DNA from: Bradyrhizobiaceae bacterium PARB1
GTDB lineage: Bacteria; Pseudomonadota; Alphaproteobacteria; Rhizobiales; Xanthobacteraceae
NCBI GenBank assembly: GCA_002256345.1
Contig: NKIY01000003.1
Location: 186,001-250,000 of the forward strand
Length of the DNA stretch: 64,000 bases
Reading direction: 5' to 3'
In this document: positions 1-64,000 of the stretch, in pieces
How the letters are laid out: the number at the start of each line of letters is the position of its first letter
How positions within the stretch are numbered: the first letter of the stretch is position 1
Made by a program: the position numbers and the translations under genes
The notes under the pieces: model-generated
Told to the model about the DNA's origin: nothing
What the model saw: only the letters and a program-made list of their open reading frames with translations
Databases searched by the model: none

Positions 1-247
1 GCTCCAGTTCGGGCAGCGTGACCGGAATGGTGTCGAGGAAGATCTTGCCGTCATTGGAGACGGTGATCGCCTTCGTGGTCGGCGTCGCGAGGCTCGGAGC
101 GGCGGAGGCCTTGGGCAGATTGACTTTCTGCCCTTGCACCGTCGCCGTCGTCATCACGATGAAGATGATCAGCAGCACGTAGGCGAGGTCCAACATCGGC
201 GTGATGTTGATATCGTCATACGGCTTGTTCTTGGCCTGGAGCTGCAT
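1..247 (-). CDS. exbD: Biopolymer transport protein ExbD/TolR family, partial (C-terminus beyond window)
   Basis: The first 82 residues of an ExbD/TolR protein, which forms the proton-driven inner-membrane motor with ExbB and energises TonB. The visible part has a short cytoplasmic start (MQLQAKNKPYDDINITPMLD), one membrane helix (about residues 21-37, with the family's conserved Asp at its start in TPMLD) and the beginning of the periplasmic domain. The ATG lies 5 nt after the stop of the ExbB-like gene, so the two are clearly one operon. The gene runs off the left edge, so its end and the next gene cannot be seen; a TpsA exoprotein gene could lie further on, but that is a guess. Confidence 0.9.
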   Translation of the reverse strand, partial: MQLQAKNKPYDDINITPMLDLAYVLLIIFIVMTTATVQGQKVNLPKASAAPSLATPTTKAITVSNDGKIFLDTIPVTLPELE

Positions 248-252
248 CGTTG

Positions 253-2244
253 TTACTCAGCAGCCTGGCGATGGTCGGCGACCGGCTCGTTGGCATAGAA
301 TTCGGCCATCTTGGTCACGAACTCGTCGATGAAGACCTGCATGTCGGAGGTCAGTTCGCCGATACGCGTCACCAGATAGTTGTAGGCGAACAGCGCAGGG
401 ATAGCGACGAACAGGCCGGCGATGGTGGCGACGAGCGCCGCGGCGATACCCGGTGCGATGGCGTTGACGTTGACGTCGCCGCTTTCCGCGATGGCCGCGA
501 AGGTGATCATGACGCCGACCACGGTGCCGAGCAGGCCGAGGAACGGACCACCCGAGATCGAGATCGTCAGCACCACCATCAACTTGTTGAGACGCTGGCT
601 CTCCTTGACGAACATGCTGTCGAGCGCTGCGCGGATCGCCGAGATCGAAGCGCCGTTCAGGCGGATCATGTCGCTATTGGCGAAGCGGTGGCTGATCTGC
701 TCGGCACCGACGTGATAGATGCGGTACAGCGAGGACGCACGGACCACCTGCGCTTCTTCTTCGTCGAGCTTGCTCCCGAGCACAGCGGCATTCTCGTCGG
801 CTTCGCCACGATCGAGCGCGGTCAGATTGTCGGCCAGCTGGCGGAAGCTCTTCATGAAGCGGTCGTTGGCCTTGGCCTGACGCTTCATATAGCTGACGCG
901 GTCCCAGGTGACGATCCAGCTGGCGACAGCCATCACCATCAGCAAGGCGATCACGATCCAGCCGTCGATGGTCACTGCCTTCAGGATGATGGCGAAGTGG
1001 CCCGACATCCAGCTGGCGGTCTCTTCATCGTTGCTGAAGGCGATCAGCTTGGCGGGCTCAGTGCCCTGCTCGACCGCAGCGAATTTAATGAAGCCCGGCG
1101 AACGCGCGATCTTGGAGATCTGCAGTTCGTCGATGTCGCCGACGAAACCGGCCATCGCTGCGGCTGCAACAGGGGCAACAGCGGCTTCAGCGGCGGGGGC
1201 GGTTCCGTCGGCGGCAGGAGCTGCGGCATCGGCCGCAGGCGCTGCGGGGGCAGCGGCCGCGGGCGGCGGGGCATCGCCGCCCAGGCGCGCCACACCGGTC
1301 AAGGCAGGGAGCGAGGCATTCAGGGTCGCATAGGGCGCACCGTTCAGATAGACGGTGACGGTGCCGCTGGCGGCGACCACTGCCAGATGATTCCAGGAGT
1401 TGGCGGCAACGGGCGCACCTGCACCGCTGCGCTGCGTGCCGGCGGCATTGCTCACTTCGACGAAGGGCGAGCCGTTGTCGAGACCGATCACCACGCCATT
1501 GGCACCGTCGCGGCGGCTGAACAGCGCCGAATTCGGCACAGCGGCGGCCGGCTTGATCCAGGTCGAGAACGTGAACGGCGCACTGTCAGCCATGCCGAGC
1601 GATGGCGAAGCAGGAAGCGTGACGATGTTACGACCATCGAGACGCAGACCGGTGCCGATCAGCGAGCCGTCAGCCGGCTGCCCCACGCTCTGCGCATTGT
1701 TGGCCCAGACCGAGGCGTCGATCGCCGGCGTGCCGCGCTCGTTGAAGTGATACACCAGCGCGGTGTCGGCATCATAGGTGCCCTTGGAGTCGTTGATCGC
1801 CGCGGCCTTCTTGTTGCCGTAGTAGATCCAGAAATCCGACTTGGCGCCCGGCGCCACATTCGGCACCGAGACCCAGACGAGTGCCTCGCCGAGCAGGGAA
1901 TCCCACTTTTCGACGTGGTGCTTCAGCGGAGTCTTGTCGTCGGTGGCGACGAAGCGCAGATCGCTGCCGTCATCCTTGGCCAGGCTGAAGCGGAAGTTGC
2001 CGGAATGCAGACGCACCAGTACCGGCACGGTGCCGATCGGATCGGTGATGTTGGCGCCGGTGGCGCTCGCATCGATATTGATCTTCTTGCGCAGCTGCCA
2101 CTCGTCGTTCCACCAGGCATTCGCCGTGGACGGAAACAGCGTCATCGCCGCGGCGAAACCGAGCGCGAGGCCCGCCGCCGCATTCTTCATTCGCCGGCGC
2201 AGGCTCGAGACGCCCATGCTCATGTGACCGTTCCCCATCGTCAT
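253..2244 (-). CDS. DUF2341-LamG ectodomain fused to a MotA/TolQ/ExbB proton channel
   Basis: A 663-residue fusion. Residues 20-43 look like a signal peptide ending TANA. About 44-165 match a DUF2341 domain (WWNDEWQLRKKI start, DFWIYYGN), and about 170-325 plus 366-391 a LamG/concanavalin-like domain (FTFSTWIKP, FVGDIDELQIS). A 40-residue Ala/Pro stretch (326-365) is inserted before the last LamG strand. A membrane helix at about 416-446 leads into a MotA/TolQ/ExbB domain to the C-terminus, with the conserved GLLGTVVGVMITF segment. Its start overlaps the stop of the TpsB gene by one base (TGATG), which supports coupling and this start codon. Inferred role: ExbB-like motor subunit carrying a periplasmic lectin-like domain. 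The channel assignment is firm; the ligand of the ectodomain is unknown. Confidence 0.88.
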   Translation of the reverse strand: MTMGNGHMSMGVSSLRRRMKNAAAGLALGFAAAMTLFPSTANAWWNDEWQLRKKINIDASATGANITDPIGTVPVLVRLHSGNFRFSLAKDDGSDLRFVATDDKTPLKHHVEKWDSLLGEALVWVSVPNVAPGAKSDFWIYYGNKKAAAINDSKGTYDADTALVYHFNERGTPAIDASVWANNAQSVGQPADGSLIGTGLRLDGRNIVTLPASPSLGMADSAPFTFSTWIKPAAAVPNSALFSRRDGANGVVIGLDNGSPFVEVSNAAGTQRSGAGAPVAANSWNHLAVVAASGTVTVYLNGAPYATLNASLPALTGVARLGGDAPPPAAAAPAAPAADAAAPAADGTAPAAEAAVAPVAAAAMAGFVGDIDELQISKIARSPGFIKFAAVEQGTEPAKLIAFSNDEETASWMSGHFAIILKAVTIDGWIVIALLMVMAVASWIVTWDRVSYMKRQAKANDRFMKSFRQLADNLTALDRGEADENAAVLGSKLDEEEAQVVRASSLYRIYHVGAEQISHRFANSDMIRLNGASISAIRAALDSMFVKESQRLNKLMVVLTISISGGPFLGLLGTVVGVMITFAAIAESGDVNVNAIAPGIAAALVATIAGLFVAIPALFAYNYLVTRIGELTSDMQVFIDEFVTKMAEFYANEPVADHRQAAE

Positions 2245-4007
2245 CAGAATTCACCCCAGATACGGAAGTTCACGCGCCCTGTATTGGCATGCGTGTAAGC
2301 TTGAGTAATCATCGGCACCGAATAGGCGATCGAGCCATTGAAGCCTTCGAAGACCTTGAAACGAGTGCCAGCGCCGTAGCTCCAGACGTCGAAACGCGTC
2401 TGCTGCTCGGGCAGCGGCCGCTGCACGCGGACATGACCGGCATCGACAAAACCGAAGAAGCGCCATTCGTTGAAAGTCGTGAAACGCGCGTTGCCTTGCC
2501 CGGTCTCGTCCTTCATCTCCTTCTGCAGCATGCTGCCGACATCGGGAGAGCGGATTTCGATATTGCCGACGATACCGTCATCGCCCAGCACTTCGGATTC
2601 GAGATAACCGCGAACCGTATCCATACCGCCGATGCTGAACTGCTCGCTCGACACTTGCGGACCGTCGGAGACCTGTGCAGCCACCTTGGTCCAGAACTGG
2701 AAGCCTTCCGGCAGCTCATGCGTATGAGCGAGATCGACATTCAGATGCGTGAAGCTGCCAGATGCCCATGCGCGCTTGTTGTCGAATTCGCGCCAGTCGT
2801 CACCCACCGGACGCATGGCCGCAGTGATCGACGCATTGAGCTGGGTCAGCGACTTCTCGCCCTGGAATGTCGCGCCATAGCTTGCGACCGCTGGGAAATA
2901 GGTGATCGGCGTGCCGAAACCGTTTCCACTTAGATCCCGCATCGTCTGATCGAAGTGCTTGTAGTCCATACCGGCAGACAGGGTATGGAAGAAGTTCTCA
3001 CGCGCCGGCAGCGTCATGACGGCACGCGCACCGATGATCTGGCCCGGACCGACCACGTTCATGCCGCCGACAGTGGCAACGTCGCTGCTCGACTTCACGC
3101 CGTAGACCAGCGCGCTCAGCCAATCGATATCCTCAAAACGCGCCATATACGAAGCCGAGAAAACTTCGGCATCCTTCGAGTTTTCCGGCGCAACCTGATA
3201 GGTGAAGCTGAACGAATGGCCGAGCTGCCACAGATTGTCGTAACGCGCCGTACCGATCAGCCGCGACCCAGACGTATTCGGCGAGCGACGATTGTTGAGT
3301 TCCACGCTACCGTGGAAAGGCGCCTTGTCTTCGATATTCAGATCGACGTCGACGGTACCCGGCGTCACACCCGCGCGCAGCGCCGGCGTCACGCGGCGAT
3401 CCGGCCACTGATTGAGACTGACGATATCCTTCGTCACCGCATTGAAGTTCGGCACGGTGCCTGGCTTCAACGACGCCGCCTTGTCCTTGACCTTGTCGAT
3501 ATCGAAGTAGCGCGAATTCTTCACGCGCAACTGACCGACCTTCATTTCGGTGACCTTCAGGATCACACGTCCGGTAAGCGCGTTCTGCTGCGGCACCGAC
3601 ACACTGACGGTCTGAAAACCCTTGTCGTGATAAGCCTTTTCGAGCGCCGCACGCGCCTTCTCGACATCGTCCGCCGTACGATTGGGACCAAGGAACGGAT
3701 AGATCGCCTCCTCGACGTCGATCTGCGGCAGCTTGTCGGCGCCCTGCACTGCAAAGTCATCGATATCGAAACGCTGCAGCGGCGCGGCGGGCGCAGCCGG
3801 AGCAGCCTCGGCCGCGGGCTTGTTACCAGCCGCCTTCGTATCCGAAGATTTCGCCTCAGCCTGCTGGCTTGGCGCCGCCTGGACCGATTGAGAAGCACCA
3901 ACGAGAGCGCCGATGCTTGCGAGCATCAGGACTGCCGGAGCCGAGGATTGCAAAAACCGCCACTTCGGCAGTTTCGCGCCGACATCGTCTCGAAGAAAAA
4001 GAAGCAT
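2244..4007 (-). CDS. ShlB/FhaC/HecB family outer-membrane transporter (TpsB) of two-partner secretion
   Basis: A 587-residue outer-membrane protein. A signal peptide runs to about residue 45 (SVQA-AP), followed by a low-complexity Ala/Pro/Lys linker, POTRA domain(s) at about 78-220 (FDIDDFAVQGADKLP, then VILKVTEMKVGQLRVKNSRYF), and a 16-strand-type barrel with the C-terminal surface-antigen region (VRGYLESEVLGDDG). Length fits the TpsB family. Such proteins export a large filamentous TpsA partner across the outer membrane. No TpsA gene is visible, and the left edge is close. It is preceded by FecR and a FecI-type sigma factor and followed by ExbB- and ExbD-like genes, which is unusual because TpsB proteins are not thought to need TonB energy. 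Confidence 0.9.
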   Translation of the reverse strand: MLLFLRDDVGAKLPKWRFLQSSAPAVLMLASIGALVGASQSVQAAPSQQAEAKSSDTKAAGNKPAAEAAPAAPAAPLQRFDIDDFAVQGADKLPQIDVEEAIYPFLGPNRTADDVEKARAALEKAYHDKGFQTVSVSVPQQNALTGRVILKVTEMKVGQLRVKNSRYFDIDKVKDKAASLKPGTVPNFNAVTKDIVSLNQWPDRRVTPALRAGVTPGTVDVDLNIEDKAPFHGSVELNNRRSPNTSGSRLIGTARYDNLWQLGHSFSFTYQVAPENSKDAEVFSASYMARFEDIDWLSALVYGVKSSSDVATVGGMNVVGPGQIIGARAVMTLPARENFFHTLSAGMDYKHFDQTMRDLSGNGFGTPITYFPAVASYGATFQGEKSLTQLNASITAAMRPVGDDWREFDNKRAWASGSFTHLNVDLAHTHELPEGFQFWTKVAAQVSDGPQVSSEQFSIGGMDTVRGYLESEVLGDDGIVGNIEIRSPDVGSMLQKEMKDETGQGNARFTTFNEWRFFGFVDAGHVRVQRPLPEQQTRFDVWSYGAGTRFKVFEGFNGSIAYSVPMITQAYTHANTGRVNFRIWGEF

Positions 4008-4136
4008 GCACCAAGCCCATAAGAGGGCACACCGAGAGCGAGCCGCGCGCTCGCAATCAGGTCCCTATGTCCAGAAGACGTTTGGGCGACTATCAACCCG
4101 CAAAAGAAAATTAAGAAAAACGTGCGGACCGAATCA

Positions 4137-4166
4137 CGTGGCACGAGAGGTGACAAAAATGCCACG
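4137..4166. promoter_or_regulatory. 7-bp inverted repeat upstream of the TpsB gene
   Basis: A perfect inverted repeat, CGTGGCA, 16 bases, TGCCACG, lies in the 204-nt gap between the FecR and TpsB genes, about 130 nt upstream of the TpsB start. It could be a regulator site or part of a promoter. No clear -35/-10 pair could be assigned, so the function is inference. Confidence 0.3.
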
Positions 4167-4211
4167 CAGCCGGCGACATCTGCGCCGGAGCCGAATGATA
4201 TCAACGGATTA

Positions 4212-5207
4212 TCAGCTGAGCAGAACGACGCCGCCGGGCAATGCCCGCACCTTCACCGCATAAAGCTGGCGGACCTGCGCGACGAAATCGTCGAGCTGGT
4301 CGGTATGAAAGGTGCCGTTGACCAGGCGCTGACCGAGGTCGGAATTGGTCACGACGATCTTGCCCGGACGATAGCGATTGATCTCGCTGACCACGGTGGC
4401 AAGTGGCTTGTCCTTGAAAATCAGCAGCTTTTCCCGCCACGCCGAGAGAGTCTCGGAATCGGCCACGGGCACCGGCTTGCCGAGCGGCTCTGAAGCCGAA
4501 TACGCAATCTGTTGCCCGCTGGTCAGCTCGATACTGCGCCCGCCATGGCTCACGATGATCGAACCTTGAATGCAGACTGCCAGCACGACACCGTCGATAC
4601 AGCGGATATTCACTTCACCGGCCGAAGAGGCAATCTGGCCGTCTGCAGCAATCACCACCAACGGCTCAGACACCGACCGCCGTGCACTGATCGCAGCTTC
4701 TCCCGAGATCAACTCGATACGCGGATTGATGCCGCTGCCACGAACCGCCACGCTGGTCTGTGTATTGAGCTTCAGCGATACATTGTCCGCCAGGGCGACA
4801 TCGAGCTGCTCGCCCTTCGCCGTACGATAGTCCGCGGACATTTCCGCGAGCGAGGGCCACAGCTCCAATGGTGGCTTCACCACCATATAACCCGCAACCG
4901 AAGCAGCCATCGCTCCGCCGATCAATGCGCGCCGCGTGACGGCACGACGAGTAACGAAAGGCCGCACCTTTCGGCGCTCGAGCTCCGCCCCCATAGTGCC
5001 CAGATCGCGATACAGGCGCGCCGCCTGCCTGAACGCCGCCTCATGCGCAGGACTGAGCGCGCGCCAGCGCTGCAATTCGTCGGCATCGCCGACCGTCGCC
5101 CGCCCCGAGCGCAACAGTGCAACCCAGTCGATCGCCCGATCGAGCAAGCCGTTATCGTCACCCGACTCAGTCACCTGGGCACAACCGACTGAGCTCGATC
5201 GATGCAA
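4212..5207 (-). CDS. fecR: FecR family anti-sigma/sigma-regulator protein
   Basis: A 331-residue FecR-type regulator that passes a periplasmic signal to its ECF sigma factor. Visible in order: an N-terminal cytoplasmic DUF4880 segment (about residues 20-68, with AIDWVALLRSG and SPAHEAAFRQA), a single membrane helix (about 93-110) preceded by twin arginines (RRALIGG), a FecR beta-rich periplasmic domain (about 120-220), and a C-terminal DUF4974/STN-like domain (about 250-330, IFKDKPLATVVSEINRY). The RR motif fits reports that FecR proteins can be Tat substrates. The sigma gene lies 268 nt upstream on the same strand, and the TpsB gene is downstream. Confidence 0.93.
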   Translation of the reverse strand: MHRSSSVGCAQVTESGDDNGLLDRAIDWVALLRSGRATVGDADELQRWRALSPAHEAAFRQAARLYRDLGTMGAELERRKVRPFVTRRAVTRRALIGGAMAASVAGYMVVKPPLELWPSLAEMSADYRTAKGEQLDVALADNVSLKLNTQTSVAVRGSGINPRIELISGEAAISARRSVSEPLVVIAADGQIASSAGEVNIRCIDGVVLAVCIQGSIIVSHGGRSIELTSGQQIAYSASEPLGKPVPVADSETLSAWREKLLIFKDKPLATVVSEINRYRPGKIVVTNSDLGQRLVNGTFHTDQLDDFVAQVRQLYAVKVRALPGGVVLLS

Positions 5208-5475
5208 CAGTCGTCCCCACAGGGACGATAAGAAACCGGACCGGATAAATGATGCGGATCATTGATGTCGCGGAGCTTCTGATCTGACGAATCGAAATGG
5301 ATGACAGGACCTTCTCGATTACTAGACGGTTGAGACCACGCTATCCCGCAGCCGAATCGTCATTTAATGGCATAGATTTTTGCGAGCCGATAGTTTTGGG
5401 CCGGCACCAGTAACAACTAGACAAGAAAAAATTGGCCGAAATTCGCGCAAGCGATAGCCGGAAAATTCTGGAGCA

Positions 5476-6015
5476 TTAACGCGGACGAGGTCCACCGGTC
5501 CGTCTGATCAAGTCACGGTCGAGCCGCTGCGCGCAATGCTTCAGCGCATTGCGCAGATCGATTTCGACCGTTCTGATGCTTACGCCCAACTGTGCTGCGA
5601 TCTCGTGATCGGGCATTTTATTGACCACTGCGGACACGAAGACATGACGCGCGCGCGCAGGAAGCTCGGCTAGCGCGCGATCAAGGGCCTCAATATCCTG
5701 ACGCCCTTCCATCACCGCGACTGCATCCGGCGTATCATCCGGAATGTCGAGCAAGGCATCGACGGCATCGAGACTGAGATGGCGCTGCTCGACGCGGCGA
5801 CGGTCGGTCGCAACATTCAGCGCGATGCGGAACAAATAGTCTTTCGGGCTATTGACTGTGGGGGCATTCGACATCCGTTCGACACGCAAAAAAGTTTCCT
5901 GCAATGCGTCGCCGGCCAGCTCCGAAGAGCCGAGCTTTCGCGTCAAACGCTTGAAAAGGCCGGTGTAGTCGGCCGCCAAGACGTCGCGCAACGTTGTCCG
6001 ATCTACCCCACTCAA
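5476..6015 (-). CDS. FecI-like ECF RNA polymerase sigma factor
   Basis: A 179-residue ECF sigma factor. Region 2 lies at about residues 18-76 (DALQETFLRVER, DYLFRIALNVATDRRR) and region 4 at about 110-165 (LPARARHVFVSAVVNKMPDHEIA, with the helix-turn-helix VSIRTVEIDLRNAL). No extra C-terminal domain is present. It sits between TonB and FecR genes, so it most likely directs transcription of the downstream TpsB/ExbB/ExbD genes when FecR is triggered. The 268-nt gap before fecR contains no gene and could hold the fecR promoter. Confidence 0.93.
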   Translation of the reverse strand: MSGVDRTTLRDVLAADYTGLFKRLTRKLGSSELAGDALQETFLRVERMSNAPTVNSPKDYLFRIALNVATDRRRVEQRHLSLDAVDALLDIPDDTPDAVAVMEGRQDIEALDRALAELPARARHVFVSAVVNKMPDHEIAAQLGVSIRTVEIDLRNALKHCAQRLDRDLIRRTGGPRPR

Positions 6016-6132
6016 CGGTTATCGCCTTTATACACTAACCGGTCACTACCTCAGCAGGCAGGTTGTTACCGTCCGCTCATGACAAATTGATTACGGAACT
6101 GCGATCCATTTCACCGGGCGGCACGGATTTGT

Positions 6133-6840
6133 TCACCGTGCGTCAAATGCCACAGGCAGCAACACGGTGATGAGGTCGGGCATGTCAGCAGGAATACGTG
6201 GCAGCGGTTGTGCACGCCGAATCGTTTCCATCGCCTCCCGATCGAGCAGCGCGCGCCCCGAACTCGACTTCACATCGAGCCGAACCAATGTACCGTCGCG
6301 GCGCATCGCAAATAGCACGAGAACTTTGCCACTTGCGCCGGGATCGCGCTGATAGCGTTCGATATGAGTTTGTAACTGCTGCTGAAAGCGTGACGCTACT
6401 CCCGCAGAAACCGCCTGACGCTGGCCGCCTCCTGGCGGTCTCTGCATAGGAACCGAGGCCGGCTGCGGCCGCACCAACGGTTGCGGTGGCGCGATCTCCT
6501 GCTCGACCGGCGCCGTGCTCTGCTCCGAGATCCTCGCTTCCGTCTGGAAATCGACGATAGGCGGATTTGGTTGCACGGACGCTTGCTTGACCTCTGTCGC
6601 CGGAGCAGGCGATGCAATCAGTTCAACCTGAATCGTCGAGTGTCCCTGCCGCGCTGTCGGACCGACCGGCATTTGATGCAGCCAATAGACGCCCGCCGCG
6701 ACCAGTACCGGCACGAGCACCGCGCTGCCGACGAACCAGCGCCATGTGCCCGAGGTGGAGTCCCCATACAGATCGCCATCGAGACCCGCCCCTGCAGCGC
6801 CGGCTCCCTTCCAGGTCGTCGGTGAGCGCTTGCCCTCCAT
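6133..6840 (-). CDS. tonB: TonB family energy transducer
   Basis: A 235-residue TonB-like protein. A short cytoplasmic start is followed by one membrane helix (about residues 36-52, FVGSAVLVPVLVAAGVYWL), a Pro/Gln-rich periplasmic spacer (QPLVRPQPASVPMQRPPGGG) and a C-terminal TonB fold (about 150-235, with GTLVRLDVKSSSGRALLDREA and AQPLPRIPAD). The ATG at 6840 is chosen because it lies 2 nt after the stop of the STN gene; longer starts would overlap that gene heavily. It is likely the dedicated partner of the ExbB/ExbD pair downstream. Confidence 0.85.
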   Translation of the reverse strand: MEGKRSPTTWKGAGAAGAGLDGDLYGDSTSGTWRWFVGSAVLVPVLVAAGVYWLHQMPVGPTARQGHSTIQVELIASPAPATEVKQASVQPNPPIVDFQTEARISEQSTAPVEQEIAPPQPLVRPQPASVPMQRPPGGGQRQAVSAGVASRFQQQLQTHIERYQRDPGASGKVLVLFAMRRDGTLVRLDVKSSSGRALLDREAMETIRRAQPLPRIPADMPDLITVLLPVAFDAR

Positions 6841-6842
6841 CG

Positions 6843-7679
6843 CTAACGCACCGTGATCATGACCATGACGGGCTGCGGTGTATTGGCAGGCGGCGCCTGG
6901 CTCACCTGCAGGCCGTCGAGTACCCGCGCGATGGTCTCGTCGCGCTCCTGATCGCCGGACGACCGGAACAATTCGGTCTTGCGCACGGTGCGCGGATTGT
7001 CGATCCACAGCTTGATGCCCGCACTATAAGCACCGCTGCGCGTCTTGGCTTCCTTGCGCAGCGCGTGCTGGATGTCGGACTGAATGATGCCGCTATAGGC
7101 CCGCAATTGTGATGGATCGCTGCTCGGCCGCTGCCTGCGCACCACCAGGGTGTCGAGCGTAAGATCGACCTGGCCACCGAACACCGCTTCCGGCGGCGCA
7201 TCGGGATCGGCAGACGCCGGCACGAGCGTAATGGAATTGGAGCGCGTATAGCGGATCACCAGATCCGTATCCGCAAGCAACATGCGCAAGGCAGTATCGC
7301 GCGTATATTCGCCCTCGACCGGCACAGATAGCCGATCACCGGCCGCCCCGCTTTCGTAGAGCAGTTGCATGCCGGTGATCTTGCTATAGGCCTGCAGCGC
7401 CGCGGCCAGCGGTTGGCCCGGAATCTGGAATTTGATCGGCACATATTGGCGCGGATCGTCGCCCGCCGCGATCGCCGAAACCATGGCGCCGCCTGCAAGG
7501 ACAACTACCGCAACCAGAAGCGCCCGAATGTGGGATGCAGAGCGCAGCCGGCCAAGGCCCCATGCCCGCACATCGAAGGCCCATCCCGAATTCAGATCAT
7601 CCAAACGCTGACTGAGACGCATCTTGTGGATTTCGATTGAACCAACCAAACGCAACATCACGATTGCGCGATGCAGCAT
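6843..7679 (-). CDS. Periplasmic STN-domain protein with TonB-like C-terminus (signalling component lacking a receptor barrel)
   Basis: A 278-residue protein (shorter if Met8 or Met20 is the start). A hydrophobic segment at about residues 51-72 is a signal anchor or signal peptide. Residues about 80-153 form an STN (secretin/TonB short N-terminal) domain (FQIPGQPLAAALQAYSKITGMQLLY, DTALRMLLADTDL). The remainder, about 190-278, resembles a TonB C-terminal fold (GIIQSDIQHALRKEAKTRSG, IKLWIDNPRTVRKTELF). STN domains in TonB receptors signal to FecR. Here the domain stands alone, with no 22-strand barrel, and starts the tonB, sigma, fecR series. This resembles VreA of Pseudomonas aeruginosa PUMA3, from memory. 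Confidence 0.85.
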   Translation of the reverse strand: MLHRAIVMLRLVGSIEIHKMRLSQRLDDLNSGWAFDVRAWGLGRLRSASHIRALLVAVVVLAGGAMVSAIAAGDDPRQYVPIKFQIPGQPLAAALQAYSKITGMQLLYESGAAGDRLSVPVEGEYTRDTALRMLLADTDLVIRYTRSNSITLVPASADPDAPPEAVFGGQVDLTLDTLVVRRQRPSSDPSQLRAYSGIIQSDIQHALRKEAKTRSGAYSAGIKLWIDNPRTVRKTELFRSSGDQERDETIARVLDGLQVSQAPPANTPQPVMVMITVR

Positions 7680-7822
7680 TGCTGCCGTTCTTATCGAAGG
7701 AGATCAATGGCAGCAAGCATGACATCGCCAGGAACAGAAATCTGGATTAAATGACAATCGGATGACAGAAAAAGCGGAAGAGATGTTAGTTGTCTTTCCC
7801 CTGTGCCGTTGCTGTCGTCAAC

Positions 7823-8731
7823 ATGTCGTCCGGTGATGATGACCAGATAGGGATTCCTGCCTTGCCCAAACGTCTCCTGGTTTTCGGCCTCGGTTATAGT
7901 TGTCTTCATTTCATCCGCATGCATGCCGCTGCTTTTTCCGGGATCGGCGGCACCGTGCGCACAGAAGAGCGCCGCGTGTCTCTCGCAGATGAACCGCTCG
8001 ATCCGTTCCTGTTCGATGGTGCGTATGCCGATCCGGCGCTCGATCAGCGTATCGCACGTGCCGATCTCATCCTCGTCTCGGTCCCGCCCGAGAAGAACGA
8101 CGATCCCGTGCTTGCGCAATTCGGAGAGCAGATCGCAAGAAGCACAGCGCGCGTAATCTACCTCTCGACCGTCGGTGTCTACACCGATCATGCCGGCGCG
8201 TGGATCGATGAAACTGCAGCTGTAGCTCACGACGACAGCCGACGCGGCCGGCGCGTATATGCAGAGACAGAATGGCAAAGAACTTGCGGGGATCGCCTTC
8301 GCATCCTTCGTCTCGCAGGCATCTACGGACCCGATCGCAACGCCTTCATCAATCTCGCTAACGGACGCGCCCATCGCATCGTCAAGCGGGACCAGGTGTT
8401 CAACCGTATCCATGTCGACGACATCGCCCAGGCGATCGCTGCCGTCGCCGAACACCCACGTGCCGGCATCTGGAATGTCTGCGACGACGAGCCGGCGCCG
8501 CCGCAAGACGTCATCACTTACGCTGCCGATCTCATGCAGATCCCGCCGCCGCCCGAACAGGCTTTCGAGACCGCCGATCTCAGCCCGATGGCCCGCAGCT
8601 TCTACGCATCGAACAACCGCATCTCAAATGCACGGCTGAAGAATGAGCTGGGCATCAGTCTGCGGCATCCGAACTACCGCAGCGGTCTCGATGCGCTGTG
8701 GAACGGCGGCGCAGGCCGACCGTTATCTTAG
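7823..8731 (+). CDS. NAD(P)-binding SDR-type epimerase/reductase
   Basis: About 302 residues with a Rossmann start (KRLLVFGLGYS) and an extended-SDR layout: STVGVYTDHAG supplies the catalytic-region Ser/Tyr-type segment, LRLAGIYGPDRN follows, and FNRIHVDDIAQAI is a typical extended-SDR motif. It resembles YeeZ-like atypical SDR proteins that lack the full TGxxGxxG motif. The substrate is unknown. The start is uncertain: a TTG at 7790 would add 11 residues, ATG 7823 is used here, and neither has a clear ribosome site. It is divergent from the STN gene. Confidence 0.8.
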   Translation: MSSGDDDQIGIPALPKRLLVFGLGYSCLHFIRMHAAAFSGIGGTVRTEERRVSLADEPLDPFLFDGAYADPALDQRIARADLILVSVPPEKNDDPVLAQFGEQIARSTARVIYLSTVGVYTDHAGAWIDETAAVAHDDSRRGRRVYAETEWQRTCGDRLRILRLAGIYGPDRNAFINLANGRAHRIVKRDQVFNRIHVDDIAQAIAAVAEHPRAGIWNVCDDEPAPPQDVITYAADLMQIPPPPEQAFETADLSPMARSFYASNNRISNARLKNELGISLRHPNYRSGLDALWNGGAGRPLS

Positions 8732-8759
8732 GTTGAGAAATTGCAACGTGAACATTCTC

Positions 8760-9782
8760 ATGGATCAGATTACCCCTGTAACCGCACATCCCGAACTGTC
8801 CCATCCCAAACCTGGCATCGTCGGCGCCGCCGTCTATGCCAAAGGGCGCAAGGTGAAGGATCTCGACAGTATTGCCGACGCCAAGAAGTGGACGGCCAAG
8901 CCCGGTCATGTGGTGTGGATCGGCCTGTTCGAGCCGGGCGACGGTCTTATGCACGAGCTGCAACAACAATTCGATCTGCATCATCTTGCCATCGAGGACG
9001 CGCAGAAAGCCCATCAGCGCCCCAAGCTGGAACAGTACGGCAAGGCGCTGTTCGTTGTCGCCCGTACCGCGCAACTGATCGATGGGCGTATCGCCTTTGG
9101 CGAGACGCATCTATTCGTCGGGCCACGCTATGTGGTGACCGTCCGCCACGGCGCCTCCAGTTCATATCGCGCCGTTCGAGACCGCGCCGAGGCCTGCCCA
9201 ACGACGCTCGCCAATGGCGAGGACTTCATCCTGTACTCCGTGCTCGACTTCATCGTTGATGAATATGCACCGGTGCTCGACCAGATCCGGTCTGAGGTGG
9301 AGACGCTCGAAGACAGTCTGCTGAAGCGCGCATTGTCATCGCGCCAGATCGAACGGCTCTATACCTTGCGCCGCGATCTGCTGCGCCTGCGCGACGCCGC
9401 GGCGCCGCTCACCGAAGTCTGCCGTCGCATCGAACATGCCGAAGTGGTGCAGATCGATCCCGAGATGCAGCCGCTGTTTCGCGACGTCACCGACCATATC
9501 CACCGCGTCACGGAGGACATCAACAGCCTCCGCGAAGTGCTGGCTTTCGCTTTCGAGACCAGCCTGATGCTCGGCCAGGCGCAGCAAACAGACGTGACGC
9601 GCCAGCTCGCCGCCTGGGCGGCCATTCTGGCGATCCCCACTGCTCTCGCCGGCATCTACGGCATGAATTTCGAGAATATGCCGGAGTTGAAATGGCAATA
9701 TGGCTATTTCGCCGTCCTGTGCGTGATCGGCAGCATCTGTGCGGGTTTGTACTGGCGTTTCCGTCGTAATGGGTGGCTTTAG
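8760..9782 (+). CDS. corA: CorA family magnesium/divalent cation transporter
   Basis: About 340 residues. A large cytoplasmic funnel domain is followed by two C-terminal membrane helices. The first ends in the family signature GMN (YGMNFENMPEL), and the second is YFAVLCVIGSICAGLYWRF, with a short basic tail. The long helix (QIRSEVETLEDSLLKRA) fits the CorA stalk. It should form a pentameric channel for Mg2+ and possibly Co2+/Ni2+. ATG 8760 is 28 nt after the SDR gene; a GTG at 8748 is an alternative. Confidence 0.93.
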   Translation: MDQITPVTAHPELSHPKPGIVGAAVYAKGRKVKDLDSIADAKKWTAKPGHVVWIGLFEPGDGLMHELQQQFDLHHLAIEDAQKAHQRPKLEQYGKALFVVARTAQLIDGRIAFGETHLFVGPRYVVTVRHGASSSYRAVRDRAEACPTTLANGEDFILYSVLDFIVDEYAPVLDQIRSEVETLEDSLLKRALSSRQIERLYTLRRDLLRLRDAAAPLTEVCRRIEHAEVVQIDPEMQPLFRDVTDHIHRVTEDINSLREVLAFAFETSLMLGQAQQTDVTRQLAAWAAILAIPTALAGIYGMNFENMPELKWQYGYFAVLCVIGSICAGLYWRFRRNGWL

Positions 9783-9867
9783 GCGCAAATATCGGGCAGA
9801 TGCTGGCGCACCGGCGCGTACACCAACGCCGCCCGGTCCCCCCTGACAATCACCGAGCACTCCCTCG

Positions 9868-11298
9868 ATGCACAACCTTCTGATCAAGGTCGGCCTTCGT
9901 TTCGAGGATCCGCTCGATGAGCGCCGTTTCGTGCAGGGCTACGTGCTTGGCGGGCGTCACCTCACCCAGGCTGCCATGCTGCTCGGCGCCATCATTTACT
10001 GTGCCTTCAGCGTCTGGGACTGGATTCTCGATCCCGTGGCCTGGACCAGGAGCCTCGTCGTCCGCCTGTCCGTCGCCGCCCTCGTGCTGCTTCCGCTGAC
10101 AGCCGCCCTCTTCCTGCCGGCCGCACGCCGTTTCGCCGAACCGATCTATCTGATCTATTGCGTCGTGCCCGGATGCGCCCTCAGCGTCATCTATCTGATC
10201 ATCGATCGCGGCTTCGAGCATTCGACCGCGGGCATGATCATCGTCATCCTGTTCGTCTCGACGCTGCTGCCACTCCGCCTGCCATCGCTCGCATTCTTCT
10301 GCCTTTCGACCTGGGGCTTCTATATCTATTGCGAGACATACGCGACCTATCTCACCGAGGGTCTGCGGTTCGTCAACAATTTCGAGATCAGCTTCGCCTA
10401 CATTCTCTCCCTCTATGCGGTCGGCGCGCGTGAATTCCGGGCGCGGCGGCAATTTCGCACGGCCGAGGCACTACGCATCGAAAAGGAACGTTCGGAAACG
10501 TCCCTGATCGAGCTTCGCAAGACCCAGGGACAACTGGTGCAGGCCGAGAAGCTGGCCTCGCTGGGGCAGCTCGTCGCCGGCGTCGCACATGAAGTGAGCA
10601 CACCGCTCGGCCTTGCGCTCACGACGACGACAACGCTTGAAGGCGAGTTGAACCGGCTCGATGCAACCATCCAGTCCGGTCAGGTACGCCGCTCCGAGCT
10701 GACCCAGAGCATCGCGCGGCTGCGCGAAGGCATGAAGCTGCTGTTCTCCAATCACCACCGCGCCGCTGATCTGGTCCACAGCTTCAAACAGGTAGCGACA
10801 GATGAAGCCGACGAGGAGCGCCGTAGCTTCGAGATGCACGCGTGGCTCTCCGAGATCATGAGCACGCTGCAGCCGTTGCTCAGCCGGCACGGTCATCAGG
10901 TTCGCGTGCATTGCGACAGCGGGGTCATCGTCGACACCTATCCCGGCGCTCTCGCCCAGGTCATCCGCAACCTCGCGCTCAATGCCGTCACCCACGGCTA
11001 TCGGGACGGCCGCACCGGCAATATCGAGATATCAGTCTCGCGGCTCGATCACCAGCGGATGCGAATCGCGGTGAGCGACGACGGCGTTGGCATCGCCGAG
11101 AGCGATCTCGCCAAGGCGTTCGATCCCTTTTTCACCACGCGGCGCGACAAGGGCAGCACCGGACTCGGGCTGCATATCGTGTTCAATCTCGTCGTATCGA
11201 CACTGAAGGGACAGATCGATCTTGCGAGCACACCCGGTCAGGGCACGCGCGTGACACTGGATCTGCCGTTGCGCCCGGAGGCGCCGCTGCCAACCTGA
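9868..11298 (+). CDS. Membrane sensor histidine kinase
   Basis: A 476-residue kinase. About six N-terminal membrane helices (residues 35-200) are followed by a coiled coil (about 205-235), the H-box GVAHEVSTPLG with the phospho-accepting His, and an ATPase domain with N-box (LNAVTHGY), G1 (DDGVGI), F-box (FDPFFTTR) and G2 (GSTGLGLHI). No receiver domain or neighbouring response regulator is visible, so the partner is elsewhere. Layout is like MASE-type, ligand-unknown kinases. It ends convergently with the gamma-glutamyltransferase gene. Confidence 0.92.
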   Translation: MHNLLIKVGLRFEDPLDERRFVQGYVLGGRHLTQAAMLLGAIIYCAFSVWDWILDPVAWTRSLVVRLSVAALVLLPLTAALFLPAARRFAEPIYLIYCVVPGCALSVIYLIIDRGFEHSTAGMIIVILFVSTLLPLRLPSLAFFCLSTWGFYIYCETYATYLTEGLRFVNNFEISFAYILSLYAVGAREFRARRQFRTAEALRIEKERSETSLIELRKTQGQLVQAEKLASLGQLVAGVAHEVSTPLGLALTTTTTLEGELNRLDATIQSGQVRRSELTQSIARLREGMKLLFSNHHRAADLVHSFKQVATDEADEERRSFEMHAWLSEIMSTLQPLLSRHGHQVRVHCDSGVIVDTYPGALAQVIRNLALNAVTHGYRDGRTGNIEISVSRLDHQRMRIAVSDDGVGIAESDLAKAFDPFFTTRRDKGSTGLGLHIVFNLVVSTLKGQIDLASTPGQGTRVTLDLPLRPEAPLPT

Positions 11299-11328
11299 GT
11301 TGCAGCGGCATGCCACATGGCGCTCCGA

Positions 11329-12906
11329 TCAGAAGCCGAGCGCCATCCCGTCTTTACGATGGTCCGATGCGCCGAGAAGGACACCGCGCTTGTAATCGAT
11401 CTGGATCGCCTGACAGCCGCCGATGCCGGTCTCCATCATCTGCAACTTGTGGCCCCGCGCGGCGAGTTCATTGCGCACCGCTTCCGGAATGGTGTTCTCG
11501 ACCTGCAAAACGCCGTTGGTCGCAAACGAGCGCGGCAGTTCGGCGGCTTCCTGAATATCGAGGCCGAGATCCAGCACATTCGATATGAACTGCGCATGGC
11601 CGGTGGCCTGATAGTGCCCGCCCATCACGCCGAACGGCATCACCGCACGACCGTTCTGCATCAGCATGCCTGGGATGATCGTGTGCATCGGCCGCTTGCG
11701 CGGGCCGAGCGAATTCACGTGGCCCGGCTTGGCGCGGAAGCTCCAGCCGCGGTGATGCAGCAGCACACCGGACTTCTTCGCATAGATGCCGCTACCGAAC
11801 GGACCGAATAGCGAGTTGATAAGCGACACCGCATTAAGGTCGCGATCGACCACGGTGAGATAGATCGTGTCCTTGTGGATCACGGAATCCCATTCCTCTT
11901 CCGGCGACGCTTTCTTCATGTCGATCTTGGCACGGAGATCGCCGATGAACTTGTCCGACAGGAAGCGCTCGACATCGACCTTGGCGACAGCCGGATCGCA
12001 GAAATAGGCATCGCGGGTGCGATAGGCCGCCTTGGTCGCCTCGGCGAGCACGTGGATGCGGTCCGCTTGGCTCAGGCTCTTGATGTCGAAGCCCGCCAGC
12101 ATGCGCAGGATCATCAGCGCCGCCAACCCCTGCCCGTTGGGTGGGCATTCGGCAACATCATAGCCCTGATAATTGGTCGAAATCGGCGTCACATAATCCG
12201 AGCGCTGCGCGTCGAAATCGCTCGCCTCATGCGCGCCGCCGACCGCGCGGAGCGTGGTGATGATGTCGTCGGCCACCTGGCCCTGATAGAAGCCGTTGCG
12301 CCCCTCCCGCGCGACACGGCGCAGTGTGGCAGCGAGTGCCGGCTGCACGCGCTTGTCGCCAACCGCAGGCGCATGGCCGCCCGGCAGATACTGCGCCGCG
12401 CAGTCCGCATGCGTCTCCAGCTTGCGGCGCCATTTGGCCCAGTCGGCGGCCACGCGCGGAGTGATGATGAAACCGTTCTCTGCAGCATCGATCGCCGCGG
12501 CGAAAACTTCGGCCAGCGGCTTCGAGCCATGATCCTTGCTCAGCGTGCACCAGGCATCGATGGCGCCGGGCACAGTGACAGTCTCGACGCAGGTCTCCGG
12601 AATGTCGCGAGCGCCGCTATCGGCATATTTCTCGGAATCGATCTTGGCCGGGGTAAAGCCGGAGCCGTTCAGCGCGATCGGCGCTCCGCCTTTCGGGGAA
12701 TAGAGTGCAAAACAGTCTCCGCCGACGCCGGTCATCGCCGGATCGACCACGCATTGCACGGCCACCGCTGCCAGCGCCGCATCGATGGCATTACCGCCCG
12801 ACTTCAGCATCTCCACCGCAGCAAGCGTCGCCAGCGGGTGCGAGGTTGCGGCCATCCCGTGCTCGGCAACGGCAACGGAACGGGCAACGGCCATGAAGTC
12901 ACGCAT
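11329..12906 (-). CDS. Gamma-glutamyltransferase family Ntn-hydrolase
   Basis: A 525-residue member of the gamma-glutamyltransferase family. These proteins cut themselves at a Thr that becomes the nucleophile; here Thr347 in [10 protein letters not shown] aligns with that residue. Other family signatures are [11 protein letters not shown] near the start, [10 protein letters not shown], and the C-terminal glycine-rich region ([10 protein letters not shown]). No signal peptide is visible, so a cytoplasmic role is likely, unlike exported GGT. ATG 12906 has a good ribosome site (GAGGA). Substrate could be glutathione or another gamma-glutamyl or acyl amide. Confidence 0.88.
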
Positions 12907-13085
12907 GAGGGATCCTCGGATGTTGGTATACCACAATCGTTGCCCCCCAATACATCCGCTGCGACCGTTTGTGAATGCAGGGTGACGAACAAAAACCCGA
13001 CACCGGTTGCATCGCAAAGCAGCATTCGCGCGACCGGGAAATGCGCCCGCGCTTCCTGATTCATCAAGGATGGATCGATCGGACT

Positions 13086-14078
13086 CTAGCCCAAGGGCCG
13101 TTCGAGACGACGCGACGTCGCTTCGCGTGCCGCATGGTACTGATTTCGCGTGCGCGCAACCAAGTCCTCAACCGGCTCGATCGCGTGGACACCGGATACC
13201 GAATGTCCCGCGCTCCATGTATCGCGCCAGCGCTTCACACCGGAAGTACCGTTACGCCCATAGAGAGCGTCGGCGCGCTCTTTGGTCATGTCGGTCGGAA
13301 GGTTTTTCGGATCGAGGCCGGCCGCAATAATGGAGGGAACCAGCGTATTGGTCTCGAGCCCGGTGAAGGCGCGCGACAGCAGGATGTCGTCGAGCTCGGA
13401 CGAGACCAGCATCGCCTTATAGTCCGGCTCCGCCATGCTCTCCTCGGTCGCGATGAACTTGGTGCCCATATAGCTGAGGTCGCAGCCCAGCACTTCCGCG
13501 GCAAACACCGCCTCGCCGTCCGACACACCACCGGCCAGTACGATCGGCCCATCCCAGAATGCGCGCACCGCGCGGGTGAAGGAAAACCCATTGACCCAGC
13601 CGGTCTGCCCGCCTGCGCCCGCAGTGAGCAGGATCAGCCCGTCGACGCCCGCGGCAATGGCCTTCTTCGCATGGCGGATCGAGGCGACATCGGCGAACAC
13701 CATGCAGCCAGCCTCATGCAGCGGCGATACCACCGCATCGGGCGGGCCGACGCTGGTAATCACCATCTCGCAGCCCTGCCGGATCACCGCCGCGACATCG
13801 TCCTGCAATGTCTCGCGGCGGATGATCAGGTTCGGACAGAACGGCGCATCATCCGGCCCGAGCGCATCGGCAATGCGCGTCAGCCATCCCGCGAATTCCG
13901 CGTCGCTGCGGCAATTCGCAGTGGGGAACGCGCCGATGACGCCGGCCTTGCAGGCAGCGATGACGAGATCAGGCCCCGACACGCGAAACATCGGCGCCGC
14001 AATCATCGGCACCGATAGTCGCGGACGCACCTTGTCCGCGAACCACGCCGCAGCGGTCTTGCCGGGGCGCTCCGCCAT
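13086..14078 (-). CDS. NAD(P)H-dependent flavin oxidoreductase, nitronate monooxygenase-like (copy 1)
   Basis: A 330-residue FMN TIM-barrel enzyme of the 2-nitropropane dioxygenase/nitronate monooxygenase family. Visible are the N-terminal substrate-side segment ([19 protein letters not shown]), the [15 protein letters not shown] phosphate-binding region, and [32 protein letters not shown] (split FMN-binding loop). It overlaps the upstream paralogue by one base (stop/start sharing an A), so the two are translated together. Physiological substrate is unknown; the family detoxifies nitronates or acts as a quinone or enoyl reductase. Confidence 0.88.
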
Positions 14079-15085
14079 CAGGCAGCCACCGCCGGCTGCG
14101 CAATGACCTGCTTGCCGCTGAATTCAGCGATGGCGCGGTCATATTCTTCACGCAGACGCTCGACCACTGTCGCAACGGCCGGCGCATCCTTGATCAAGCC
14201 GAGCCCCTGGCCAGCGCCCCAGATGTCCTTCCAGGCCTTCGCCTTGGTGTTGCCGCCGGAGCCGAAATTCATCTTCGACTTGTCGGACACCGGCAGATTG
14301 GCGGGATCAAGCCCGGCTGAAGCCAGCGACGGTGCGAGATAGTTGCCGTGCACGCCGGTGATGAGGTTGGTGTAGACGATATCGCCCGCCGCATAATCGA
14401 TCAGCGACTGCTTGTAGCCCGGGGCCGCATTGGCTTCCTGCGTGGCGATGAAGCGCGTGCCCATATAGGCCATGTCGGCGCCCATCATCTGCGCGGCGGC
14501 AATGCCATAGCCATCGGCGATGGAGCCGGACAGCAGGATCGTGCCATCGAACCACTCGCGCACTTCACGCAGCAAAGCGAAAGGCGACAGCGTGCCGGCA
14601 TGACCGCCGGCGCCGGCGCAGACAAGAATCAGGCCATCGACGCCCATCTCGGCCGCCTTGCGCGCATGACGGATGGTGGTGACATCGTGAAACACCTTGC
14701 CACCATAGGAATGCGCGGCATCGACCACGGACTGCGGCAGCTGCAGGCTGGTAATGATCGCCGGCACCTTGTGCTTGACGCAGATCTCCATGTCCGCATG
14801 CAAGCGGTCGTTGGAGGGATGGCAAATCTGGTTCACCGCATAGGGTGCAACCGGCAGATGCGGGTGCTTGGCAGCATACTCACCGAGCTCGTTCTCGATG
14901 CGCGTCAACCACTCGCCAAGCACGGCGACCGGCCGCGCATTGAGCGCCGGGAACGAGCCGACAATGCCGGCCTTGCACTGGGCGATGACAAGTTCCGGCC
15001 CGGACACGAGAAACAGCGGCGAGCCCATCACAGGCACGGAGAGGCGATTCTGGAAGATCGAGGGCAGCGACATTGTGGTTTCCAT
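14078..15085 (-). CDS. NAD(P)H-dependent flavin oxidoreductase, nitronate monooxygenase-like (copy 2)
   Basis: A 335-residue paralogue of the next gene with the same fold (PVMGSPLFLVSGPELVIAQ, DGLILVCAGAGGHAG, GADMAYMGTRFIATQEA). It is the first gene of the pair on this strand; its stop overlaps the start of copy 1. The two have diverged clearly (different N-termini and C-terminal tails), which suggests a heteromeric enzyme or two substrates rather than a recent duplication. A LysR gene lies 225 nt upstream on the same strand across a hairpin repeat. Confidence 0.88.
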   Translation of the reverse strand: METTMSLPSIFQNRLSVPVMGSPLFLVSGPELVIAQCKAGIVGSFPALNARPVAVLGEWLTRIENELGEYAAKHPHLPVAPYAVNQICHPSNDRLHADMEICVKHKVPAIITSLQLPQSVVDAAHSYGGKVFHDVTTIRHARKAAEMGVDGLILVCAGAGGHAGTLSPFALLREVREWFDGTILLSGSIADGYGIAAAQMMGADMAYMGTRFIATQEANAAPGYKQSLIDYAAGDIVYTNLITGVHGNYLAPSLASAGLDPANLPVSDKSKMNFGSGGNTKAKAWKDIWGAGQGLGLIKDAPAVATVVERLREEYDRAIAEFSGKQVIAQPAVAA

Positions 15086-15197
15086 CCCGGATTTGAGTTG
15101 AAGGGATGATAGCGGGAAATGGCGGCGCGATGATCTCCAAATATGAGGATGTTATCATCCATTTTTGGAGAAACGCATCCCGCTCGCAAGCAGTGTC

Positions 15198-15300
15198 CCC
15201 TCTCCCGCTTGCGGGAGAGGGTCAGGGAGAGGGTGTCCCCACAAGCTCCGACGTCACATGGGGCACCTCTCTCCGGCCCTCTCCCGCAAGCGGGAGAGGG
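15198..15300. repeat. Paired-hairpin intergenic repeat (CCCTCTCCCGC family), copy 1
   Basis: Two near-identical 24-base palindromes, CCCTCTCCCGCTTGCGGGAGAGGG (the first 20 of these bases suffice to define it) at 15198-15221 and its variant with CAAG centre at 15277-15300, enclose about 55 bases. The layout is that of a REP/BIME unit. Related units occur at 22160, 26815, 51870 and 59861. Confidence 0.85.
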
Positions 15301-15310
15301 AGCGACAGCG

Positions 15311-16198
15311 TCACCCCAACAATCTCGCTTGATCCTTCTTCGCCTGTTCCGCAACAAAATCCAGCACCGCCCGGATCTGCGGCGCATCCACCAGATCGGG
15401 ATGAGACAACAACCAGATCTCGGTGGAGCTGCGCAATTTTTCGGGCAGCACGCGCACCAGCGATTTGTCGGCGTCGCCGGAAATGCACATCAACGGCGCA
15501 AAGCCGAGCCCGGCGCGCGCCGCCGCCATCAGGTCGGTATGCGACGAACACTGCAGCACGCGGCGCGAATGGCGCGAGACGCTGTCGAACCACTCCATCA
15601 GAGGCCCCTCGCCGACGAGGCCGATGGAGCTGTGGCCTTCCCATTCCTCGCGCGTTTTCGGCAAGCCGTGCGCGCGTGCATAGGTCTTCGATGCGAACGC
15701 GCCCACGCCCAGGCGTCCCACCTTGCGGCCAACCAGGTTTTCGTTACCCGGCCCATATAACCGCAAGACGATGTCGGCCTCGCGCCGCCGCACCGAGGCC
15801 GGCCAGCCATCGACGCGAATCTCCAGCAAGATGTCGGGATAGCGGCGATTGAACTCGGCAATCGCCCCCATCAGCCACGGGCCGGACAGCACCTCGGTGA
15901 TCGACAGCCTGACGGTGCCGACAGGCTTCTCGCGGATTTCGGCGATGACGGATTCGATCCGCGTCGCCTCAAGCCGCATGCTTTCGAGTTGCAGGCTCAG
16001 CCGTTCGCCGGCGGGCGTCAGCGAATAACCTTCGAGCGAACGCGCGATCAACCGGACGCCGGTGATCGCTTCAAGCTCGGCGAGCCGCCGGCTTACCGTC
16101 TGTGCGCTGACCTTGAGCAGCGCACCGGCACGCGTGAGGCTCGCCTCGCCGGCGATCACGGAAAAGGTGCGCAGCAGATCCCAGTCCAGTCCCTGCAT
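15311..16198 (-). CDS. LysR family transcriptional regulator
   Basis: A 295-residue LysR regulator. The N-terminal winged helix-turn-helix is at about residues 5-62 (TFSVIAGEASLTRAGALLKVSAQTVSRRLAELE), then a linker helix and an effector domain (about 92-290: VGTVRLSITEVLSGPWLMGAI and later). It lies upstream of the two flavin oxidoreductase genes on the same strand and just downstream of the RND permease. Regulation of the oxidoreductase pair is plausible but not shown. Confidence 0.92.
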   Translation of the reverse strand: MQGLDWDLLRTFSVIAGEASLTRAGALLKVSAQTVSRRLAELEAITGVRLIARSLEGYSLTPAGERLSLQLESMRLEATRIESVIAEIREKPVGTVRLSITEVLSGPWLMGAIAEFNRRYPDILLEIRVDGWPASVRRREADIVLRLYGPGNENLVGRKVGRLGVGAFASKTYARAHGLPKTREEWEGHSSIGLVGEGPLMEWFDSVSRHSRRVLQCSSHTDLMAAARAGLGFAPLMCISGDADKSLVRVLPEKLRSSTEIWLLSHPDLVDAPQIRAVLDFVAEQAKKDQARLLG

Positions 16199-16266
16199 GT
16201 CTCATCCCGACATAATCTGTTCGGGATGATGTACACGCAAGCGCGGCCGGGGTCACTCCAATGGCG

Positions 16267-19200
16267 TCACTCCGCCGGTGCCGCCGCCGGATGCGCGCCT
16301 TGGGCGCTCGGCGCCTTCGAACGGCCCGGAAAGATCTTGCGCACCAGCACATAGAGCACCGGCACGAAGAACACGCCGAGTACCGTGGCCGTCACCATGC
16401 CGCCGGCCACGCCGATGCCGATGGCATTCTGGCTCGCCGAGCCGGCACCGGTGGCCAGCGCCAGCGGCAGCACACCGAGCACAAAGGCCAGCGAGGTCAT
16501 CAGAATAGGGCGCAGACGCTGCCGCGCGGCATGCAATGTCGCCTCGATCAGCGACAGGCCCTTCTGCTGCTGCTCGATGGCGAATTCGACGATCAGGATC
16601 GCGTTCTTCGCCGACAGGCCGATGGTCGTGAGCAAGCCCACCTGGAAATAGACGTCGTTGTTCTGCCCGAACAAGGTCGCCGCGCCGAGTGCGCCGAGAA
16701 TGCCGATCGGCACCGATAGCATCACCGCGAACGGGATCGACCAGCTCTCATAGAGCGCCGCGAGGCTGAGGAACACGATCAGCACCGAGATCGCGTAGAG
16801 ATACAGCGTCTGGCTGCCGGTGAGCCGTTCCTGGAACGACAGCCCCGTCCATTCATGCGTATAGCCGGCGGGCAGTTTCTTCATCTGCTCGTCCACCGCC
16901 AGCATCGCGGTGCCCGAACTCGTGCCCGGCGCAGCCTGGCCCTGGATCTGCACGGCCGCGACGCCATTGTAGCGTTCGAGGCGCGGCGAGCCGTAACTCC
17001 AGCGGCTGGTGGCGAAGGCCGAGAACGGCACCATCGATCCCTGGTTGTTGCGCACATACCACTTGCCGATGTCATTGGTGTCCATGCGGAAGGCAGCGTC
17101 GCCCTGCACATAGACCTGCTTGACGCGGCCACGGTCGATGAAGTCATTGACATAGGCGCCGCCCCACGCCGCCGACAACGTGGTGTTGAGGTCGTTGAGA
17201 TTGACACCGAGCGCCGTGGCCTTGGCCTGATCGATGTCGAGATTGAATTGCGGCGTGTCGTCTTGCCCGTTCGGCCGCGCCTGTGCGACCCGCGGATCGC
17301 CGTTGAGCGCGCCGAGCAACTGGTTGCGCGTCTTCAGCAGCTCCTCATGGCCGGCATTGCCCGAGTCCTGCAGATAGAAGTCGAAGCCCGACGCATTGCC
17401 GAAGCCCGGCAGCGACGGCGGCAGCACCGCAAAGGCCATCGCATCGCGGATCTTCGAGAACGCCCCCATCGCGCGCCGCGCCACCGCCTGCGCGGATTTC
17501 TCGTGATCCTCGCGCTGCGCGAACGGCTTCAGGCTGACGAAAGCGAGGCCGACATTCTGGCCTTGCCCCGCGAAGGAGAAGCCGCGCACAGCGAACACGC
17601 CCTGCACTGCGTCCTTCTCGTTCTCCATATACTGTTTCTCGACCTGCTGGATCACGTCGAGCGTGCGTCCCGCAGTGGCGCCCACCGGCAACTGCACCAG
17701 CGTGATGATCGTGCCCTGGTCTTCATCGGGCAGGAATGACGACGGCAGCCGCACGAACAGGAACACCACGCCGACGACCACCGCGACGAAAGCCAGCAGC
17801 GCGCCGGCCGACCGCTTCACCAGTGCGCCGGTGGTCTTCTGATAGCCACCCGATGCCCGGTCGAAATTGCGATTGAACCAGCCGAAGAAGCCACGCTTCT
17901 CGTGATGGCTCTTTTCCGGCTTCTTCAAAATCGTCGCGCACAAAGCCGGCGTCAGGATCAATGCCACCAGCACCGACAGCACCATCGCCGAGACGATGGT
18001 CAGCGCGAATTGCCGGTAGATGATGCCGACGGAGCCGGAGAAGAACGCCATCGGGATGAACACCGCCGACAGCACCACGCCGATGCCCACCAGCGCGCCG
18101 GTGATCTCGTTCATCGACTTCTCGGTGGCCTCGCGTGGCGACAGGCCTTCTTCCTCCATCACGCGCTCGACGTTTTCGACCACCACGATGGCGTCGTCGA
18201 CCAGCAGGCCGATGGCCAGCACCATGGCGAACATGGTCAAGGTGTTGATCGAATATCCCGCGATGGACAGCACGCCGAACGTGCCGAGCAGCACCACCGG
18301 CACCGCGATGGTCGGGATGATGGTCGCGCGCCAGCTCTGCAGGAACAGGAACATCACGAGGAAGACGAGGATCACCGCCTCGAACAGCGTGTGCACCACC
18401 TTCTCGATGGAGAGCTTCACGAAGGGCGTGGTGTCGTAGGGATAGATCACCTTCAGCCCCGCCGGCATGTTGGCCGTGAGCTGGTTGATGCGCGCCTTCA
18501 CACCTTCCGACGTCGCCACCGCATTGGCGCCGGTGGCGAGGCTGATGCCCATGCCGGCTGCGGGCTTCGCATTGTAGCGCGCCACCGCGTCATAGGTCTT
18601 GGAGCCGAGCTCGACCCGCGCGACATCCTTGATGCGCACCGTCTGGCCCGAGGTCGAGGTGCGCAGGATGATGTCCTGGAACTGCTCGATGGTCTGCAGG
18701 CGGCTCTGCGAGGTAATGGTCGCATTGAGCTGCTGGCCGTCCACCGCCGGCAGACCGCCGAGCTGACCCGCGGTCACCTGCGTATTCTGTGCCTGGATCG
18801 CCTGCGTCACATCGCTCGGCATCAGATTGTATTTGGTCAGCTTGTCCGCATCCAGCCAGATGCGCATGGCATATTCGGCGCCGAACAGCTGCACCTGGCC
18901 GACGCCTGACACGCGGCTGATCGGCTCGTTGATGCTGCTCGCCACATAGTCGGCGATGTCGCTGGCATTCATCGAGCCGTCTTCGGAGACGAAACCGAGC
19001 ACCATCAGGAAGCTCGATGACGACTTGACGACACGGATGCCCTGCTGCTGCACCACCTGCGGCAACAGCGGCATGGCGAGCTGCAGCTTGTTCTGCACCT
19101 GCACCTGCGCGATATCGGCATTGGCCTCGTTGGTGAACGTGATCGAGATCTGCACCACGCCGGTCGAGGTCGAATAGGACGACATATATTGCAGATAGTC

Positions 19201-19416
19201 GACGCCGGTCATGTTCTGCTCGATGACCTTGGTCACCGAGTTCTCGGCCGTCGTCGCATTCGCGCCGGGATAGTTCGCGGTGATCGTGATCACCGTCGGC
19301 GCGATCTGCGGATACTGGGCGATCGGCAGCTTGAGGATCGCCAAAAGGCCGCCGAACATGATCAGGATCGCGAGGACCCAGGCGAAGATCGGCCGCTTGA
19401 TGAAGAAGTGAGACAT
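16267..19416 (-). CDS. RND multidrug efflux permease (AcrB/HAE1 family)
   Basis: A 1049-residue inner-membrane pump with twelve helices in the AcrB pattern, starting [17 protein letters not shown]. The proton-relay residues are present: the Asp pair in [16 protein letters not shown] (helix 4) and the Lys in [13 protein letters not shown] (helix 10). The family segment [23 protein letters not shown] is also intact. It starts 6 nt after the adaptor gene and is in one operon with it. No outer-membrane factor gene is adjacent, so an OprM/TolC-type channel must be encoded elsewhere. Confidence 0.95.
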
Positions 19417-19422
19417 GGCCGA

Positions 19423-20631
19423 TCAGTCCTTGCGGGTCTCGCCGACGCCAGCCGCATTGGCTTCCCTGCCCGGCACCTTGGTCAGGCCGGTTGCGGGATC
19501 CACGGTCACATCGATAGTCTTCACCACCTGTCCCGGCTTCGCCTTCTGCAGACCGTCGAGAATGACGCGGTCGCCTTCCCTGGCGCCGTCATCCACCAGC
19601 CAGTTCGGGCCGATTGCCTGCGCTACTTTCAGCACGCGCTGTTCTGCTTTGCCGTCCTTGTCCACGAACATTGCCACCGCCTCGCCGCGCGGATTGCGCG
19701 ACACTGCGCGCTGCGGAATCAGGATCGCCTTCGGATCGGCGCCGGCGATAACGCGCGCACGCACATACATGCCCGGCAGCAGGTTGCGCTCGGGATTGGC
19801 GAAGATCGCACGCGTCGAAACCGACCCCGTGGTTTCGTTGACGCTGGAATCGGTGAAGCCGAACTTACCCTTGTGCGAATGCGTCTTGCCGTTTTCGAGC
19901 ACCAGCTCAATCTCGACGCCGCCGCTCGGGCGCTTCAGCCGCCCACCGGCGATCTCGCTGCGAATGCGATCCATCTCCGACGTCGCCTGATCGAGATCGA
20001 CATAAACGGGATCGAGCTGCTGGATCGTGGTCATGGCATTGGCCTGGCTCGCCGTCACCAGCGCGCCGGGCGTGATCATGGATTTTCCGATGCGGCCGGA
20101 AATCGGCGCCAGCACCTTGGTGCGATCCAGCGCGATCGCCGCCGTATCGCGATTGGCTTCTGCGGATTTCAGATCGGCCTCGCCCTGCTTGTAGGAGGCC
20201 ATCGCACTGTCGACATCCTGCTGGCTTGCCGCATTGGTCTTCAGCAGTTGCGCCTTGCGCTCGGCAACCAGCCGCACCAGCGTGAGATTGGCCTGCGCCT
20301 TCAGCACGGTCGCTTCCGCGCTTTCCAGCGCAGCCTGATATTGCACGGGATCGATCTGGTAGAGCAGCTCGCCTTCCTTGACCTCGGCGCCTTCGGTGAA
20401 AACACGCTTCTGCAGGATGCCCGTGACCTGCGGCCGCACTTCGGAAACCTGATGGGCGACGACGCGTCCCGGCAGCACGGTGGACACGACAGCTTCCTGC
20501 GGCTTCAGCGCCATCACGCCGACTTCCGGCGGCGGCGGCGCCTTCGCTTCCGATGCAGGCTTGCCACAACCCGCCAGCGCGAGAAGACCGATCAGAACCA
20601 GCGGACGACCAATTCCAGAAGCCATTACCAT
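19423..20631 (-). CDS. RND efflux periplasmic adaptor (membrane fusion protein), lipoprotein
   Basis: About 402 residues. The N-terminus is hydrophobic and ends in the lipobox LALAGCGK, so the protein should be a lipid-anchored AcrA/MexA-type adaptor. Visible are the lipoyl/barrel-sandwich halves (VRPQVTGILQKRVFTEGAEVKEG, APISGRIGKSMITPGALV), a helical hairpin between them (about residues 105-175) and a beta-barrel and membrane-proximal domain. ATG 20631 or 20625 is preferred over an upstream in-frame start at 20691 because it places the lipobox at a normal distance. Its promoter region holds the TetR tandem operator. Confidence 0.92.
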   Translation of the reverse strand: MVMASGIGRPLVLIGLLALAGCGKPASEAKAPPPPEVGVMALKPQEAVVSTVLPGRVVAHQVSEVRPQVTGILQKRVFTEGAEVKEGELLYQIDPVQYQAALESAEATVLKAQANLTLVRLVAERKAQLLKTNAASQQDVDSAMASYKQGEADLKSAEANRDTAAIALDRTKVLAPISGRIGKSMITPGALVTASQANAMTTIQQLDPVYVDLDQATSEMDRIRSEIAGGRLKRPSGGVEIELVLENGKTHSHKGKFGFTDSSVNETTGSVSTRAIFANPERNLLPGMYVRARVIAGADPKAILIPQRAVSRNPRGEAVAMFVDKDGKAEQRVLKVAQAIGPNWLVDDGAREGDRVILDGLQKAKPGQVVKTIDVTVDPATGLTKVPGREANAAGVGETRKD

Positions 20632-20698
20632 CACCAATGCAAAACGGCGCCCCACACCCGCAATCCGAAACGGGCGAAGTCGCCGTGACAAAATTTTT

Positions 20699-20739
20699 GG
20701 AAACTCTCTGGTTTCCTCACCGGAAACTTGCTAGTTTCC
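20699..20739. promoter_or_regulatory. Tandem palindromic operator between RND pump and TetR regulator
   Basis: Two 18-base sites, each GGAAAC, 6 bases, GTTTCC: GGAAACTCTCTGGTTTCC (20699-20716) and GGAAACTTGCTAGTTTCC (20722-20739). Their centres are 23 bases apart. They lie between the divergent adaptor and TetR genes, as expected for autoregulation and pump repression. Their presence argues against the in-frame TTG start at 20728 for the regulator, since that would place the second site inside the gene. Confidence 0.8.
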
Positions 20740-20817
20740 TGTCGGGAAGTCAAGCGCCCGGCGGAACAGGCCGCTCAAGCGTTCGTGAAGCGGCGGATAG
20801 AACGGAACGAATATCGA

Positions 20818-21492
20818 ATGGTTTCATTGTCGGGCGCGCGAAAGCCGAGAGGGAACGCTTTGTCGCAACAACATGGCACGCGCGTGGCGGCTCCCGAACC
20901 CGCGATCGACCCCTCTGCCGAACGGATTGCGCATCTCCTTGCCATCGCCAAGGCGACTTTCGGCGACAAGGGTTTCGCCGCCACCACCATGGACGACATC
21001 GCCAGCGCCGCCGGCATGTCGAAAAAGACGCTCTACAAACTGTTCGACAGCAAGAGCGACCTGTTCCGCGCGATGCTGACCAAGAATCTGCAGCGCTTCG
21101 ATTTCTCGGCTGCCGCATCCAGCCCTGAATCCGCCATTGACGAACTACGCAAGGCGCTGCGCTACATCGCCGATATCGTGTTCACGCCCGAAGAAATCGC
21201 ACTTCATCGCCTGCTGATCGCGGAGCGCAAACAGTCCCCGGCCCTCGCCGCAATCTTCACCGACGTGATCTTCAACAGCGGCGCCGACGGCATCGTGAGT
21301 TGCGTCAAGCGCGTCCGGCTGCGCCCCGAACTGAGGGACGTACCGGTGAAGACGGTGGCGGATATGATGCTGGGCGCGGTGTTCAGCAACGATCATTTCC
21401 GCCTGATGGTGGACGATGGCTACGGCGTCAACCGGCGCGCGCTGCACAAGCGGATCGACCTCGCGCTCGCGACGTTTTGCGAGGAATCGTAG
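20818..21492 (+). CDS. TetR/AcrR family transcriptional regulator
   Basis: A 224-residue regulator from ATG 20818. A basic N-terminal extension precedes the TetR DNA-binding domain (about residues 35-85: ATFGDKGFAATTMDDIASAAGMSKKTLYKLF, a clear helix-turn-helix). An all-helical ligand domain follows, with a TetR_C-like C-terminus. It is transcribed away from the RND pump and most probably represses both itself and the pump through the tandem operator. Inducer unknown. Confidence 0.93.
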   Translation: MVSLSGARKPRGNALSQQHGTRVAAPEPAIDPSAERIAHLLAIAKATFGDKGFAATTMDDIASAAGMSKKTLYKLFDSKSDLFRAMLTKNLQRFDFSAAASSPESAIDELRKALRYIADIVFTPEEIALHRLLIAERKQSPALAAIFTDVIFNSGADGIVSCVKRVRLRPELRDVPVKTVADMMLGAVFSNDHFRLMVDDGYGVNRRALHKRIDLALATFCEES

Positions 21493-21510
21493 CCGAGCCA
21501 CACGCTCTAC

Positions 21511-21611
21511 TTGTCATCGCCCGACTCGACCGGGCGATCCAGTAAACACCGGCGGGTGTTTTCATCATTCCTCCCGGGTCTACCGGGCCACCGCTTTCGC
21601 GGGTGACGACA
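21511..21611. repeat. Intergenic repeat, GTCATCGCCCGAC type
   Basis: The unit has hairpin arms GTCATCGCCCGACTCGACCG followed by GGGCGAT, and further inverted pieces (CCCGGGTCTACCGGGCC) ending in GGGTGACGAC. It fills most of the 245-nt gap after the TetR gene. It resembles the element at 32453 (GTCATTGCCGGGCTTGACCC) in plan. Function is unknown. Confidence 0.6.
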
Positions 21612-21737
21612 GTCGGAGCCTATGGTGCCGACCAGACGCCACCTCCCCGCCACAATTTCTTAACCCATTGCTCACCATGGCCGGTCACACTGCGCCATCG
21701 CGCAGCATGCCGCTGCGTGGGATCGGACAGGCATGCC

Positions 21738-22157
21738 ATGTTCCAGACATTCCTGCGTTCACGCGCCCAGACCTATCTGCGCAGTATCGTCGGCGAACGC
21801 GAATTCCGCGCTCGCTCGCCTGAGCGTGACGCCGAGACCGATCGCTACCGCCTTGATGCCGTGATGGGCTCCATCGACCAGGCGCTGTCGAGCGCGGAGG
21901 CCGAACATGCCGGCCTCACCAAGCGTGTCGATGACGTGCTGGCCCGCGCCGCGGTCACGGCCGGCAATGGCGACGACGAATATCTGACCCGCGAAAGCCT
22001 CGACAGCCATCATCTCGATCTGTTCGAGACCGAGATCAAGAACGGCCAGCGCCGCATCCGCGAACTCACCGGCAGCATCGCCCATTTCAAGTTTTTGAAG
22101 AGCACCTTCCTGTCGCGCTTTCCGGACTACACACCGCAGCCGAAGGCAGATGCTTAG
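21738..22157 (+). CDS. Conserved hypothetical protein
   Basis: A 139-residue protein from ATG 21738 (MFQTFLRSRAQTYLRSIVGE). It is charged and helix-rich, with a likely coiled coil in the middle (SSAEAEHAGLTKRVDDVLARA). It has no signal peptide or membrane segment. The C-terminal half (LFETEIKNGQRRIRELTGSI) also looks helical. I do not recognise its family. It is convergent with the glycosyltransferase gene, with a hairpin between them. Confidence 0.72.
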   Translation: MFQTFLRSRAQTYLRSIVGEREFRARSPERDAETDRYRLDAVMGSIDQALSSAEAEHAGLTKRVDDVLARAAVTAGNGDDEYLTRESLDSHHLDLFETEIKNGQRRIRELTGSIAHFKFLKSTFLSRFPDYTPQPKADA

Positions 22158-22159
22158 TG

Positions 22160-22185
22160 CCTTCTCCCCGCTCGCGGGGGAGAGG
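22160..22185. repeat. Single hairpin of the CTCCCCGC family between convergent genes
   Basis: A half unit of the same family as at 15198 and 26815, with stem CTCCCCGC / GCGGGGGAG. It lies only 3 nt after one stop and 8 nt before the other, so it may act as a shared bidirectional terminator. There is no U-run, so this is weak. Confidence 0.5.
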
Positions 22186-22193
22186 CAAGAATC

Positions 22194-23429
22194 CTAACCC
22201 TGCGCCCTGCGGTCCCCGTCTTCCGGCGTGCGCCCGGCGTCCTGCGTGTCGCTCCAGCGCCGCTTGAAATTGCTGCCGTCCGGCGCCGGTCCACGGCTGC
22301 GGCGGCGCTCGCCGGTGAAGCCCTTCATATTGTCGTTCACAAAGGTCATCAGCTCGGCGCGGAAACGTTCCGCCGAAAACTTCTGCGCATGGGCGCGGCA
22401 GACGTCGCGGGAAAATTCATGCTCGCGCGCGATGAAGGCGCGCACGCATTCGGCGATGGCTTCAGGCTCACTGGCATCGAAGAACATGCCGGTGCGCAAT
22501 TCCGGCGATGCGGACACCGTCTCGCGCGCACCGCCGCGGCCCAGCGCCAGCACCGGCGCGCCTTCGGATTGCGCCTCGACGACGATGATGCCGAAATCCT
22601 CTTCTGCCGCGAAGACGAACGCCCGCGCCGTGGCCATCAATTCGCGCAAACGTTCATCGCTGACAAAGCCCGCAAAGCTGATATTCGGTCCGGCCACCGC
22701 CTTGAGCCGCTCGGCCTCAGGTCCGTCGCCGGCAACCACGAGTTTCTGATCGGGCATGCTGTTGAAGGCCTCGATGACAGCCTCGATGCGTTTGTAAGGC
22801 ACCAGCCGGCTGGCCGCGAGGAAGTGATCGCCAACAGGCAGATCCTTCGGCAACGTCGACATGGTGACCGGCGGATAGATGACCGTGGCATCGCGGCCAT
22901 AGACCTTCTTGATGCGCTTGGCGACGAAGTTCGAGTTGGCCATCATCGCATCCGGCCCATGCGCGGTGCGGGTGTCCCAGATGCGGATACGGTGCAGCAG
23001 TGCGCGCGCCAGCGCGCTCTTGAGGCCTGCGGTATAGCCTCCTTCATTGAGATATTCGTGCTGCAGATCCCAGGCATAGCGCATGGGAGAATGCACATAG
23101 GATACATGGAGCTGATTGGGGCCGGTGATGACCCCCTTGGCGACGGCGTAGCTCGACGAGATCACCAGATCGTAGCCGGACAGATCGAATTGCTCGATGG
23201 CGATCGGCATCAGCGGCAGATAGGCGCGGTGCTTCGTCCTGATGAACGGCATGCGCTGCAGGAAGCTGGTGCGCGCCTTCTTGAAGCCGATCTTCTCGCG
23301 ATCCTCAGGGGTCAGCGCATCGAACAGCGTGAAGACATCCGCATTCGGATAGCATCGCAGGATCTCGCGCAGCACCTGTTCGGCGCCGCCCAGCGTGTAG
23401 AGCCAATCATGTACGACAGCGACGCGCAT
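22194..23429 (-). CDS. Glycosyltransferase family 4 (GT-B fold)
   Basis: A 411-residue retaining glycosyltransferase. The N-terminal GT4 start (MRVAVVHDWLYTLGGAEQVL) matches a group often linked to exopolysaccharide or mannosyl transfer. The C-terminal domain (about 195-375) has the nucleotide-sugar site E-x7-E (EDFGIIVVE) and FAGFVSDERLRELMATARAFVF. The tail after about 380 is low-complexity and basic (GERRRSRGPAPDGS). No other polysaccharide genes are adjacent, so the acceptor is unknown. Confidence 0.9.
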   Translation of the reverse strand: MRVAVVHDWLYTLGGAEQVLREILRCYPNADVFTLFDALTPEDREKIGFKKARTSFLQRMPFIRTKHRAYLPLMPIAIEQFDLSGYDLVISSSYAVAKGVITGPNQLHVSYVHSPMRYAWDLQHEYLNEGGYTAGLKSALARALLHRIRIWDTRTAHGPDAMMANSNFVAKRIKKVYGRDATVIYPPVTMSTLPKDLPVGDHFLAASRLVPYKRIEAVIEAFNSMPDQKLVVAGDGPEAERLKAVAGPNISFAGFVSDERLRELMATARAFVFAAEEDFGIIVVEAQSEGAPVLALGRGGARETVSASPELRTGMFFDASEPEAIAECVRAFIAREHEFSRDVCRAHAQKFSAERFRAELMTFVNDNMKGFTGERRRSRGPAPDGSNFKRRWSDTQDAGRTPEDGDRRAQG

Positions 23430-23682
23430 CGAACCTCGAATCGGATCCTGACCAGAGCGATGACCCTTAAATAGACCAACGGCGACGTTCTACAATCGAG
23501 CCGCTACAACTTGCGTTAATTCGACCGCGACCAATTCGTAAAATTTGAGTAATCTTTTCCGCAACTGACAACCGAAAACGCGGAAGCCGAGCCCGATTGT
23601 CCGTGTGTGCGGTTGCTACGCACCTATTTTCGCAGGATACACCGCGCTTTCGCACTATTAAGGTAACCTTGAGGTTTTGCCG

Positions 23683-24627
23683 ATGATGACCCTGCGTCAG
23701 GTGGAAGTGATCCGCGCCGTGATGGTGACGGGCACCATCGGGGGCGCCGCAAAATTGCTGAATGTGTCTGCACCCGGCATCAGCCGCCTGGTGAAATATA
23801 CGGAAAAATCTCTCGGCATCCGTTTCTTCCAGCGCCAGAATGGCCGCTATTTCCCGACACCTGAAGCCCAGAGCATCTTCGAGCAGATCAACGGCGTCTA
23901 CAAGAAGGTGGACGACCTTACCGAGCTCATCTCCAAAATCGGCCAGGGCACGTTTTCGGAGCTGCGCATCGGTTCGGTGCCGTCGATCTCGCAGGTGATG
24001 GTGCCGCGCGCCATCGAGCAGGTGCGGCAGCGTTACCCCGATCTGCGCATCGACATCAATATCCTCAAGCTCGAGGAAGCCATCGACTATCTGCTGCTCG
24101 ATCGCGGCGACTGCGTCGCCATGAGCTACCGGCTCGAGCATTCCGGGCTCGACTTCCTGCCCCTCGCCTCGGGCGAACTGTTCTGCATCGTGCCGGAAGG
24201 CCATGAACTCGCCGGCCGCCAGCAGGTTTCGGCCAGGGAGATCATCAAATATCCGCTGATCGGCATCGATCCGAACGATCCCTATGGCCGCATCATGGCC
24301 GAGATCTTCGCCCGCAATAAGCTCACTTACGACATCACCATCCGCGCCCGCTTCGGCACCACGGTATGCGCGCTGGTCAAGGCCGGGCTTGGCATTGCGG
24401 TCATCGACCAGTTCACCGTCGCCCATGGCGGCTACCCCGGCGTGCACATCATCCGGATTGCCGAGCCCACGGTCTTCAACACTTATGTCGCGGTGAAACG
24501 CGGAGCGCCGCTATCCCTTCATATCGAGCATTTCATCGCCTGCCTGCGCACCGAGATGCAGGCAGTCAATCCCGGTGCCAACGCCGCCGGCAAGGCCGTT
24601 TCCCGGTCACGCAAAAAATTAACATGA
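23683..24627 (+). CDS. LysR family regulator, candidate regulator of the quinate/shikimate cluster
   Basis: A 314-residue LysR regulator. The DNA-binding domain (about residues 1-60: TLRQVEVIRAVMVTGTIGGAAKLLNVSAPGIS) and the effector domain (about 90-295) are intact. ATG 23683 is chosen because GAGG lies 8 nt upstream. It is encoded 76 nt before the quinate/shikimate dehydrogenase gene, on the same strand, and could regulate that operon. Effector ligands of the pathway (quinate, shikimate) are candidates by context only. Confidence 0.9.
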   Translation: MMTLRQVEVIRAVMVTGTIGGAAKLLNVSAPGISRLVKYTEKSLGIRFFQRQNGRYFPTPEAQSIFEQINGVYKKVDDLTELISKIGQGTFSELRIGSVPSISQVMVPRAIEQVRQRYPDLRIDINILKLEEAIDYLLLDRGDCVAMSYRLEHSGLDFLPLASGELFCIVPEGHELAGRQQVSAREIIKYPLIGIDPNDPYGRIMAEIFARNKLTYDITIRARFGTTVCALVKAGLGIAVIDQFTVAHGGYPGVHIIRIAEPTVFNTYVAVKRGAPLSLHIEHFIACLRTEMQAVNPGANAAGKAVSRSRKKLT

Positions 24628-24703
24628 TGTTATGTTTAGAGGATAACAGGGTAATTGTGTTAGAAGCTGCGGGCGCTATTCTTCGACCGGTTGTCCTGTC
24701 AAC

Positions 24704-25603
24704 ATGCAGCTTTCCAAGACCTTTACCGCCATGACCGCTTCAGTCCCGTCCGCCCGCTTCCTCACCGGCCTGCTCGGCGCGCCGATCGCGCATTCGGCGT
24801 CGCCGGCGATGCACGAGCGCGCGGCCGAGGCGATGGGCGCGCGCTGCCACTATCAGCTCATCGAAATCGCCGGCGCGGATCGCAACGAATTGCGCGGCAT
24901 TCTCGACGGGGTGCGCAAACTCGGCTTCGCCGGCATCAATGTCACCTTTCCCTACAAGGAAGCCGTGGTCGAGCTGCTCGACGAGCTTTCCCCCGGTGCC
25001 CGCGCCATCGGTGCCGTCAACACCGTCGTCGTGCGCGGTGGCAGGCTGACCGGGCACAACACCGATACATCCGGCTTCGCCCGCGCGGCGCGGGATTTTG
25101 TCACGCGCTCGCAGCGTGGCCCTGTCGCGGTGATCGGCACCGGCGGCGTCGGCAAGGCCATCGCCTTCGCGCTCGCAAGCCTGAACGTCGCCGAGATCCG
25201 CGTCTTCGACACCGACTGCGCCAAGGCCGACCAGCTCGTCGCCCAACTCGGGGATCGCCAATCCATCCGCCGCGCCGCCAGCGTCGAGGACGCCCTCGCC
25301 GGCGCCGCCGGCCTCGTCAATGGCACCCCCATCGGCATGTTGCCGGACCGCGGCACGCCGGTGCCGGACGCCCTGCTGCATGCCGGATTGTGGGTCGCCG
25401 ATGCCGTCTATTCGCCGCTATGGACGCCGCTACTCACCGCCGCCAAGGCCAAAGGCGCGCAGGTGATGACCGGCCGCGATCTTGCGATCTATCAGGCCGC
25501 CGACGCTTTTGAGCTGTTCACCGGCCTGGCGCCGTCCGCTACTGAAATGGGAATTGCTTTCGACGACGTCATGAGAAAGAGGTATGCGCTCAACGCTGCC
25601 TGA
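24704..25603 (+). CDS. Shikimate/quinate dehydrogenase (NAD-type, probably catabolic)
   Basis: A 299-residue AroE-fold enzyme. The catalytic pair is present: Lys85 in NVTFPYKEAV and Asp121 in HNTDTSGF. The Rossmann loop GTGGVGKAIA (about 145-154) is followed by an Asp169 at the end of the second strand (RVFDTDCAKADQL), where NADP-dependent AroE has Asn-Arg. An acidic residue there is typical of NAD-using quinate/shikimate dehydrogenases such as the Corynebacterium enzyme. Context (ABC importer and QuiC) supports degradation rather than biosynthesis. Met10 (24731) is an alternative start. Confidence 0.88.
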   Translation: MQLSKTFTAMTASVPSARFLTGLLGAPIAHSASPAMHERAAEAMGARCHYQLIEIAGADRNELRGILDGVRKLGFAGINVTFPYKEAVVELLDELSPGARAIGAVNTVVVRGGRLTGHNTDTSGFARAARDFVTRSQRGPVAVIGTGGVGKAIAFALASLNVAEIRVFDTDCAKADQLVAQLGDRQSIRRAASVEDALAGAAGLVNGTPIGMLPDRGTPVPDALLHAGLWVADAVYSPLWTPLLTAAKAKGAQVMTGRDLAIYQAADAFELFTGLAPSATEMGIAFDDVMRKRYALNAA

Positions 25604-25666
25604 CCAACCCAAGCGGTCACCATAAGGCCGTATCAAGACTCACGAAACGACACACCGGAGGAAATC

Positions 25667-26800
25667 ATGAAGCCCGTATTCTGGGCGAGCGTCCTGCTCG
25701 CCACTGCCCTGTCCATCCCCGCATCCGCGCAGTCGATCAAGCTCGCCAATGTCGCCGAACTCTCGGGCGGCGGCGCCACCGTCGGCAACAACTGGAAGAA
25801 CGGCATTGATCTCGCCATCGAGGAGATCAACGCTAAGGGCGGCGTGCTCGGCCGCAAGCTGGAAGTGACCCATGCGGACTCGCAGTCCAATCCCGGCGTC
25901 GCCCGTGCCCAGGTGCAGAAGGCGCTCGACGCCGAGCCTTATGTCCTGCTCGGGCCAGGCTATTCCGGCTCGGTGAAGGTGACGGCGCCGCTCGCGGCGG
26001 AAGCCGGCATCGCGCAGATCATGGGCGGCGAAGCGGCCGAACTCACCCAGGCCGGCAACAAGTTTCTGTTCCGCACCTCGTTCGGCCAGCAATCCTCGAT
26101 GCCGAAGGTCGCGAAATACATCAATGACGAGCTGAAGGCGAAATCGGTCGCCATCGTCTGGGTCAACAATGACTTCGGCAAGGGCGGGCGCGATTCCATC
26201 ACCAAGGAATTCGCCAAGTACAATATCAAGGTCGCCGCCGATCTCTCCACCGAAGCAGGGCAAGCCGACTTCGCCGCCGACGTCACCAAGATCAAGGCCG
26301 CCGCTCCGGATGCTGTCTTCGTTTACGTCAACGAGGAAGAAAGCGCGCGCATGCTCAAGGAGCTGAAGCGCCAGGGCATCACCGTGCCACTGGTCGGCGA
26401 GACCACGCTGGTCGGCCAGAAGGTGGTCGAGCTCGCCGGCGATGCGGCGAACGGCGCCCGCGGCCATGTCGGCCTCACCACCGACGCCCCGGTCGAACTC
26501 ATCAAGGCGTTTCGCGACAAGTTCGTCAAAAAGTACAACTACGTCCCCGACCATAACGGCCTCAAGGGCTGGCTGGCGATCTACATGATCAAGGCCACCA
26601 CCGAGAAGATGGGCAAGGTGGACTCCAAGGGCTTCGCCGACGCGCTGCACGGCTTCACCATCACCGCCGCCAAGGAGCCCGGCATCCTGATGGACGTCAC
26701 CTTCGACGCCAATGGCGACATCGACCGTCAGGGCTTCCTGGTCGAGATCGTCGAAGGCAAGCAGGTCGTGAAGCAGGTACTGCCGAAGCTGAACAACTAA
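25667..26800 (+). CDS. ABC transporter periplasmic substrate-binding protein (branched-chain/LivJ-like)
   Basis: A 377-residue periplasmic-binding protein with signal peptide (about 1-21, ASVLLATALSIPASAQS). It has a two-lobe LivJ-type fold (IKLANVAELSGGGATVGNNWKNG; FGKGGRDSITKEF; DGVFVY-like pieces). A strong GGAGGA ribosome site precedes the ATG. LivJ-type proteins in this group commonly bind aromatic or hydroaromatic acids as well as amino acids. Given its neighbours, quinate, shikimate or 3-dehydroshikimate is the most likely ligand, by inference. Confidence 0.9.
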   Translation: MKPVFWASVLLATALSIPASAQSIKLANVAELSGGGATVGNNWKNGIDLAIEEINAKGGVLGRKLEVTHADSQSNPGVARAQVQKALDAEPYVLLGPGYSGSVKVTAPLAAEAGIAQIMGGEAAELTQAGNKFLFRTSFGQQSSMPKVAKYINDELKAKSVAIVWVNNDFGKGGRDSITKEFAKYNIKVAADLSTEAGQADFAADVTKIKAAAPDAVFVYVNEEESARMLKELKRQGITVPLVGETTLVGQKVVELAGDAANGARGHVGLTTDAPVELIKAFRDKFVKKYNYVPDHNGLKGWLAIYMIKATTEKMGKVDSKGFADALHGFTITAAKEPGILMDVTFDANGDIDRQGFLVEIVEGKQVVKQVLPKLNN

Positions 26801-26814
26801 CAGCCTCTTTCTAA

Positions 26815-26934
26815 CCTCTCCCCGCTTGCGGGGAGAGGTCGACTGGAACGCGCGGAGCGCGTGGAAGTCGGGAGGGGGCTCTCCACATGCTCCGAGTTTG
26901 TGGAGGCTCCCTCTCCCCGCAAGCGGGGCGAGGG
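26815..26934. repeat. Paired-hairpin intergenic repeat (CCTCTCCCCGC family), copy in the ABC operon
   Basis: Palindromes at 26815-26838 (CCTCTCCCCGCTTGCGGGGA and on) and 26909-26934 enclose about 70 bases. The unit separates the binding-protein gene from the permease genes, so it may stabilise the binding-protein transcript or lower expression of the downstream genes. That effect is known for REP units in other operons and is inferred here. Confidence 0.8.
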
Positions 26935-27005
26935 AGCGCACGACCGGAGCGTCGCGACTGCCAAGCCCTTAGCTGCGCCATGAGCGCAGCATTGAGAGAA
27001 CCACC

Positions 27006-27881
27006 ATGTCCAATCTTCTCGATCTCCTGATCGCAGGTCTCGCTACCGGCGCCATTTACGCCATCGTCGCGGTCGGCTTCACGCTGCTGTGGCAGACCTC
27101 GCAGACCATCAATTTCGCCCAAGGCGAATTCGTCATGCTGCCAGCCTTCATCATGCTCGGCGTCATGCATGTCGGCGCGCCGTTCTGGGTCGCAATCCTC
27201 GTCGGCATCGCGCTCTCCATGTTGCTGCTCGGCCTCGGCTTCAAGATGCTGCTGGTCGATCCGATGCTGCGCCACGGCGTGCTGCCGCTCGCCATCGCCA
27301 CCATGGCGCTGGCCATCGGCATCAAGGAGTCAGCAAAACAGTTCTGGAGCGCGGAAGCCTCGCCCTTCCCCTCTATCGTCCCTGCCGGCGACATTTTCAT
27401 CCTCGGCCGCGCCGTGGCGCTGCAGAGCCTCGGCGTCCTCGCCGTCGCTATCATTGCGGTCACGTTGCTGACGCTGCTGCTGAACCGCACCTCCATCGGC
27501 CACCAGATGCAGGCCGCAGCACAGAACCCGACCGTCGCGCGCATCGTCGGTGTTCCCGTCGAGCGCATGATCCTGCTCACCTTCCTGATCAACGCCTTCC
27601 TCGTGGCGCTGGCCTCGCTGCTGATCACCCCGATCTACCTGGCAAAATTCTCGAATGGTGAAGTGCTCGGCCAGGCCGCCTTCATCGCCGCCATTGTCGG
27701 CGGCTTCAACCAGATCCGCGGCGCCATCGCCGGCGGTCTCCTCATCGGCGTCGTCGACAATCTCGCCGCCGCCTATGTGTCGACGCAATATCGCGCCGCC
27801 GTGCCGCTGGTGCTGCTCATCGCCATCATCCTGTTCCGTCCGCAGGGCCTGCTCGGCCGTCCCGAGGAGCGCACCGTATGA
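27006..27881 (+). CDS. ABC transporter permease, LivH-like
   Basis: A 291-residue inner-membrane permease with the LivH pattern (MSNLLDLLIAGLATGAIYA; TINFAQGEFVMLPAF; eight or so helices; PIYLAKFSNGEVLGQAAFIAA). Its stop overlaps the LivM-type gene by four bases, so the two are coupled. It should dimerise with the downstream permease to form the membrane channel of the importer. Confidence 0.92.
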   Translation: MSNLLDLLIAGLATGAIYAIVAVGFTLLWQTSQTINFAQGEFVMLPAFIMLGVMHVGAPFWVAILVGIALSMLLLGLGFKMLLVDPMLRHGVLPLAIATMALAIGIKESAKQFWSAEASPFPSIVPAGDIFILGRAVALQSLGVLAVAIIAVTLLTLLLNRTSIGHQMQAAAQNPTVARIVGVPVERMILLTFLINAFLVALASLLITPIYLAKFSNGEVLGQAAFIAAIVGGFNQIRGAIAGGLLIGVVDNLAAAYVSTQYRAAVPLVLLIAIILFRPQGLLGRPEERTV

Positions 27882-28870
27882 ACGCCAAACTCCTCAAGCT
27901 CGGATTCTGCGTCGTCGTGATCGCGGCGCTGATCATCGTGCCAATGAATTTCAACCGCTACGGCCTCTATATCCTCAGCCAGTGGGCGGTGATGACCATC
28001 GCCGCCATGGGCCTCAACCTCACCCTCGGCTATGCCGGCCAGGTCTCGCTGGCGCAGGGCGCATTCGTCGGCATCGGCGCCTATACGGCGGCGATCATGA
28101 CCTCATCAGGCTTCCCGCTGATCGCCGCCCTCGCCGTCGCCATCGTGCTGTGCTTCGCGGTCGGCTGGATCCTCGGCTATCCTGCACTCCGCGTGCAGCA
28201 CCATTACCTTGCATTCGTCACCCTCGCCTTCTCGACGCTGGCCTTCCTCGTCTTCCGCAACGAGGAATGGCTCACCAAGGGCATCTACGGCATCAGCAAC
28301 ATCCCCCGCCCCGAGATCTTCGGCTATCCCACGCGGCGTCCGCTGCCGTTCTATTACTTCTGCCTCGGATCGCTCGGCCTCGTCTCGCTCGCCGTATGGT
28401 GGCTGATCCGCTCGCCCTGGGGCCGCGCCTTCGTGGCGCTGCGCGAAAACCCGATCCGCGCGCTCTCGCTCGGCATCGACACCCGCCACTACACGCTGAT
28501 GGCCTTCGCCATCGGCTCGGCCCTCGGCGGCGTCGCCGGCGTGCTCTATGCGCCGCTGACGCAATATGTCGATCCCGTGCCGTTCCATCTCTCGCTGTCA
28601 CTCGACCTGCTGATGATGGTGATTGTCGGCGGCTCCGGCTTCTTCTTCGGCCCGTTCCTCGGCGCCATGATCGCCGTGCTGCTGCCGGAATGGCTGCGCT
28701 TCACGCAAGGCTATTACCTGATGCTCTATGCCGTCGCCGTCATCGCCCTCCTGATCTATTCGCCGTCCGGCATTCTCGGCATCCTCGATCGCTTCATCGC
28801 CGAGCGCCGCACCAAGGCTGCCTCCGCCCAGCGCGCCGTTGCCAAGGCCAAACTGGAGGTGACGCCGTGA
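27878..28870 (+). CDS. ABC transporter permease, LivM-like
   Basis: A 330-residue permease with the LivM pattern (LNLTLGYAGQVSLAQGAFVGIGAY; GSGFFFGPFLGAMI) and about nine helices. The cytoplasmic coupling loop (AFVALRENPIRALSLGID) fits the ATPase-interacting segment. It overlaps both neighbours by four bases (ATGA upstream, GTGA downstream), showing tight operon structure. Confidence 0.92.
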   Translation: MNAKLLKLGFCVVVIAALIIVPMNFNRYGLYILSQWAVMTIAAMGLNLTLGYAGQVSLAQGAFVGIGAYTAAIMTSSGFPLIAALAVAIVLCFAVGWILGYPALRVQHHYLAFVTLAFSTLAFLVFRNEEWLTKGIYGISNIPRPEIFGYPTRRPLPFYYFCLGSLGLVSLAVWWLIRSPWGRAFVALRENPIRALSLGIDTRHYTLMAFAIGSALGGVAGVLYAPLTQYVDPVPFHLSLSLDLLMMVIVGGSGFFFGPFLGAMIAVLLPEWLRFTQGYYLMLYAVAVIALLIYSPSGILGILDRFIAERRTKAASAQRAVAKAKLEVTP

Positions 28871-29610
28871 GCGCCGTCCTGCAAGTCTCCAATATCAGCA
28901 AGCGCTTTGGCGGCATCACCGCCGTCAATGGTGTGTCCTTCGATGTGCAGGAAGGCGAGATCCTCGGCCTGATCGGCCCGAACGGCTGCGGCAAGTCCAC
29001 GTTGTTCAACTGCATTCTCGGCCAGCTCACCCCATCGGATGGCGAGGTGAAGCTCGACGGCCGCACGGTCACCGGTCTGCGTCCGTCCGAACTCAACAAG
29101 CTCGGCGTCAGCCGCACCTTCCAGCTCCTGCAGGTGTTTCCGAAACTCTCGGTGCGCGAAAACCTGATCCTCGCCGGGCAGGAGCATCAGGGCAACATGC
29201 TGACGCGCCTGATCGGCCCCTCCGATGCGGGCCTCACCGAGGCCGCGAACCAGATGATCGGCTTCTTCAAGCTCGACCATCTCGCCGATGAGCCCGCAGG
29301 CGGTCTCTCTTACGGCCAGCAAAAGCTGCTCGATGCCGCCATGGCGTTCATGGGCGGCCCGCGTCTCGTGCTGCTCGATGAGCCCGCGGGCGGCGTCAAT
29401 CTCACCATGCTCGCGGACCTGAAGGATCGCCTGCGCGCCATCAATCAGGAAAAGCGCGCCACCTTCGTGGTGATCGAGCACAATATGGAATTCGTGATGT
29501 CGCTCTGCACGCGCGTGATGGTGATGGCCGAGGGCAAGGTGCTGGCTATGGGCCGCCCTGACGAAGTCCGCGCCAACCCCGCCGTCATCGAAGCGTATTT
29601 GGGGCATTAG
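28867..29610 (+). CDS. ABC transporter ATP-binding protein, LivG-like
   Basis: A 247-residue ATPase starting with GTG 28867, which overlaps the LivM stop as GTGA. Walker A is GPNGCGKST, the signature is LSYGQQKLLD, Walker B is LVLLDEPAGG and the switch His is in VIEHNMEFV. The signature's second position and AGGVN tail are typical for LivG. Note the Cys in Walker A (NGCGKST), a common variant in this family. Confidence 0.93.
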   Translation: MSAVLQVSNISKRFGGITAVNGVSFDVQEGEILGLIGPNGCGKSTLFNCILGQLTPSDGEVKLDGRTVTGLRPSELNKLGVSRTFQLLQVFPKLSVRENLILAGQEHQGNMLTRLIGPSDAGLTEAANQMIGFFKLDHLADEPAGGLSYGQQKLLDAAMAFMGGPRLVLLDEPAGGVNLTMLADLKDRLRAINQEKRATFVVIEHNMEFVMSLCTRVMVMAEGKVLAMGRPDEVRANPAVIEAYLGH

Positions 29611-29634
29611 GGAATGAGTGGCTCAGGTGCATTC

Positions 29635-29777
29635 TTGTCCCGGACGCGATGCGGCGCGAATTGCCGCTTCGCAGAGCCGGGACCGTATCAAACTCCGGCG
29701 CCCGCGACGGTCCCGGTTCCGCGGAGCAGCGTTGTCGGTGATGCTACGCATCGCCTGCGCTACAGCGCGCCGGGGAC
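29635..29777. repeat. Intergenic repeat, TTGTCCCGGACGC type
   Basis: The gap between livG- and livF-type genes holds a GC-rich unit with inverted CCCGG arms: TTGTCCCGGACGCGATGCGG, then GAGCCGGGACC, then GGTCCCGGTTCCGCGGAG, and it ends in CCGGGGACA. This element interrupts the ABC operon but leaves a ribosome site (CAGGAG) directly before the next ATG. Confidence 0.6.
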
Positions 29778-29792
29778 ACACAGGAGCAAGCC

Positions 29793-30533
29793 ATGAGCGA
29801 CGACATCCTCCACGTCCAGAATCTCATCGGTGGCTACGGCAAGATGACGATCCTCAACGGCACCACATTCTCGGTGCCGGCGGGATCGATCACCACCGTC
29901 ATCGGCCCGAACGGCGCCGGCAAGTCCACCGTGTTCAAGGCGATCTTCGGCCTGCTGAAACTCCGCGACGGCAAGATCACCTTCAAAGGCAAGGACGTCA
30001 CCGGCCTCAGTCAGCGCGCCCTCCTCTCCGCAGGCATCTGCTATGTGCCGCAGGGCCGCAACATCTTCCCGGAACTGTCGGTGCGCCACAATATCGAACT
30101 CGGCGCCGTCGCCGCCGGCCGTGACATCACGGACCTGCCTGCACGTATCGAATCCGCCCTCGACAAATTCCCGGTGCTGCGCACCAAGGCCAAGCAGCAG
30201 GCCTCGACGCTGTCCGGCGGCGAGCAGAAACAGCTCGAAATCGCCCGCGGCCTTCTGCTCAATCCGCAACTCGTGCTGATCGACGAGCCCTCCATCGGCC
30301 TGTCGCCGCTGATGGTGCAGCAGACCTTCAACATCCTGAAAGAACTCCGCGACAAGGGCGTATCGATCTTGATGATCGAGCAGAACGCGCGCTCGGCGCT
30401 GGAGATTTCCGATTTCGGCATCGTGCTCGAACTCGGCCAGACCCGCCTGATGGACCGCGCCGACAAGGTGCTGAACGATCCGCGCATCGGCCAGTTGTTT
30501 CTCGGTGGCGCCATGGAAGAGACGGCAGTCTAG
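29793..30533 (+). CDS. ABC transporter ATP-binding protein, LivF-like
   Basis: A 246-residue ATPase. Walker A is GPNGAGKST, the signature LSGGEQKQLE, Walker B LVLIDEPSIG and the switch His-equivalent is the Gln/Asn pair in MIEQNARSAL. LivF proteins carry Gln instead of His at this site, which fits. It completes an ABC importer of one binding protein, two permeases and two ATPases, followed 23 nt later by the QuiC gene. Confidence 0.93.
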   Translation: MSDDILHVQNLIGGYGKMTILNGTTFSVPAGSITTVIGPNGAGKSTVFKAIFGLLKLRDGKITFKGKDVTGLSQRALLSAGICYVPQGRNIFPELSVRHNIELGAVAAGRDITDLPARIESALDKFPVLRTKAKQQASTLSGGEQKQLEIARGLLLNPQLVLIDEPSIGLSPLMVQQTFNILKELRDKGVSILMIEQNARSALEISDFGIVLELGQTRLMDRADKVLNDPRIGQLFLGGAMEETAV

Positions 30534-30556
30534 CTGCCATGGGAGGAGACGGCATC

Positions 30557-32413
30557 ATGAACACCCGCTCGATCGCCACGGTCTCACTCTCCGGCACGCT
30601 GGACGAAAAGCTTCGCGCCATCGCTGCCGCCGGCTTCGAGGAGGTCGAGATCTTCGAGGCCGACCTGCTCTCCTTCAACGGCTCGCCGCGCGACGTCAGC
30701 GATCTCTGCGGCGAACTGAACCTGAAGATCTGTGCCTTCCAGCCGTTCCGCGATTTCGAGGGCATGCCGGAGCCGCAGCGCAGCCGAAACTTTGCCCGCG
30801 CCGAGCGCAAGTTCGCGCTGATGCATGAGTTGCGCACCGACCTGATGCTGATCTGCAGCAACATCTCGCCCGCCTCACTCGGCGGCATCGACCGCGCCGC
30901 TGCCGATTTCCGCGAGCTCGGTGACCTCGCAGCGAAGCACAATATCAAGGTCGGCTATGAGGCCCTCGCTTGGGGCGCGCATGTGAACGACTACCGCGAC
31001 GCCTGGGAAATCGTGCGCCGCGCCGATCACAAACATATCGGCGTCATCCTCGACAGTTTTCACGCGCTGGCGCCCGGCTTCCCCACAGGCCCCATCGCCT
31101 CGATCCCGGCCGACAAGATTTTCCTCGTCCAGCTCGCAGACGCACCGAAGCTCGGCCTCGATGTGCTGTCATGGAGCCGGCACTTCCGCTGTTTCCCCGG
31201 CCAGGGTGACCTGCCCGTGGTGAAGTTCATGGAAGCCGTGCAGGCCGCCGGCTATCGCGGCCCGTGGTCCCTCGAAATCTTCAACGACCAGTTCCGCGCC
31301 GGCTCCGCCGTGCGCACCGCCACCGATGGCTTGCGCTCGCTGATCCTGTTGCAGGACCAGCTGGCAAAACCCGCCGAAGTGCTGGCGCCGAAATCGCCGA
31401 CACTCGGTACCGGCTTCCTCGAATTCGCCGTCAACGAGACCAAGGCCACTGAGCTCGCAACCTGGCTCGGACAGCTCGGTTTCCGCAAGACCGGCGCCCA
31501 TCGCAGCAAGGATGTGGAGCGCTGGTCGCAGGGATCGGTCGATCTCGTGGTCAACTCGGAGCCCGATGGCTTCGCGCATTCGCATTACGTGACCCACGGA
31601 GCCGGCGTCTGCGCCATCGCGCTCGATGTCGGCAATGCCAGACAGACCATGGCCCGCGCTGGGGCGCTGCAGGCGCGCACCTTCTATCAACCGGTCGGAC
31701 CGGGCGAACTGGAAATTCCCGCCATTCACGGCGTCGGCGGCAGCCTGCTCTATTTCCTCGATGAAGCCGGCAACAACTGGGATACCGATTTCGCGCCGCT
31801 CGCGAGTGACGCAAGCCCGGATCATCTCGTCAGCGTCGATCACATCTCGCAATCCATGCCCTATGACGAGATGCTGTCCTGGCTGCTGTTCTACACCGGC
31901 ATCCTCGATCTGCAGCGCCTGCCCGGCATGGAAGTGCCCGATCCGGTCGGCCTCGTGCAAAGCCAGGCGCTGATCGCGCCGAACCAGTCGCTGCGCATGG
32001 TGCTCAACGGCTCATCGGCGACACGCACGCTGTCGAACCGTTTCATCTCGGAATTTTTCGGCTCCGGTGTGCAGCACATCGCCTTTCTCTGCGACGACAT
32101 CTTCGCAGCCGTCGCCGCCATGCGCGCCCGCGGCGCCACCTTCCTGCGCATTCCCGACAACTACTACGACGATGTCGAAGCCAAATACGGCCTCGACGCC
32201 GAGCTGATGACGGCGCTGCGCGACAACCGGATTCTCTACGACCGCGAAGGCGACGGGGAATTCTTCCAGATCTACACCCACGTCTTCGACGAACGCTTCT
32301 TCTTCGAGATCGTGGAGCGCCGGAACTATCAGGGCTTTGGTGCGCCGAATGCGGGGATCAGGCTGGCCGCGCAGGCGCGCGAAGCGCGGCCGGTGTCAGT
32401 GCCGAGGGTTTAG
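30557..32413 (+). CDS. quiC: 3-dehydroshikimate dehydratase, QuiC1-type two-domain fusion
   Basis: A 618-residue protein that converts 3-dehydroshikimate to protocatechuate. The N-terminal half (about 1-290) is a xylose-isomerase/AP-endonuclease-type TIM barrel with the metal ligands E135 (VGYEALAWG), D166 (GVILDSFHA), Q192 (LVQLAD) and E240 (WSLEIF). The C-terminal half (about 300-618) is a HPPD/vicinal-oxygen-chelate domain with a His-His-Glu set (VDHISQSM, GVQHIAFLCDD, and FFFEIVERR). This order is that of QuiC1 of Pseudomonas. ATG 30557 is preferred because GGGAGGAG lies 8 nt upstream, rather than ATG 30539. The role of the C-terminal domain in catalysis is uncertain. Confidence 0.88.
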   Translation: MNTRSIATVSLSGTLDEKLRAIAAAGFEEVEIFEADLLSFNGSPRDVSDLCGELNLKICAFQPFRDFEGMPEPQRSRNFARAERKFALMHELRTDLMLICSNISPASLGGIDRAAADFRELGDLAAKHNIKVGYEALAWGAHVNDYRDAWEIVRRADHKHIGVILDSFHALAPGFPTGPIASIPADKIFLVQLADAPKLGLDVLSWSRHFRCFPGQGDLPVVKFMEAVQAAGYRGPWSLEIFNDQFRAGSAVRTATDGLRSLILLQDQLAKPAEVLAPKSPTLGTGFLEFAVNETKATELATWLGQLGFRKTGAHRSKDVERWSQGSVDLVVNSEPDGFAHSHYVTHGAGVCAIALDVGNARQTMARAGALQARTFYQPVGPGELEIPAIHGVGGSLLYFLDEAGNNWDTDFAPLASDASPDHLVSVDHISQSMPYDEMLSWLLFYTGILDLQRLPGMEVPDPVGLVQSQALIAPNQSLRMVLNGSSATRTLSNRFISEFFGSGVQHIAFLCDDIFAAVAAMRARGATFLRIPDNYYDDVEAKYGLDAELMTALRDNRILYDREGDGEFFQIYTHVFDERFFFEIVERRNYQGFGAPNAGIRLAAQAREARPVSVPRV

Positions 32414-32452
32414 ATATTCGTAGTGCGGGATCTGGCCTCTGCGCTCTCCCCA

Positions 32453-32544
32453 CGTCATTGCCGGGCTTGACCCGGCAATCCATCTTTGCATCACACGCCA
32501 GCGCGCGGCCAAGATAGATACGCGGGTCAAGCCCGCGTATGACG
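32453..32544. repeat. Intergenic repeat, GTCATTGCCGGGCTTGACCC type
   Basis: Outward arms CGTCATTGCCGGGCTTGACC (with CCGGCAAT) at the left and GCGGGTCAAGCCCGCGTATG at the right form a composite of two hairpins. It lies after quiC and before the small exported protein. Plan resembles the unit at 21511. Confidence 0.7.
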
Positions 32545-32561
32545 ACTGAGAACATGCCGCT

Positions 32562-32927
32562 CTATTTTGGCCTTATGCTCTGGTCCCCGCCCGGGCTTCC
32601 CGGCGGCGGGATTACTGGTGTGTTGCTGTTGTCCGACTTCGGCGCCGGGGCGCGCATGGCCGGATCGACGTTGCTCGGTGGACAGAGCACTCCATCCGAT
32701 TTCGCGAGCTTGTCGCCGAGATTTTCCGTGGTCTTGCCGCTGCCATTCGGCGTGATGACGCCCTGCGAATCCGTTCGTGTCGGCGTGCAATTGGCATTGG
32801 CGCGATCAGCGGCGGACGGTGCAGTCTGCGCCGGAGGCGTCGATGGCGCAGGCGGTGCCTGCGCGCTGGCTGCATGAGCGCCAGCGATCACAAGGCCTGC
32901 AATGAGAAGCGTCCGATTGATGCTCAT
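32562..32927 (-). CDS. Small exported Pro-rich protein, hypothetical
   Basis: A 121-residue protein from ATG 32927 with a signal peptide (MSINRTLLIAGLVIAGAHAA, cleavage near SAQA). The mature part is Pro/Ala-rich (QAPPAPSTPPAQTAPSAADR), then has a more ordered middle with two Cys residues (CTPTRTDSQG and VLCPPSNVDP) and a Pro-rich tail. Function unknown; likely periplasmic or outer-surface. It is next to a methyltransferase gene on the same strand. Confidence 0.65.
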   Translation of the reverse strand: MSINRTLLIAGLVIAGAHAASAQAPPAPSTPPAQTAPSAADRANANCTPTRTDSQGVITPNGSGKTTENLGDKLAKSDGVLCPPSNVDPAMRAPAPKSDNSNTPVIPPPGSPGGDQSIRPK

Positions 32928-32974
32928 GTTGAGAAAACCGCCGGCATCGCCGGATGTTCCCGCAAAACCGAGGA

Positions 32975-33613
32975 TCAGCCCTTCACATAGCGGATCAGCG
33001 AAAAGTGCCCCATCGGCGGCATCGGGCGGCGTTCGGCGAGCGTCACGCCGCCATGAGCCTTGGCCCAGTTCACCAGCCGCGCCCATGGAAACTCCGGACG
33101 CCAGCCGAGGCGGCGGGCCAGCGGGGCGAAAGCCAGTTCGAACAATTTGCGCGGGCCGCTTTCAGCGCCGATGTGATTGACGAGGATGAGCTCGCCGCCC
33201 GGCTTCAGCACGCGGATGAAATCGTCGAGCGTCGCTTCGGGGTCCGGCACCGCCGTGATCACATATTGCGCCACGACAGCATCGAAATGATTGTCGGGGA
33301 AGGCGAGATGTTTCGCATCCATCACCGCCAGCGTCTCGACATTGGTGAGATTGTGCCTCTGCACGCGCTCATGCGCGCGGCGGAGCATCGGCTCGGAAAT
33401 ATCGACGCCGCAGATTTTTGTGGTGCGCGCATAGTCCAGCAGCGACAGACCGGTGCCGATGCCGACATCGAGCACGCGGCCGCCAATGCGGTCGGCTTCG
33501 GCGATGGTCGAGCGACGACCTTCATCGAACACCTTGCCGAACACCATGTCGTAGATCGGCGCCCAGCGCCCGTAAGCCTTCGCGACCCCCGCGCGGTCGA
33601 TATCGCCAGCCAT
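32975..33613 (-). CDS. Class I SAM-dependent methyltransferase, likely PmtA-type phospholipid N-methyltransferase
   Basis: A 212-residue methyltransferase. The SAM motif is VLDVGIGTGLSLLDYA (about residues 48-62), followed by GVDISEPMLRRAHERV and VLKPGGELILVNHIGAE. Pattern and length resemble the Rhodobacter/Bradyrhizobium-type PmtA that methylates phosphatidylethanolamine to make phosphatidylcholine. A ubiquinone/menaquinone-type methyltransferase is the main alternative. It is just downstream of mnmA on the same strand. Confidence 0.75.
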   Translation of the reverse strand: MAGDIDRAGVAKAYGRWAPIYDMVFGKVFDEGRRSTIAEADRIGGRVLDVGIGTGLSLLDYARTTKICGVDISEPMLRRAHERVQRHNLTNVETLAVMDAKHLAFPDNHFDAVVAQYVITAVPDPEATLDDFIRVLKPGGELILVNHIGAESGPRKLFELAFAPLARRLGWRPEFPWARLVNWAKAHGGVTLAERRPMPPMGHFSLIRYVKG

Positions 33614-33631
33614 GCCCCTGCCCTGAAACTC

Positions 33632-34828
33632 CTAAACGCGCATCGCTGCGACGTCGGGGACACTAGCATTGCGATTGGGGGCGCCTAAAGAGCTTTTCGC
33701 CGCAGCGCTCTTGATGAAACCGCCGCCAAGCACGCGCGCCTGCCCACCTTGCGCGTCATAGAACACGCAAGCCTGGCCGGGCGAGACGCCCTCCTCGCCC
33801 CCGGCGAGTTCGACCTCGTAGGCGCCGTCCACCTTGCGCAGCCATGCCGGCTGCGGCGGACGCGTCGAGCGCACGCGCACGAAGAGTTCGAGCCCGTTGC
33901 CGATGGCAGTGTCGATGGAGCCGCCGCCGATCCAGTTGACGTCGCGCAGCGCGATCTTGTGCATGCGCAGCGCCTCGCGCGGACCCACAACCACGCGCCG
34001 CGTCACCGCATCGAGGCGGATCACATAGAGCGGCGCCGAGGATGCGATGCCGAGACCACGGCGCTGGCCGACGGTGAAATGCGCGATGCCGTGATGGCGG
34101 CCGATCACATGGCCATCGGTATCGACGATGTCGCCGGGCTCCATGGCATTGGGCTTCAGCTTCTCGACGATGTCGGTGTAACGGCCGGTGGGTACGAAGC
34201 AAATGTCCTGGCTGTCCTGCTTGTCAGCAACCGAGAGGCCGAACTGCCGCGCCAGCTCGCGCGTCTGCGGCTTGCTCATGTCGCCGAGCGGGAAACGGAG
34301 ATAGTCGAGCTGCTCCTGCGTGGTCGCGAACAGGAAGTAGCTCTGGTCGCGATCGCTATCGGCCGCGCAGACCATGCTGCGCGAACCATTGCCGAGATGA
34401 CGCGACGCTACATAGTGCCCGGTCGCCAAAGCCTGCGCGCCCAATTCGCGCGCGGTGGTCAGCAGATCCTTGAACTTCACCGAACGATTGCACTCGATGC
34501 ACGGCACCGGTGTTTCACCCAATGCGTAGCTCGCCGCGAAATTGTCGATCACCTGCTCGCGAAACTTGGACTCGTAGTCTAGTACGTAATGCGGAATCCC
34601 GATCCGCTCCGCCACATCGCGCGCATCATGAATGTCACGCCCGGCACAGCACGCGCCCTTGCGATGCATGGCCGCGCCGTGATCGTAGAGCTGCAGCGTA
34701 ATGCCGACGACGTCATAGCCCTGCGACTTCAACAGCGCCGCCGTGGCCGACGAATCGACGCCGCCGGACATGGCGACGACGACACGGGTGTCCTCCGGAC
34801 GACCTTCGAGATCGAGACTGTTGAGCAT
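33632..34828 (-). CDS. mnmA: tRNA 2-thiouridine(34) synthase MnmA
   Basis: A 398-residue PP-loop thiouridylase that adds sulfur to U34 in Lys, Glu and Gln tRNAs. The ATP loop is [16 protein letters not shown]. The catalytic Cys pair is in [14 protein letters not shown] and [13 protein letters not shown]. Further conserved pieces are [10 protein letters not shown] and GLGIASS. Full length. It reads away from the flagellar genes, with the 310-nt gap between. Confidence 0.94.
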
Positions 34829-35138
34829 GGTTCAAGGCCATGAGCTGTGATCGCCACCGGCGATCGGGAAAACATGAGGCAATCCCGGAACTTACAGAGG
34901 TCCGACGATGGCTGGGATAACGCACTTTAATATAGGTGGCCTTGAGCTCAATCAATCGCGGCGGGCCGGCCATGAACGGCAAATCTTGCCGCCGGGCAGA
35001 AACGGAGGGGCGGACTGGCACCCGGAACAGATGCCGACACCGGCATAACTTATTGAAATATATGAGATACGTACAGTGGCACGCCTCTGGCCCGGTCCTT
35101 GCTGAAAGAGAGCTGGAACCGTTCTCGAAAGGCCGCCC
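34829..35138. other. 310-nt intergenic region between mnmA and fliK
   Basis: No gene is supported here. The region separates divergent mnmA (minus) and fliK (plus) and so should hold promoters for both. A candidate sigma-54 promoter lies near its right end. An AT-rich block (TTATTGAAATATATGAGATA at about 35050-35069) just upstream of it could be an activator or FlbD site. Nothing else stands out. Confidence 0.6.
35077..35092 (+). promoter_or_regulatory. Candidate sigma-54 promoter upstream of fliK
   Basis: TGGCACG followed by CCTC and TGGCC gives GG and GC dinucleotides separated by 10 bases, as in -24/-12 promoters. The -24 half is perfect; the -12 half differs (TGGCC against TTGCA). It lies 47-62 nt before the fliK start. 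FlbD, encoded downstream, is a sigma-54 activator, which makes this plausible. Confidence 0.4.
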
Positions 35139-36653
35139 GTGGTTAGCGTCTCGTCCGATATCGCCTCGACCCTCGCGCTGCAGTCCGCGCGCGCCAAAGC
35201 CGCACGCGACGACGCATCGTCCGTGTCGGATCACTTCGGTTCGCTGGTCGAACAAACGAGTTCGACCACGGACACCGCTCCCGCCCCGGCCGCCCGCCCC
35301 GACATCCCCGCGCCGGCCCGGCGCGACGACCGCCCGGTGGCGGATCGCCCGAAAGCTGCCGATCGTCCCGATGACCGCGCCGCAAGACCGTCGCAAGACC
35401 GCCGCACGGATGCCGCAACGGACAAGCCGCAAACCGGCAAAACCGCGCGCAAGGACGACAAATCGGCAAAATCCGATCAACCTACTGATTCGAAAGTGGA
35501 TTCCGCGAACGGCCACAAGGATGCCACAAGCGACGACGCATCCGCCGACGGCACCGATGCAGACGCCACCACACAGAAAGTGGCGGTCGAAATGGTGCCA
35601 GTGGCCGCTCTGGTATCCTCCGGATCCGCCACCGATCCCACTGCCAGCACCGAGACGCCTGAAGCTGGCAGCAGCTCCCAGCCGCTCGCCATCGCTGCTG
35701 CTGCTGCAATGAAAGCAAAGCTGGACGCAGGCGAAGTGGCAGCGCCCGAGATCTCTGCCTTGCCGAGCGACGCGCCGGCTGACGCCGAAGCGAATTTCGC
35801 CGCGATGATTGCCGGCGCGACTCCGGCTGCAGCGAAGGGCGCGAAGAAGACCGAAGGCGGTGAAACCGCAAAGACCGCGGGCGCGACGACATCGACCAGC
35901 GACGCAACAGCGGAAAGCAAGGCCGACATATCGGCACTCACCACGCCGACCACCGGCGCCACTACGCCAAAGCATGTCGCTGACGGCAAGACGGATCAGC
36001 CTACCACCGAAGCATCGAAGCCGGATGCCGCTGCCGTCAACGCTGACGCAGCACAACCGGCCAGCGAACAGCATCGCGCGCATCGCACCGAACAGGCGCC
36101 GCCAGCGGCATCGCTCGATCAGGCCGCGCCGACCAATGCGCCATTGCCGCAGCCGACGCATCTTCAGGCCACCAACAATGTTGCTGTCGCGCAGCAACTC
36201 GCGCCGCAGGTCGCCGCCAATCCGCCGGTGCCGCTGTCCGGCGTTGCGGTCGAGATCGCGCAATCGGCCAAGGCCGGCAAGACCTCGTTCGACATCCGTC
36301 TCGATCCGGCCGAGCTCGGCCGTATCGATGTCCGCCTCGAAGTGGACAAGCATGGCAATGTCACCTCGCATCTCACGGTCGAGAAGCCGGAGACGCTGAC
36401 TATGCTGCGCCAGGACGCGCCGCAATTGCAGCGCGCGCTCGAACAGGCCGGCCTCAAGACCAATGACGGCGGATTGCAGTTCTCACTGCGCGACCAGTCT
36501 CCGCAGCAGCAACAGCAGCAGAATGGCGATCAATCAGGACGCCACATGCACCGCCTCACCGTCCATGACGACGACACCGTTACCGTGGCTCCTGCAGCAC
36601 GCGGCTATGGCCGCATGTATGGCGCCAACGGCGGCGTCGATATCAGTATCTGA
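35139..36653 (+). CDS. fliK: Flagellar hook-length control protein FliK
   Basis: A 504-residue protein with GTG start 35139 (GAAAGG ribosome site). Residues 1-360 are low-complexity and rich in Ala, Thr, Asp and Lys, as is usual for the ruler part of FliK. The C-terminal domain (about 365-470: VEIAQSAKAGKTSFDIRLDP, AELGRIDVRLEVDKHGNVTSH, then VEKPETLTMLR) matches the Flg_hook switch domain. A Gln-rich tail (QQQQQQNGDQ) follows. It controls hook length and switches export substrate. flgD follows 10 nt later. Confidence 0.9.
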   Translation: MVSVSSDIASTLALQSARAKAARDDASSVSDHFGSLVEQTSSTTDTAPAPAARPDIPAPARRDDRPVADRPKAADRPDDRAARPSQDRRTDAATDKPQTGKTARKDDKSAKSDQPTDSKVDSANGHKDATSDDASADGTDADATTQKVAVEMVPVAALVSSGSATDPTASTETPEAGSSSQPLAIAAAAAMKAKLDAGEVAAPEISALPSDAPADAEANFAAMIAGATPAAAKGAKKTEGGETAKTAGATTSTSDATAESKADISALTTPTTGATTPKHVADGKTDQPTTEASKPDAAAVNADAAQPASEQHRAHRTEQAPPAASLDQAAPTNAPLPQPTHLQATNNVAVAQQLAPQVAANPPVPLSGVAVEIAQSAKAGKTSFDIRLDPAELGRIDVRLEVDKHGNVTSHLTVEKPETLTMLRQDAPQLQRALEQAGLKTNDGGLQFSLRDQSPQQQQQQNGDQSGRHMHRLTVHDDDTVTVAPAARGYGRMYGANGGVDISI

Positions 36654-36663
36654 GGAGTGACCC

Positions 36664-37377
36664 ATGGCAGTTGATGCAACTTATTCAAACCCTGTCGTCT
36701 CCGGCACCTCGACGAATACGAGTTCGAATTCGAGCACCAGTTCGAGCGCAACGACGGGCATTGCCGATAACTTCCAGACCTTCCTGACACTGCTCACGAC
36801 GCAGCTGCAGAACCAGAACCCGCTGGACCCGCTCGACACCAACCAGTTCACGCAACAGCTCGTGCAGTTCGCGCAGGTCGAGCAGCAGCTCAAGTCCAAC
36901 GACTACATGAAGTCGCTGGTCGATATGGAGAAGTCTACCCAGGCGACGCAGGCGCTGGTCTATGTCGGCAACAACGTTGCCGTCGATGGCTCGACCGCGC
37001 AGTTCAAAACCTCGGCGACATGGAATCTGCTCGCCGACAAGGACACGACGGCGCAGGTCAGCATCACCAATGCAGCAGGCAGTGTTGTCTATTCCGGCAA
37101 CTACTCGATCAAGCAGGGCAATGCGAGTTTCGTCTGGGACGGCAAGGGTAATGACGGCGTGCAATATCCCGAGGGCTCCTACACGCTGACGGCGACCGGC
37201 AAGGACAACAACGGCAAAGACGTCGCGATCTCGACGGAAGTGCAGGGCATCGTGGACTCCGTCGATCTGTCGGCGAGTCCGGCGCTGTTGTCGATCAACG
37301 GCGCGAACTACACCGTCGACAAGATCAAGCGCGTGGTGCGCCCGACCACGACACCGACACCGACACCGACGACGTAA
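36664..37377 (+). CDS. flgD: Flagellar basal-body rod modification/hook capping protein FlgD
   Basis: A 237-residue hook cap. The N-terminal FlgD part (about 35-90: FQTFLTLLTTQLQNQNPLDP, LDTNQFTQQLVQFAQVEQQL) is textbook, followed by a FlgD Ig-like/tudor region (about 100-215) with FVWDGKGNDG and YPEGSYTLTATG. The C-terminus ends in a Thr/Pro repeat (TTTPTPTPTT) coded by ACCGAC/ACCGACA copies at 37344-37374. It scaffolds FlgE polymerisation. It ends before a repeat and the sciP gene. Confidence 0.94.
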   Translation: MAVDATYSNPVVSGTSTNTSSNSSTSSSATTGIADNFQTFLTLLTTQLQNQNPLDPLDTNQFTQQLVQFAQVEQQLKSNDYMKSLVDMEKSTQATQALVYVGNNVAVDGSTAQFKTSATWNLLADKDTTAQVSITNAAGSVVYSGNYSIKQGNASFVWDGKGNDGVQYPEGSYTLTATGKDNNGKDVAISTEVQGIVDSVDLSASPALLSINGANYTVDKIKRVVRPTTTPTPTPTT

Positions 37378-37386
37378 TCGGGTCGC

Positions 37387-37469
37387 AGGGCGGTTCAGCG
37401 AAGCTGTAATCCGCCAGCCGAGGGCGTGGGGCGCGCAAAATGGCAGATCGCGCTCCGCTGAACCGCCCT
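37387..37469. repeat. 14-bp inverted repeat after flgD
   Basis: AGGGCGGTTCAGCG (37387-37400) and its exact inverse CGCTGAACCGCCCT (37456-37469) enclose 55 bases. It is probably another dispersed intergenic repeat and may help end the fliK-flgD transcript. There is no U-run. Confidence 0.7.
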
Positions 37470-37619
37470 ACGCACCACGTCTCCTCACCTTTCCCAAATC
37501 GTCAACAAACCCTTTCATAAAGTCTATTCGCATTGGAGTTGTGGGCTTAGGCAAATTTTAAGCCGGCGGGCGTAGTTTATTTCTGTGAGTTCAGTGGTTG
37601 AGAGTAGTGTGAGTACGCC

Positions 37620-37895
37620 ATGACAGAACCCCATCGCCCGAGGGTCAAATACGTCATCGGGCCTGACGGCAGCCCATTAACAATTGCCGATCTACCCGCG
37701 CCGGGTACAAAGCGCTGGGTGATCCGCCGCAAGGCCGAAGTCGTTGCCGCTGTCCGCGGTGGCCTTCTCTCCCTGGAAGAAGCCTGCAGCCGTTACACGC
37801 TGACCGTGGACGAATTCCTGTCCTGGCAGTTTTCCATCGACCAGCACGGTCTGGCTGGCCTGCGGACCACACGCATCCAGCAGTATCGCCAGTAA
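37620..37895 (+). CDS. sciP: SciP, DUF1153-family inhibitor of CtrA
   Basis: A 91-residue protein covering the whole DUF1153 domain: RPRVKYVIGPDGSPLTIADLP, KRWVIRRKAEVVAAVRGGLL, and a helix-turn-helix (LSLEEACSRYTLTVDEFLSW). In Caulobacter SciP binds the master regulator CtrA and stops it from activating late genes. Length fits. It lies alone between flgD and fliF and is followed by a terminator. The location links cell-cycle control with flagellar genes, as recalled for related bacteria. Confidence 0.92.
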   Translation: MTEPHRPRVKYVIGPDGSPLTIADLPAPGTKRWVIRRKAEVVAAVRGGLLSLEEACSRYTLTVDEFLSWQFSIDQHGLAGLRTTRIQQYRQ

Positions 37896-37923
37896 ACAAA
37901 ACCTTAACGGTTCGAGTTTGATG

Positions 37924-37954
37924 AAAACCGGCCTGCCCCTGGCAAGCCGGTTTT
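37924..37954 (+). terminator. Rho-independent terminator after sciP
   Basis: Stem AAAACCGGC (37924-37932) with GCCGGTTTT (37946-37954), loop of 13 bases, then T. It lies 29 nt after the sciP stop and separates it from fliF. Confidence 0.75.
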
Positions 37955-37982
37955 TGCCGTTCGCCTAATATATGGCGATCGG

Positions 37983-37998
37983 TTAACCCTTGTTAACC
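37983..37998. promoter_or_regulatory. Paired TTAACC half-sites upstream of fliF (candidate CtrA site)
   Basis: TTAACC at 37983-37988 and again at 37993-37998, with 6 bases between the TTAA cores (the standard CtrA box has 7). They lie about 70-80 nt before fliF, next to the sciP terminator. In Caulobacter fliF is a CtrA target, from memory. The spacing mismatch makes this tentative. Confidence 0.35.
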
Positions 37999-38065
37999 AA
38001 CTGGAAACCATACCTCGGCAAAATTTGCCCAGTCGGTCCCGGAGACCGAATCTCAGGGGCCGATT

Positions 38066-39688
38066 GTGCAGGGTCTGATCAGTTTTTTCAAAGGTCTCGG
38101 CGCCGCGCGCCTGGCAGCGATGTTCGCCGTCACCGTCGCGTTGATCGGTTTCTTCGCTTTCATCATCATGCGCGTGACAACGCCGCAGATGACCACGCTG
38201 TTCACCGACCTGTCGGTGGAGGACTCATCGGCGATCATCAAGGACCTGGAACGTCAGGCGATCCCCTATGAGATCAAAAATGACGGCGCCGCGATCATGG
38301 TGCCGAAGGACAGGGTCACGCGCCTGCGCATGAAGCTCGCCGAAGGCGGCCTGCCGAAGGGCGGTGGCGTCGGCTACGAGATATTCGACAAGTCGGACGC
38401 CCTCGGCACCACAAGTTTTGTCCAGAACATCAATCACTTGCGCGCCCTGGAAGGCGAACTCGCCCGCACCATCCGGGCACTCGACCGCGTCCAGTCAGCC
38501 CGCGTTCATCTGGTCCTCCCCGAGCGTCCGCTGTTTTCGCGCGAAGCTCCCGAGCCGTCCGCCTCGATCGTCGTCCGCGTCCGCGGCACGCTCGATCAGC
38601 AACAGGTCCGGGCGATCCGCCATGTGGTCGCCTCGGCGGTCAACGGCCTGAAGCCCAGCCGCGTCTCCATCGTCGATGAAGCTGGCCAGCTCCTCGCCGA
38701 CGGGGCCGCCGACCCCACCTCGGAAGGCGCCACCGGCGACGAGCGCCGCACAGCCTTCGAGAAGCGGATGCGCAATCAGGTGGAGGCGATCGTCTCCTCG
38801 GTGGTCGGCTCCGGCCGCGCCCGCGTCCAGCTCACCGCCGATTTCGACTACAACAAGGTGACCCAGACCTCCGACAGGTTCGATCCGGAAGGCCGGGTGC
38901 TGCGCTCCAGCCAGACCCGCGAGGAACAGTCGCAAAGCGGTGCTGCCGACGGTCAGGTCACGGTCAACAACGAGCTTCCCGGCAATCAGGCCCAGGGCAA
39001 CACACCCAATAGCCCCAAGGACCAGAGCAAGAAGTCGGAAGAGACCAACAATTACGAAATCTCCCGCATCACCAAGACCGAAGTCACCGAAGCCGGCCGC
39101 GTCAATCGCATCTCGGTGGCGGTGCTGGTGGACGGCAGCTACAGCAAGAACGAAAAGGGCGAGCAGGTTTATGCCCAGCGCCCGAAGGAAGAACTCGATC
39201 GCATCGCCGCCCTGGTCCGCTCCGCCATCGGTTTCGATCAGAAGCGCGGCGACCAGGTGGAAGTGGTCAATCTGAAGTTCGCCGAAGCCCCCGCGATGCC
39301 CCCCGCCGCCGAGCCCACCGGCCTGCTCGGCAATCTGCAGTTCACCAAGGACGACGTGATGAACGTCATCGAACTCGGCGTGATGATGCTGCTCGGCCTC
39401 GTCGTCGTCTTCATGGTCGTCCGCCCGCTCGTCCGCCGTATCCTCACCCCTGAAACGCCAGCCGCCGCACTGGCGCCGCCGCCCGGCATGATGGCCCTCC
39501 CCGAGCATGTCACCGTCGGTGCAGACGGTCAGACGCTCGTCGCCGCCACCGGTGCCAACATGATCGACGTTGCCACCATTCAGGGGCAGGTCCACGCCCA
39601 GTCAGTGCACCGCGTCGGCGAACTGGCAGACCGCAATCCCAATGAAACCGCAGCCATCATTCGTCAGTGGCTGCAGGAGCCGGCATAA
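38066..39688 (+). CDS. fliF: Flagellar M-ring protein FliF
   Basis: A 540-residue MS-ring protein with GTG start 38066 (AGGGG ribosome site 6 nt before). An N-terminal membrane helix (about 14-36) is followed by YscJ-like ring-building motifs ([48 protein letters not shown]) and RBM3-type regions, a long low-complexity loop ([20 protein letters not shown]), and a C-terminal helix at about 435-455 with a FliG-binding tail ([16 protein letters not shown]). First gene of the fliF-fliG-fliH-fliN-flbD series. Confidence 0.95.
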
Positions 39689-39693
39689 CTCCG

Positions 39694-40785
39694 ATGGCAG
39701 CTGTTCCCGCAACCACAGGCGACAACACCAGCGACATCCAGAGCGTCGTCGCCGGGCTTGCCGCGCGCCAGGCTGGCCGCGCCCCGACCAAGCCGCTGAG
39801 CGGTCCCAAGCGTGCTGCGATCCTGATGCTGGCGCTCGGCGAGAAATATGGCGGCAGGGTGTGGTCGCTGCTCGATGACGACGAGGTCCGCGAATTGTCG
39901 TCCCACATGTCCAGTCTCGGCACCATCGAACCCGAGACGGTCGAAGACCTGATGCTCGAATTCGTATCGCGCATGTCGGCCTCGGGTGCGTTGATGGGCA
40001 ATTACGACGCGACCGAACGGCTGCTGACCCAGTACCTCCCGGTCGAGCGCGTCACCGGCATCATGGAAGAAATTCGCGGCCCCGCCGGCCGCAACATGTG
40101 GGAAAAGCTCTCCAACGTGCAGGAAGAGGTGCTCGCCAACTATCTGAAGAACGAATATCCGCAGACCGTCGCCGTGGTGCTCTCCAAGCTGAAGTCGGAG
40201 CACGCCGCACGCGTACTCGGCATCTTGCCGGAAGAGCTTGCGCTCGACGTCATCAATCGCATGCTGAAGATGGAAGCGGTGCAGAAGGAAGTGATCGAGC
40301 GCGTCGAGCAGACGCTCCGCGTCGAATTCATGTCCAACCTGTCGCAGACCCGCCGCCGTGACGCCCACGAGGTGATGGCGGAAATCTTCAACAATTTCGA
40401 CCGTCAGACGGAAACGCGCTTCATCACCTCGCTGGAAGAAGAAAATCGCGAGGCGGCCGAGCGCATCAAGGCGCTGATGTTCACCTTCGACGATCTGATC
40501 AAGCTCGACGCCGGCTCGGCGCAGACGCTGATGCGCAATATCGACAAGGACAAACTCGGCATCGCGCTGAAGAGCGCGAATGAGGAAGTCCGCGCCTTTT
40601 TCATGGGCAATATGTCGTCGCGCGCAGCCAAGATGCTCACCGACGACATGGCGGCGCTCGGCCCAGTACGCCTGCGCGACGTCGACGAGGCGCAGGCGCT
40701 GCTGGTGAATCTCGCCAAGGATCTCGCCGCCAAGGGCGAAATCGTGCTGACCAAGAACCGCGCCGACGATGAGCTGGTGTACTGA
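39694..40785 (+). CDS. fliG: Flagellar motor switch protein FliG
   Basis: A 363-residue C-ring protein. An N-terminal domain ([31 protein letters not shown]), a middle domain with the EHPQ motif altered to EYPQ ([15 protein letters not shown]), and a C-terminal charged torque helix ([23 protein letters not shown] and related) are present. ATG 39694 is 5 nt after fliF; a longer GTG start at 39667 would overlap fliF. Confidence 0.95.
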
Positions 40786-41405
40786 TGGCCGCGCCCGCAA
40801 AATTCCTGTTCGACACCGACTTCGCGGCCCCGGATCACGGCCGCGCACCGATCATCACGCCCTCGGAGATGGCCGAAAGGATCGCTCAAGCGGAAGCTCA
40901 TGCCTATCGCGCCGGCTTCGATGCCGCACAGCGCGAGGCGAAGGTCGAAGCGGATCGCCGCATGGCGCTGGCGCTGGAGCAAATCGGCATCGCCGCAATG
41001 ACCGTCGCGCAAAGCGTCGACGGCATCGAGAACAAAATGGAGACCGAGGCGGTGGATGTCGCGGTCGCCGTCGCACGCAAACTATGCAACGAACTGGTCG
41101 CGCGCGAGCCGCTCACCGAGATCATGGCACTGGTGCATGACTGCTTCCGCCACCTCGTCGCGACGCCGCATCTCGTCGTCCGCATCAATGATGCGCTGTA
41201 TGACGAAGCGAAAGAGCGGATCGAGAGGCAGGCGAAGCAAAGCGGCTTCGCCGGACGCCTTGTCATTCTCGCCGCCCCCGAGATCGAGAACGGCGACTGC
41301 AGAATCGAATGGGCTGACGGCGGCATGGTGCTCGACCGCGCCTCCATCGACGTCAAGATCAACGAACTCGTCGGACGCTACATGGCGTCCCGCAATCAGG
41401 CCTGA
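40785..41405 (+). CDS. fliH: Flagellar assembly protein FliH (FlbE-like)
   Basis: A 206-residue regulator of the export ATPase FliI. It has an Ala/Glu-rich coiled-coil region (about 28-95) and a C-terminal domain (VLDRASIDVKINELVGRYMA). It is short and divergent for FliH; in Caulobacter the protein at this place is FlbE. Its start overlaps the fliG stop by one base. FliI is not in the window. Confidence 0.85.
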   Translation: MAAPAKFLFDTDFAAPDHGRAPIITPSEMAERIAQAEAHAYRAGFDAAQREAKVEADRRMALALEQIGIAAMTVAQSVDGIENKMETEAVDVAVAVARKLCNELVAREPLTEIMALVHDCFRHLVATPHLVVRINDALYDEAKERIERQAKQSGFAGRLVILAAPEIENGDCRIEWADGGMVLDRASIDVKINELVGRYMASRNQA

Positions 41406-41424
41406 GCGCCGAGAGGACTGAACC

Positions 41425-41766
41425 ATGAGCGATCCGCAGGTGCCGCTGCCCGATCTCAATGCCGGCGATCCGATGGTGACCGGCGATGTCGGCTACGCCG
41501 AAGAGGAACATGTCACGCGCATCGCCGCCGATCTGGAGGCGGTGTTCGACGTCCCGGTGCAGGTCTCGGCGGTGCTCGGACGTTCCAAGATGGATGTGGG
41601 CGAACTGCTCAAGCTCGGGCCCGGCACCGTGCTCGAACTCGACCGCCGCGTCGGCGAAGCAATCGACATCTATGTGAACAACCGCCTGGTGGCGCGCGGC
41701 GAAGTCGTGCTGGTCGAGGAAAAGCTCGGCGTCACCATGACCGAAATCATCAAGGCCGACAATTAA
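41425..41766 (+). CDS. fliN: Flagellar motor switch protein FliN
   Basis: A 113-residue C-ring subunit with the SpoA/FliN domain (about 35-108: VFDVPVQVSAVLGRSKMDVGE, LLKLGPGTVLELDRRVGEAID, YVNNRLVARGEVVLVEEKLG). The acidic N-terminal segment is normal. It lies 19 nt after fliH and 52 nt before flbD. Confidence 0.95.
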   Translation: MSDPQVPLPDLNAGDPMVTGDVGYAEEEHVTRIAADLEAVFDVPVQVSAVLGRSKMDVGELLKLGPGTVLELDRRVGEAIDIYVNNRLVARGEVVLVEEKLGVTMTEIIKADN

Positions 41767-41818
41767 CGGATTTTTGCACGCAACAGCGGCGCATATCGAG
41801 AGATAACAGGAGATCACC

Positions 41819-43204
41819 ATGCGGCTTCTCATCGTCGGCACATTGAAGGGCCAGCTCACGACAGCGACCAAGATCGCCATGGATAACGGCGCCTCGGTGG
41901 TGCATGCCGAGGGCCTCGATCAGAGCATGAACGTGCTGCGATCCGGCAAAGGCGCCGACCTTCTGCTGGTCGATGTCGCACTCGACATCCGCGACCTCGT
42001 GATGCGGCTCGAGGCCGAGCACATCCATGTGCCAATCGTCGCCTGCGGCATTACCAACGATGCCCGCGCCGCCGTCGCGGCAATTCACGCCGGCGCCAAG
42101 GAGTACATCCCGCTCCCACCAGAGCCGGAGCTGATCGCCGCCGTACTCGCCGCCGTCGCCAACGACTCGCGTGACCTGATCTTCCGCGACGAGATGATGG
42201 GCAAGGTCGTGAAGCTGGCGCAGCAGATCGCGGGCTCCGATGCATCCGTGATGATCACTGGCGAGAGCGGCACCGGCAAGGAAGTGCTGGCGCGCTATGT
42301 GCACAATCGCTCGGGTCGCGCCAAGAAACCATTTATCTCCATCAATTGCGCGGCGATCCCCGAACATCTGCTGGAATCCGAACTGTTCGGTCATGAGAAG
42401 GGCGCCTTCACCGGCGCCATCGCACGTCGCATCGGAAAATTTGAGGAAGCCACCGGCGGCACATTGCTGCTCGACGAAATCTCGGAAATGGATGTGCGGC
42501 TGCAGTCGAAGCTGCTGCGTGCGATCCAGGAGCGTGTGATCGACCGTGTCGGCGGCACCAAGCCGGTGCCGGTGGATATCCGCATCATTGCGACGTCGAA
42601 CCGCAATCTGTCGGACGCGGTGAAGGCCGGCACCTTTCGCGAGGATCTGCTGTTCCGCCTCAACGTCGTGAATTTGAAGATTCCGGCGCTGCGCGATCGC
42701 CCGGCGGACATCCTCGAACTCGCCCAGCATTTCGCCAAGAAATATGCCGATGCCAATGGCGTGCCGGTACGGCCCCTTTCCACCGAAGCGCGCCGTGTGC
42801 TGACCGGCAATCGCTGGCAGGGCAATGTGCGCGAGCTGGAAAACACGATTCACCGCTCGGTGTTGATGTCGTCGGGTGACGAGATCGGTGCGGATGCGAT
42901 CCTGACCCCGGATGGCGATCGCCTCGATCTCGCCAAGACCTCACCGGCCGTGGCCCATGCGACGATGGCGGCAGAGACAGTGACCCGCGCCCTTGTCGGT
43001 CGCACGGTAGCCGATGTGGAGCGCGATCTCATTCTCGAGACGCTGAAGCACTGCCTCGGCAACCGCACCCATGCGGCGAACATCCTCGGCATTTCGATCC
43101 GCACGCTGCGCAACAAGCTGAACGAATATGCCGATGGCGGTCTGCCGATCACCCCGGCCGGCGTCGGCAGCGGCGACTATCGCGGGATGATGGGGGCGGC
43201 GTAA
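41819..43204 (+). CDS. flbD: FlbD, sigma-54-dependent activator of flagellar genes
   Basis: A 461-residue sigma-54 activator. The N-terminal receiver-like domain (1-115) lacks the usual acidic pair after strand 1 (RLLIVGTLKG) and the late Lys (EYIPLPPEPE), although LLLVDVALDI keeps one Asp. This fits FlbD, which is controlled by FliX rather than ordinary phosphorylation. The AAA+ domain has Walker A GESGTGKE, GAFTGA (sigma-54 contact), Walker B GTLLLDEISEM and an arginine finger region. The C-terminus is a Fis-type helix-turn-helix (RTHAANILGISIRTLRNKLNEY). The fliX gene is not adjacent. Confidence 0.93.
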   Translation: MRLLIVGTLKGQLTTATKIAMDNGASVVHAEGLDQSMNVLRSGKGADLLLVDVALDIRDLVMRLEAEHIHVPIVACGITNDARAAVAAIHAGAKEYIPLPPEPELIAAVLAAVANDSRDLIFRDEMMGKVVKLAQQIAGSDASVMITGESGTGKEVLARYVHNRSGRAKKPFISINCAAIPEHLLESELFGHEKGAFTGAIARRIGKFEEATGGTLLLDEISEMDVRLQSKLLRAIQERVIDRVGGTKPVPVDIRIIATSNRNLSDAVKAGTFREDLLFRLNVVNLKIPALRDRPADILELAQHFAKKYADANGVPVRPLSTEARRVLTGNRWQGNVRELENTIHRSVLMSSGDEIGADAILTPDGDRLDLAKTSPAVAHATMAAETVTRALVGRTVADVERDLILETLKHCLGNRTHAANILGISIRTLRNKLNEYADGGLPITPAGVGSGDYRGMMGAA

Positions 43205-43212
43205 ACGCAAAC

Positions 43213-43323
43213 TCGTCGTTCCGGGGCGCGCCTTTCGCGCGAACCCGGAGCCTCGATGTAGCGGAGCTCCAGTCCCTCACATTCCGGCTTCTAGGTTCGC
43301 GCCCTCGGCGCGCCCCGAAATGA
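43213..43323. repeat. Intergenic repeat, TCGTTCCGGGGCGCGCC type
   Basis: Left arm CGTTCCGGGGCGCGCC followed by GCGCGAACCCGGA and right arm GGTTCGCGCCCTCGGCGCGC with CCCGAAATGAC form a two-hairpin unit after flbD. It is probably a dispersed repeat and the 3' end of the flagellar transcript. Confidence 0.65.
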
Positions 43324-43335
43324 CCGTGCAAGTGC

Positions 43336-43491
43336 CTACGAATAACTCGGCGCGCCCTGCTTGCGGAAAATCTTGATCGGATCGCCCGGCGTCAGATCCG
43401 GCTGCCGCCACATGGCATAGGCGAACAACGCGAGATAACCGATCGACAGCGCACCGACGATATAGATTGCCCAGACACCGAAGCGCTTCAC
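43336..43491 (-). CDS. Small single-pass membrane protein, hypothetical
   Basis: A 51-residue protein with GTG start 43491: KRFGVWAIYIVGALSIGYLA then LFAYAMWRQPD, a single strong membrane helix, and a polar C-terminus (LTPGDPIKIFRKQGAPSYS). The start overlaps the stop of the upstream DUF4345-type gene as GTGA, so it is translated with it. It is too short for most ORF filters. Function unknown. Confidence 0.65.
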   Translation of the reverse strand: MKRFGVWAIYIVGALSIGYLALFAYAMWRQPDLTPGDPIKIFRKQGAPSYS

Positions 43492-43901
43492 ACCATCGCC
43501 CCGCGGCGCGCGTAGTGGCGGTGCCACAGCCAGATCAGCGGCACGACAATCAATTCGCCGATCAGGCTGGCCAGGAGACCTATCGTCGGGAAGCCGTGGC
43601 CGACTACCGCCATGAGACGCCCCGCGGCACCGAACATCAGGATGAAGGTCACCACCGCGATCCGCTCGCCACGCTTCTCGATCTGCGGGATCGCCGACCA
43701 GTAGATCAGGCCCGCGCCGATCAGAACGCCCTTGATGAAGCGCACATAGCCCTCCAGCGTCACGCCAACCGTGACGCCCGCAAGGCTGGTGCCGAAGAGT
43801 ACGCCGGTGAGACCGAACAGAATGGCGACAAGGCCGACGATCGCCAGCGCGATTTGAAGCAGTCTGCGTTCCAAAGGCCATCTCCTCACTCGACCACCCA
43901 T
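43488..43901 (-). CDS. DUF4345-type integral membrane protein
   Basis: A 137-residue protein from ATG 43901 with four predicted helices (LLQIALAIVGLVAILFGLTG; IKGVLIGAGLIYWSAIP; IAVVTFILMFGAAGRLMAVV; LIGELIVVPLIWLW). The pattern and the IEKRGERIAV loop match DUF4345 proteins of unknown function. An upstream in-frame start at 44003 would add a low-complexity tail and is less likely. It forms a two-gene unit with the small membrane protein and is divergent from the helicase. Confidence 0.72.
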   Translation of the reverse strand: MGGRVRRWPLERRLLQIALAIVGLVAILFGLTGVLFGTSLAGVTVGVTLEGYVRFIKGVLIGAGLIYWSAIPQIEKRGERIAVVTFILMFGAAGRLMAVVGHGFPTIGLLASLIGELIVVPLIWLWHRHYARRGAMV

Positions 43902-44041
43902 AACTGGAACATCGCAGGCGTCCGGGCAAGCCGTCCGGGCGGGCATATTGCCACCGGAACCGGCGCGCTTGCACCCGCCGCCCGAATGGTTAGCTTCATT
44001 CACCGAGTCGCCGCGCTGCCGGCCCCTTTTCCCGAGATTAC

Positions 44042-45151
44042 ATGACCAGTTTTACCCCGCATCAGGATGCCGCGCTGAAGGCCGTGGGCGATTGGCTGAA
44101 GGCCAAGCCCGGCCAAAACGGCACGCCGCAGGTTTTCCGCCTGTTCGGTTTCGCCGGCACCGGCAAGACCACACTGGCGCGCCATATCGCCGAAGGCGTC
44201 GATGGCGAAGTGAAATTCGCCGCCTTTACCGGCAAGGCCGCGCTTGTGATGCGCAACAAAGGGTGCCACGAGGCTTCCACCATCCATTCCCTGATCTACC
44301 GAGCCCGCGAGAGCGGCGAGGAAACGCCAAACTTCGAACTCTGGGACGACGCGCCGGCCTCCAAGGCCAAGCTGATCATTGTTGACGAATGCTCGATGGT
44401 GGACGCCGAACTCGGCCGTGACTTGCTCTCCTTCGACTGCCCACTGCTGGTGCTCGGCGATCCCGCGCAGTTGCCGCCGATCCAGGGTGGCGGCTTCTTC
44501 ACCGAGAGCGAGCCCGACGCCATGCTCACCGAGGTGCATCGCCAGGCGGAACACGATCCGATTGTGCGGATGTCGATGGATGTCCGCGAAGGTCGGCCGC
44601 TCTCACTCGGCACCTTCGGCGACAGCGAGGTCGTGTCACGAAAGTCTCTCGATCCGGAGCGCGTGATGGCGGCGGATCAGGTGCTGGTCGGCCGCAACAA
44701 TACGCGCCGCGCCTATAATATGCGCGTGCGCGAAAAGCTGGGGCTCACCGATCCCCTGCCCGTCGCCGACGACAAGCTCGTCTGCCTGCGCAACAACCGC
44801 AAGAAAGCGCTGTTCAATGGCGGATTGTGGCGCGTACGCGCCCGGGCGACGTCGAAATCCGCCATCGTCACCATGCGCATCATGCCGGACGAGGATTTTG
44901 GCGGGAAGGTTACGAAGGTCTCGGTGCGCGCCGACTGCTTCACCGGCGGCGTCGAGGGGCTGACCTGGGACCAACGCAAACCCTATGACGAGTTCGATTA
45001 CGGCTATGTGCTCACCGTGCACAAGAGCCAGGGCTCGCAGTGGGACAACGTGGTGCTGTTCGACGAGAGTTTTGCGTTCCAGGATAGCCGCGCACGCTGG
45101 CTCTATACAGGCATCACGCGCGCCGCCAAGCGATTGAGCATTGTCGTCTGA
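44042..45151 (+). CDS. RecD-like/Dda-type SF1 DNA helicase
   Basis: A 369-residue superfamily-1 helicase. Walker A is GFAGTGKTT (motif I), then AFTGKAAL (Ia), LIIVDECSM (II), LVLGDPAQLPP (III) and the C-terminal VHKSQGSQWD and ALYTGITRAAKRL-like motifs V/VI (YTGITRAAKRLSIVV). Short and lacking N-terminal RecD domains, so it is closer to T4 Dda-type or RecD2-core proteins. Role in repair or fork restart is inferred. Confidence 0.9.
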   Translation: MTSFTPHQDAALKAVGDWLKAKPGQNGTPQVFRLFGFAGTGKTTLARHIAEGVDGEVKFAAFTGKAALVMRNKGCHEASTIHSLIYRARESGEETPNFELWDDAPASKAKLIIVDECSMVDAELGRDLLSFDCPLLVLGDPAQLPPIQGGGFFTESEPDAMLTEVHRQAEHDPIVRMSMDVREGRPLSLGTFGDSEVVSRKSLDPERVMAADQVLVGRNNTRRAYNMRVREKLGLTDPLPVADDKLVCLRNNRKKALFNGGLWRVRARATSKSAIVTMRIMPDEDFGGKVTKVSVRADCFTGGVEGLTWDQRKPYDEFDYGYVLTVHKSQGSQWDNVVLFDESFAFQDSRARWLYTGITRAAKRLSIVV

Positions 45152-45259
45152 CACCCTGCATCTGCGCGCGAATGTCGCAGGAACAAAATGCCGGTGCCCC
45201 GAAACCGTCATGCTGTTCGCGTGTTAGTCCTGTTCCTAATTTCCGAGGCAGGAGTTGAA

Positions 45260-45655
45260 ATGCGATTGATGAAATCCGCCACCGCCGTGCTTTTTGCCGG
45301 TATCACCGCCGTGTCCTTTGCGGCGCCCGCCGTGTCTGCGCCTCTGATGACGCAGGGCGCGATCAGCCAGGCCGTCGTTGGCAATAATGCCCCTCCTGTC
45401 GAGCAGGTGCAGTATTATCGCCGCCATCACCATCATCACGGTTATCACGGCGGCTATCGCCGCGGCCCGAGCGCCGGTGCCGTCATCGGCGGTCTCGCTG
45501 CCGGCGCCATCATCGGCGGCGCCATTGCGGCCAGCCAGGCGCAGGCTGCCCAGCAGCAACAGAACCACGCCTATTGCGCACAGCGCTACCGGTCGTATGA
45601 CCCGGCCTCGGGCACCTATCTCAACAAGAACGGCATGCGTTACGCCTGCCCGTAA
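45260..45655 (+). CDS. BA14K-family exported protein, His/Gly-rich
   Basis: A 131-residue protein from ATG 45260 (GGAG ribosome site) with a signal peptide ending near AVSA. The middle is His-rich (YYRRHHHHHGYHGGYRRG), then glycine/alanine helix-breaking segment GAVIGGLAAGAIIGGAIAAS, then a C-terminal BA14K motif (HAYCAQRYRSYDPASGTYL, with NKNGMRYACP). BA14K was described as a Brucella lectin-like immunogenic protein. The His cluster might bind metal; this is a guess. A strong terminator follows. Confidence 0.82.
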   Translation: MRLMKSATAVLFAGITAVSFAAPAVSAPLMTQGAISQAVVGNNAPPVEQVQYYRRHHHHHGYHGGYRRGPSAGAVIGGLAAGAIIGGAIAASQAQAAQQQQNHAYCAQRYRSYDPASGTYLNKNGMRYACP

Positions 45656-45677
45656 CGGCGATTGTCCTTACGATTCG

Positions 45678-45710
45678 AAAAGCCGCGAGAAACTCGTCTC
45701 GCGGCTTTTT
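45678..45710 (+). terminator. Rho-independent terminator after the BA14K gene
   Basis: Stem AAAGCCGCGAGA (45679-45690) with TCTCGCGGCTTT (45697-45708), loop AACTCG, then TT. It lies 23 nt after the stop of the BA14K gene. Confidence 0.9.
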
Positions 45711-45895
45711 CATTGCAGGCGACTTTCCACTGCATGCGACATGCCGAAGAGGTCTCACGAAACCGTGTGCGGCTCTCCGTAACGCTCCCGACCGGTGTTC
45801 GTATCTCCAGTGATCGCCCGTCAACCGGCAATTGCCAGCCGTCGCTGCCGGGCTAGACTGCCGATATCGGCACGCGACACCCAAGAGGATACGCC

Positions 45896-46609
45896 ATGCG
45901 CTCTTTGTTCAGCCGTCTGACACTCGCCGCCGCTGCCGGCGCCCTTGCCGTCACAACCGCACTGACTGCACCGACCTTCGCGTCCGAAGAGGCCGTTGTC
46001 ATTCCGGCTCCCGCAGCAGACGCGCAGGCGGCCGATGGTATGCAAACCGCGGTGATCGCGGGCGGCTGCTTCTGGGGCGTCCAGGGCGTCTACCAGCACA
46101 CCAAGGGCGTCATCAGCGCCGTGTCGGGCTATGCCGGCGGCAACAAAGCGAGCGCCAATTATAATGCCGTCAGCTCCGGCTCGACCGGCCACGCCGAAGC
46201 GGTCGAGATCAAATACGACCCGAAGCAGGTCAGCTATGGCAAGATCCTGCAGATTTATTTCTCGGTCGCCCATGATCCGACCCAGTTGAATCGCCAGGGC
46301 CCGGACACCGGCACGCAATATCGCTCGGAAATCTTCGCCACCACGCCGGAGCAGAAGAAGGTTGCGGAGGCCTATATCGCGCAACTGAACGCCGCCAAGG
46401 TCTACAAGAAGCCGATCGCCACCAAACTGGGCATGCTGCAGGCGTTCTATCCGGCCGAGGCCTATCATCAGGACTACCTGACGCTTCACCCCAATCAGCC
46501 CTATATCGTCTACAACGACCTGCCGAAGATCGAAAATCTGAAGAAGATCTTCGCCGAGAATTACATCGAGAAGCCGACGCTGGTGAATGCGGCCAAAGCT
46601 ACGAACTGA
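45896..46609 (+). CDS. msrA: Peptide-methionine (S)-S-oxide reductase MsrA, exported
   Basis: A 237-residue MsrA with an N-terminal signal peptide (about 1-30: SLFSRLTLAAAAGALAVTTA, ending near TFAS). The catalytic Cys is in AGGCFWGVQGVY, and the region TGHAEAVEIKYDP is typical. So it reduces S-methionine sulfoxide, probably in the periplasm. The 42-nt gap to msrB suggests one transcript. Confidence 0.94.
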   Translation: MRSLFSRLTLAAAAGALAVTTALTAPTFASEEAVVIPAPAADAQAADGMQTAVIAGGCFWGVQGVYQHTKGVISAVSGYAGGNKASANYNAVSSGSTGHAEAVEIKYDPKQVSYGKILQIYFSVAHDPTQLNRQGPDTGTQYRSEIFATTPEQKKVAEAYIAQLNAAKVYKKPIATKLGMLQAFYPAEAYHQDYLTLHPNQPYIVYNDLPKIENLKKIFAENYIEKPTLVNAAKATN

Positions 46610-46651
46610 CGTGGCAGTCGCATGCCGGCGAGCGGCGGAACTGGAGGCATG

Positions 46652-47065
46652 ATGTCCGATACCAAATCCACCGCTGACAAAGTCGTGAAAAGCGAAGCCG
46701 AATGGCGTGCCGAACTCACACCGATGCAATTTGCCATTCTGCGCGAGAAAGCGACCGAGCGGCCGTTCAGCGGCGAATATGAATTCACTGAAACACCGGG
46801 CACCTATATCTGCGCCGGCTGCGGACAATCGCTGTTCGAATCGGATGCGAAGTTCGATTCAGGCTGCGGCTGGCCGAGCTTTACGCAGCCATCACGAGAA
46901 AGTCATGTCGATGAAGAACAGGACCACACCCACGGCATGATCCGCACGGAAGTGCTGTGTTCGAAGTGCGATGGGCATCTCGGACATGTGTTCAACGACG
47001 GCCCCGGCCCCACGGGCTTGCGATACTGCATCAACTCCGCAGCCTTGAAACTGCAGCCGAAGTAA
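46652..47065 (+). CDS. msrB: Peptide-methionine (R)-S-oxide reductase MsrB
   Basis: A 137-residue MsrB. The zinc Cys pairs are CAGCG and [10 protein letters not shown], and the catalytic Cys is in [14 protein letters not shown] 46652 is chosen for spacing from GGAGG at 46643-46647; a longer start at 46622 would overlap this site. No signal peptide, so the enzyme should be cytoplasmic, unlike the upstream MsrA. Terminator follows. Confidence 0.93.
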
Positions 47066-47093
47066 CTAACTGGACACCATTGAACGACATGTT

Positions 47094-47130
47094 CGCCCCG
47101 CGTGACCTTGATGGTGACGCGGGGCGTTTC
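47094..47130 (+). terminator. Rho-independent terminator after msrB
   Basis: Stem CGCCCCGCGT (47094-47103) with ACGCGGGGCG (47117-47126), 13-base loop, then TTTC. It lies about 29 nt after the msrB stop. Confidence 0.7.
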
Positions 47131-47222
47131 TGTCCTGAGCCTTGATCACTGCCTTCAATCTGCCCATGCCGTTTCGGCATGCACGACGTTAAGAACAAGA
47201 AATCCCAAGAAGCTGAAATTCG

Positions 47223-47603
47223 ATGTCTATCCGCTCCAACCGTCTGCTGCTCGGTATCGCGCTCGCGGGTCTCATTCTCGAGAGCGTGGTGTCGCATCCT
47301 GCCTTTGCCACCTCGAAGGTCTCGCTGTTCAAGGTGGTCACCGCAAAGGACGAGATCGTCATCGGCCTCGACGACGATCAGCTCGCGACCTTCGAGGCGA
47401 AGAATGCTGGCGGCGTGGCCAAGCATCTCGCCGAAAAGGGCACGCTGACCGCCTGGCAGTATGGCGTCCGCAAGGCGGAGGCCGGCGCGCTCGAGCAAGC
47501 GCCGCTGCGCCAGATCGGACTGTTTTCCAACGACACGCTGCGCGTGGAACCCTATACGACGCCACTGAAGATTGTGCCGCTGCCGGATACGACCGGCCAG
47601 TGA
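47223..47603 (+). CDS. Conserved exported hypothetical protein
   Basis: A 126-residue protein with a signal peptide (LLLGIALAGLILESVVSHPA, cleavage near AFA). The mature part has one repeat-like helical region and Lys/Asp-rich sequence (LFKVVTAKDEIVIGLDDDQL), with no Cys. It begins about 93 nt after the msrB terminator. I do not recognise the family. Confidence 0.65.
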   Translation: MSIRSNRLLLGIALAGLILESVVSHPAFATSKVSLFKVVTAKDEIVIGLDDDQLATFEAKNAGGVAKHLAEKGTLTAWQYGVRKAEAGALEQAPLRQIGLFSNDTLRVEPYTTPLKIVPLPDTTGQ

Positions 47604-47852
47604 TCCACGAAGCTTAGATCAAACAAGCTTAATGCAGCCTGTTGCTTCACCTAACCTACTGTGAAGACATAACTATTACGCGAATACCATTGCCGACACC
47701 ACTGGCTCCATGCGCAGTTCCGGGTGTCGCTTTCCGCCGAAACGTGCTTATATACAAACCTGTCCTGACATCTTGTCCGCCCCCGGCCGTCCAGATTGGC
47801 CGCCCCGCGAGTGACAGCCCCTTTCGTTGCGTAACAGATGAGGTCCCCCACC

Positions 47853-48131
47853 ATGGCAGCTTTCAGCTACAATGCCTCCGCAGAACTCTTCCCCGCCGCG
47901 ATCCGCAAAAAGAAACGCGCGGGTTTTGCGTATCGTCGCTTCGATACGGCCGCAGCTGCGGTTCAATTCGCAATGGAGGAGCTGCCGGCAGACTCGCTGA
48001 ACGGCGCCTATCTGCAGGTGGATGAAGCCCGTTTCGACCAGCGCGGCATCCGCACGCTCTACGAAAGCGAGCACTTTCCGCTGGAGCGCCGTGCGCGTCC
48101 GGAAGAGACGAGCGACGCCGACGCGGCGTAA
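47853..48131 (+). CDS. Conserved small hypothetical protein
   Basis: A 92-residue protein from ATG 47853 (GAGG upstream at 47840). It is soluble and helix-prone (IRKKKRAGFAYRRFDTAAAA, VQFAMEELPADSL). It has no signal or membrane segment. The C-terminus is acidic (RPEETSDADAA). Alternative ATG 47838 would add MRSPT. Family not recognised. Confidence 0.65.
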   Translation: MAAFSYNASAELFPAAIRKKKRAGFAYRRFDTAAAAVQFAMEELPADSLNGAYLQVDEARFDQRGIRTLYESEHFPLERRARPEETSDADAA

Positions 48132-48140
48132 CGCCGAATT

Positions 48141-48174
48141 GTAGCCCGGACCGACCGTAGCGAAGCCGGGCTAC
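48141..48174. repeat. Hairpin GTAGCCCGG / CCGGGCTAC between convergent genes
   Basis: A 9-bp perfect inverted repeat with 16-nt loop in the 47-nt gap between converging genes. It may be a dispersed repeat or a shared terminator. Confidence 0.6.
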
Positions 48175-48178
48175 GGAT

Positions 48179-48727
48179 TTATATCCTCGGCTGTTTGTCC
48201 AGCCAATTCCGCAACATTCTGACGTTGCGGACATTGGCGCGGAACATGACGTCGAAGGCATCGCCGACAAACGGCACGATGCCGACAGCACCATCCACCG
48301 CGACATTGCCCAGCATCCGCGCCGTGATGTGCCATGGCGCGCCGAGCGCGCGTGCCTCGCGCACCAGCCATAGCGAAATGGCGGTCGTGATGATGTCGCC
48401 CACCACCGGGATAAGGCCGATCAGGCCATCGATACCGTAGCGGATTTTGGTGCCCGGCACGACGAAGGCGACATCGAGCAACTGTGCGATCGCCTCCAGC
48501 CGTGCCACGCGCTGTTCACGCGTCAATGGCTGAAACGGATTGGCGCCACCCTGCCCGAGATCGAAGCGGAATGCCTGCCCGTTAAATCCCTGAGCACCGA
48601 AACCTTGCCCGCCAAAACCGAGTTCATCAGGGCGAATTTCGCGCCCGTCCTGATCGATGATCGGAGCATGGCCGGCCGCCGCTGCGCGCGGGCCCTTGGC
48701 TTTTGTGAAGACACGTTCATTGGACAT
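48179..48727 (-). CDS. DUF4112 membrane protein
   Basis: A 182-residue protein from ATG 48727. A Gly/Phe/Gln repeat segment (GFGGQGFGAQGFNGQAFRFD) is followed by a DUF4112 domain: ARLEAIAQLLDVAFVVPGTK, IRYGIDGLIGLIPVVGD, and GIVPFVGDAFDVMFRANVRN. Two hydrophobic segments are visible. Family function is unknown. It is convergent with the small protein and divergent from the PAS gene. Confidence 0.82.
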   Translation of the reverse strand: MSNERVFTKAKGPRAAAAGHAPIIDQDGREIRPDELGFGGQGFGAQGFNGQAFRFDLGQGGANPFQPLTREQRVARLEAIAQLLDVAFVVPGTKIRYGIDGLIGLIPVVGDIITTAISLWLVREARALGAPWHITARMLGNVAVDGAVGIVPFVGDAFDVMFRANVRNVRMLRNWLDKQPRI

Positions 48728-48898
48728 GGCAACCACATGGGAGCGTTGAACGGAGAACGCAAGCGGCATCGCGTCGCGCTTTGCTGAGACGGTTGTGCAT
48801 CAACAATCCGCTTAGCGAACATTGAATTGGTGCCCAATCGATGTATTCTTTTGCGGTAGGGGCGGAACTTCAAACAATCACTGAGCGTGGGGCTGAAA

Positions 48899-49411
48899 AT
48901 GCGGCGACCGTTGGGGGACGTGTGCCTGGACATCGCCAGCTTTGCGCGCGAACGCAAGCATGAGTTCCTGTCCTACATTCTCCGCCTCGCGGCTGCCGAG
49001 GCCTACAAATCCACCGCCGAAGAAGATGCGTTCGAATTGCCGATGACGCGCAAGTTTGCGGCGCGTGAGCTGATCGCCGGCATCTGGGACTGGGACATCA
49101 GCAACGACCGCGGCCATCTCGATGCCGGTGCGGCGAATTTCTTCAGCGTGGATCCAGAACGCGCGGCGCGCGGCCTGCCCTATGAGAACTATCTCAACGC
49201 TGTCCATCCCGACGACATCGCGCGCTTGCGCGCAGCCGTTGCATCCTCCATGAGGCTTGGCGGCATTTTCGAATGCGAGTACCGGCTGATCAGGAACGAC
49301 CGGATCCACTGGGTTCTGGCACGCGGCAGCTGTACCCTCGATCGCCATGGCCGCCCGGTGCGGCTCCCCGGTGCACTGATCGACATCACCCACGACAAGG
49401 CGATGAACTGA
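48899..49411 (+). CDS. PAS-fold domain protein, no output domain
   Basis: About 170 residues from ATG 48899 (GTG 48887 is an alternative). A short N-terminal helical part is followed by a PAS_3/PAC-type fold (IWDWDISNDRGHLDAGAANF; FECEYRLIRNDRIHWVLARG; GRPVRLPGALIDITHDK). There is no kinase, GGDEF or receiver domain, so it may act with a partner. A diguanylate cyclase is encoded convergently just after it. Confidence 0.82.
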   Translation: MRRPLGDVCLDIASFARERKHEFLSYILRLAAAEAYKSTAEEDAFELPMTRKFAARELIAGIWDWDISNDRGHLDAGAANFFSVDPERAARGLPYENYLNAVHPDDIARLRAAVASSMRLGGIFECEYRLIRNDRIHWVLARGSCTLDRHGRPVRLPGALIDITHDKAMN

Positions 49412-49435
49412 TTTCTCGATTGGATCGTGCTCGGC

Positions 49436-50668
49436 TCAGACCGCGCTGCGGGCGCTGTCGATCATGGCATCCATGTCGATCTCCGGCGCCATGGATGGCG
49501 AGTCGATCTCGTAGACGGCATAGCGATTCTTGCCGTCGTTCTTCGCCACATAAAGCGCCTGGTCGGCGGCGGCGATCAAGCGTTCCGGATATTGGCCGAT
49601 CCGTAATTGCCACTGCGCGACGCCGATGGAGGCTGCGATCTGGACTTCGCCGGGCATGCAGGCGGCTGCGTCGGCGCGGCAGGCATCGAGAATGCGATGC
49701 GCGATCAATGCGGCTTCGGACAGCGTGGTCGATGGTAGCACGACGCAGAACTCGTCGCCGCCGGACCGCGCCAGCAAATCGCCGGGGCGCAGCTTGCTCT
49801 GGGTCATCAATGTGAAGTGACGAAGACAATCGTCGCCGGCGGCATGGCCGTGACCGTCATTGATTTCCTTGAAGCCGTCGAGATCGATCGCCAGCAGCGC
49901 AAACGGTTTTTGCGTGCGATGCGCGAGCGCGCATTCTTCCGCGAGGCGCTGCACGAGGTGACGGCGATTGGCGACACCGGTGAGATCGTCCACCAGCGCC
50001 AGCTCGGCGACCTCGTCGCGCAGGCGATCGATCGCCATCACGAGGAACGCGAAATTCCACGACATGGTGAGGAAGACCAGCACGAGCAGGAGTACGGCCT
50101 GCACCTGGTTCAGCTCGATAAAACCGATCGTGCCGCCCGAATCCAGCAATCCGCAGAGAGAGCGGACCGTATGGGCTACGATCACCAGAACCGCGAGCGT
50201 GGCCGACAGCCAGCCGCCAGCGGTACGACCGCCATTGCTGCGCGACAATGCCAGCGGGATCGTACCGGCTACCGAGACCGACTGCACAGCCGCATAGATG
50301 GCGATGCGCATGGCAATGCTGTCGTGCCAAATCGTAAAGAGGGTGAGGCCGGCGACGCCGATGCCGATCAACGCAAATTGCAGCCGCCAGCCTGGCGGGC
50401 GGCCATAGAAGCGGCTAACGCCCATCACAGCGAGGCTGGTAGCAAACAGAAGCAGCCCATTGCCGATGACGATCGGGACAACCGGATCGATCTCAATGAA
50501 GACACGCAGCAGCGAGATGGCCATGCCAAATGCCGCAACGAACGCCGCCGCGGCCCAGTAACGGGCGGCACGCAGGTTGGGATAGCTGCGGGCCACATAG
50601 GCCCACACCACGCCCAGCGCCAGAAAATTGACGTCGAAGACGGTAAGCAGCGTCGGCACGCTCAGCAT
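49436..50668 (-). CDS. Diguanylate cyclase with membrane sensor (GGDEF)
   Basis: A 410-residue enzyme that makes c-di-GMP. About six membrane helices (residues 5-200) are followed by a GGDEF domain (about 225-385): LALVDDLTGVANRRHL, SGGDEFCVVLP with the intact active-site motif, and SIGVAQW-type tail. The product-inhibition I-site RxxD is present as RPGD, five residues before GGDEF. So it is likely active and feedback-controlled. Signal unknown. Confidence 0.92.
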   Translation of the reverse strand: MLSVPTLLTVFDVNFLALGVVWAYVARSYPNLRAARYWAAAAFVAAFGMAISLLRVFIEIDPVVPIVIGNGLLLFATSLAVMGVSRFYGRPPGWRLQFALIGIGVAGLTLFTIWHDSIAMRIAIYAAVQSVSVAGTIPLALSRSNGGRTAGGWLSATLAVLVIVAHTVRSLCGLLDSGGTIGFIELNQVQAVLLLVLVFLTMSWNFAFLVMAIDRLRDEVAELALVDDLTGVANRRHLVQRLAEECALAHRTQKPFALLAIDLDGFKEINDGHGHAAGDDCLRHFTLMTQSKLRPGDLLARSGGDEFCVVLPSTTLSEAALIAHRILDACRADAAACMPGEVQIAASIGVAQWQLRIGQYPERLIAAADQALYVAKNDGKNRYAVYEIDSPSMAPEIDMDAMIDSARSAV

Positions 50669-50938
50669 GGAGTTGTCCCCATTGGCTGTACGGCGCGCTT
50701 GCGCACGCTGAGTTTGATCGCTGTCATTCCGTAGACCTGCCGTTCCCGTCGAGGCCGCAAATTGCGACCACGACGCTTAACGGACTCTCACCAGCGCGGC
50801 ATAATCCACACCGTGGTTGGGAAAGGATGAAGGGGAACCAGCAAGTCTTCCTTAACCAAGGGAACCCTGCATGTTCGCCAGGCGATCCCCTGCGATCTCA
50901 GACACTTGGCCGCCGTCCAGGAAAAACCGCCCGCCCGC

Positions 50939-51757
50939 TCAGCCACCGGCCGCGAGGCGATCGGCGAAATAACCGATAGTCTTGCGATAGATGGTGGCCC
51001 TGTTCCACTCGCGCATGGCCTCGAAATTAGCGGTGCCTTCACCATAAGGCTGGCCGCCCTTGAAGCCGGCTGTCTTCAGGAGGTTGGCGGTGGAGGCCAG
51101 CACATCCGGCACCGAGTGCCTGAGATCGACATGGCCGTTACCATCGAAGTCCACGCCGTATTTGATATAGCTCGAGGGCAGGAACTGCGTCTGGCCGATT
51201 TCGCCAGCATAGGCGCCGACGAGATCCGACTGCGGAAGATCTCCCCGTTGCAGGATCTTCAGTGCCGCCAGGAGTTCACCCTGGAACAATTCGGTGCGGC
51301 GGCAGTCATGCGCCATGGTGGTGAGCGTGCGGATCACCGGCATCTTGCCGAGATCGCCCTTGCCGAAATCCGACTCAAGGCCCCAGATCGCCACCACGAT
51401 TTCAGGCGGCACGCCGAAGCGCTGCTCGATGCGTGACAGCAGCGAGGCATGACGCTGCATCATCTGCAGGCCCATCTTGATGCGCCCGGCCCCGACACGG
51501 GTCGCCACATATTGCTCGAAGGTCTTGTTGAAGGTGCCGCGCTGGCGGCGATCGAAGGACAGCACCGCCTGGTCCTGGGTGACACCGGCAAAGGCTTGCT
51601 GGATCACGCCCTGCGACACGCCGGCCGCGGCTGCCTCTTGCGAAATCTGCGCGACGAAGCCCTGAAAGTCGCCGCCGCATCTGGCGGCATAGGACGGGGT
51701 GGCAATAGCAGCGGAGGCAATCGATAGAGCGGCAATGACGGCGCGACGAAACGACAT
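50939..51757 (-). CDS. Lytic murein transglycosylase (MltB/SLT-2 type)
   Basis: A 272-residue exported enzyme from ATG 51757 with signal peptide (SFRRAVIAALSIASAAIATP, cleavage near YAA). The catalytic Glu is in AIWGLESDFGKGD; other family pieces are GEIGQTQFLPSSY and DGNGHVDLRHSVPD. It cleaves peptidoglycan to 1,6-anhydro products. The C-terminal peptidoglycan-binding domain of some relatives is absent. Confidence 0.9.
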   Translation of the reverse strand: MSFRRAVIAALSIASAAIATPSYAARCGGDFQGFVAQISQEAAAAGVSQGVIQQAFAGVTQDQAVLSFDRRQRGTFNKTFEQYVATRVGAGRIKMGLQMMQRHASLLSRIEQRFGVPPEIVVAIWGLESDFGKGDLGKMPVIRTLTTMAHDCRRTELFQGELLAALKILQRGDLPQSDLVGAYAGEIGQTQFLPSSYIKYGVDFDGNGHVDLRHSVPDVLASTANLLKTAGFKGGQPYGEGTANFEAMREWNRATIYRKTIGYFADRLAAGG

Positions 51758-51869
51758 GAAAATCCTGCCCGGTTGCGGTGACCCAGTATGGCCGCGCGAG
51801 TGTGGCATGACGGATGTGTCGGAACAACGGCATGTCGGTATTCCGGAACGCAGGCACCGACGGCAATGT

Positions 51870-51995
51870 CCCCTTTCCCGCCCAGCGAAGCTTCGCTTCG
51901 CGCGGGCGGGCGAGGGTCAGGGAGAGGGAGCCTCCCTAAACTCTAACATCGTGTGGGGCCCCTCCCCCCAGCCCTCTCCCGCAAGCGAGAGAGGG
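51870..51995. repeat. Paired-hairpin intergenic repeat (CCCTTTCCCGC/CCCTCTCCCGC), copy near IVD
   Basis: The left arm is expanded (CCCTTTCCCGCCCAGCGAAG with GCTTCGCGCGGGCGGGCGAG) and the right arm at 51972-51995 is CCCTCTCCCGCAAGCGAGAG with AGGG. It has the same plan as the copy at 15198 and lies in the 258-nt gap before the isovaleryl-CoA dehydrogenase stop. Confidence 0.75.
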
Positions 51996-52015
51996 AACAC
52001 GACATTTACATGCCC

Positions 52016-53188
52016 CTAACCGCTCTTCGCGAACAGTTCCCGCCCGATCAGCATGCGGCGGATTTCGCTGGTCCCGGCGCCGATCTCGTACAGCTTGGCG
52101 TCGCGCAGCAGGCGGCCGGTTGGATAGTCGTTGATATAACCGTTGCCGCCGAGCAGCTGGATCGCATCCAGCGCGCATTGCGTCGCGCGTTCGGCCGCAT
52201 AGAGGATCGCGCCGGCCGCATCCTCGCGGGTGGTCTCACCGCGGTCGCAGGCTTTGGCCACCGCGTAGACGTAAGCGCGCGAGGCATTCATCGTCACATA
52301 CATATCGGCGACCTTGCTCTGCACGAGCTGGAAATTACCGATCGGCTCGCCGAATTGCTTGCGCTCGTGCACATACGGCATCACCACATCCATGCAGGCC
52401 TGCATGATGCCGAGTGGACCAGCCGCCAGCACCGCGCGCTCATAGTCGAGACCGGACATCAGGATATTGACGCCCTTGCCGACATCACCGAGCACGTTCT
52501 CCTCCGGCACCTCGCAATCGGTGAAGACCAGCTCACAGGTATCGGAGCCGCGCATGCCGAGCTTGTCGAGCTTTTGCGCCGTTGAAAAGCCTTTCATCCC
52601 CTTCTCGATGATGAAGGCAGTGATGCCGCGCGGACCACCATTCGGGTCGGTCTTGGCGTAGACGATCAGCGTCTGCGCCACCGGCCCATTGGTGATCCAC
52701 ATCTTGCTGCCATTGAGGACGTAGCGATCGCCCTTCTTGTCGGCCCGTGTCTTCATCGACACCACATCGCTGCCGGCGCCGGGCTCGGACATCGCGAGCG
52801 AGCCCACATGTTCGCCGGATATCAGGCCCGGCAGATATTTGCGCTTTTGCGCGTCATTGCCGTTGCGGCGCATCTGGTTGACGCAGAGGTTGGAATGCGC
52901 GCCGTAGGACAAGCCAACCGAGGCCGAGGCGCGCGAGATCTCCTCCATGGCGATCACATGTTCGAGATAGCCGAGCCCTGCCCCGCCATATTCTTCCTCG
53001 ACGGTGATGCCATGCAGGCCGAGATAGCCGAGCTTCGGCCACAGATCGATCGGGAACTGGTTACTCTTGTCAATCGCCTCCGCGCGCGGCGCGATTTCGT
53101 TCTGCGCAAAATCGCGCACAGTTTCGCGGATCGCTTCGGCGGTCTCCCCGAGATCGAAGTTGAACATAGGTTGGGCGTTCGGAATCAT
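52016..53188 (-). CDS. ivd: Isovaleryl-CoA dehydrogenase
   Basis: A 390-residue acyl-CoA dehydrogenase. The segment [14 protein letters not shown], the flavin-loop [14 protein letters not shown] and the catalytic base E250 in [17 protein letters not shown] place it with isovaleryl-CoA dehydrogenases (leucine breakdown), where the Glu lies in this position rather than near the C-terminus. The C-terminal [12 protein letters not shown] is as expected. It is transcribed away from the CYP153 genes, with a 216-nt gap between. Confidence 0.92.
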
Positions 53189-53404
53189 CGGGCGGCCTCC
53201 GGTCGTTTCATGTTTGCTGCGCGGCAGGCGCGCATTTATCCCACTGAAGACAGCAAATGCGCAGGCAAATCAACCTTTCCGGCTCGTCCGAAAGTTGTAG
53301 TTGCGCTTGCGTCAATCCACATTCCAGCATCTAATTAGACGCAATAAAGACACCGCAACGCAAGACGGTGGCTATCTGGGACGAAACGAAACCGGGGAAT
53401 TGTC

Positions 53405-54685
53405 ATGCAGGGGACAATTGAGTCCGAGCGCAAGCTCGAATCCGAACATGCGCAACGGCAGCGCCGCGCCCGCGAGGCCGCCTATGCCACGCCGCTCGAA
53501 GACTTCGACCCCGGCAATCCCGAATTGTTTCGCGACGATACGTTCTGGCCCTATTTCGAGCGCCTGCGCCGCGAGGAGCCGGTGCACTACTGCCGCAACA
53601 GCATGTTCGGACCGTATTGGTCGGTGACCAAATACAACGACATCATGGCGGTGGAGATCAATCACAGCACATTCTCGTCGGCCGCATCATTCGGCGGCAT
53701 CACCATTCGCGACGCCGGCGTACAGTTTCGCCGGCCGATGTTCATCGCGACCGATCCGCCACATCACTCGGCGCAGCGCAAGACTGTGGCGCCGATGTTC
53801 GCGCCGAACCATATGGACGAACTTGCGGGGCTGATCCGCGAACGCACGGCCGCGGTGCTCGATGCCCTCCCCCGCAACGAGACCTTCGACTGGGTCGATC
53901 GTGTCTCCATCGAACTCACCACGCAGATGCTGGCGACGCTGTTCGACTTTCCGTGGGAGGATCGCCGCAAGCTGACACACTGGTCCGACGTCGCCACCAT
54001 GCTGCCGCCGACGCCAGAGGCTGAAGCGCAACGGCAGAAAGAGCTACGCGAATGTGGTGAATTCTTCGGCCGGCTGTTTCAGGAACGCATGAACGCGCCG
54101 CCGAAAAGCGACCTGCTCTCGATGATGGCACATAGCGACGCCACGCGACATCTCGACCCGGAAAGCTTCCTCGGCAACATCATCCTGCTGATCGTCGGAG
54201 GCAACGACACCACGCGCAATTCGATGTCGGGCGGCGTCTATGCGCTGAACCAGTTTCCGCGTGAATACGACAAGCTCCGCGCCAATCATGCGCTGATCGA
54301 CAGCATGGTGCCGGAGATCATCCGCTGGCAGACCCCGCTCGCCCATATGCGGCGCACGGCGACCGCGGACATCGAACTCGGCGGCAAGCAGATCAAGAAG
54401 GGTGACAAGGTCGTCATGTGGTACGTCTCCGGCAATCGCGACGATGAGATGATCGACCGGCCGGACGAATTCATCATCGACCGCGAGCGGCCCAACCGCC
54501 ATCTGTCCTTCGGCTTCGGCATCCACCGCTGCGTCGGGCTGCGCCTTGCCGAACTGCAATTGAAGATCGTGTGGGAAGAAATCATGAAACGCTTCGAACG
54601 CATCGAAGTCGTGGACGAACCGCACCGGGTCTTTTCCAGCTTCGTGAAGGGCTACGAGACGCTGCCCGTCCGTATCCCCGGCTAA
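53405..54685 (+). CDS. CYP153-type cytochrome P450, copy 1 (alkane/fatty acid terminal hydroxylase)
   Basis: A 426-residue soluble P450. Heme Cys376 is in [15 protein letters not shown]; the I-helix acid-Thr pair is GGNDTTR (265-271), the ExxR motif is E304-IIR. The whole sequence follows the CYP153 pattern ([38 protein letters not shown]). CYP153 enzymes hydroxylate alkanes or fatty acids at the chain end and need a ferredoxin and its reductase. Neither is encoded nearby. ATG 53405 is preceded by GGGGAA. Confidence 0.9.
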
Positions 54686-54715
54686 CAAAACAAGATCACC
54701 AAGAGAGCAGACGCC

Positions 54716-55987
54716 ATGAATATCCAGAACCGTATCGATCCCGACAAGGCGACCCGCGACCGCATCGCGCGCGAGCTCGCTTATTCGATGCCGCTGAAGG
54801 ATTTCCATCCCGGCGCACCAAAGCTGTTCGCCACCGATACGCTGTGGCCGTTCTTCGAGCGGCTGCGCGCGGAGGAGCCGGTGCACTATTGCACCAATGC
54901 GCCGATCGAACCCTATTGGTCTGTCACCAAGTACAACGACATCATGAAGGTGGATACCAGCCACGGCATCTTCTCGTCGGACTCAAAGCTCGGCGGCATC
55001 GGCATTCGCGACGAGCCGGAAGGCTATAGCTGGCCGAGCTTCATCTCCATGGACGAACCGAAGCACACGCCCCAGCGCAAGACAGTGACGCCGATGTTCA
55101 CGCCCGAACATCTGGACGAACTCGCTAAGCTGATCCGCACGCGCACATGCAAGGTGCTGGACGGGCTGCCGCGCGGCGAGACTTTTGACTGGGTCGACCG
55201 CGTCTCGATCGAGTTGACGACGCAAATGCTGGCAACCCTGTTCGACTTCCCGTTCGAGCAGCGTCGCAAGCTGACGCGCTGGTCGGATGTCGCTACCGCG
55301 CTACCCAAGAGCGGCATCGTCTCGTCGGAGGAAGAGCGCCGCCGCGAGATGGACGAGTGCGCCGCCTATTTCCAGAACCTCTGGAATGAGCGGGTGAATT
55401 CCGACCCCCGGAATGACCTGATATCCATGATGGCGCATAGCGACGCCACTCGCTTCATGGACAAGGACAATCTGATGGGCAACATGATCCTGCTCATCGT
55501 CGGCGGCAACGACACCACCCGCAATACCATGACCGGCTCGGTGCTCGCGTTGAACGAGAACCCTGACCAGTATCAGAAGCTGCGCGACAACCCGGCGCTG
55601 ATCGAAACCATGGTGCCGGAAGTGATCCGCTGGCAGACGCCTTTGGCGCATATGCGTCGGACAGCATTGCAGGATACCAATCTGGGCGGAAAGGAGATCA
55701 AGAAGGGCGACCGTGTCGTCATGTGGTATGTCTCCGGCAATCGCGATGACGAAGTGATCGAGCGGCCGAACGAATTCATCATCGACCGCAAACGGCCGAA
55801 GATTCACCTGTCATTCGGTTTCGGCATACACCGCTGCGTGGGCATGCGCCTGGCGGAGTTGCAATTGAAGATCGTTTGGGAGGAAATACTGAAACGGTTC
55901 GAAAACATCGAAGTTGTGGGGGAACCCAAGCGCGTGTATTCGAGCTTCGTCAAAGGCTACGAGCATCTGCCTGTCCGGATCACTTAA
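54716..55987 (+). CDS. CYP153-type cytochrome P450, copy 2
   Basis: A 423-residue paralogue with heme Cys374 ([15 protein letters not shown]), GGNDTTR (263-269) and E302-VIR. It lies 30 nt after copy 1. The two differ in the substrate-contact region (copy 1 [14 protein letters not shown], copy 2 SWPSFISMDEPKHT), so they may take different chain lengths. Divergence suggests an old duplication. Confidence 0.9.
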   Translation: MNIQNRIDPDKATRDRIARELAYSMPLKDFHPGAPKLFATDTLWPFFERLRAEEPVHYCTNAPIEPYWSVTKYNDIMKVDTSHGIFSSDSKLGGIGIRDEPEGYSWPSFISMDEPKHTPQRKTVTPMFTPEHLDELAKLIRTRTCKVLDGLPRGETFDWVDRVSIELTTQMLATLFDFPFEQRRKLTRWSDVATALPKSGIVSSEEERRREMDECAAYFQNLWNERVNSDPRNDLISMMAHSDATRFMDKDNLMGNMILLIVGGNDTTRNTMTGSVLALNENPDQYQKLRDNPALIETMVPEVIRWQTPLAHMRRTALQDTNLGGKEIKKGDRVVMWYVSGNRDDEVIERPNEFIIDRKRPKIHLSFGFGIHRCVGMRLAELQLKIVWEEILKRFENIEVVGEPKRVYSSFVKGYEHLPVRIT

Positions 55988-56045
55988 CGGCAGGATCTCG
56001 TGGCCGGGATTACCCAATTTCCCCTCGAGAAGAGAAGCCAGTTCC

Positions 56046-57221
56046 TTGACGAAACATGCTGCCGCTGAAGCGGACGAATTTGCTGACATCCGCGATGCCG
56101 TTGCCAAACTCTGCGCCCAGTTTCCCGGCGAATACTGGCGCAAGCTCGATCGCGAGATGGCCTATCCGAAGGCCTTCGTCGATGCATTGACGGAGGCCGG
56201 CTATCTCTCGGTGCTGATCCCCGAGGAGTATGGCGGCTCTGGCCTGAAGCTGTCGGCAGCAGCGGCAATCCTGGAAGAGATCCAGCGCGCCGGCTGCAAT
56301 GGCGGCGGCTGCCACGCCCAGATGTATACGATGGGCACCGTGCTCCGTCATGGCAATGACGAGCAGAAAGCCAAGTGGCTGCCGAAGATCGCCACCGGCG
56401 AAGTCCGCCTGCAGGCCTTTGGCGTCACCGAGCCAACCTCGGGTACCGACACCTCGTCGCTGAAGACAGTCGCCAAGAAGGACGACAACGGCGACTACAT
56501 CGTCAACGGCCAGAAGATCTGGACCAGCCGCGCCGAATATTCCGACCTGATGGTGCTGCTCGCGCGCACCACGCCGAAGGAACAGGCCGCGAAGCGCACC
56601 GATGGCCTCTCGGTGTTTCTGGTGGACATGAAGGAGGCCAAGAAGAAGGGCCTCGAAATCCGCCCGATCCGCACGATGATGAATCATGCGACCACCGAGG
56701 TGTTCTTCACCGATATGAAGGTGCCGAAGGAAAACCTGATCGGCGAAGAGGGCAAGGGCTTCCGCTACATCCTCTCCGGTATGAATGCCGAGCGCATCCT
56801 GATCGCGAGCGAATGCGTCGGCGATGCCAAGTGGTTCATTGCCAAGGCTTCCGCCTATGCCAAGGAGCGCCAGGTGTTCGGCCGCCCGATCGGCCAGAAT
56901 CAGGGCATCCAGTTCCCGATCGCCAAGGCCTACGCCAACATGCGCGCGGCCGAACTGATGGTGAAGGAAGCGCTGCGCAAATATGAAGCCGGCATGGAAT
57001 GCGGCGCCGAGGCCAATATGGCCAAGATGCTCGCGGCCGATGCGTCCTTCGAAGCGGCCAATGCCTGTATCCAGACCCATGGCGGTTTCGGCTTCGCCGA
57101 GGAATATGACGTCGAGCGCAAGTTCCGCGAGACCCGGCTGTATCAGGTGGCGCCGATCTCGACCAACCTGATCCTCTCCTTCGTGGCCGAGCACGTGCTC
57201 GGAATGCCACGCTCGTACTAA
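56046..57221 (+). CDS. Acyl-CoA dehydrogenase family protein
   Basis: A 391-residue flavoprotein with TTG start 56046 (low certainty; the next Met is far inside the domain). N-terminal, middle (FGVTEPTSGTDTSSLK) and C-terminal domains are present. A Glu in SGMNAERILIASE matches the alternate catalytic-base position seen in isovaleryl-type enzymes, while the usual C-terminal YEG site is replaced by QVAPISTN. So substrate is likely a branched or substituted acyl-CoA. It lies 58 nt after the P450 and before CoA-transferase and hydratase genes. Confidence 0.85.
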   Translation: MTKHAAAEADEFADIRDAVAKLCAQFPGEYWRKLDREMAYPKAFVDALTEAGYLSVLIPEEYGGSGLKLSAAAAILEEIQRAGCNGGGCHAQMYTMGTVLRHGNDEQKAKWLPKIATGEVRLQAFGVTEPTSGTDTSSLKTVAKKDDNGDYIVNGQKIWTSRAEYSDLMVLLARTTPKEQAAKRTDGLSVFLVDMKEAKKKGLEIRPIRTMMNHATTEVFFTDMKVPKENLIGEEGKGFRYILSGMNAERILIASECVGDAKWFIAKASAYAKERQVFGRPIGQNQGIQFPIAKAYANMRAAELMVKEALRKYEAGMECGAEANMAKMLAADASFEAANACIQTHGGFGFAEEYDVERKFRETRLYQVAPISTNLILSFVAEHVLGMPRSY

Positions 57222-57325
57222 GTCATTTGCTCCTCGTCGCTGCGAGGATCCCAGCATCGAAGCAATCCATTTTCTGGACTGCTTCGATGCATCTACGATG
57301 ACAGCTGATCATTCGGGGAATTCAT

Positions 57326-58420
57326 ATGCTGCCGCTCAAAGGCCTCACCGTCGTCGCTGTCGAACAGGCCGTGGCGGCGCCCTATTGCAGTTCGCGCCTC
57401 GCTGACGCGGGCGCCCATGTCATCAAGATCGAACGCCCTGAGGGCGACTTTGCCCGCGGCTATGATGCAGCAGCAAAAGGCCAGAGCAGCTATTTCGTCT
57501 GGCTCAATCGCGGCAAGGATTCGGCCGTCGTGGACCTCTCCACACCGGAAGGCCGCAAGCAGCTGGAAGAACTGATCGCCACCGCCGACGTGCTGATCCA
57601 GAACCTCAAGCCCGGCTCCATGGACAAGCTCGGCTTCACGCTGGAGCGCCTGCGAAAAGACTATCCGCGGCTGATCTGCGCCACCATCACCGGCTATGGC
57701 GACAGCGGCCCCTATGCGCATCGCAAGGCCTATGACCTCCTGATCCAGGCCGAGAGCGGCCTCGCCTCCATCACCGGCGGTCCGGAAGGCCCGTCACGCG
57801 TCGGCGTCTCTATCGTCGACGTCGCCACCGGTGCAGCCGCCCATGCGGCGATCCTCGAAGCCCTGATCGGGCGCAGCGTTTCCGGCGAAGGCGCCGATAT
57901 CCGCATCTCCATGTTCGACGTGATGGCCGACTGGCTCACGGTACCGCTGCTCAATGCCGAGAACGGCAAGGAGCCGAAGCGCATGGGCCTTGCCCATCCC
58001 TCGATCGCGCCCTATGGCGTGTTCAACTCGAAGGAAGGCAAAGGCATCCTGATCTCGATCCAGAGCGAGCGCGAATGGAAGATCCTTTGCGCCAAGGTAC
58101 TGGGCAATGCCGATCTCGCTCTTGATGCGAAGATGACCAACAATGTCGAGCGCGTGCACAATCGCGACTATACCGACAAGGTGGTCGGCGACATCTTTGG
58201 CTCGCTGAGCCGCGAGGAATTGTTGAAGCGCCTGAGCGATGCCGACATTGCGTTTGCCGAAGTGAACACCATGGCGGATTTGTCAAAGCATCCGCATCTG
58301 CGTCGCATTACCGTGAATACGCCGAACGGCCCGGTCGCCTATCCCGCCCCCGGCGCGATCTGGATGGATGCCGAACGCAAATATGGCGCCGTGCCTGGCA
58401 TCGGCGACGTGCAGAAGTAA
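57326..58420 (+). CDS. CaiB/BaiF family type III CoA-transferase
   Basis: A 364-residue CoA-transferase. Start LPLKGLTVVAVEQAVAAPYC, the CoA-binding region IKIERPEGDFARGYD, and KAYDLLIQAESG with the catalytic Asp are present. Type III enzymes move CoA between carboxylic acids; members next to MaoC-type hydratases include mesaconyl-CoA C1-C4 transferases. The hydratase gene begins 14 nt later. Exact substrate unknown. Confidence 0.88.
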   Translation: MLPLKGLTVVAVEQAVAAPYCSSRLADAGAHVIKIERPEGDFARGYDAAAKGQSSYFVWLNRGKDSAVVDLSTPEGRKQLEELIATADVLIQNLKPGSMDKLGFTLERLRKDYPRLICATITGYGDSGPYAHRKAYDLLIQAESGLASITGGPEGPSRVGVSIVDVATGAAAHAAILEALIGRSVSGEGADIRISMFDVMADWLTVPLLNAENGKEPKRMGLAHPSIAPYGVFNSKEGKGILISIQSEREWKILCAKVLGNADLALDAKMTNNVERVHNRDYTDKVVGDIFGSLSREELLKRLSDADIAFAEVNTMADLSKHPHLRRITVNTPNGPVAYPAPGAIWMDAERKYGAVPGIGDVQK

Positions 58421-58434
58421 GCGGAGATCAAGAC

Positions 58435-59283
58435 ATGACCGACAAGCTCGACATCGATCATCTCAAGCAGTGGATCGGCCGCACCGATGAAGCGTCCGAC
58501 GTCATCACCGCGCAGCTCGTGAAGGGCCTGCGCGCCACGCTGTTTCTCGATATCGGCACGCCGAAGATCGGCGATGCCGCGCCGTTTACCACGCACTGGT
58601 GCCTGGCGCAGCCTGTCGCGGCGATGGACAAGCTCGGTCCCGACGGCCATCCCGCCCGCGGCGGCTTCCTGCCGCCGGTGCCGCTGCCGCGCCGCATGTG
58701 GGCGGGCGGCGAGGTGCAGTTCATCGCGCCGCTGTTGGTCGGCGACGAGGTCAATCGCAAGTCGACCATCCTCGACGTGAACGTGAAGACGGGCTCCACC
58801 GGCACGCTGTGCTTCGTCAATGTGGAGCATGTGATCTCGACGCCGCGCGGCGTCGCCATCCGCGAGCGCCAGGACATCGTCTATCGCGCCATGCCGACTA
58901 GCATGTCGCCACCTGCGCCTGCGCCAAAGGAAGTCCCTTCAGCACAGCATCAGGAGACGCATTTCGCCGATCCCGTGCTGCTGTTCCGTTACTCCGCGCT
59001 GACCTTCAATGGCCACCGCATTCATTACGATCGAGAATATGTCACCAAGGTCGAGTTCTATCCCGGCCTCGTCTTCCACGGCCCGCTGCAAGCGGCGCTT
59101 CTGGTGGAATTTTCCGCGAAGCTGAAGGGTAAGGCGCCGGCCAAGTTCAGCTATCGCGGCGTGTCGCCGCTATTCGACGGCGCTGACTTCACGGTGAATG
59201 CGAACGAGATCTCGAATGGCCTCGAGGTCTGGACCGCGAACGACAAGGGCGCGCCAACCATGAAGGCAACGGCGAGCTGGTAG
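58435..59283 (+). CDS. MaoC-type acyl-CoA hydratase (FAS1-dehydratase/HTD2-like; mesaconyl-C4-CoA hydratase relative)
   Basis: A 282-residue double hot-dog protein. The N-terminal hot dog (about 1-145: FLPPVPLPRRMWAGGEVQFI) and a C-terminal one (about 165-282: RYSALTFNGHRIHYDREYVT, YPGLVFHGPLQAALLVEFS) match the family that contains fungal HTD2 and mesaconyl-C4-CoA hydratase. The hydratase Asp/His pair is in the second half (HRIHYDREY). With the upstream CoA-transferase it could hydrate a dicarboxylic acyl-CoA or a beta-enoyl-CoA. Confidence 0.85.
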   Translation: MTDKLDIDHLKQWIGRTDEASDVITAQLVKGLRATLFLDIGTPKIGDAAPFTTHWCLAQPVAAMDKLGPDGHPARGGFLPPVPLPRRMWAGGEVQFIAPLLVGDEVNRKSTILDVNVKTGSTGTLCFVNVEHVISTPRGVAIRERQDIVYRAMPTSMSPPAPAPKEVPSAQHQETHFADPVLLFRYSALTFNGHRIHYDREYVTKVEFYPGLVFHGPLQAALLVEFSAKLKGKAPAKFSYRGVSPLFDGADFTVNANEISNGLEVWTANDKGAPTMKATASW

Positions 59284-59300
59284 TCTCGCCACTCACTCCA

Positions 59301-59430
59301 CCCTCATCCTGAGGAGCGTGCTCTTGCGCGCGTCTCCTTGCGAATGGCATAGCCATTCGCTGGGGATGGTGAGAGTATGCTGCCATGGTTCGAGACGGTG
59401 CTTCGCGCCTCCTCACCATGAGGATGAGTG
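59301..59430. repeat. Intergenic repeat, CCCTCATCCTGAGGAG type
   Basis: Arms CCCTCATCCTGAGGAGCG and GCCTCCTCACCATGAGGATG enclose about 90 bases with a further small inverted piece (GCGAATGGCATAGCCATTCGC). This resembles a repeat known to be common between genes in alphaproteobacteria, from memory. Confidence 0.7.
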
Positions 59431-59460
59431 TAAGGGACCGACGTGCGGGACGAAACCGAC

Positions 59461-59841
59461 ATGGAAGACGCGCGATTGAAGGACTTTCTGTCCTTCTTCG
59501 CGGGAAAATACCGGCCCGCTGAAAAGCTACTGCCAACCCTGCAGGCAATGACGCGCGACGCACTGCGCGAGGCCGTGAGCGACTGCACGGATATGTCGCT
59601 GCAATTCACGCCGATGGAGGTCGCGAAATTCGACAGCGAACTCCGGCTGCATGATATCCCGAGCCTCTCCGAACTGCGCCGGCGATATTCGCGGGCCTAT
59701 GCGCGCGTGATGAGGCGTGGGCGGATCGAGGACGAGACGGAGTATTATCTGCTGCGCAATGTGCTGTTCGATCCGAGCGAGAAGACAGCGGAAGAGCGTG
59801 AGCGGCTGGAGACGCTGATCGCCGCTTTTGAGGGAAAGTAG
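59461..59841 (+). CDS. Conserved hypothetical protein
   Basis: A 126-residue helical protein from ATG 59461 (GTG 59443 would add MRDETD). Highly charged, with Lys/Arg and Glu runs (SELRRRYSRAYARVMRRGRI, EDETEYYLLRNVLFDP, EKTAEERERLETLIAAFE). No signal or membrane segment. Family not recognised. It sits alone between two repeats. Confidence 0.7.
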   Translation: MEDARLKDFLSFFAGKYRPAEKLLPTLQAMTRDALREAVSDCTDMSLQFTPMEVAKFDSELRLHDIPSLSELRRRYSRAYARVMRRGRIEDETEYYLLRNVLFDPSEKTAEERERLETLIAAFEGK

Positions 59842-59860
59842 ACAACGCAAACGCTGTTAA

Positions 59861-60013
59861 CCCTCCCCCTTGTGGGGAGGGTCGGCCGAAGGCCGGGGTG
59901 GGGGTCCCCACGTGACATCGAGTTCGGGGAAGCACCCCACCCGTCGCGAGGCTCGCTGAACGCTCGCTTCGCGCCACCCTCCCCGCTGCGCGGCTCCGCC
60001 GCTTGAGGGAGGG
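59861..60013. repeat. Paired-hairpin intergenic repeat (CCCTCCCCCTTG type)
   Basis: Arms CCCTCCCCCTTGTGGGGAGG (59861-59880) and a right-hand block ending in GCGCCACCCTCCCCGCTGCG and TTGAGGGAGGG. The inside has GGTCGGCCGAAGGCCGGGGT (a second hairpin). It fills much of the 295-nt gap before the benzoylformate decarboxylase gene and resembles the 15198 family in plan. Confidence 0.7.
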
Positions 60014-60136
60014 ATAAGCGGAGCGCCTCCGCTCTCGCCTGCTCCTTCCCCACGGCATTGACTCTCCCCGGTTTTCCGCTGTTGATGAGTCAACAACACA
60101 CGGCAGAGAACTGCCTGACACCGTGAGGAAACCGCC

Positions 60137-61744
60137 TTGGCCCATTCCAAGACCACCACCGTCAAAGACGCCACGCTGCATCTGCTCCGCGGCTTCGGCA
60201 TGACCAGAGTGTTCGGCAATCCCGGCTCCACCGAATTGCCGTTCCTGTCCGACTGGCCCGACGACATCGATTACGTGCTCGGCCTGCAGGAGGCCTCCGT
60301 CGTCGGCATGGCGGATGGCTATGCGCAGGCGACGCGTAATGCGGCTTTCGTTAATCTGCATTCGGCCGCCGGTGTCGGCCATGCGCTCGGCAATATCTAC
60401 ACCGCGCATCGCAACCAGACGCCGATGGTCATCACCGCCGGACAGCAGGCACGCAGCATCCTGCCGCTGCAGGCCTTTCTCTATGCCGAACGGGCATCTG
60501 AATTTCCTCGCCCCTATGTGAAATACAGCGTCGAGCCCGCACGGGCCGAAGATGTGCCCGCGGCGATCGCCCGCGCCTACTATGTCGCCATGCAGCCGCC
60601 CTGCGGGCCGACTTTTGTGTCGGTGCCGATCGATGACTGGGCCAAGCCGGCGCAGCTCATCGAAGCGCGGCATGTCAGCCGCGAGATCGGGCCGGCCCCG
60701 GAGGCAATGCAACAGCTCGTGGCGGCGCTTTCCGAGAGCAAGGCCCCTGCCCTCGTCGTCGGCCCCGGCGTCGATCGCGCCGGCTGTGTCGATGAGATGG
60801 TTGCGGTGGCGGAGAAGACGAAGGCCGCGGTGTGGGTCGCGCCATTCTCGGCGCGCTGCAGTTTCCCGGAGCGGCATCCGCAGTTCCATGGCTTCCTGCA
60901 TGCCTCACCCGCACAACTCTCCGATGCGCTGAAGGATCATGATCTCGTCGTCGTCATCGGCGCCCCGGTCTTCACCTTCCATGTGGAAGGCCATGCGGCG
61001 ATCTTCGATGGCGGCACCACGATCTTCCAGATCACCGACGATGCCGATAGCGCCGCCGTCGCGCCGATCGGCACCAGCATCATCGCGACGATGAAGCCAG
61101 CGCTGACGATGCTGCGAGACCTCTTGCCGAACACCGAGCGAAGCATCGCGAAGGGCCGCGTGCTGCCGCCGCCCCCCGTTGCCGCCGATCCGATCCCGAT
61201 CGATTATCTCCTGCACATGCTGTCGCAGGCAATGCCGGCGGATGCGATGCTGGTAGAAGAAGCGCCCTCGCACCGCCCGGCGATGCACAAATATCTGCCG
61301 ATGCGCGGCGCCAATTCGTTCTACACAATGTCATCCGGCGGCCTCGGCCACTCCCTGCCCGCCTCGGTCGGCATGGCGCTCGCGTATCCGGGTCGCCGCA
61401 CCGTGTGTCTGATCGGCGACGGCTCGGCGATGTATTCGATCCAGGCGCTCTGGACCGCAGCCCAACGCAAGCTGCCGCTCACGGTCGTCGTCATCAACAA
61501 TTCCGGCTACGGCGCGATGCGCTCGTTCAGCCAGGTGATGCAGGTGAGGAATGTTCCCGGCCTCGATCTGCCTGGAATAGATTTTATCAAAATTGCCGAA
61601 GGACTGGGCGCGCATGCCACACGCGTCAGCACGTCTTCGGAACTGGAAAAGGCTTTCCGGCAAAGCCTGCAGCATCTGGGCGTCAGCCTTGTCGAGGTGA
61701 TCGTCGACTCCGCTGTTCTCGTGCTTTATGGACAAAAGCATTGA
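60137..61744 (+). CDS. mdlC: Benzoylformate decarboxylase (thiamine-diphosphate enzyme)
   Basis: A 535-residue TPP enzyme with TTG start (GAGGAA 7 nt before). The four family catalytic residues of benzoylformate decarboxylase are present: Ser31 (GNPGSTELP), Glu52 (GLQEASVVG), His75 (NLHSAAGVG) and His282 (FTFHVEG). The TPP/Mg motif is GDGSAMYSIQALWTAAQRKLP. So decarboxylation of benzoylformate or a related aromatic 2-oxo acid to the aldehyde is likely. A molybdenum enzyme gene follows 27 nt later, in the same direction. Confidence 0.88.
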   Translation: MAHSKTTTVKDATLHLLRGFGMTRVFGNPGSTELPFLSDWPDDIDYVLGLQEASVVGMADGYAQATRNAAFVNLHSAAGVGHALGNIYTAHRNQTPMVITAGQQARSILPLQAFLYAERASEFPRPYVKYSVEPARAEDVPAAIARAYYVAMQPPCGPTFVSVPIDDWAKPAQLIEARHVSREIGPAPEAMQQLVAALSESKAPALVVGPGVDRAGCVDEMVAVAEKTKAAVWVAPFSARCSFPERHPQFHGFLHASPAQLSDALKDHDLVVVIGAPVFTFHVEGHAAIFDGGTTIFQITDDADSAAVAPIGTSIIATMKPALTMLRDLLPNTERSIAKGRVLPPPPVAADPIPIDYLLHMLSQAMPADAMLVEEAPSHRPAMHKYLPMRGANSFYTMSSGGLGHSLPASVGMALAYPGRRTVCLIGDGSAMYSIQALWTAAQRKLPLTVVVINNSGYGAMRSFSQVMQVRNVPGLDLPGIDFIKIAEGLGAHATRVSTSSELEKAFRQSLQHLGVSLVEVIVDSAVLVLYGQKH

Positions 61745-61771
61745 TGACGATGCGATGACGGATTGGAACGC

Positions 61772-64000
61772 ATGACGAAGGCGAACGACCGCACGATGAG
61801 GCCGCAGGGCAAGATGACCCACTCCTCGCATTGGGGCGCCTTCTCCGGCGAGTGGGTGAACGACCAGCTCGTGATCTCGCCGCATCCGATCGATCCCGAT
61901 CCGAATCCGATCATCCAGAATTTTCCCGAGGCGCTGCGCCACAAGGCGCGCATCGCGAAGCCGATGGTGCGTCGGGGCTGGCTGGAACACGGGCCGGGCC
62001 CGAGCGACCGCCGCGGCCGCGACGGCTTTGTCGAGATGGAGTGGGACGAGGTCCTCGACCTGCTCGCAGGCGAGCTGAAGCGGGTGAAGGACAAGCACGG
62101 CCCGCAGGCGGTGTTCGGCGGTTCCTACGGCTGGTCCAGCGCCGGGCGCTTCCATCACGCGCAGAGCCAGGTGCATCGCTTCCTGAACTTTGCGCTCGGC
62201 GGCTATGTGCGCTCGGTGAACTCCTATTCCGCTGGCGCCTCCACGGTCATCATCCCGCGCATCCTCGGCGACTACGAGGACATGACCCGCCGCAATATCG
62301 GCTGGGACGAAGTGGTCGAGCATTGCGACCTCGTCGTCGCCTTCGGCGGCATGAACACCAAGAACTCGCGCGTCGCCGGCGGCGGCATCAGCAAGCACAC
62401 CGAACACGGCGACATGATCGCGGTGAGCAAGCGCGGCGGCGAATTCGTGCTGGTCTCGCCGCTGAAGACCGACCTGCCGGACGAGGTCAACCAGGACTGG
62501 CTGCAGGCGACGCCGGGCTCGGACGTCGCACTGATGCTGGCGCTGGCGCATACGCTGGTGATGGACGGGACGCATGACCGCGCCTTCATCGACCGCTGCA
62601 GTGTCGGCTTTGATGAGTTCGAAAAATATCTGATGGGCCGCAGCGACGGCCAGCCGAAGGATGCCGCCTGGGCGGCTCCGATCACCGGCATCGAAGCCGA
62701 TGTCATCCTCAAGCTCGCGCGCCGCTTGCCCGGCAAGCGCGTGCTGTTCACCGTCGCGCATTCGCTGCAGCGGGCGCGGCATGGTGAGCAGCCGGTGTGG
62801 ATGTCGGCGGTGCTGGCCACGATGCTGGGCCAGATCGGCCTGCCCGGCGGCGGTTTCGGCTATGCACTCGGCGCCATCGCCAATTACGGGCGTCGCTACA
62901 ATGCGGTGCCGATCGCCGGCCTGCCGCAGGGCAAGAATGGCGTCGCCGATTTCATCCCGGTGGCGCGCATCTCCGACATGCTGCTCAATCCGAACGGGCC
63001 GTTCGATTACAATGGCAAACGGATGACCTATCCGGACATCAAGCTGGTCTATTGGGCCGGCGGCAATCCTTTCCATCACCATCAGGACATCAACCGCCTG
63101 CGCAGCGCCTTCGCGCAGATCGACACGCTGGTGGTGCACGAGCTGGCCTGGACCGGCACAGCGCGCCATGCGGATATCGTGCTGCCCGTCACCATGTCGC
63201 TGGAGCGCGATGATATCGGTAGCGCACAGACCGATCCGCTGATGGTGGCAATGCATCAGATGGCCGAGCCGTTTGGCGAGGCCCGCAACGATTACGACAT
63301 CTTCTCGGGTCTCGCCGAACGCCTCGGCAAGGGACAGGAATTCACTGAAGGCCGCACCACACGCGAATGGCTGCAGCATCTCTACAAGACCACGCAGGAC
63401 GGTCTTGCGGCAAAGGGGCTGGATGCGCCCGATTTCGAGACCTTCTGGAAGAATGGCGAAATCCTGCTGCCGCAGAAACCACTCGACGGCGGTACGTTGC
63501 GCGCGTTCATCAATGACCCCGAAGCGCATCCGCTGCCGACGCCGAGTGGCAAGGTGGAAATCTTCTCCTCCACCATCGCCGGCTTCAATTATGCGGACTG
63601 CCCGGGCCATCCGGCCTGGCTGCCACCGCTCGACGTGCCGACGGCCGAGACGCCGCTGCATCTCGTCGCCAACCAGCCGGCCTCGCGCCTGCACAGCCAG
63701 CTCGATTTCGGCGGCCACAGCGCGGCGGAGAAGCGCCGCGGGCGTGAAGTGGCGCGCATGCATCCGATCGATGCTGACGCGCGCGAGATCAGGGATGGCG
63801 ACATCATCAAACTGTTCAACGAGCGCGGCGCGTGTCTCGCTTCGGTGGTCATCACCGAGGATGTGATGGCCGGCGTAATCCAGTTGCCGACCGGCGCTTA
63901 CTACGATCCGGAAGACATCAACGAGGACAAGCCACTCTGCGTGCACGGCAATCCGAATGTGCTGACGCGCGATATCGGAACGTCGAGCCTGGCGCAGGGA
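61772..64000 (+). CDS. BisC/TorA/DorA-type molybdopterin oxidoreductase, partial (C-terminus beyond window)
   Basis: The first 743 residues of a DMSO-reductase-family enzyme. The start MTKANDRTMRPQGKMTHSSH has no twin-arginine signal, so it should be cytoplasmic, as BisC. Landmarks are HWGAFSGEWVN, FGGSYGWSSAGRFHHAQSQV, a Mo-ligand Ser in VNSYSAGASTV, VYWAGGNPFHHHQDINR and TGTARHADIVLPVT. It probably reduces an S- or N-oxide (for example biotin or methionine sulfoxide); the substrate is not determined by sequence. The end is cut by the window edge. Confidence 0.88.
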   Translation, partial: MTKANDRTMRPQGKMTHSSHWGAFSGEWVNDQLVISPHPIDPDPNPIIQNFPEALRHKARIAKPMVRRGWLEHGPGPSDRRGRDGFVEMEWDEVLDLLAGELKRVKDKHGPQAVFGGSYGWSSAGRFHHAQSQVHRFLNFALGGYVRSVNSYSAGASTVIIPRILGDYEDMTRRNIGWDEVVEHCDLVVAFGGMNTKNSRVAGGGISKHTEHGDMIAVSKRGGEFVLVSPLKTDLPDEVNQDWLQATPGSDVALMLALAHTLVMDGTHDRAFIDRCSVGFDEFEKYLMGRSDGQPKDAAWAAPITGIEADVILKLARRLPGKRVLFTVAHSLQRARHGEQPVWMSAVLATMLGQIGLPGGGFGYALGAIANYGRRYNAVPIAGLPQGKNGVADFIPVARISDMLLNPNGPFDYNGKRMTYPDIKLVYWAGGNPFHHHQDINRLRSAFAQIDTLVVHELAWTGTARHADIVLPVTMSLERDDIGSAQTDPLMVAMHQMAEPFGEARNDYDIFSGLAERLGKGQEFTEGRTTREWLQHLYKTTQDGLAAKGLDAPDFETFWKNGEILLPQKPLDGGTLRAFINDPEAHPLPTPSGKVEIFSSTIAGFNYADCPGHPAWLPPLDVPTAETPLHLVANQPASRLHSQLDFGGHSAAEKRRGREVARMHPIDADAREIRDGDIIKLFNERGACLASVVITEDVMAGVIQLPTGAYYDPEDINEDKPLCVHGNPNVLTRDIGTSSLAQG

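Follow-up and report, generated by a model that had tools for sequence, protein, structure and literature searches.

Type V secretion, as usually taught, requires no source of energy. What, then, would a TonB motor do beside the exporter of a two-partner secretion (TPS) system? The question is raised by a gene cluster at the left end of the 64,000-nucleotide stretch of Bradyrhizobiaceae bacterium PARB1 DNA that we analyzed (the window), where ExbB, ExbD, and TonB genes lie together as a TonB-ExbB-ExbD motor gene set around a TpsB gene, which we call the hub. Open reading frames and Pfam searches confirmed the order given in a preliminary description of this DNA, with genes for an STN protein, TonB, an ECF sigma factor, FecR, TpsB, a DUF2341-LamG-ExbB fusion, and ExbD running in one direction on the minus strand.

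The series begins with the VreA-like hub STN protein (positions 6843 to 7679), whose match to the STN domain falls under Pfam's cut-off (E = 4e-5) and is accompanied by a weak match to TonB_2 (E = 6e-4). Adjoining it is a private TonB, TonB1 (6133 to 6840; TonB_C, E = 2e-9), of 235 amino acids when read from the ATG at 6840, which we chose as the probable start in a frame (6133 to 7008) that is open to 7008. An ECF sigma factor resembling VreI and FecI (5476 to 6015) and a VreR-like, FecR-type anti-sigma factor (4212 to 5207; DUF4880 and FecR domains) follow, and then the hub TpsB (2244 to 4007; POTRA_2 and ShlB). The ExbB fusion (253 to 2244) has an N terminus that by eye is signal-peptide-like, succeeded by DUF2341, LamG, and MotA_ExbB domains. 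For ExbD (ExbD domain, E = 9e-30), the window holds the first 82 of 134 codons at positions 1 to 247; the remainder occupies G000:C1:185843-186000, with the stop at G000:C1:185843. Farther left, outside the window, are a 162-amino-acid protein with no Pfam match, a second TonB (TonB2), a Porin_5 protein, a coiled-coil protein, PpiC, YbjN, SLT, and a trypsin-like protease.

Cell-surface signaling of the FecIRA and FpvA type combines STN, FecR, an ECF sigma factor, and a TonB motor. Here the sigma and anti-sigma genes likewise adjoin an STN gene, but the cluster lacks a receptor barrel or plug, and the STN domain shares its protein with a TonB-like domain. The absence of a barrel had been remarked on in the preliminary description, and Pfam scans of the cluster frames indeed found no TonB-dependent receptor (plug plus barrel).

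The same description had likened the locus to the PUMA3 system of Pseudomonas aeruginosa, and the likeness is closer than was claimed. Gene order is near-identical to that of PUMA3 (vreAIR; pdtA/pdtB, exbB2-exbD2-tonB4, PA0696-PA0699), with the same VreA-like STN protein, ECF sigma factor, and FecR. The regulon table in PMC7035377 lists TpsB, ExbB, ExbD, TonB, a putative porin, PA0697, and the YbjN and PpiC genes, the last two of which are swapped in our hub; VreA too is described, in PMC2729926, as STN plus a TolA/TonB-like domain. The layout of the cluster is thus already known. Features of the hub that set it apart are TonB1 after the STN gene and a box-like stretch in the STN linker, and the genome has at least 15 dispersed TpsA cassettes, with P. 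aeruginosa compared by published descriptions. A similar division into cargo cassettes and one hub occurs in Rhodopseudomonas palustris and Janthinobacterium sp., which have four PUMA3 clusters each, three with tpsA and one with tpsB-exbBD (PMC2729926), but the cargo set is far larger here, and the passage that describes those clusters mentions neither motor-cargo co-occurrence nor a C-terminal tag. A search that covered mostly nonsubscription journals, some of them in excerpt, returned no published statement on a TonB-TpsA contact, the tag, or motor-cargo co-occurrence. New beyond the literature found are the apparent many-cargo hub, the co-occurrence of motor and TpsA, and an invariant TpsA tag.

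We looked for the cargo of this exporter, as the preliminary description had suggested. Profile searches gave no TPS-domain match on the hub's own contig and 19 on other contigs of the genome. Away from the hub, 15 complete frames encode giant DUF3739-type TpsA proteins of 3,748 to 4,368 amino acids, and fragments of others are present, so that partners do exist. The giant proteins carry an N-terminal TPS domain and the hub TpsB carries a POTRA domain and a ShlB barrel, as two-partner secretion demands. Directly upstream of every complete giant TpsA gene (15/15) are genes for STN, sigma, and FecR proteins. A weak A/T-tract motif, a candidate for the sigma promoter, was recovered from 16 upstream stretches with a log-likelihood of 95.1, compared with 44.3 to 50.5 in eight mononucleotide shuffles, a weak control. 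The hub TpsB is the only TpsB of matching type in the genome, and we infer that it serves all of these cargoes; a second TpsB, on contig C22 and with no TPS match nearby, means that the hub's exclusivity stays unproven. Our literature search found nothing on DUF3739, and a Foldseek search with the TpsA C terminus returned nothing at E ≤ 0.001.

Is the motor tied to this cargo? In a phylum sample, DUF3739 TpsA and the ExbB fusion (E ≤ 1e-45) were found in the identical 19 of 397 genomes, a coincidence whose probability is inflated by shared ancestry and which, as in all our co-occurrence searches, was assessed from a restricted set of candidates in each genome. Hub-type TpsB (E < 1e-110) was present in 18 of these 19 genomes and in none of the remaining 378; in G372, no TpsB was found and the ExbB half of the fusion alone is visible, at a contig start. 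Related TpsB proteins (E values of 2.5e-63 to 2.6e-39) occurred in five more genomes without DUF3739. In a family sample of 149 genomes, 63 of which had some TPS-domain match, the hub TpsB (E < 1e-180), the ExbB fusion (E < 1e-110), and the TpsA tail (E ≤ 1e-6) were found in the same 17. A comparison of neighborhoods among relatives, also proposed beforehand, showed the order TpsB, ExbB fusion, ExbD, TonB2, Porin_5, and coiled-coil gene in all 17, some of them with the 162-amino-acid gene between ExbD and TonB2. We strongly infer from this pattern that the TonB motor is coupled to this TPS system.

The constancy of Porin_5, which follows TonB2 in 17/17 family hubs and in 18/19 phylum genomes (the exception being G361, where motor and TpsB lie on separate contigs), would also suit a motor that drives this neighboring protein or some other outer membrane task and is merely co-regulated with the TPS genes in one regulon. 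Such a regulon has precedent, since the PUMA3 sigma factor of P. aeruginosa controls the tpsB operon and the block is under joint control of phosphate and sigma factor (PMC4971064). Co-regulation alone, however, would not predict identical sets of 19 genomes among 397, although the Porin_5 tie may be equally strict, and in the three genomes where TpsB lies away from the motor, the motor sits directly behind tpsA. We consider this explanation unlikely.

If the motor acts on the TPS system, it needs a point of contact. A link between TonB energy and secretion had been proposed for TpsB; the exact overlap of motor and TpsA speaks for the link, but its placement on TpsB did not hold, as the N termini of 17 hub TpsB proteins show just a poorly conserved Ala/Pro-rich linker with no conserved box. 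The proposed contact is therefore placed on TpsA. In an alignment of the 15 TpsA proteins (4,228 columns), the longest invariant run, at 13 residues against 8 for the next longest, is PSVIIVEVLGYGG, which lies near the C-terminal end of 15/15. Judged by eye, this tag looks like a TonB box, and on the strength of its sequence the motor may grip the giant TpsA by it. In a model of a fragment of one TpsA, the tag (residues 267 to 279) has a mean pLDDT of 42 to 47, i.e., predicted disorder; this low confidence gives no support to the idea that it is a beta-solenoid cap. Nor is recent duplication supported as the reason for its conservation, because the 15 genes use 15 distinct DNA versions of it and relatives retain it.

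Among those relatives, a looser pattern, relaxed after the loci had been seen, fits 28 of the 30 DUF3739 loci read (from 30 of 36 places), compared with 16 of 15,000 shuffled tails; the tag has diverged in L208 and L218. Thirty family loci were read from 71 places, of which 22 fit the strict pattern and 8 were recognized by eye. The strict pattern also fits 71 of 80 loci from a scan, a set that is biased because the tag was one of the two search patterns and the best 80 of 298 were kept.

Alternatively, the tag could resemble the C-terminal anchor of HMW1 and HxuA and serve to anchor the protein in the TpsB pore or to stop its exit there, with no TonB contact; we regard this as possible though somewhat doubtful. 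C-terminal anchors of that type are known and are expected to remain periplasmic (PMC5422565), a location for the TpsA C terminus that our proposal shares. Moreover, four genomes (G445, G167, G517, and G515) retain the tag although no STN-sigma-FecR cassette was seen in the 20 kb around TpsB, which fits an anchor and which we counted against the explanation that we favor. The known anchor harbors a disulfide (PMC5422565), whereas cysteine is absent from the last 100 residues of all 15 tails of our genome (0/15), and tag, motor, and sensor are additional here. An anchor would also leave the strict tie to the TonB motor unexplained.

The STN proteins offer a second view of the motor. An AlphaFold2 model of the hub STN protein places STN at about residues 82 to 154 and a second domain at about 189 to 277, separated by residues 165 to 183 with pLDDT below 50. 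An HMM of the motor TonB matches residues 181 to 278 of this protein and the C-terminal half of 17/17 STN proteins tested from the genome, and Foldseek hits to the model listed signaling domains and TolA/TonB domains, without aligned ranges. Pfam, model, and HMM agree that this STN protein, which has no barrel, ends in a TonB/TolA-like domain, as in PUMA3-type signaling. The disordered linker of the hub protein contains the box-like stretch LDTLVV, and a pattern for it, composed after the sequences had been seen, fits 11/12 hub STN proteins (L325 misses) versus 8 of 6,000 shuffles. A linker box in a protein encoded beside TonB1 would suit an ordinary PUMA3 regulon in which TonB serves signaling alone, as in other cell-surface signaling, and has no mechanical role in export. 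We think this quite improbable: the linker box was found in 0/16 cassette STN proteins, and the motor and TonB2 also occur in genomes that showed no cassette in the vicinity of TpsB.

The explanation that we favor, with about half of our confidence, is a distinct TPS branch in which one TpsB serves many TpsA proteins and a TonB motor is coupled to them through the likeliest contact, the tail tag. One hub TpsB would export the giant DUF3739 TpsA proteins, whose genes lie outside the hub, and the ExbB fusion, ExbD, and TonB would form a dedicated proton-driven motor whose client is the TPS system instead of a TonB-dependent receptor. Once the rest of a TpsA had passed through TpsB, its tail with the tag (PSVIIVEVLGYGG and variants) would presumably be left in the periplasm, where TonB would pair strands with it, much as it does with a TonB box, and thereby complete, retain, or free the TpsA. 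The TonB-like domain of each cassette STN protein could read the same tail and, by way of FecR, signal to the sigma factor, with one cassette per TpsA. A fuller version, in which the proton-motive force drives this branch by a TonB pull on the tags of 15 or more cargoes that share one TpsB and the STN proteins, sensing with a copy of the same TonB domain whether the tag is occupied, report each cargo's export state to its own sigma factor, is offered tentatively.

The dedicated motor suggests that this TPS branch uses energy, contrary to the type V rule; PMC5422565 says that type V export is powered by no energy source and cites reconstitution in the absence of one, which counts against our explanation. 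Because none of the sampled genomes was found to have this branch and lack a dedicated ExbB-type motor, and because the cargo has a conserved candidate handle, the rule becomes directly testable. If the proposal is true, the uncharacterized exbB2-exbD2-tonB4 of P. aeruginosa gain a client to test, VreA-type proteins gain a candidate ligand, and the sharing of one exporter among many separately regulated giant surface proteins is explained. In P. aeruginosa, VreA was dispensable for sigma activation (PMC4971064 and PMC7035377), an argument against VreA as a sensor in that species.

The preliminary description had missed the many cargoes, the second TonB, the TonB-like domain carried by the STN protein, and the presence of a box-like tag on TpsA instead of TpsB. 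Box-like stretches occur outside the hub type too, which counts against the explanation that we favor: at L028, two TpsA proteins adjoined by a TpsB of another type show SFVVTATD and SFVVTTAD near their ends.

Reading frames and domain matches bore out the gene order proposed in the preliminary description: an STN protein, a TonB (TonB1), an ECF sigma factor, FecR, TpsB, an ExbB fusion and ExbD are encoded on the minus strand at window positions 1 to 7679, the ExbB fusion combining DUF2341, LamG and MotA/ExbB domains. ExbD is completed left of the window and is followed leftward, in order, by genes for a 162-aa protein, a second TonB (TonB2), Porin_5, a coiled-coil protein, PpiC, YbjN, SLT and a trypsin-like protease. 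We refer to the cluster as the hub, and to the ExbB fusion, ExbD and TonB2 as the motor. The layout is of a known kind. The PUMA3 signaling system of Pseudomonas aeruginosa, in which VreA joins an STN domain to a TolA/TonB-like domain, has been described, as have R. palustris clusters of its kind (PMC2729926). The P. aeruginosa order is given as pdtB, exbB2, exbD2, tonB4, PA0696 (putative porin), PA0697, PA0698 (YbjN) and PA0699 (PpiC), with exbB2-exbD2-tonB4 termed still uncharacterized in that account (PMC7035377). The sigma factor VreI is reported to drive pdtA and the phdA-pdtB-exbB2D2-tonB4 operon (PMC4971064), and VreA to be dispensable (PMC7035377; PMC4971064 concurs). DUF2341 appendages on MotA/ExbB relatives have been listed as of unknown function (PMC12505986), and type V export has been described as powered by no energy source (PMC5422565). 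What is new here is a strict tie of TpsA proteins carrying DUF3739 to the fused ExbB motor, a C-terminal tag on these proteins, and a single hub with many cargoes.

A domain search of the whole hub contig (C1, on which the window occupies positions 186001-250000) returned no TPS-domain match; across the PARB1 genome (G000) there were 19 such matches versus four ShlB-type TpsB, two of which adjoin TpsA of their own (loci L028 and L029). For the fourth TpsB (L045, G000:C22:797893-798795), no TPS match lies closer than 30 kb, and the giant TpsA of L044 ends ∼23 kb away. Fifteen complete frames for giant TpsA, 3,748 to 4,368 aa long when measured from the first possible start codon, were read in 18 fetched stretches of the genome; they total 63,122 codons (2.7% of the genome). 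All 15 have STN, ECF and FecR genes immediately upstream, a set that we call the cassette, and all three cassette genes were present at 16 of the 17 fetched STN loci, not counting the window. Two extra cassettes (L036 and L042), absent from the STN domain matches, were met upstream of giant TpsA. Since three cassettes (L014, L017 and L025) and further TpsA pieces (C4, C9, C13 and C23) sit at contig ends, 15 is a lower bound. The sole giant scanned with Pfam (L034, 4094 aa) carries, in addition to its TPS domain, DUF3739 (PF12545) at 3887-3997, near its end; no mention of DUF3739 was found in the literature searched.

Several other features accompany these genes. At L026 (G000:C24, ∼14.2 to 14.7 kb), the one fetched STN locus that does not carry all three cassette genes, a solitary 164-aa STN protein has no sigma or FecR relatives within the stretch. 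Between two full cassettes lies a small orphan 111-aa frame resembling a TpsA C terminus (L038:15514-15849; G000:C9 ∼27,013-27,348), which may be a vestige or serve as a spare tail. In the giants of L030 to L044, a stretch rich in Ala and Gln is conserved after the signal peptide and before the TPS domain (alignment columns ∼80 to 130; consensus QDSLARAARAVQ). A separate group of 5,635- to 6,573-aa frames with weak TPS matches occurs in hub-less genomes (G077, G126, G137, G138, G061, G031, G098 and G063).

Across a family sample of 149 genomes, hub TpsB was found in 17 at E<1e-180 (next best, 8e-16), one match per genome at that level. For the ExbB fusion the same 17 scored E<1e-110 and one additional genome 5e-21, and the same 17 carried the TpsA tail, at 1 to 19 matches per genome with fragments counted; TPS domains occurred in 63 of the 149. 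In a phylum sample of 397 genomes, DUF3739 was present in 19 and the ExbB fusion (E<=1e-45) in the identical 19, with both halves in 18 and only the ExbB half, at a contig start, in G372. Hub TpsB at E<1e-110 was present in 18 of the 19, and five other genomes scored 2.5e-63 to 2.6e-39; the exception was again G372, a draft genome in which no ShlB match was found and whose motor genes lie on a 3.8-kb contig. Two identical sets of 19 would arise by chance at ∼1e-32 if genomes were independent, a figure that is in truth weaker because the sampled genomes are related. Because a limited number of candidates was scored per genome, absences hold at that search sensitivity.

All 17 family hubs compared (the window with L009, L272, L273 and L313-L326) have the gene order TpsB, ExbB fusion, ExbD, TonB2, Porin_5, coiled-coil gene, and in some the 162-aa gene stands ahead of TonB2. 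In 13 of 19 phylum genomes, G000 included, the motor and Porin_5 come after TpsB; the motor lies behind tpsA in G445, G167 and G517, 14 to 18 kb from tpsA in G515, and on another contig in G372 and G361. In G445, G167, G517 and G515, the 20 kb surrounding TpsB showed no STN-sigma-FecR cassette, which suggests that the cassette may be an accessory to a constant motor. We infer, with good support, that the motor acts on this TPS secretion system.

Alignment of the 15 giants, taken over the 4,228 columns with a residue in half or more of the sequences, gave PSVIIVEVLGYGG as the longest invariant run, at 13 columns against 8 for the runner-up. This tag comes after DUF3739, within a linker rich in Thr, Gln and Ser that precedes a charged tail, and its DNA occurs in 15 distinct versions. 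An AlphaFold2 model of the last 330 residues of L034, run with a 30-row alignment, showed a solenoid, confidently predicted as far as residue ∼230, that gives way to a helix and a stretch of low confidence, with pLDDT below 50 at residues 246-267 and 272-297; the two blocks of the tag (residues 267-279) average 47 and 42. The tag was kept in all 30 loci read out of 71 TpsA-tail places (22 by pattern, 8 by eye), and a looser form (e.g., ISVQVLGFG or ISVEVLGFG) fit 28 of the 30 read out of 36 DUF3739 places, compared to 16 of 15,000 shuffled tails. When run on the two L028 TpsA and the L029 TpsA, the looser pattern fit none. TonB boxes are exemplified by DTLVVTA of BtuB, and in our judgment the tag resembles such a box. 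We hypothesize that the motor grips the TpsA tag; any purpose of such a grip is likewise hypothetical. The two L028 TpsA frames, beside a TpsB of another type, also have box-like stretches, SFVVTATD and SFVVTTAD, near their ends.

In an AlphaFold2 model of the hub STN protein, a disordered linker connects an STN fold to a second domain. Foldseek matched the model to the signaling domains of FpvA, PupB and FecA (E of 6e-7 to 1e-4) and, among secretin domains and with aligned ranges not given, to the C-terminal domains of TolA, HasB and TonB (2e-3 to 9e-3). A profile HMM of 19 TonB sequences from the motor, with the STN proteins left out, matched the C-terminal half of all 17 G000 STN proteins tested (sequence E between 1e-11 and 1e-22 for a 17-sequence set), matches that do not single out kinship to motor TonB, the only TonB type compared. 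TonB1 adjoins the STN gene in all 12 hubs that have one, and 11 of these 12 STN proteins carry a box-like stretch (LDTLVV, LGTLRV) in the linker. The pattern, written after the fact, fit 8 of 6,000 shuffles and none of 16 cassette STN proteins. Each of the 16 cassette proteins (L011-L025 and L027) has exactly two Cys in its last 110 residues, possibly forming a disulfide in the C-terminal domain, and the hub STN protein has none.
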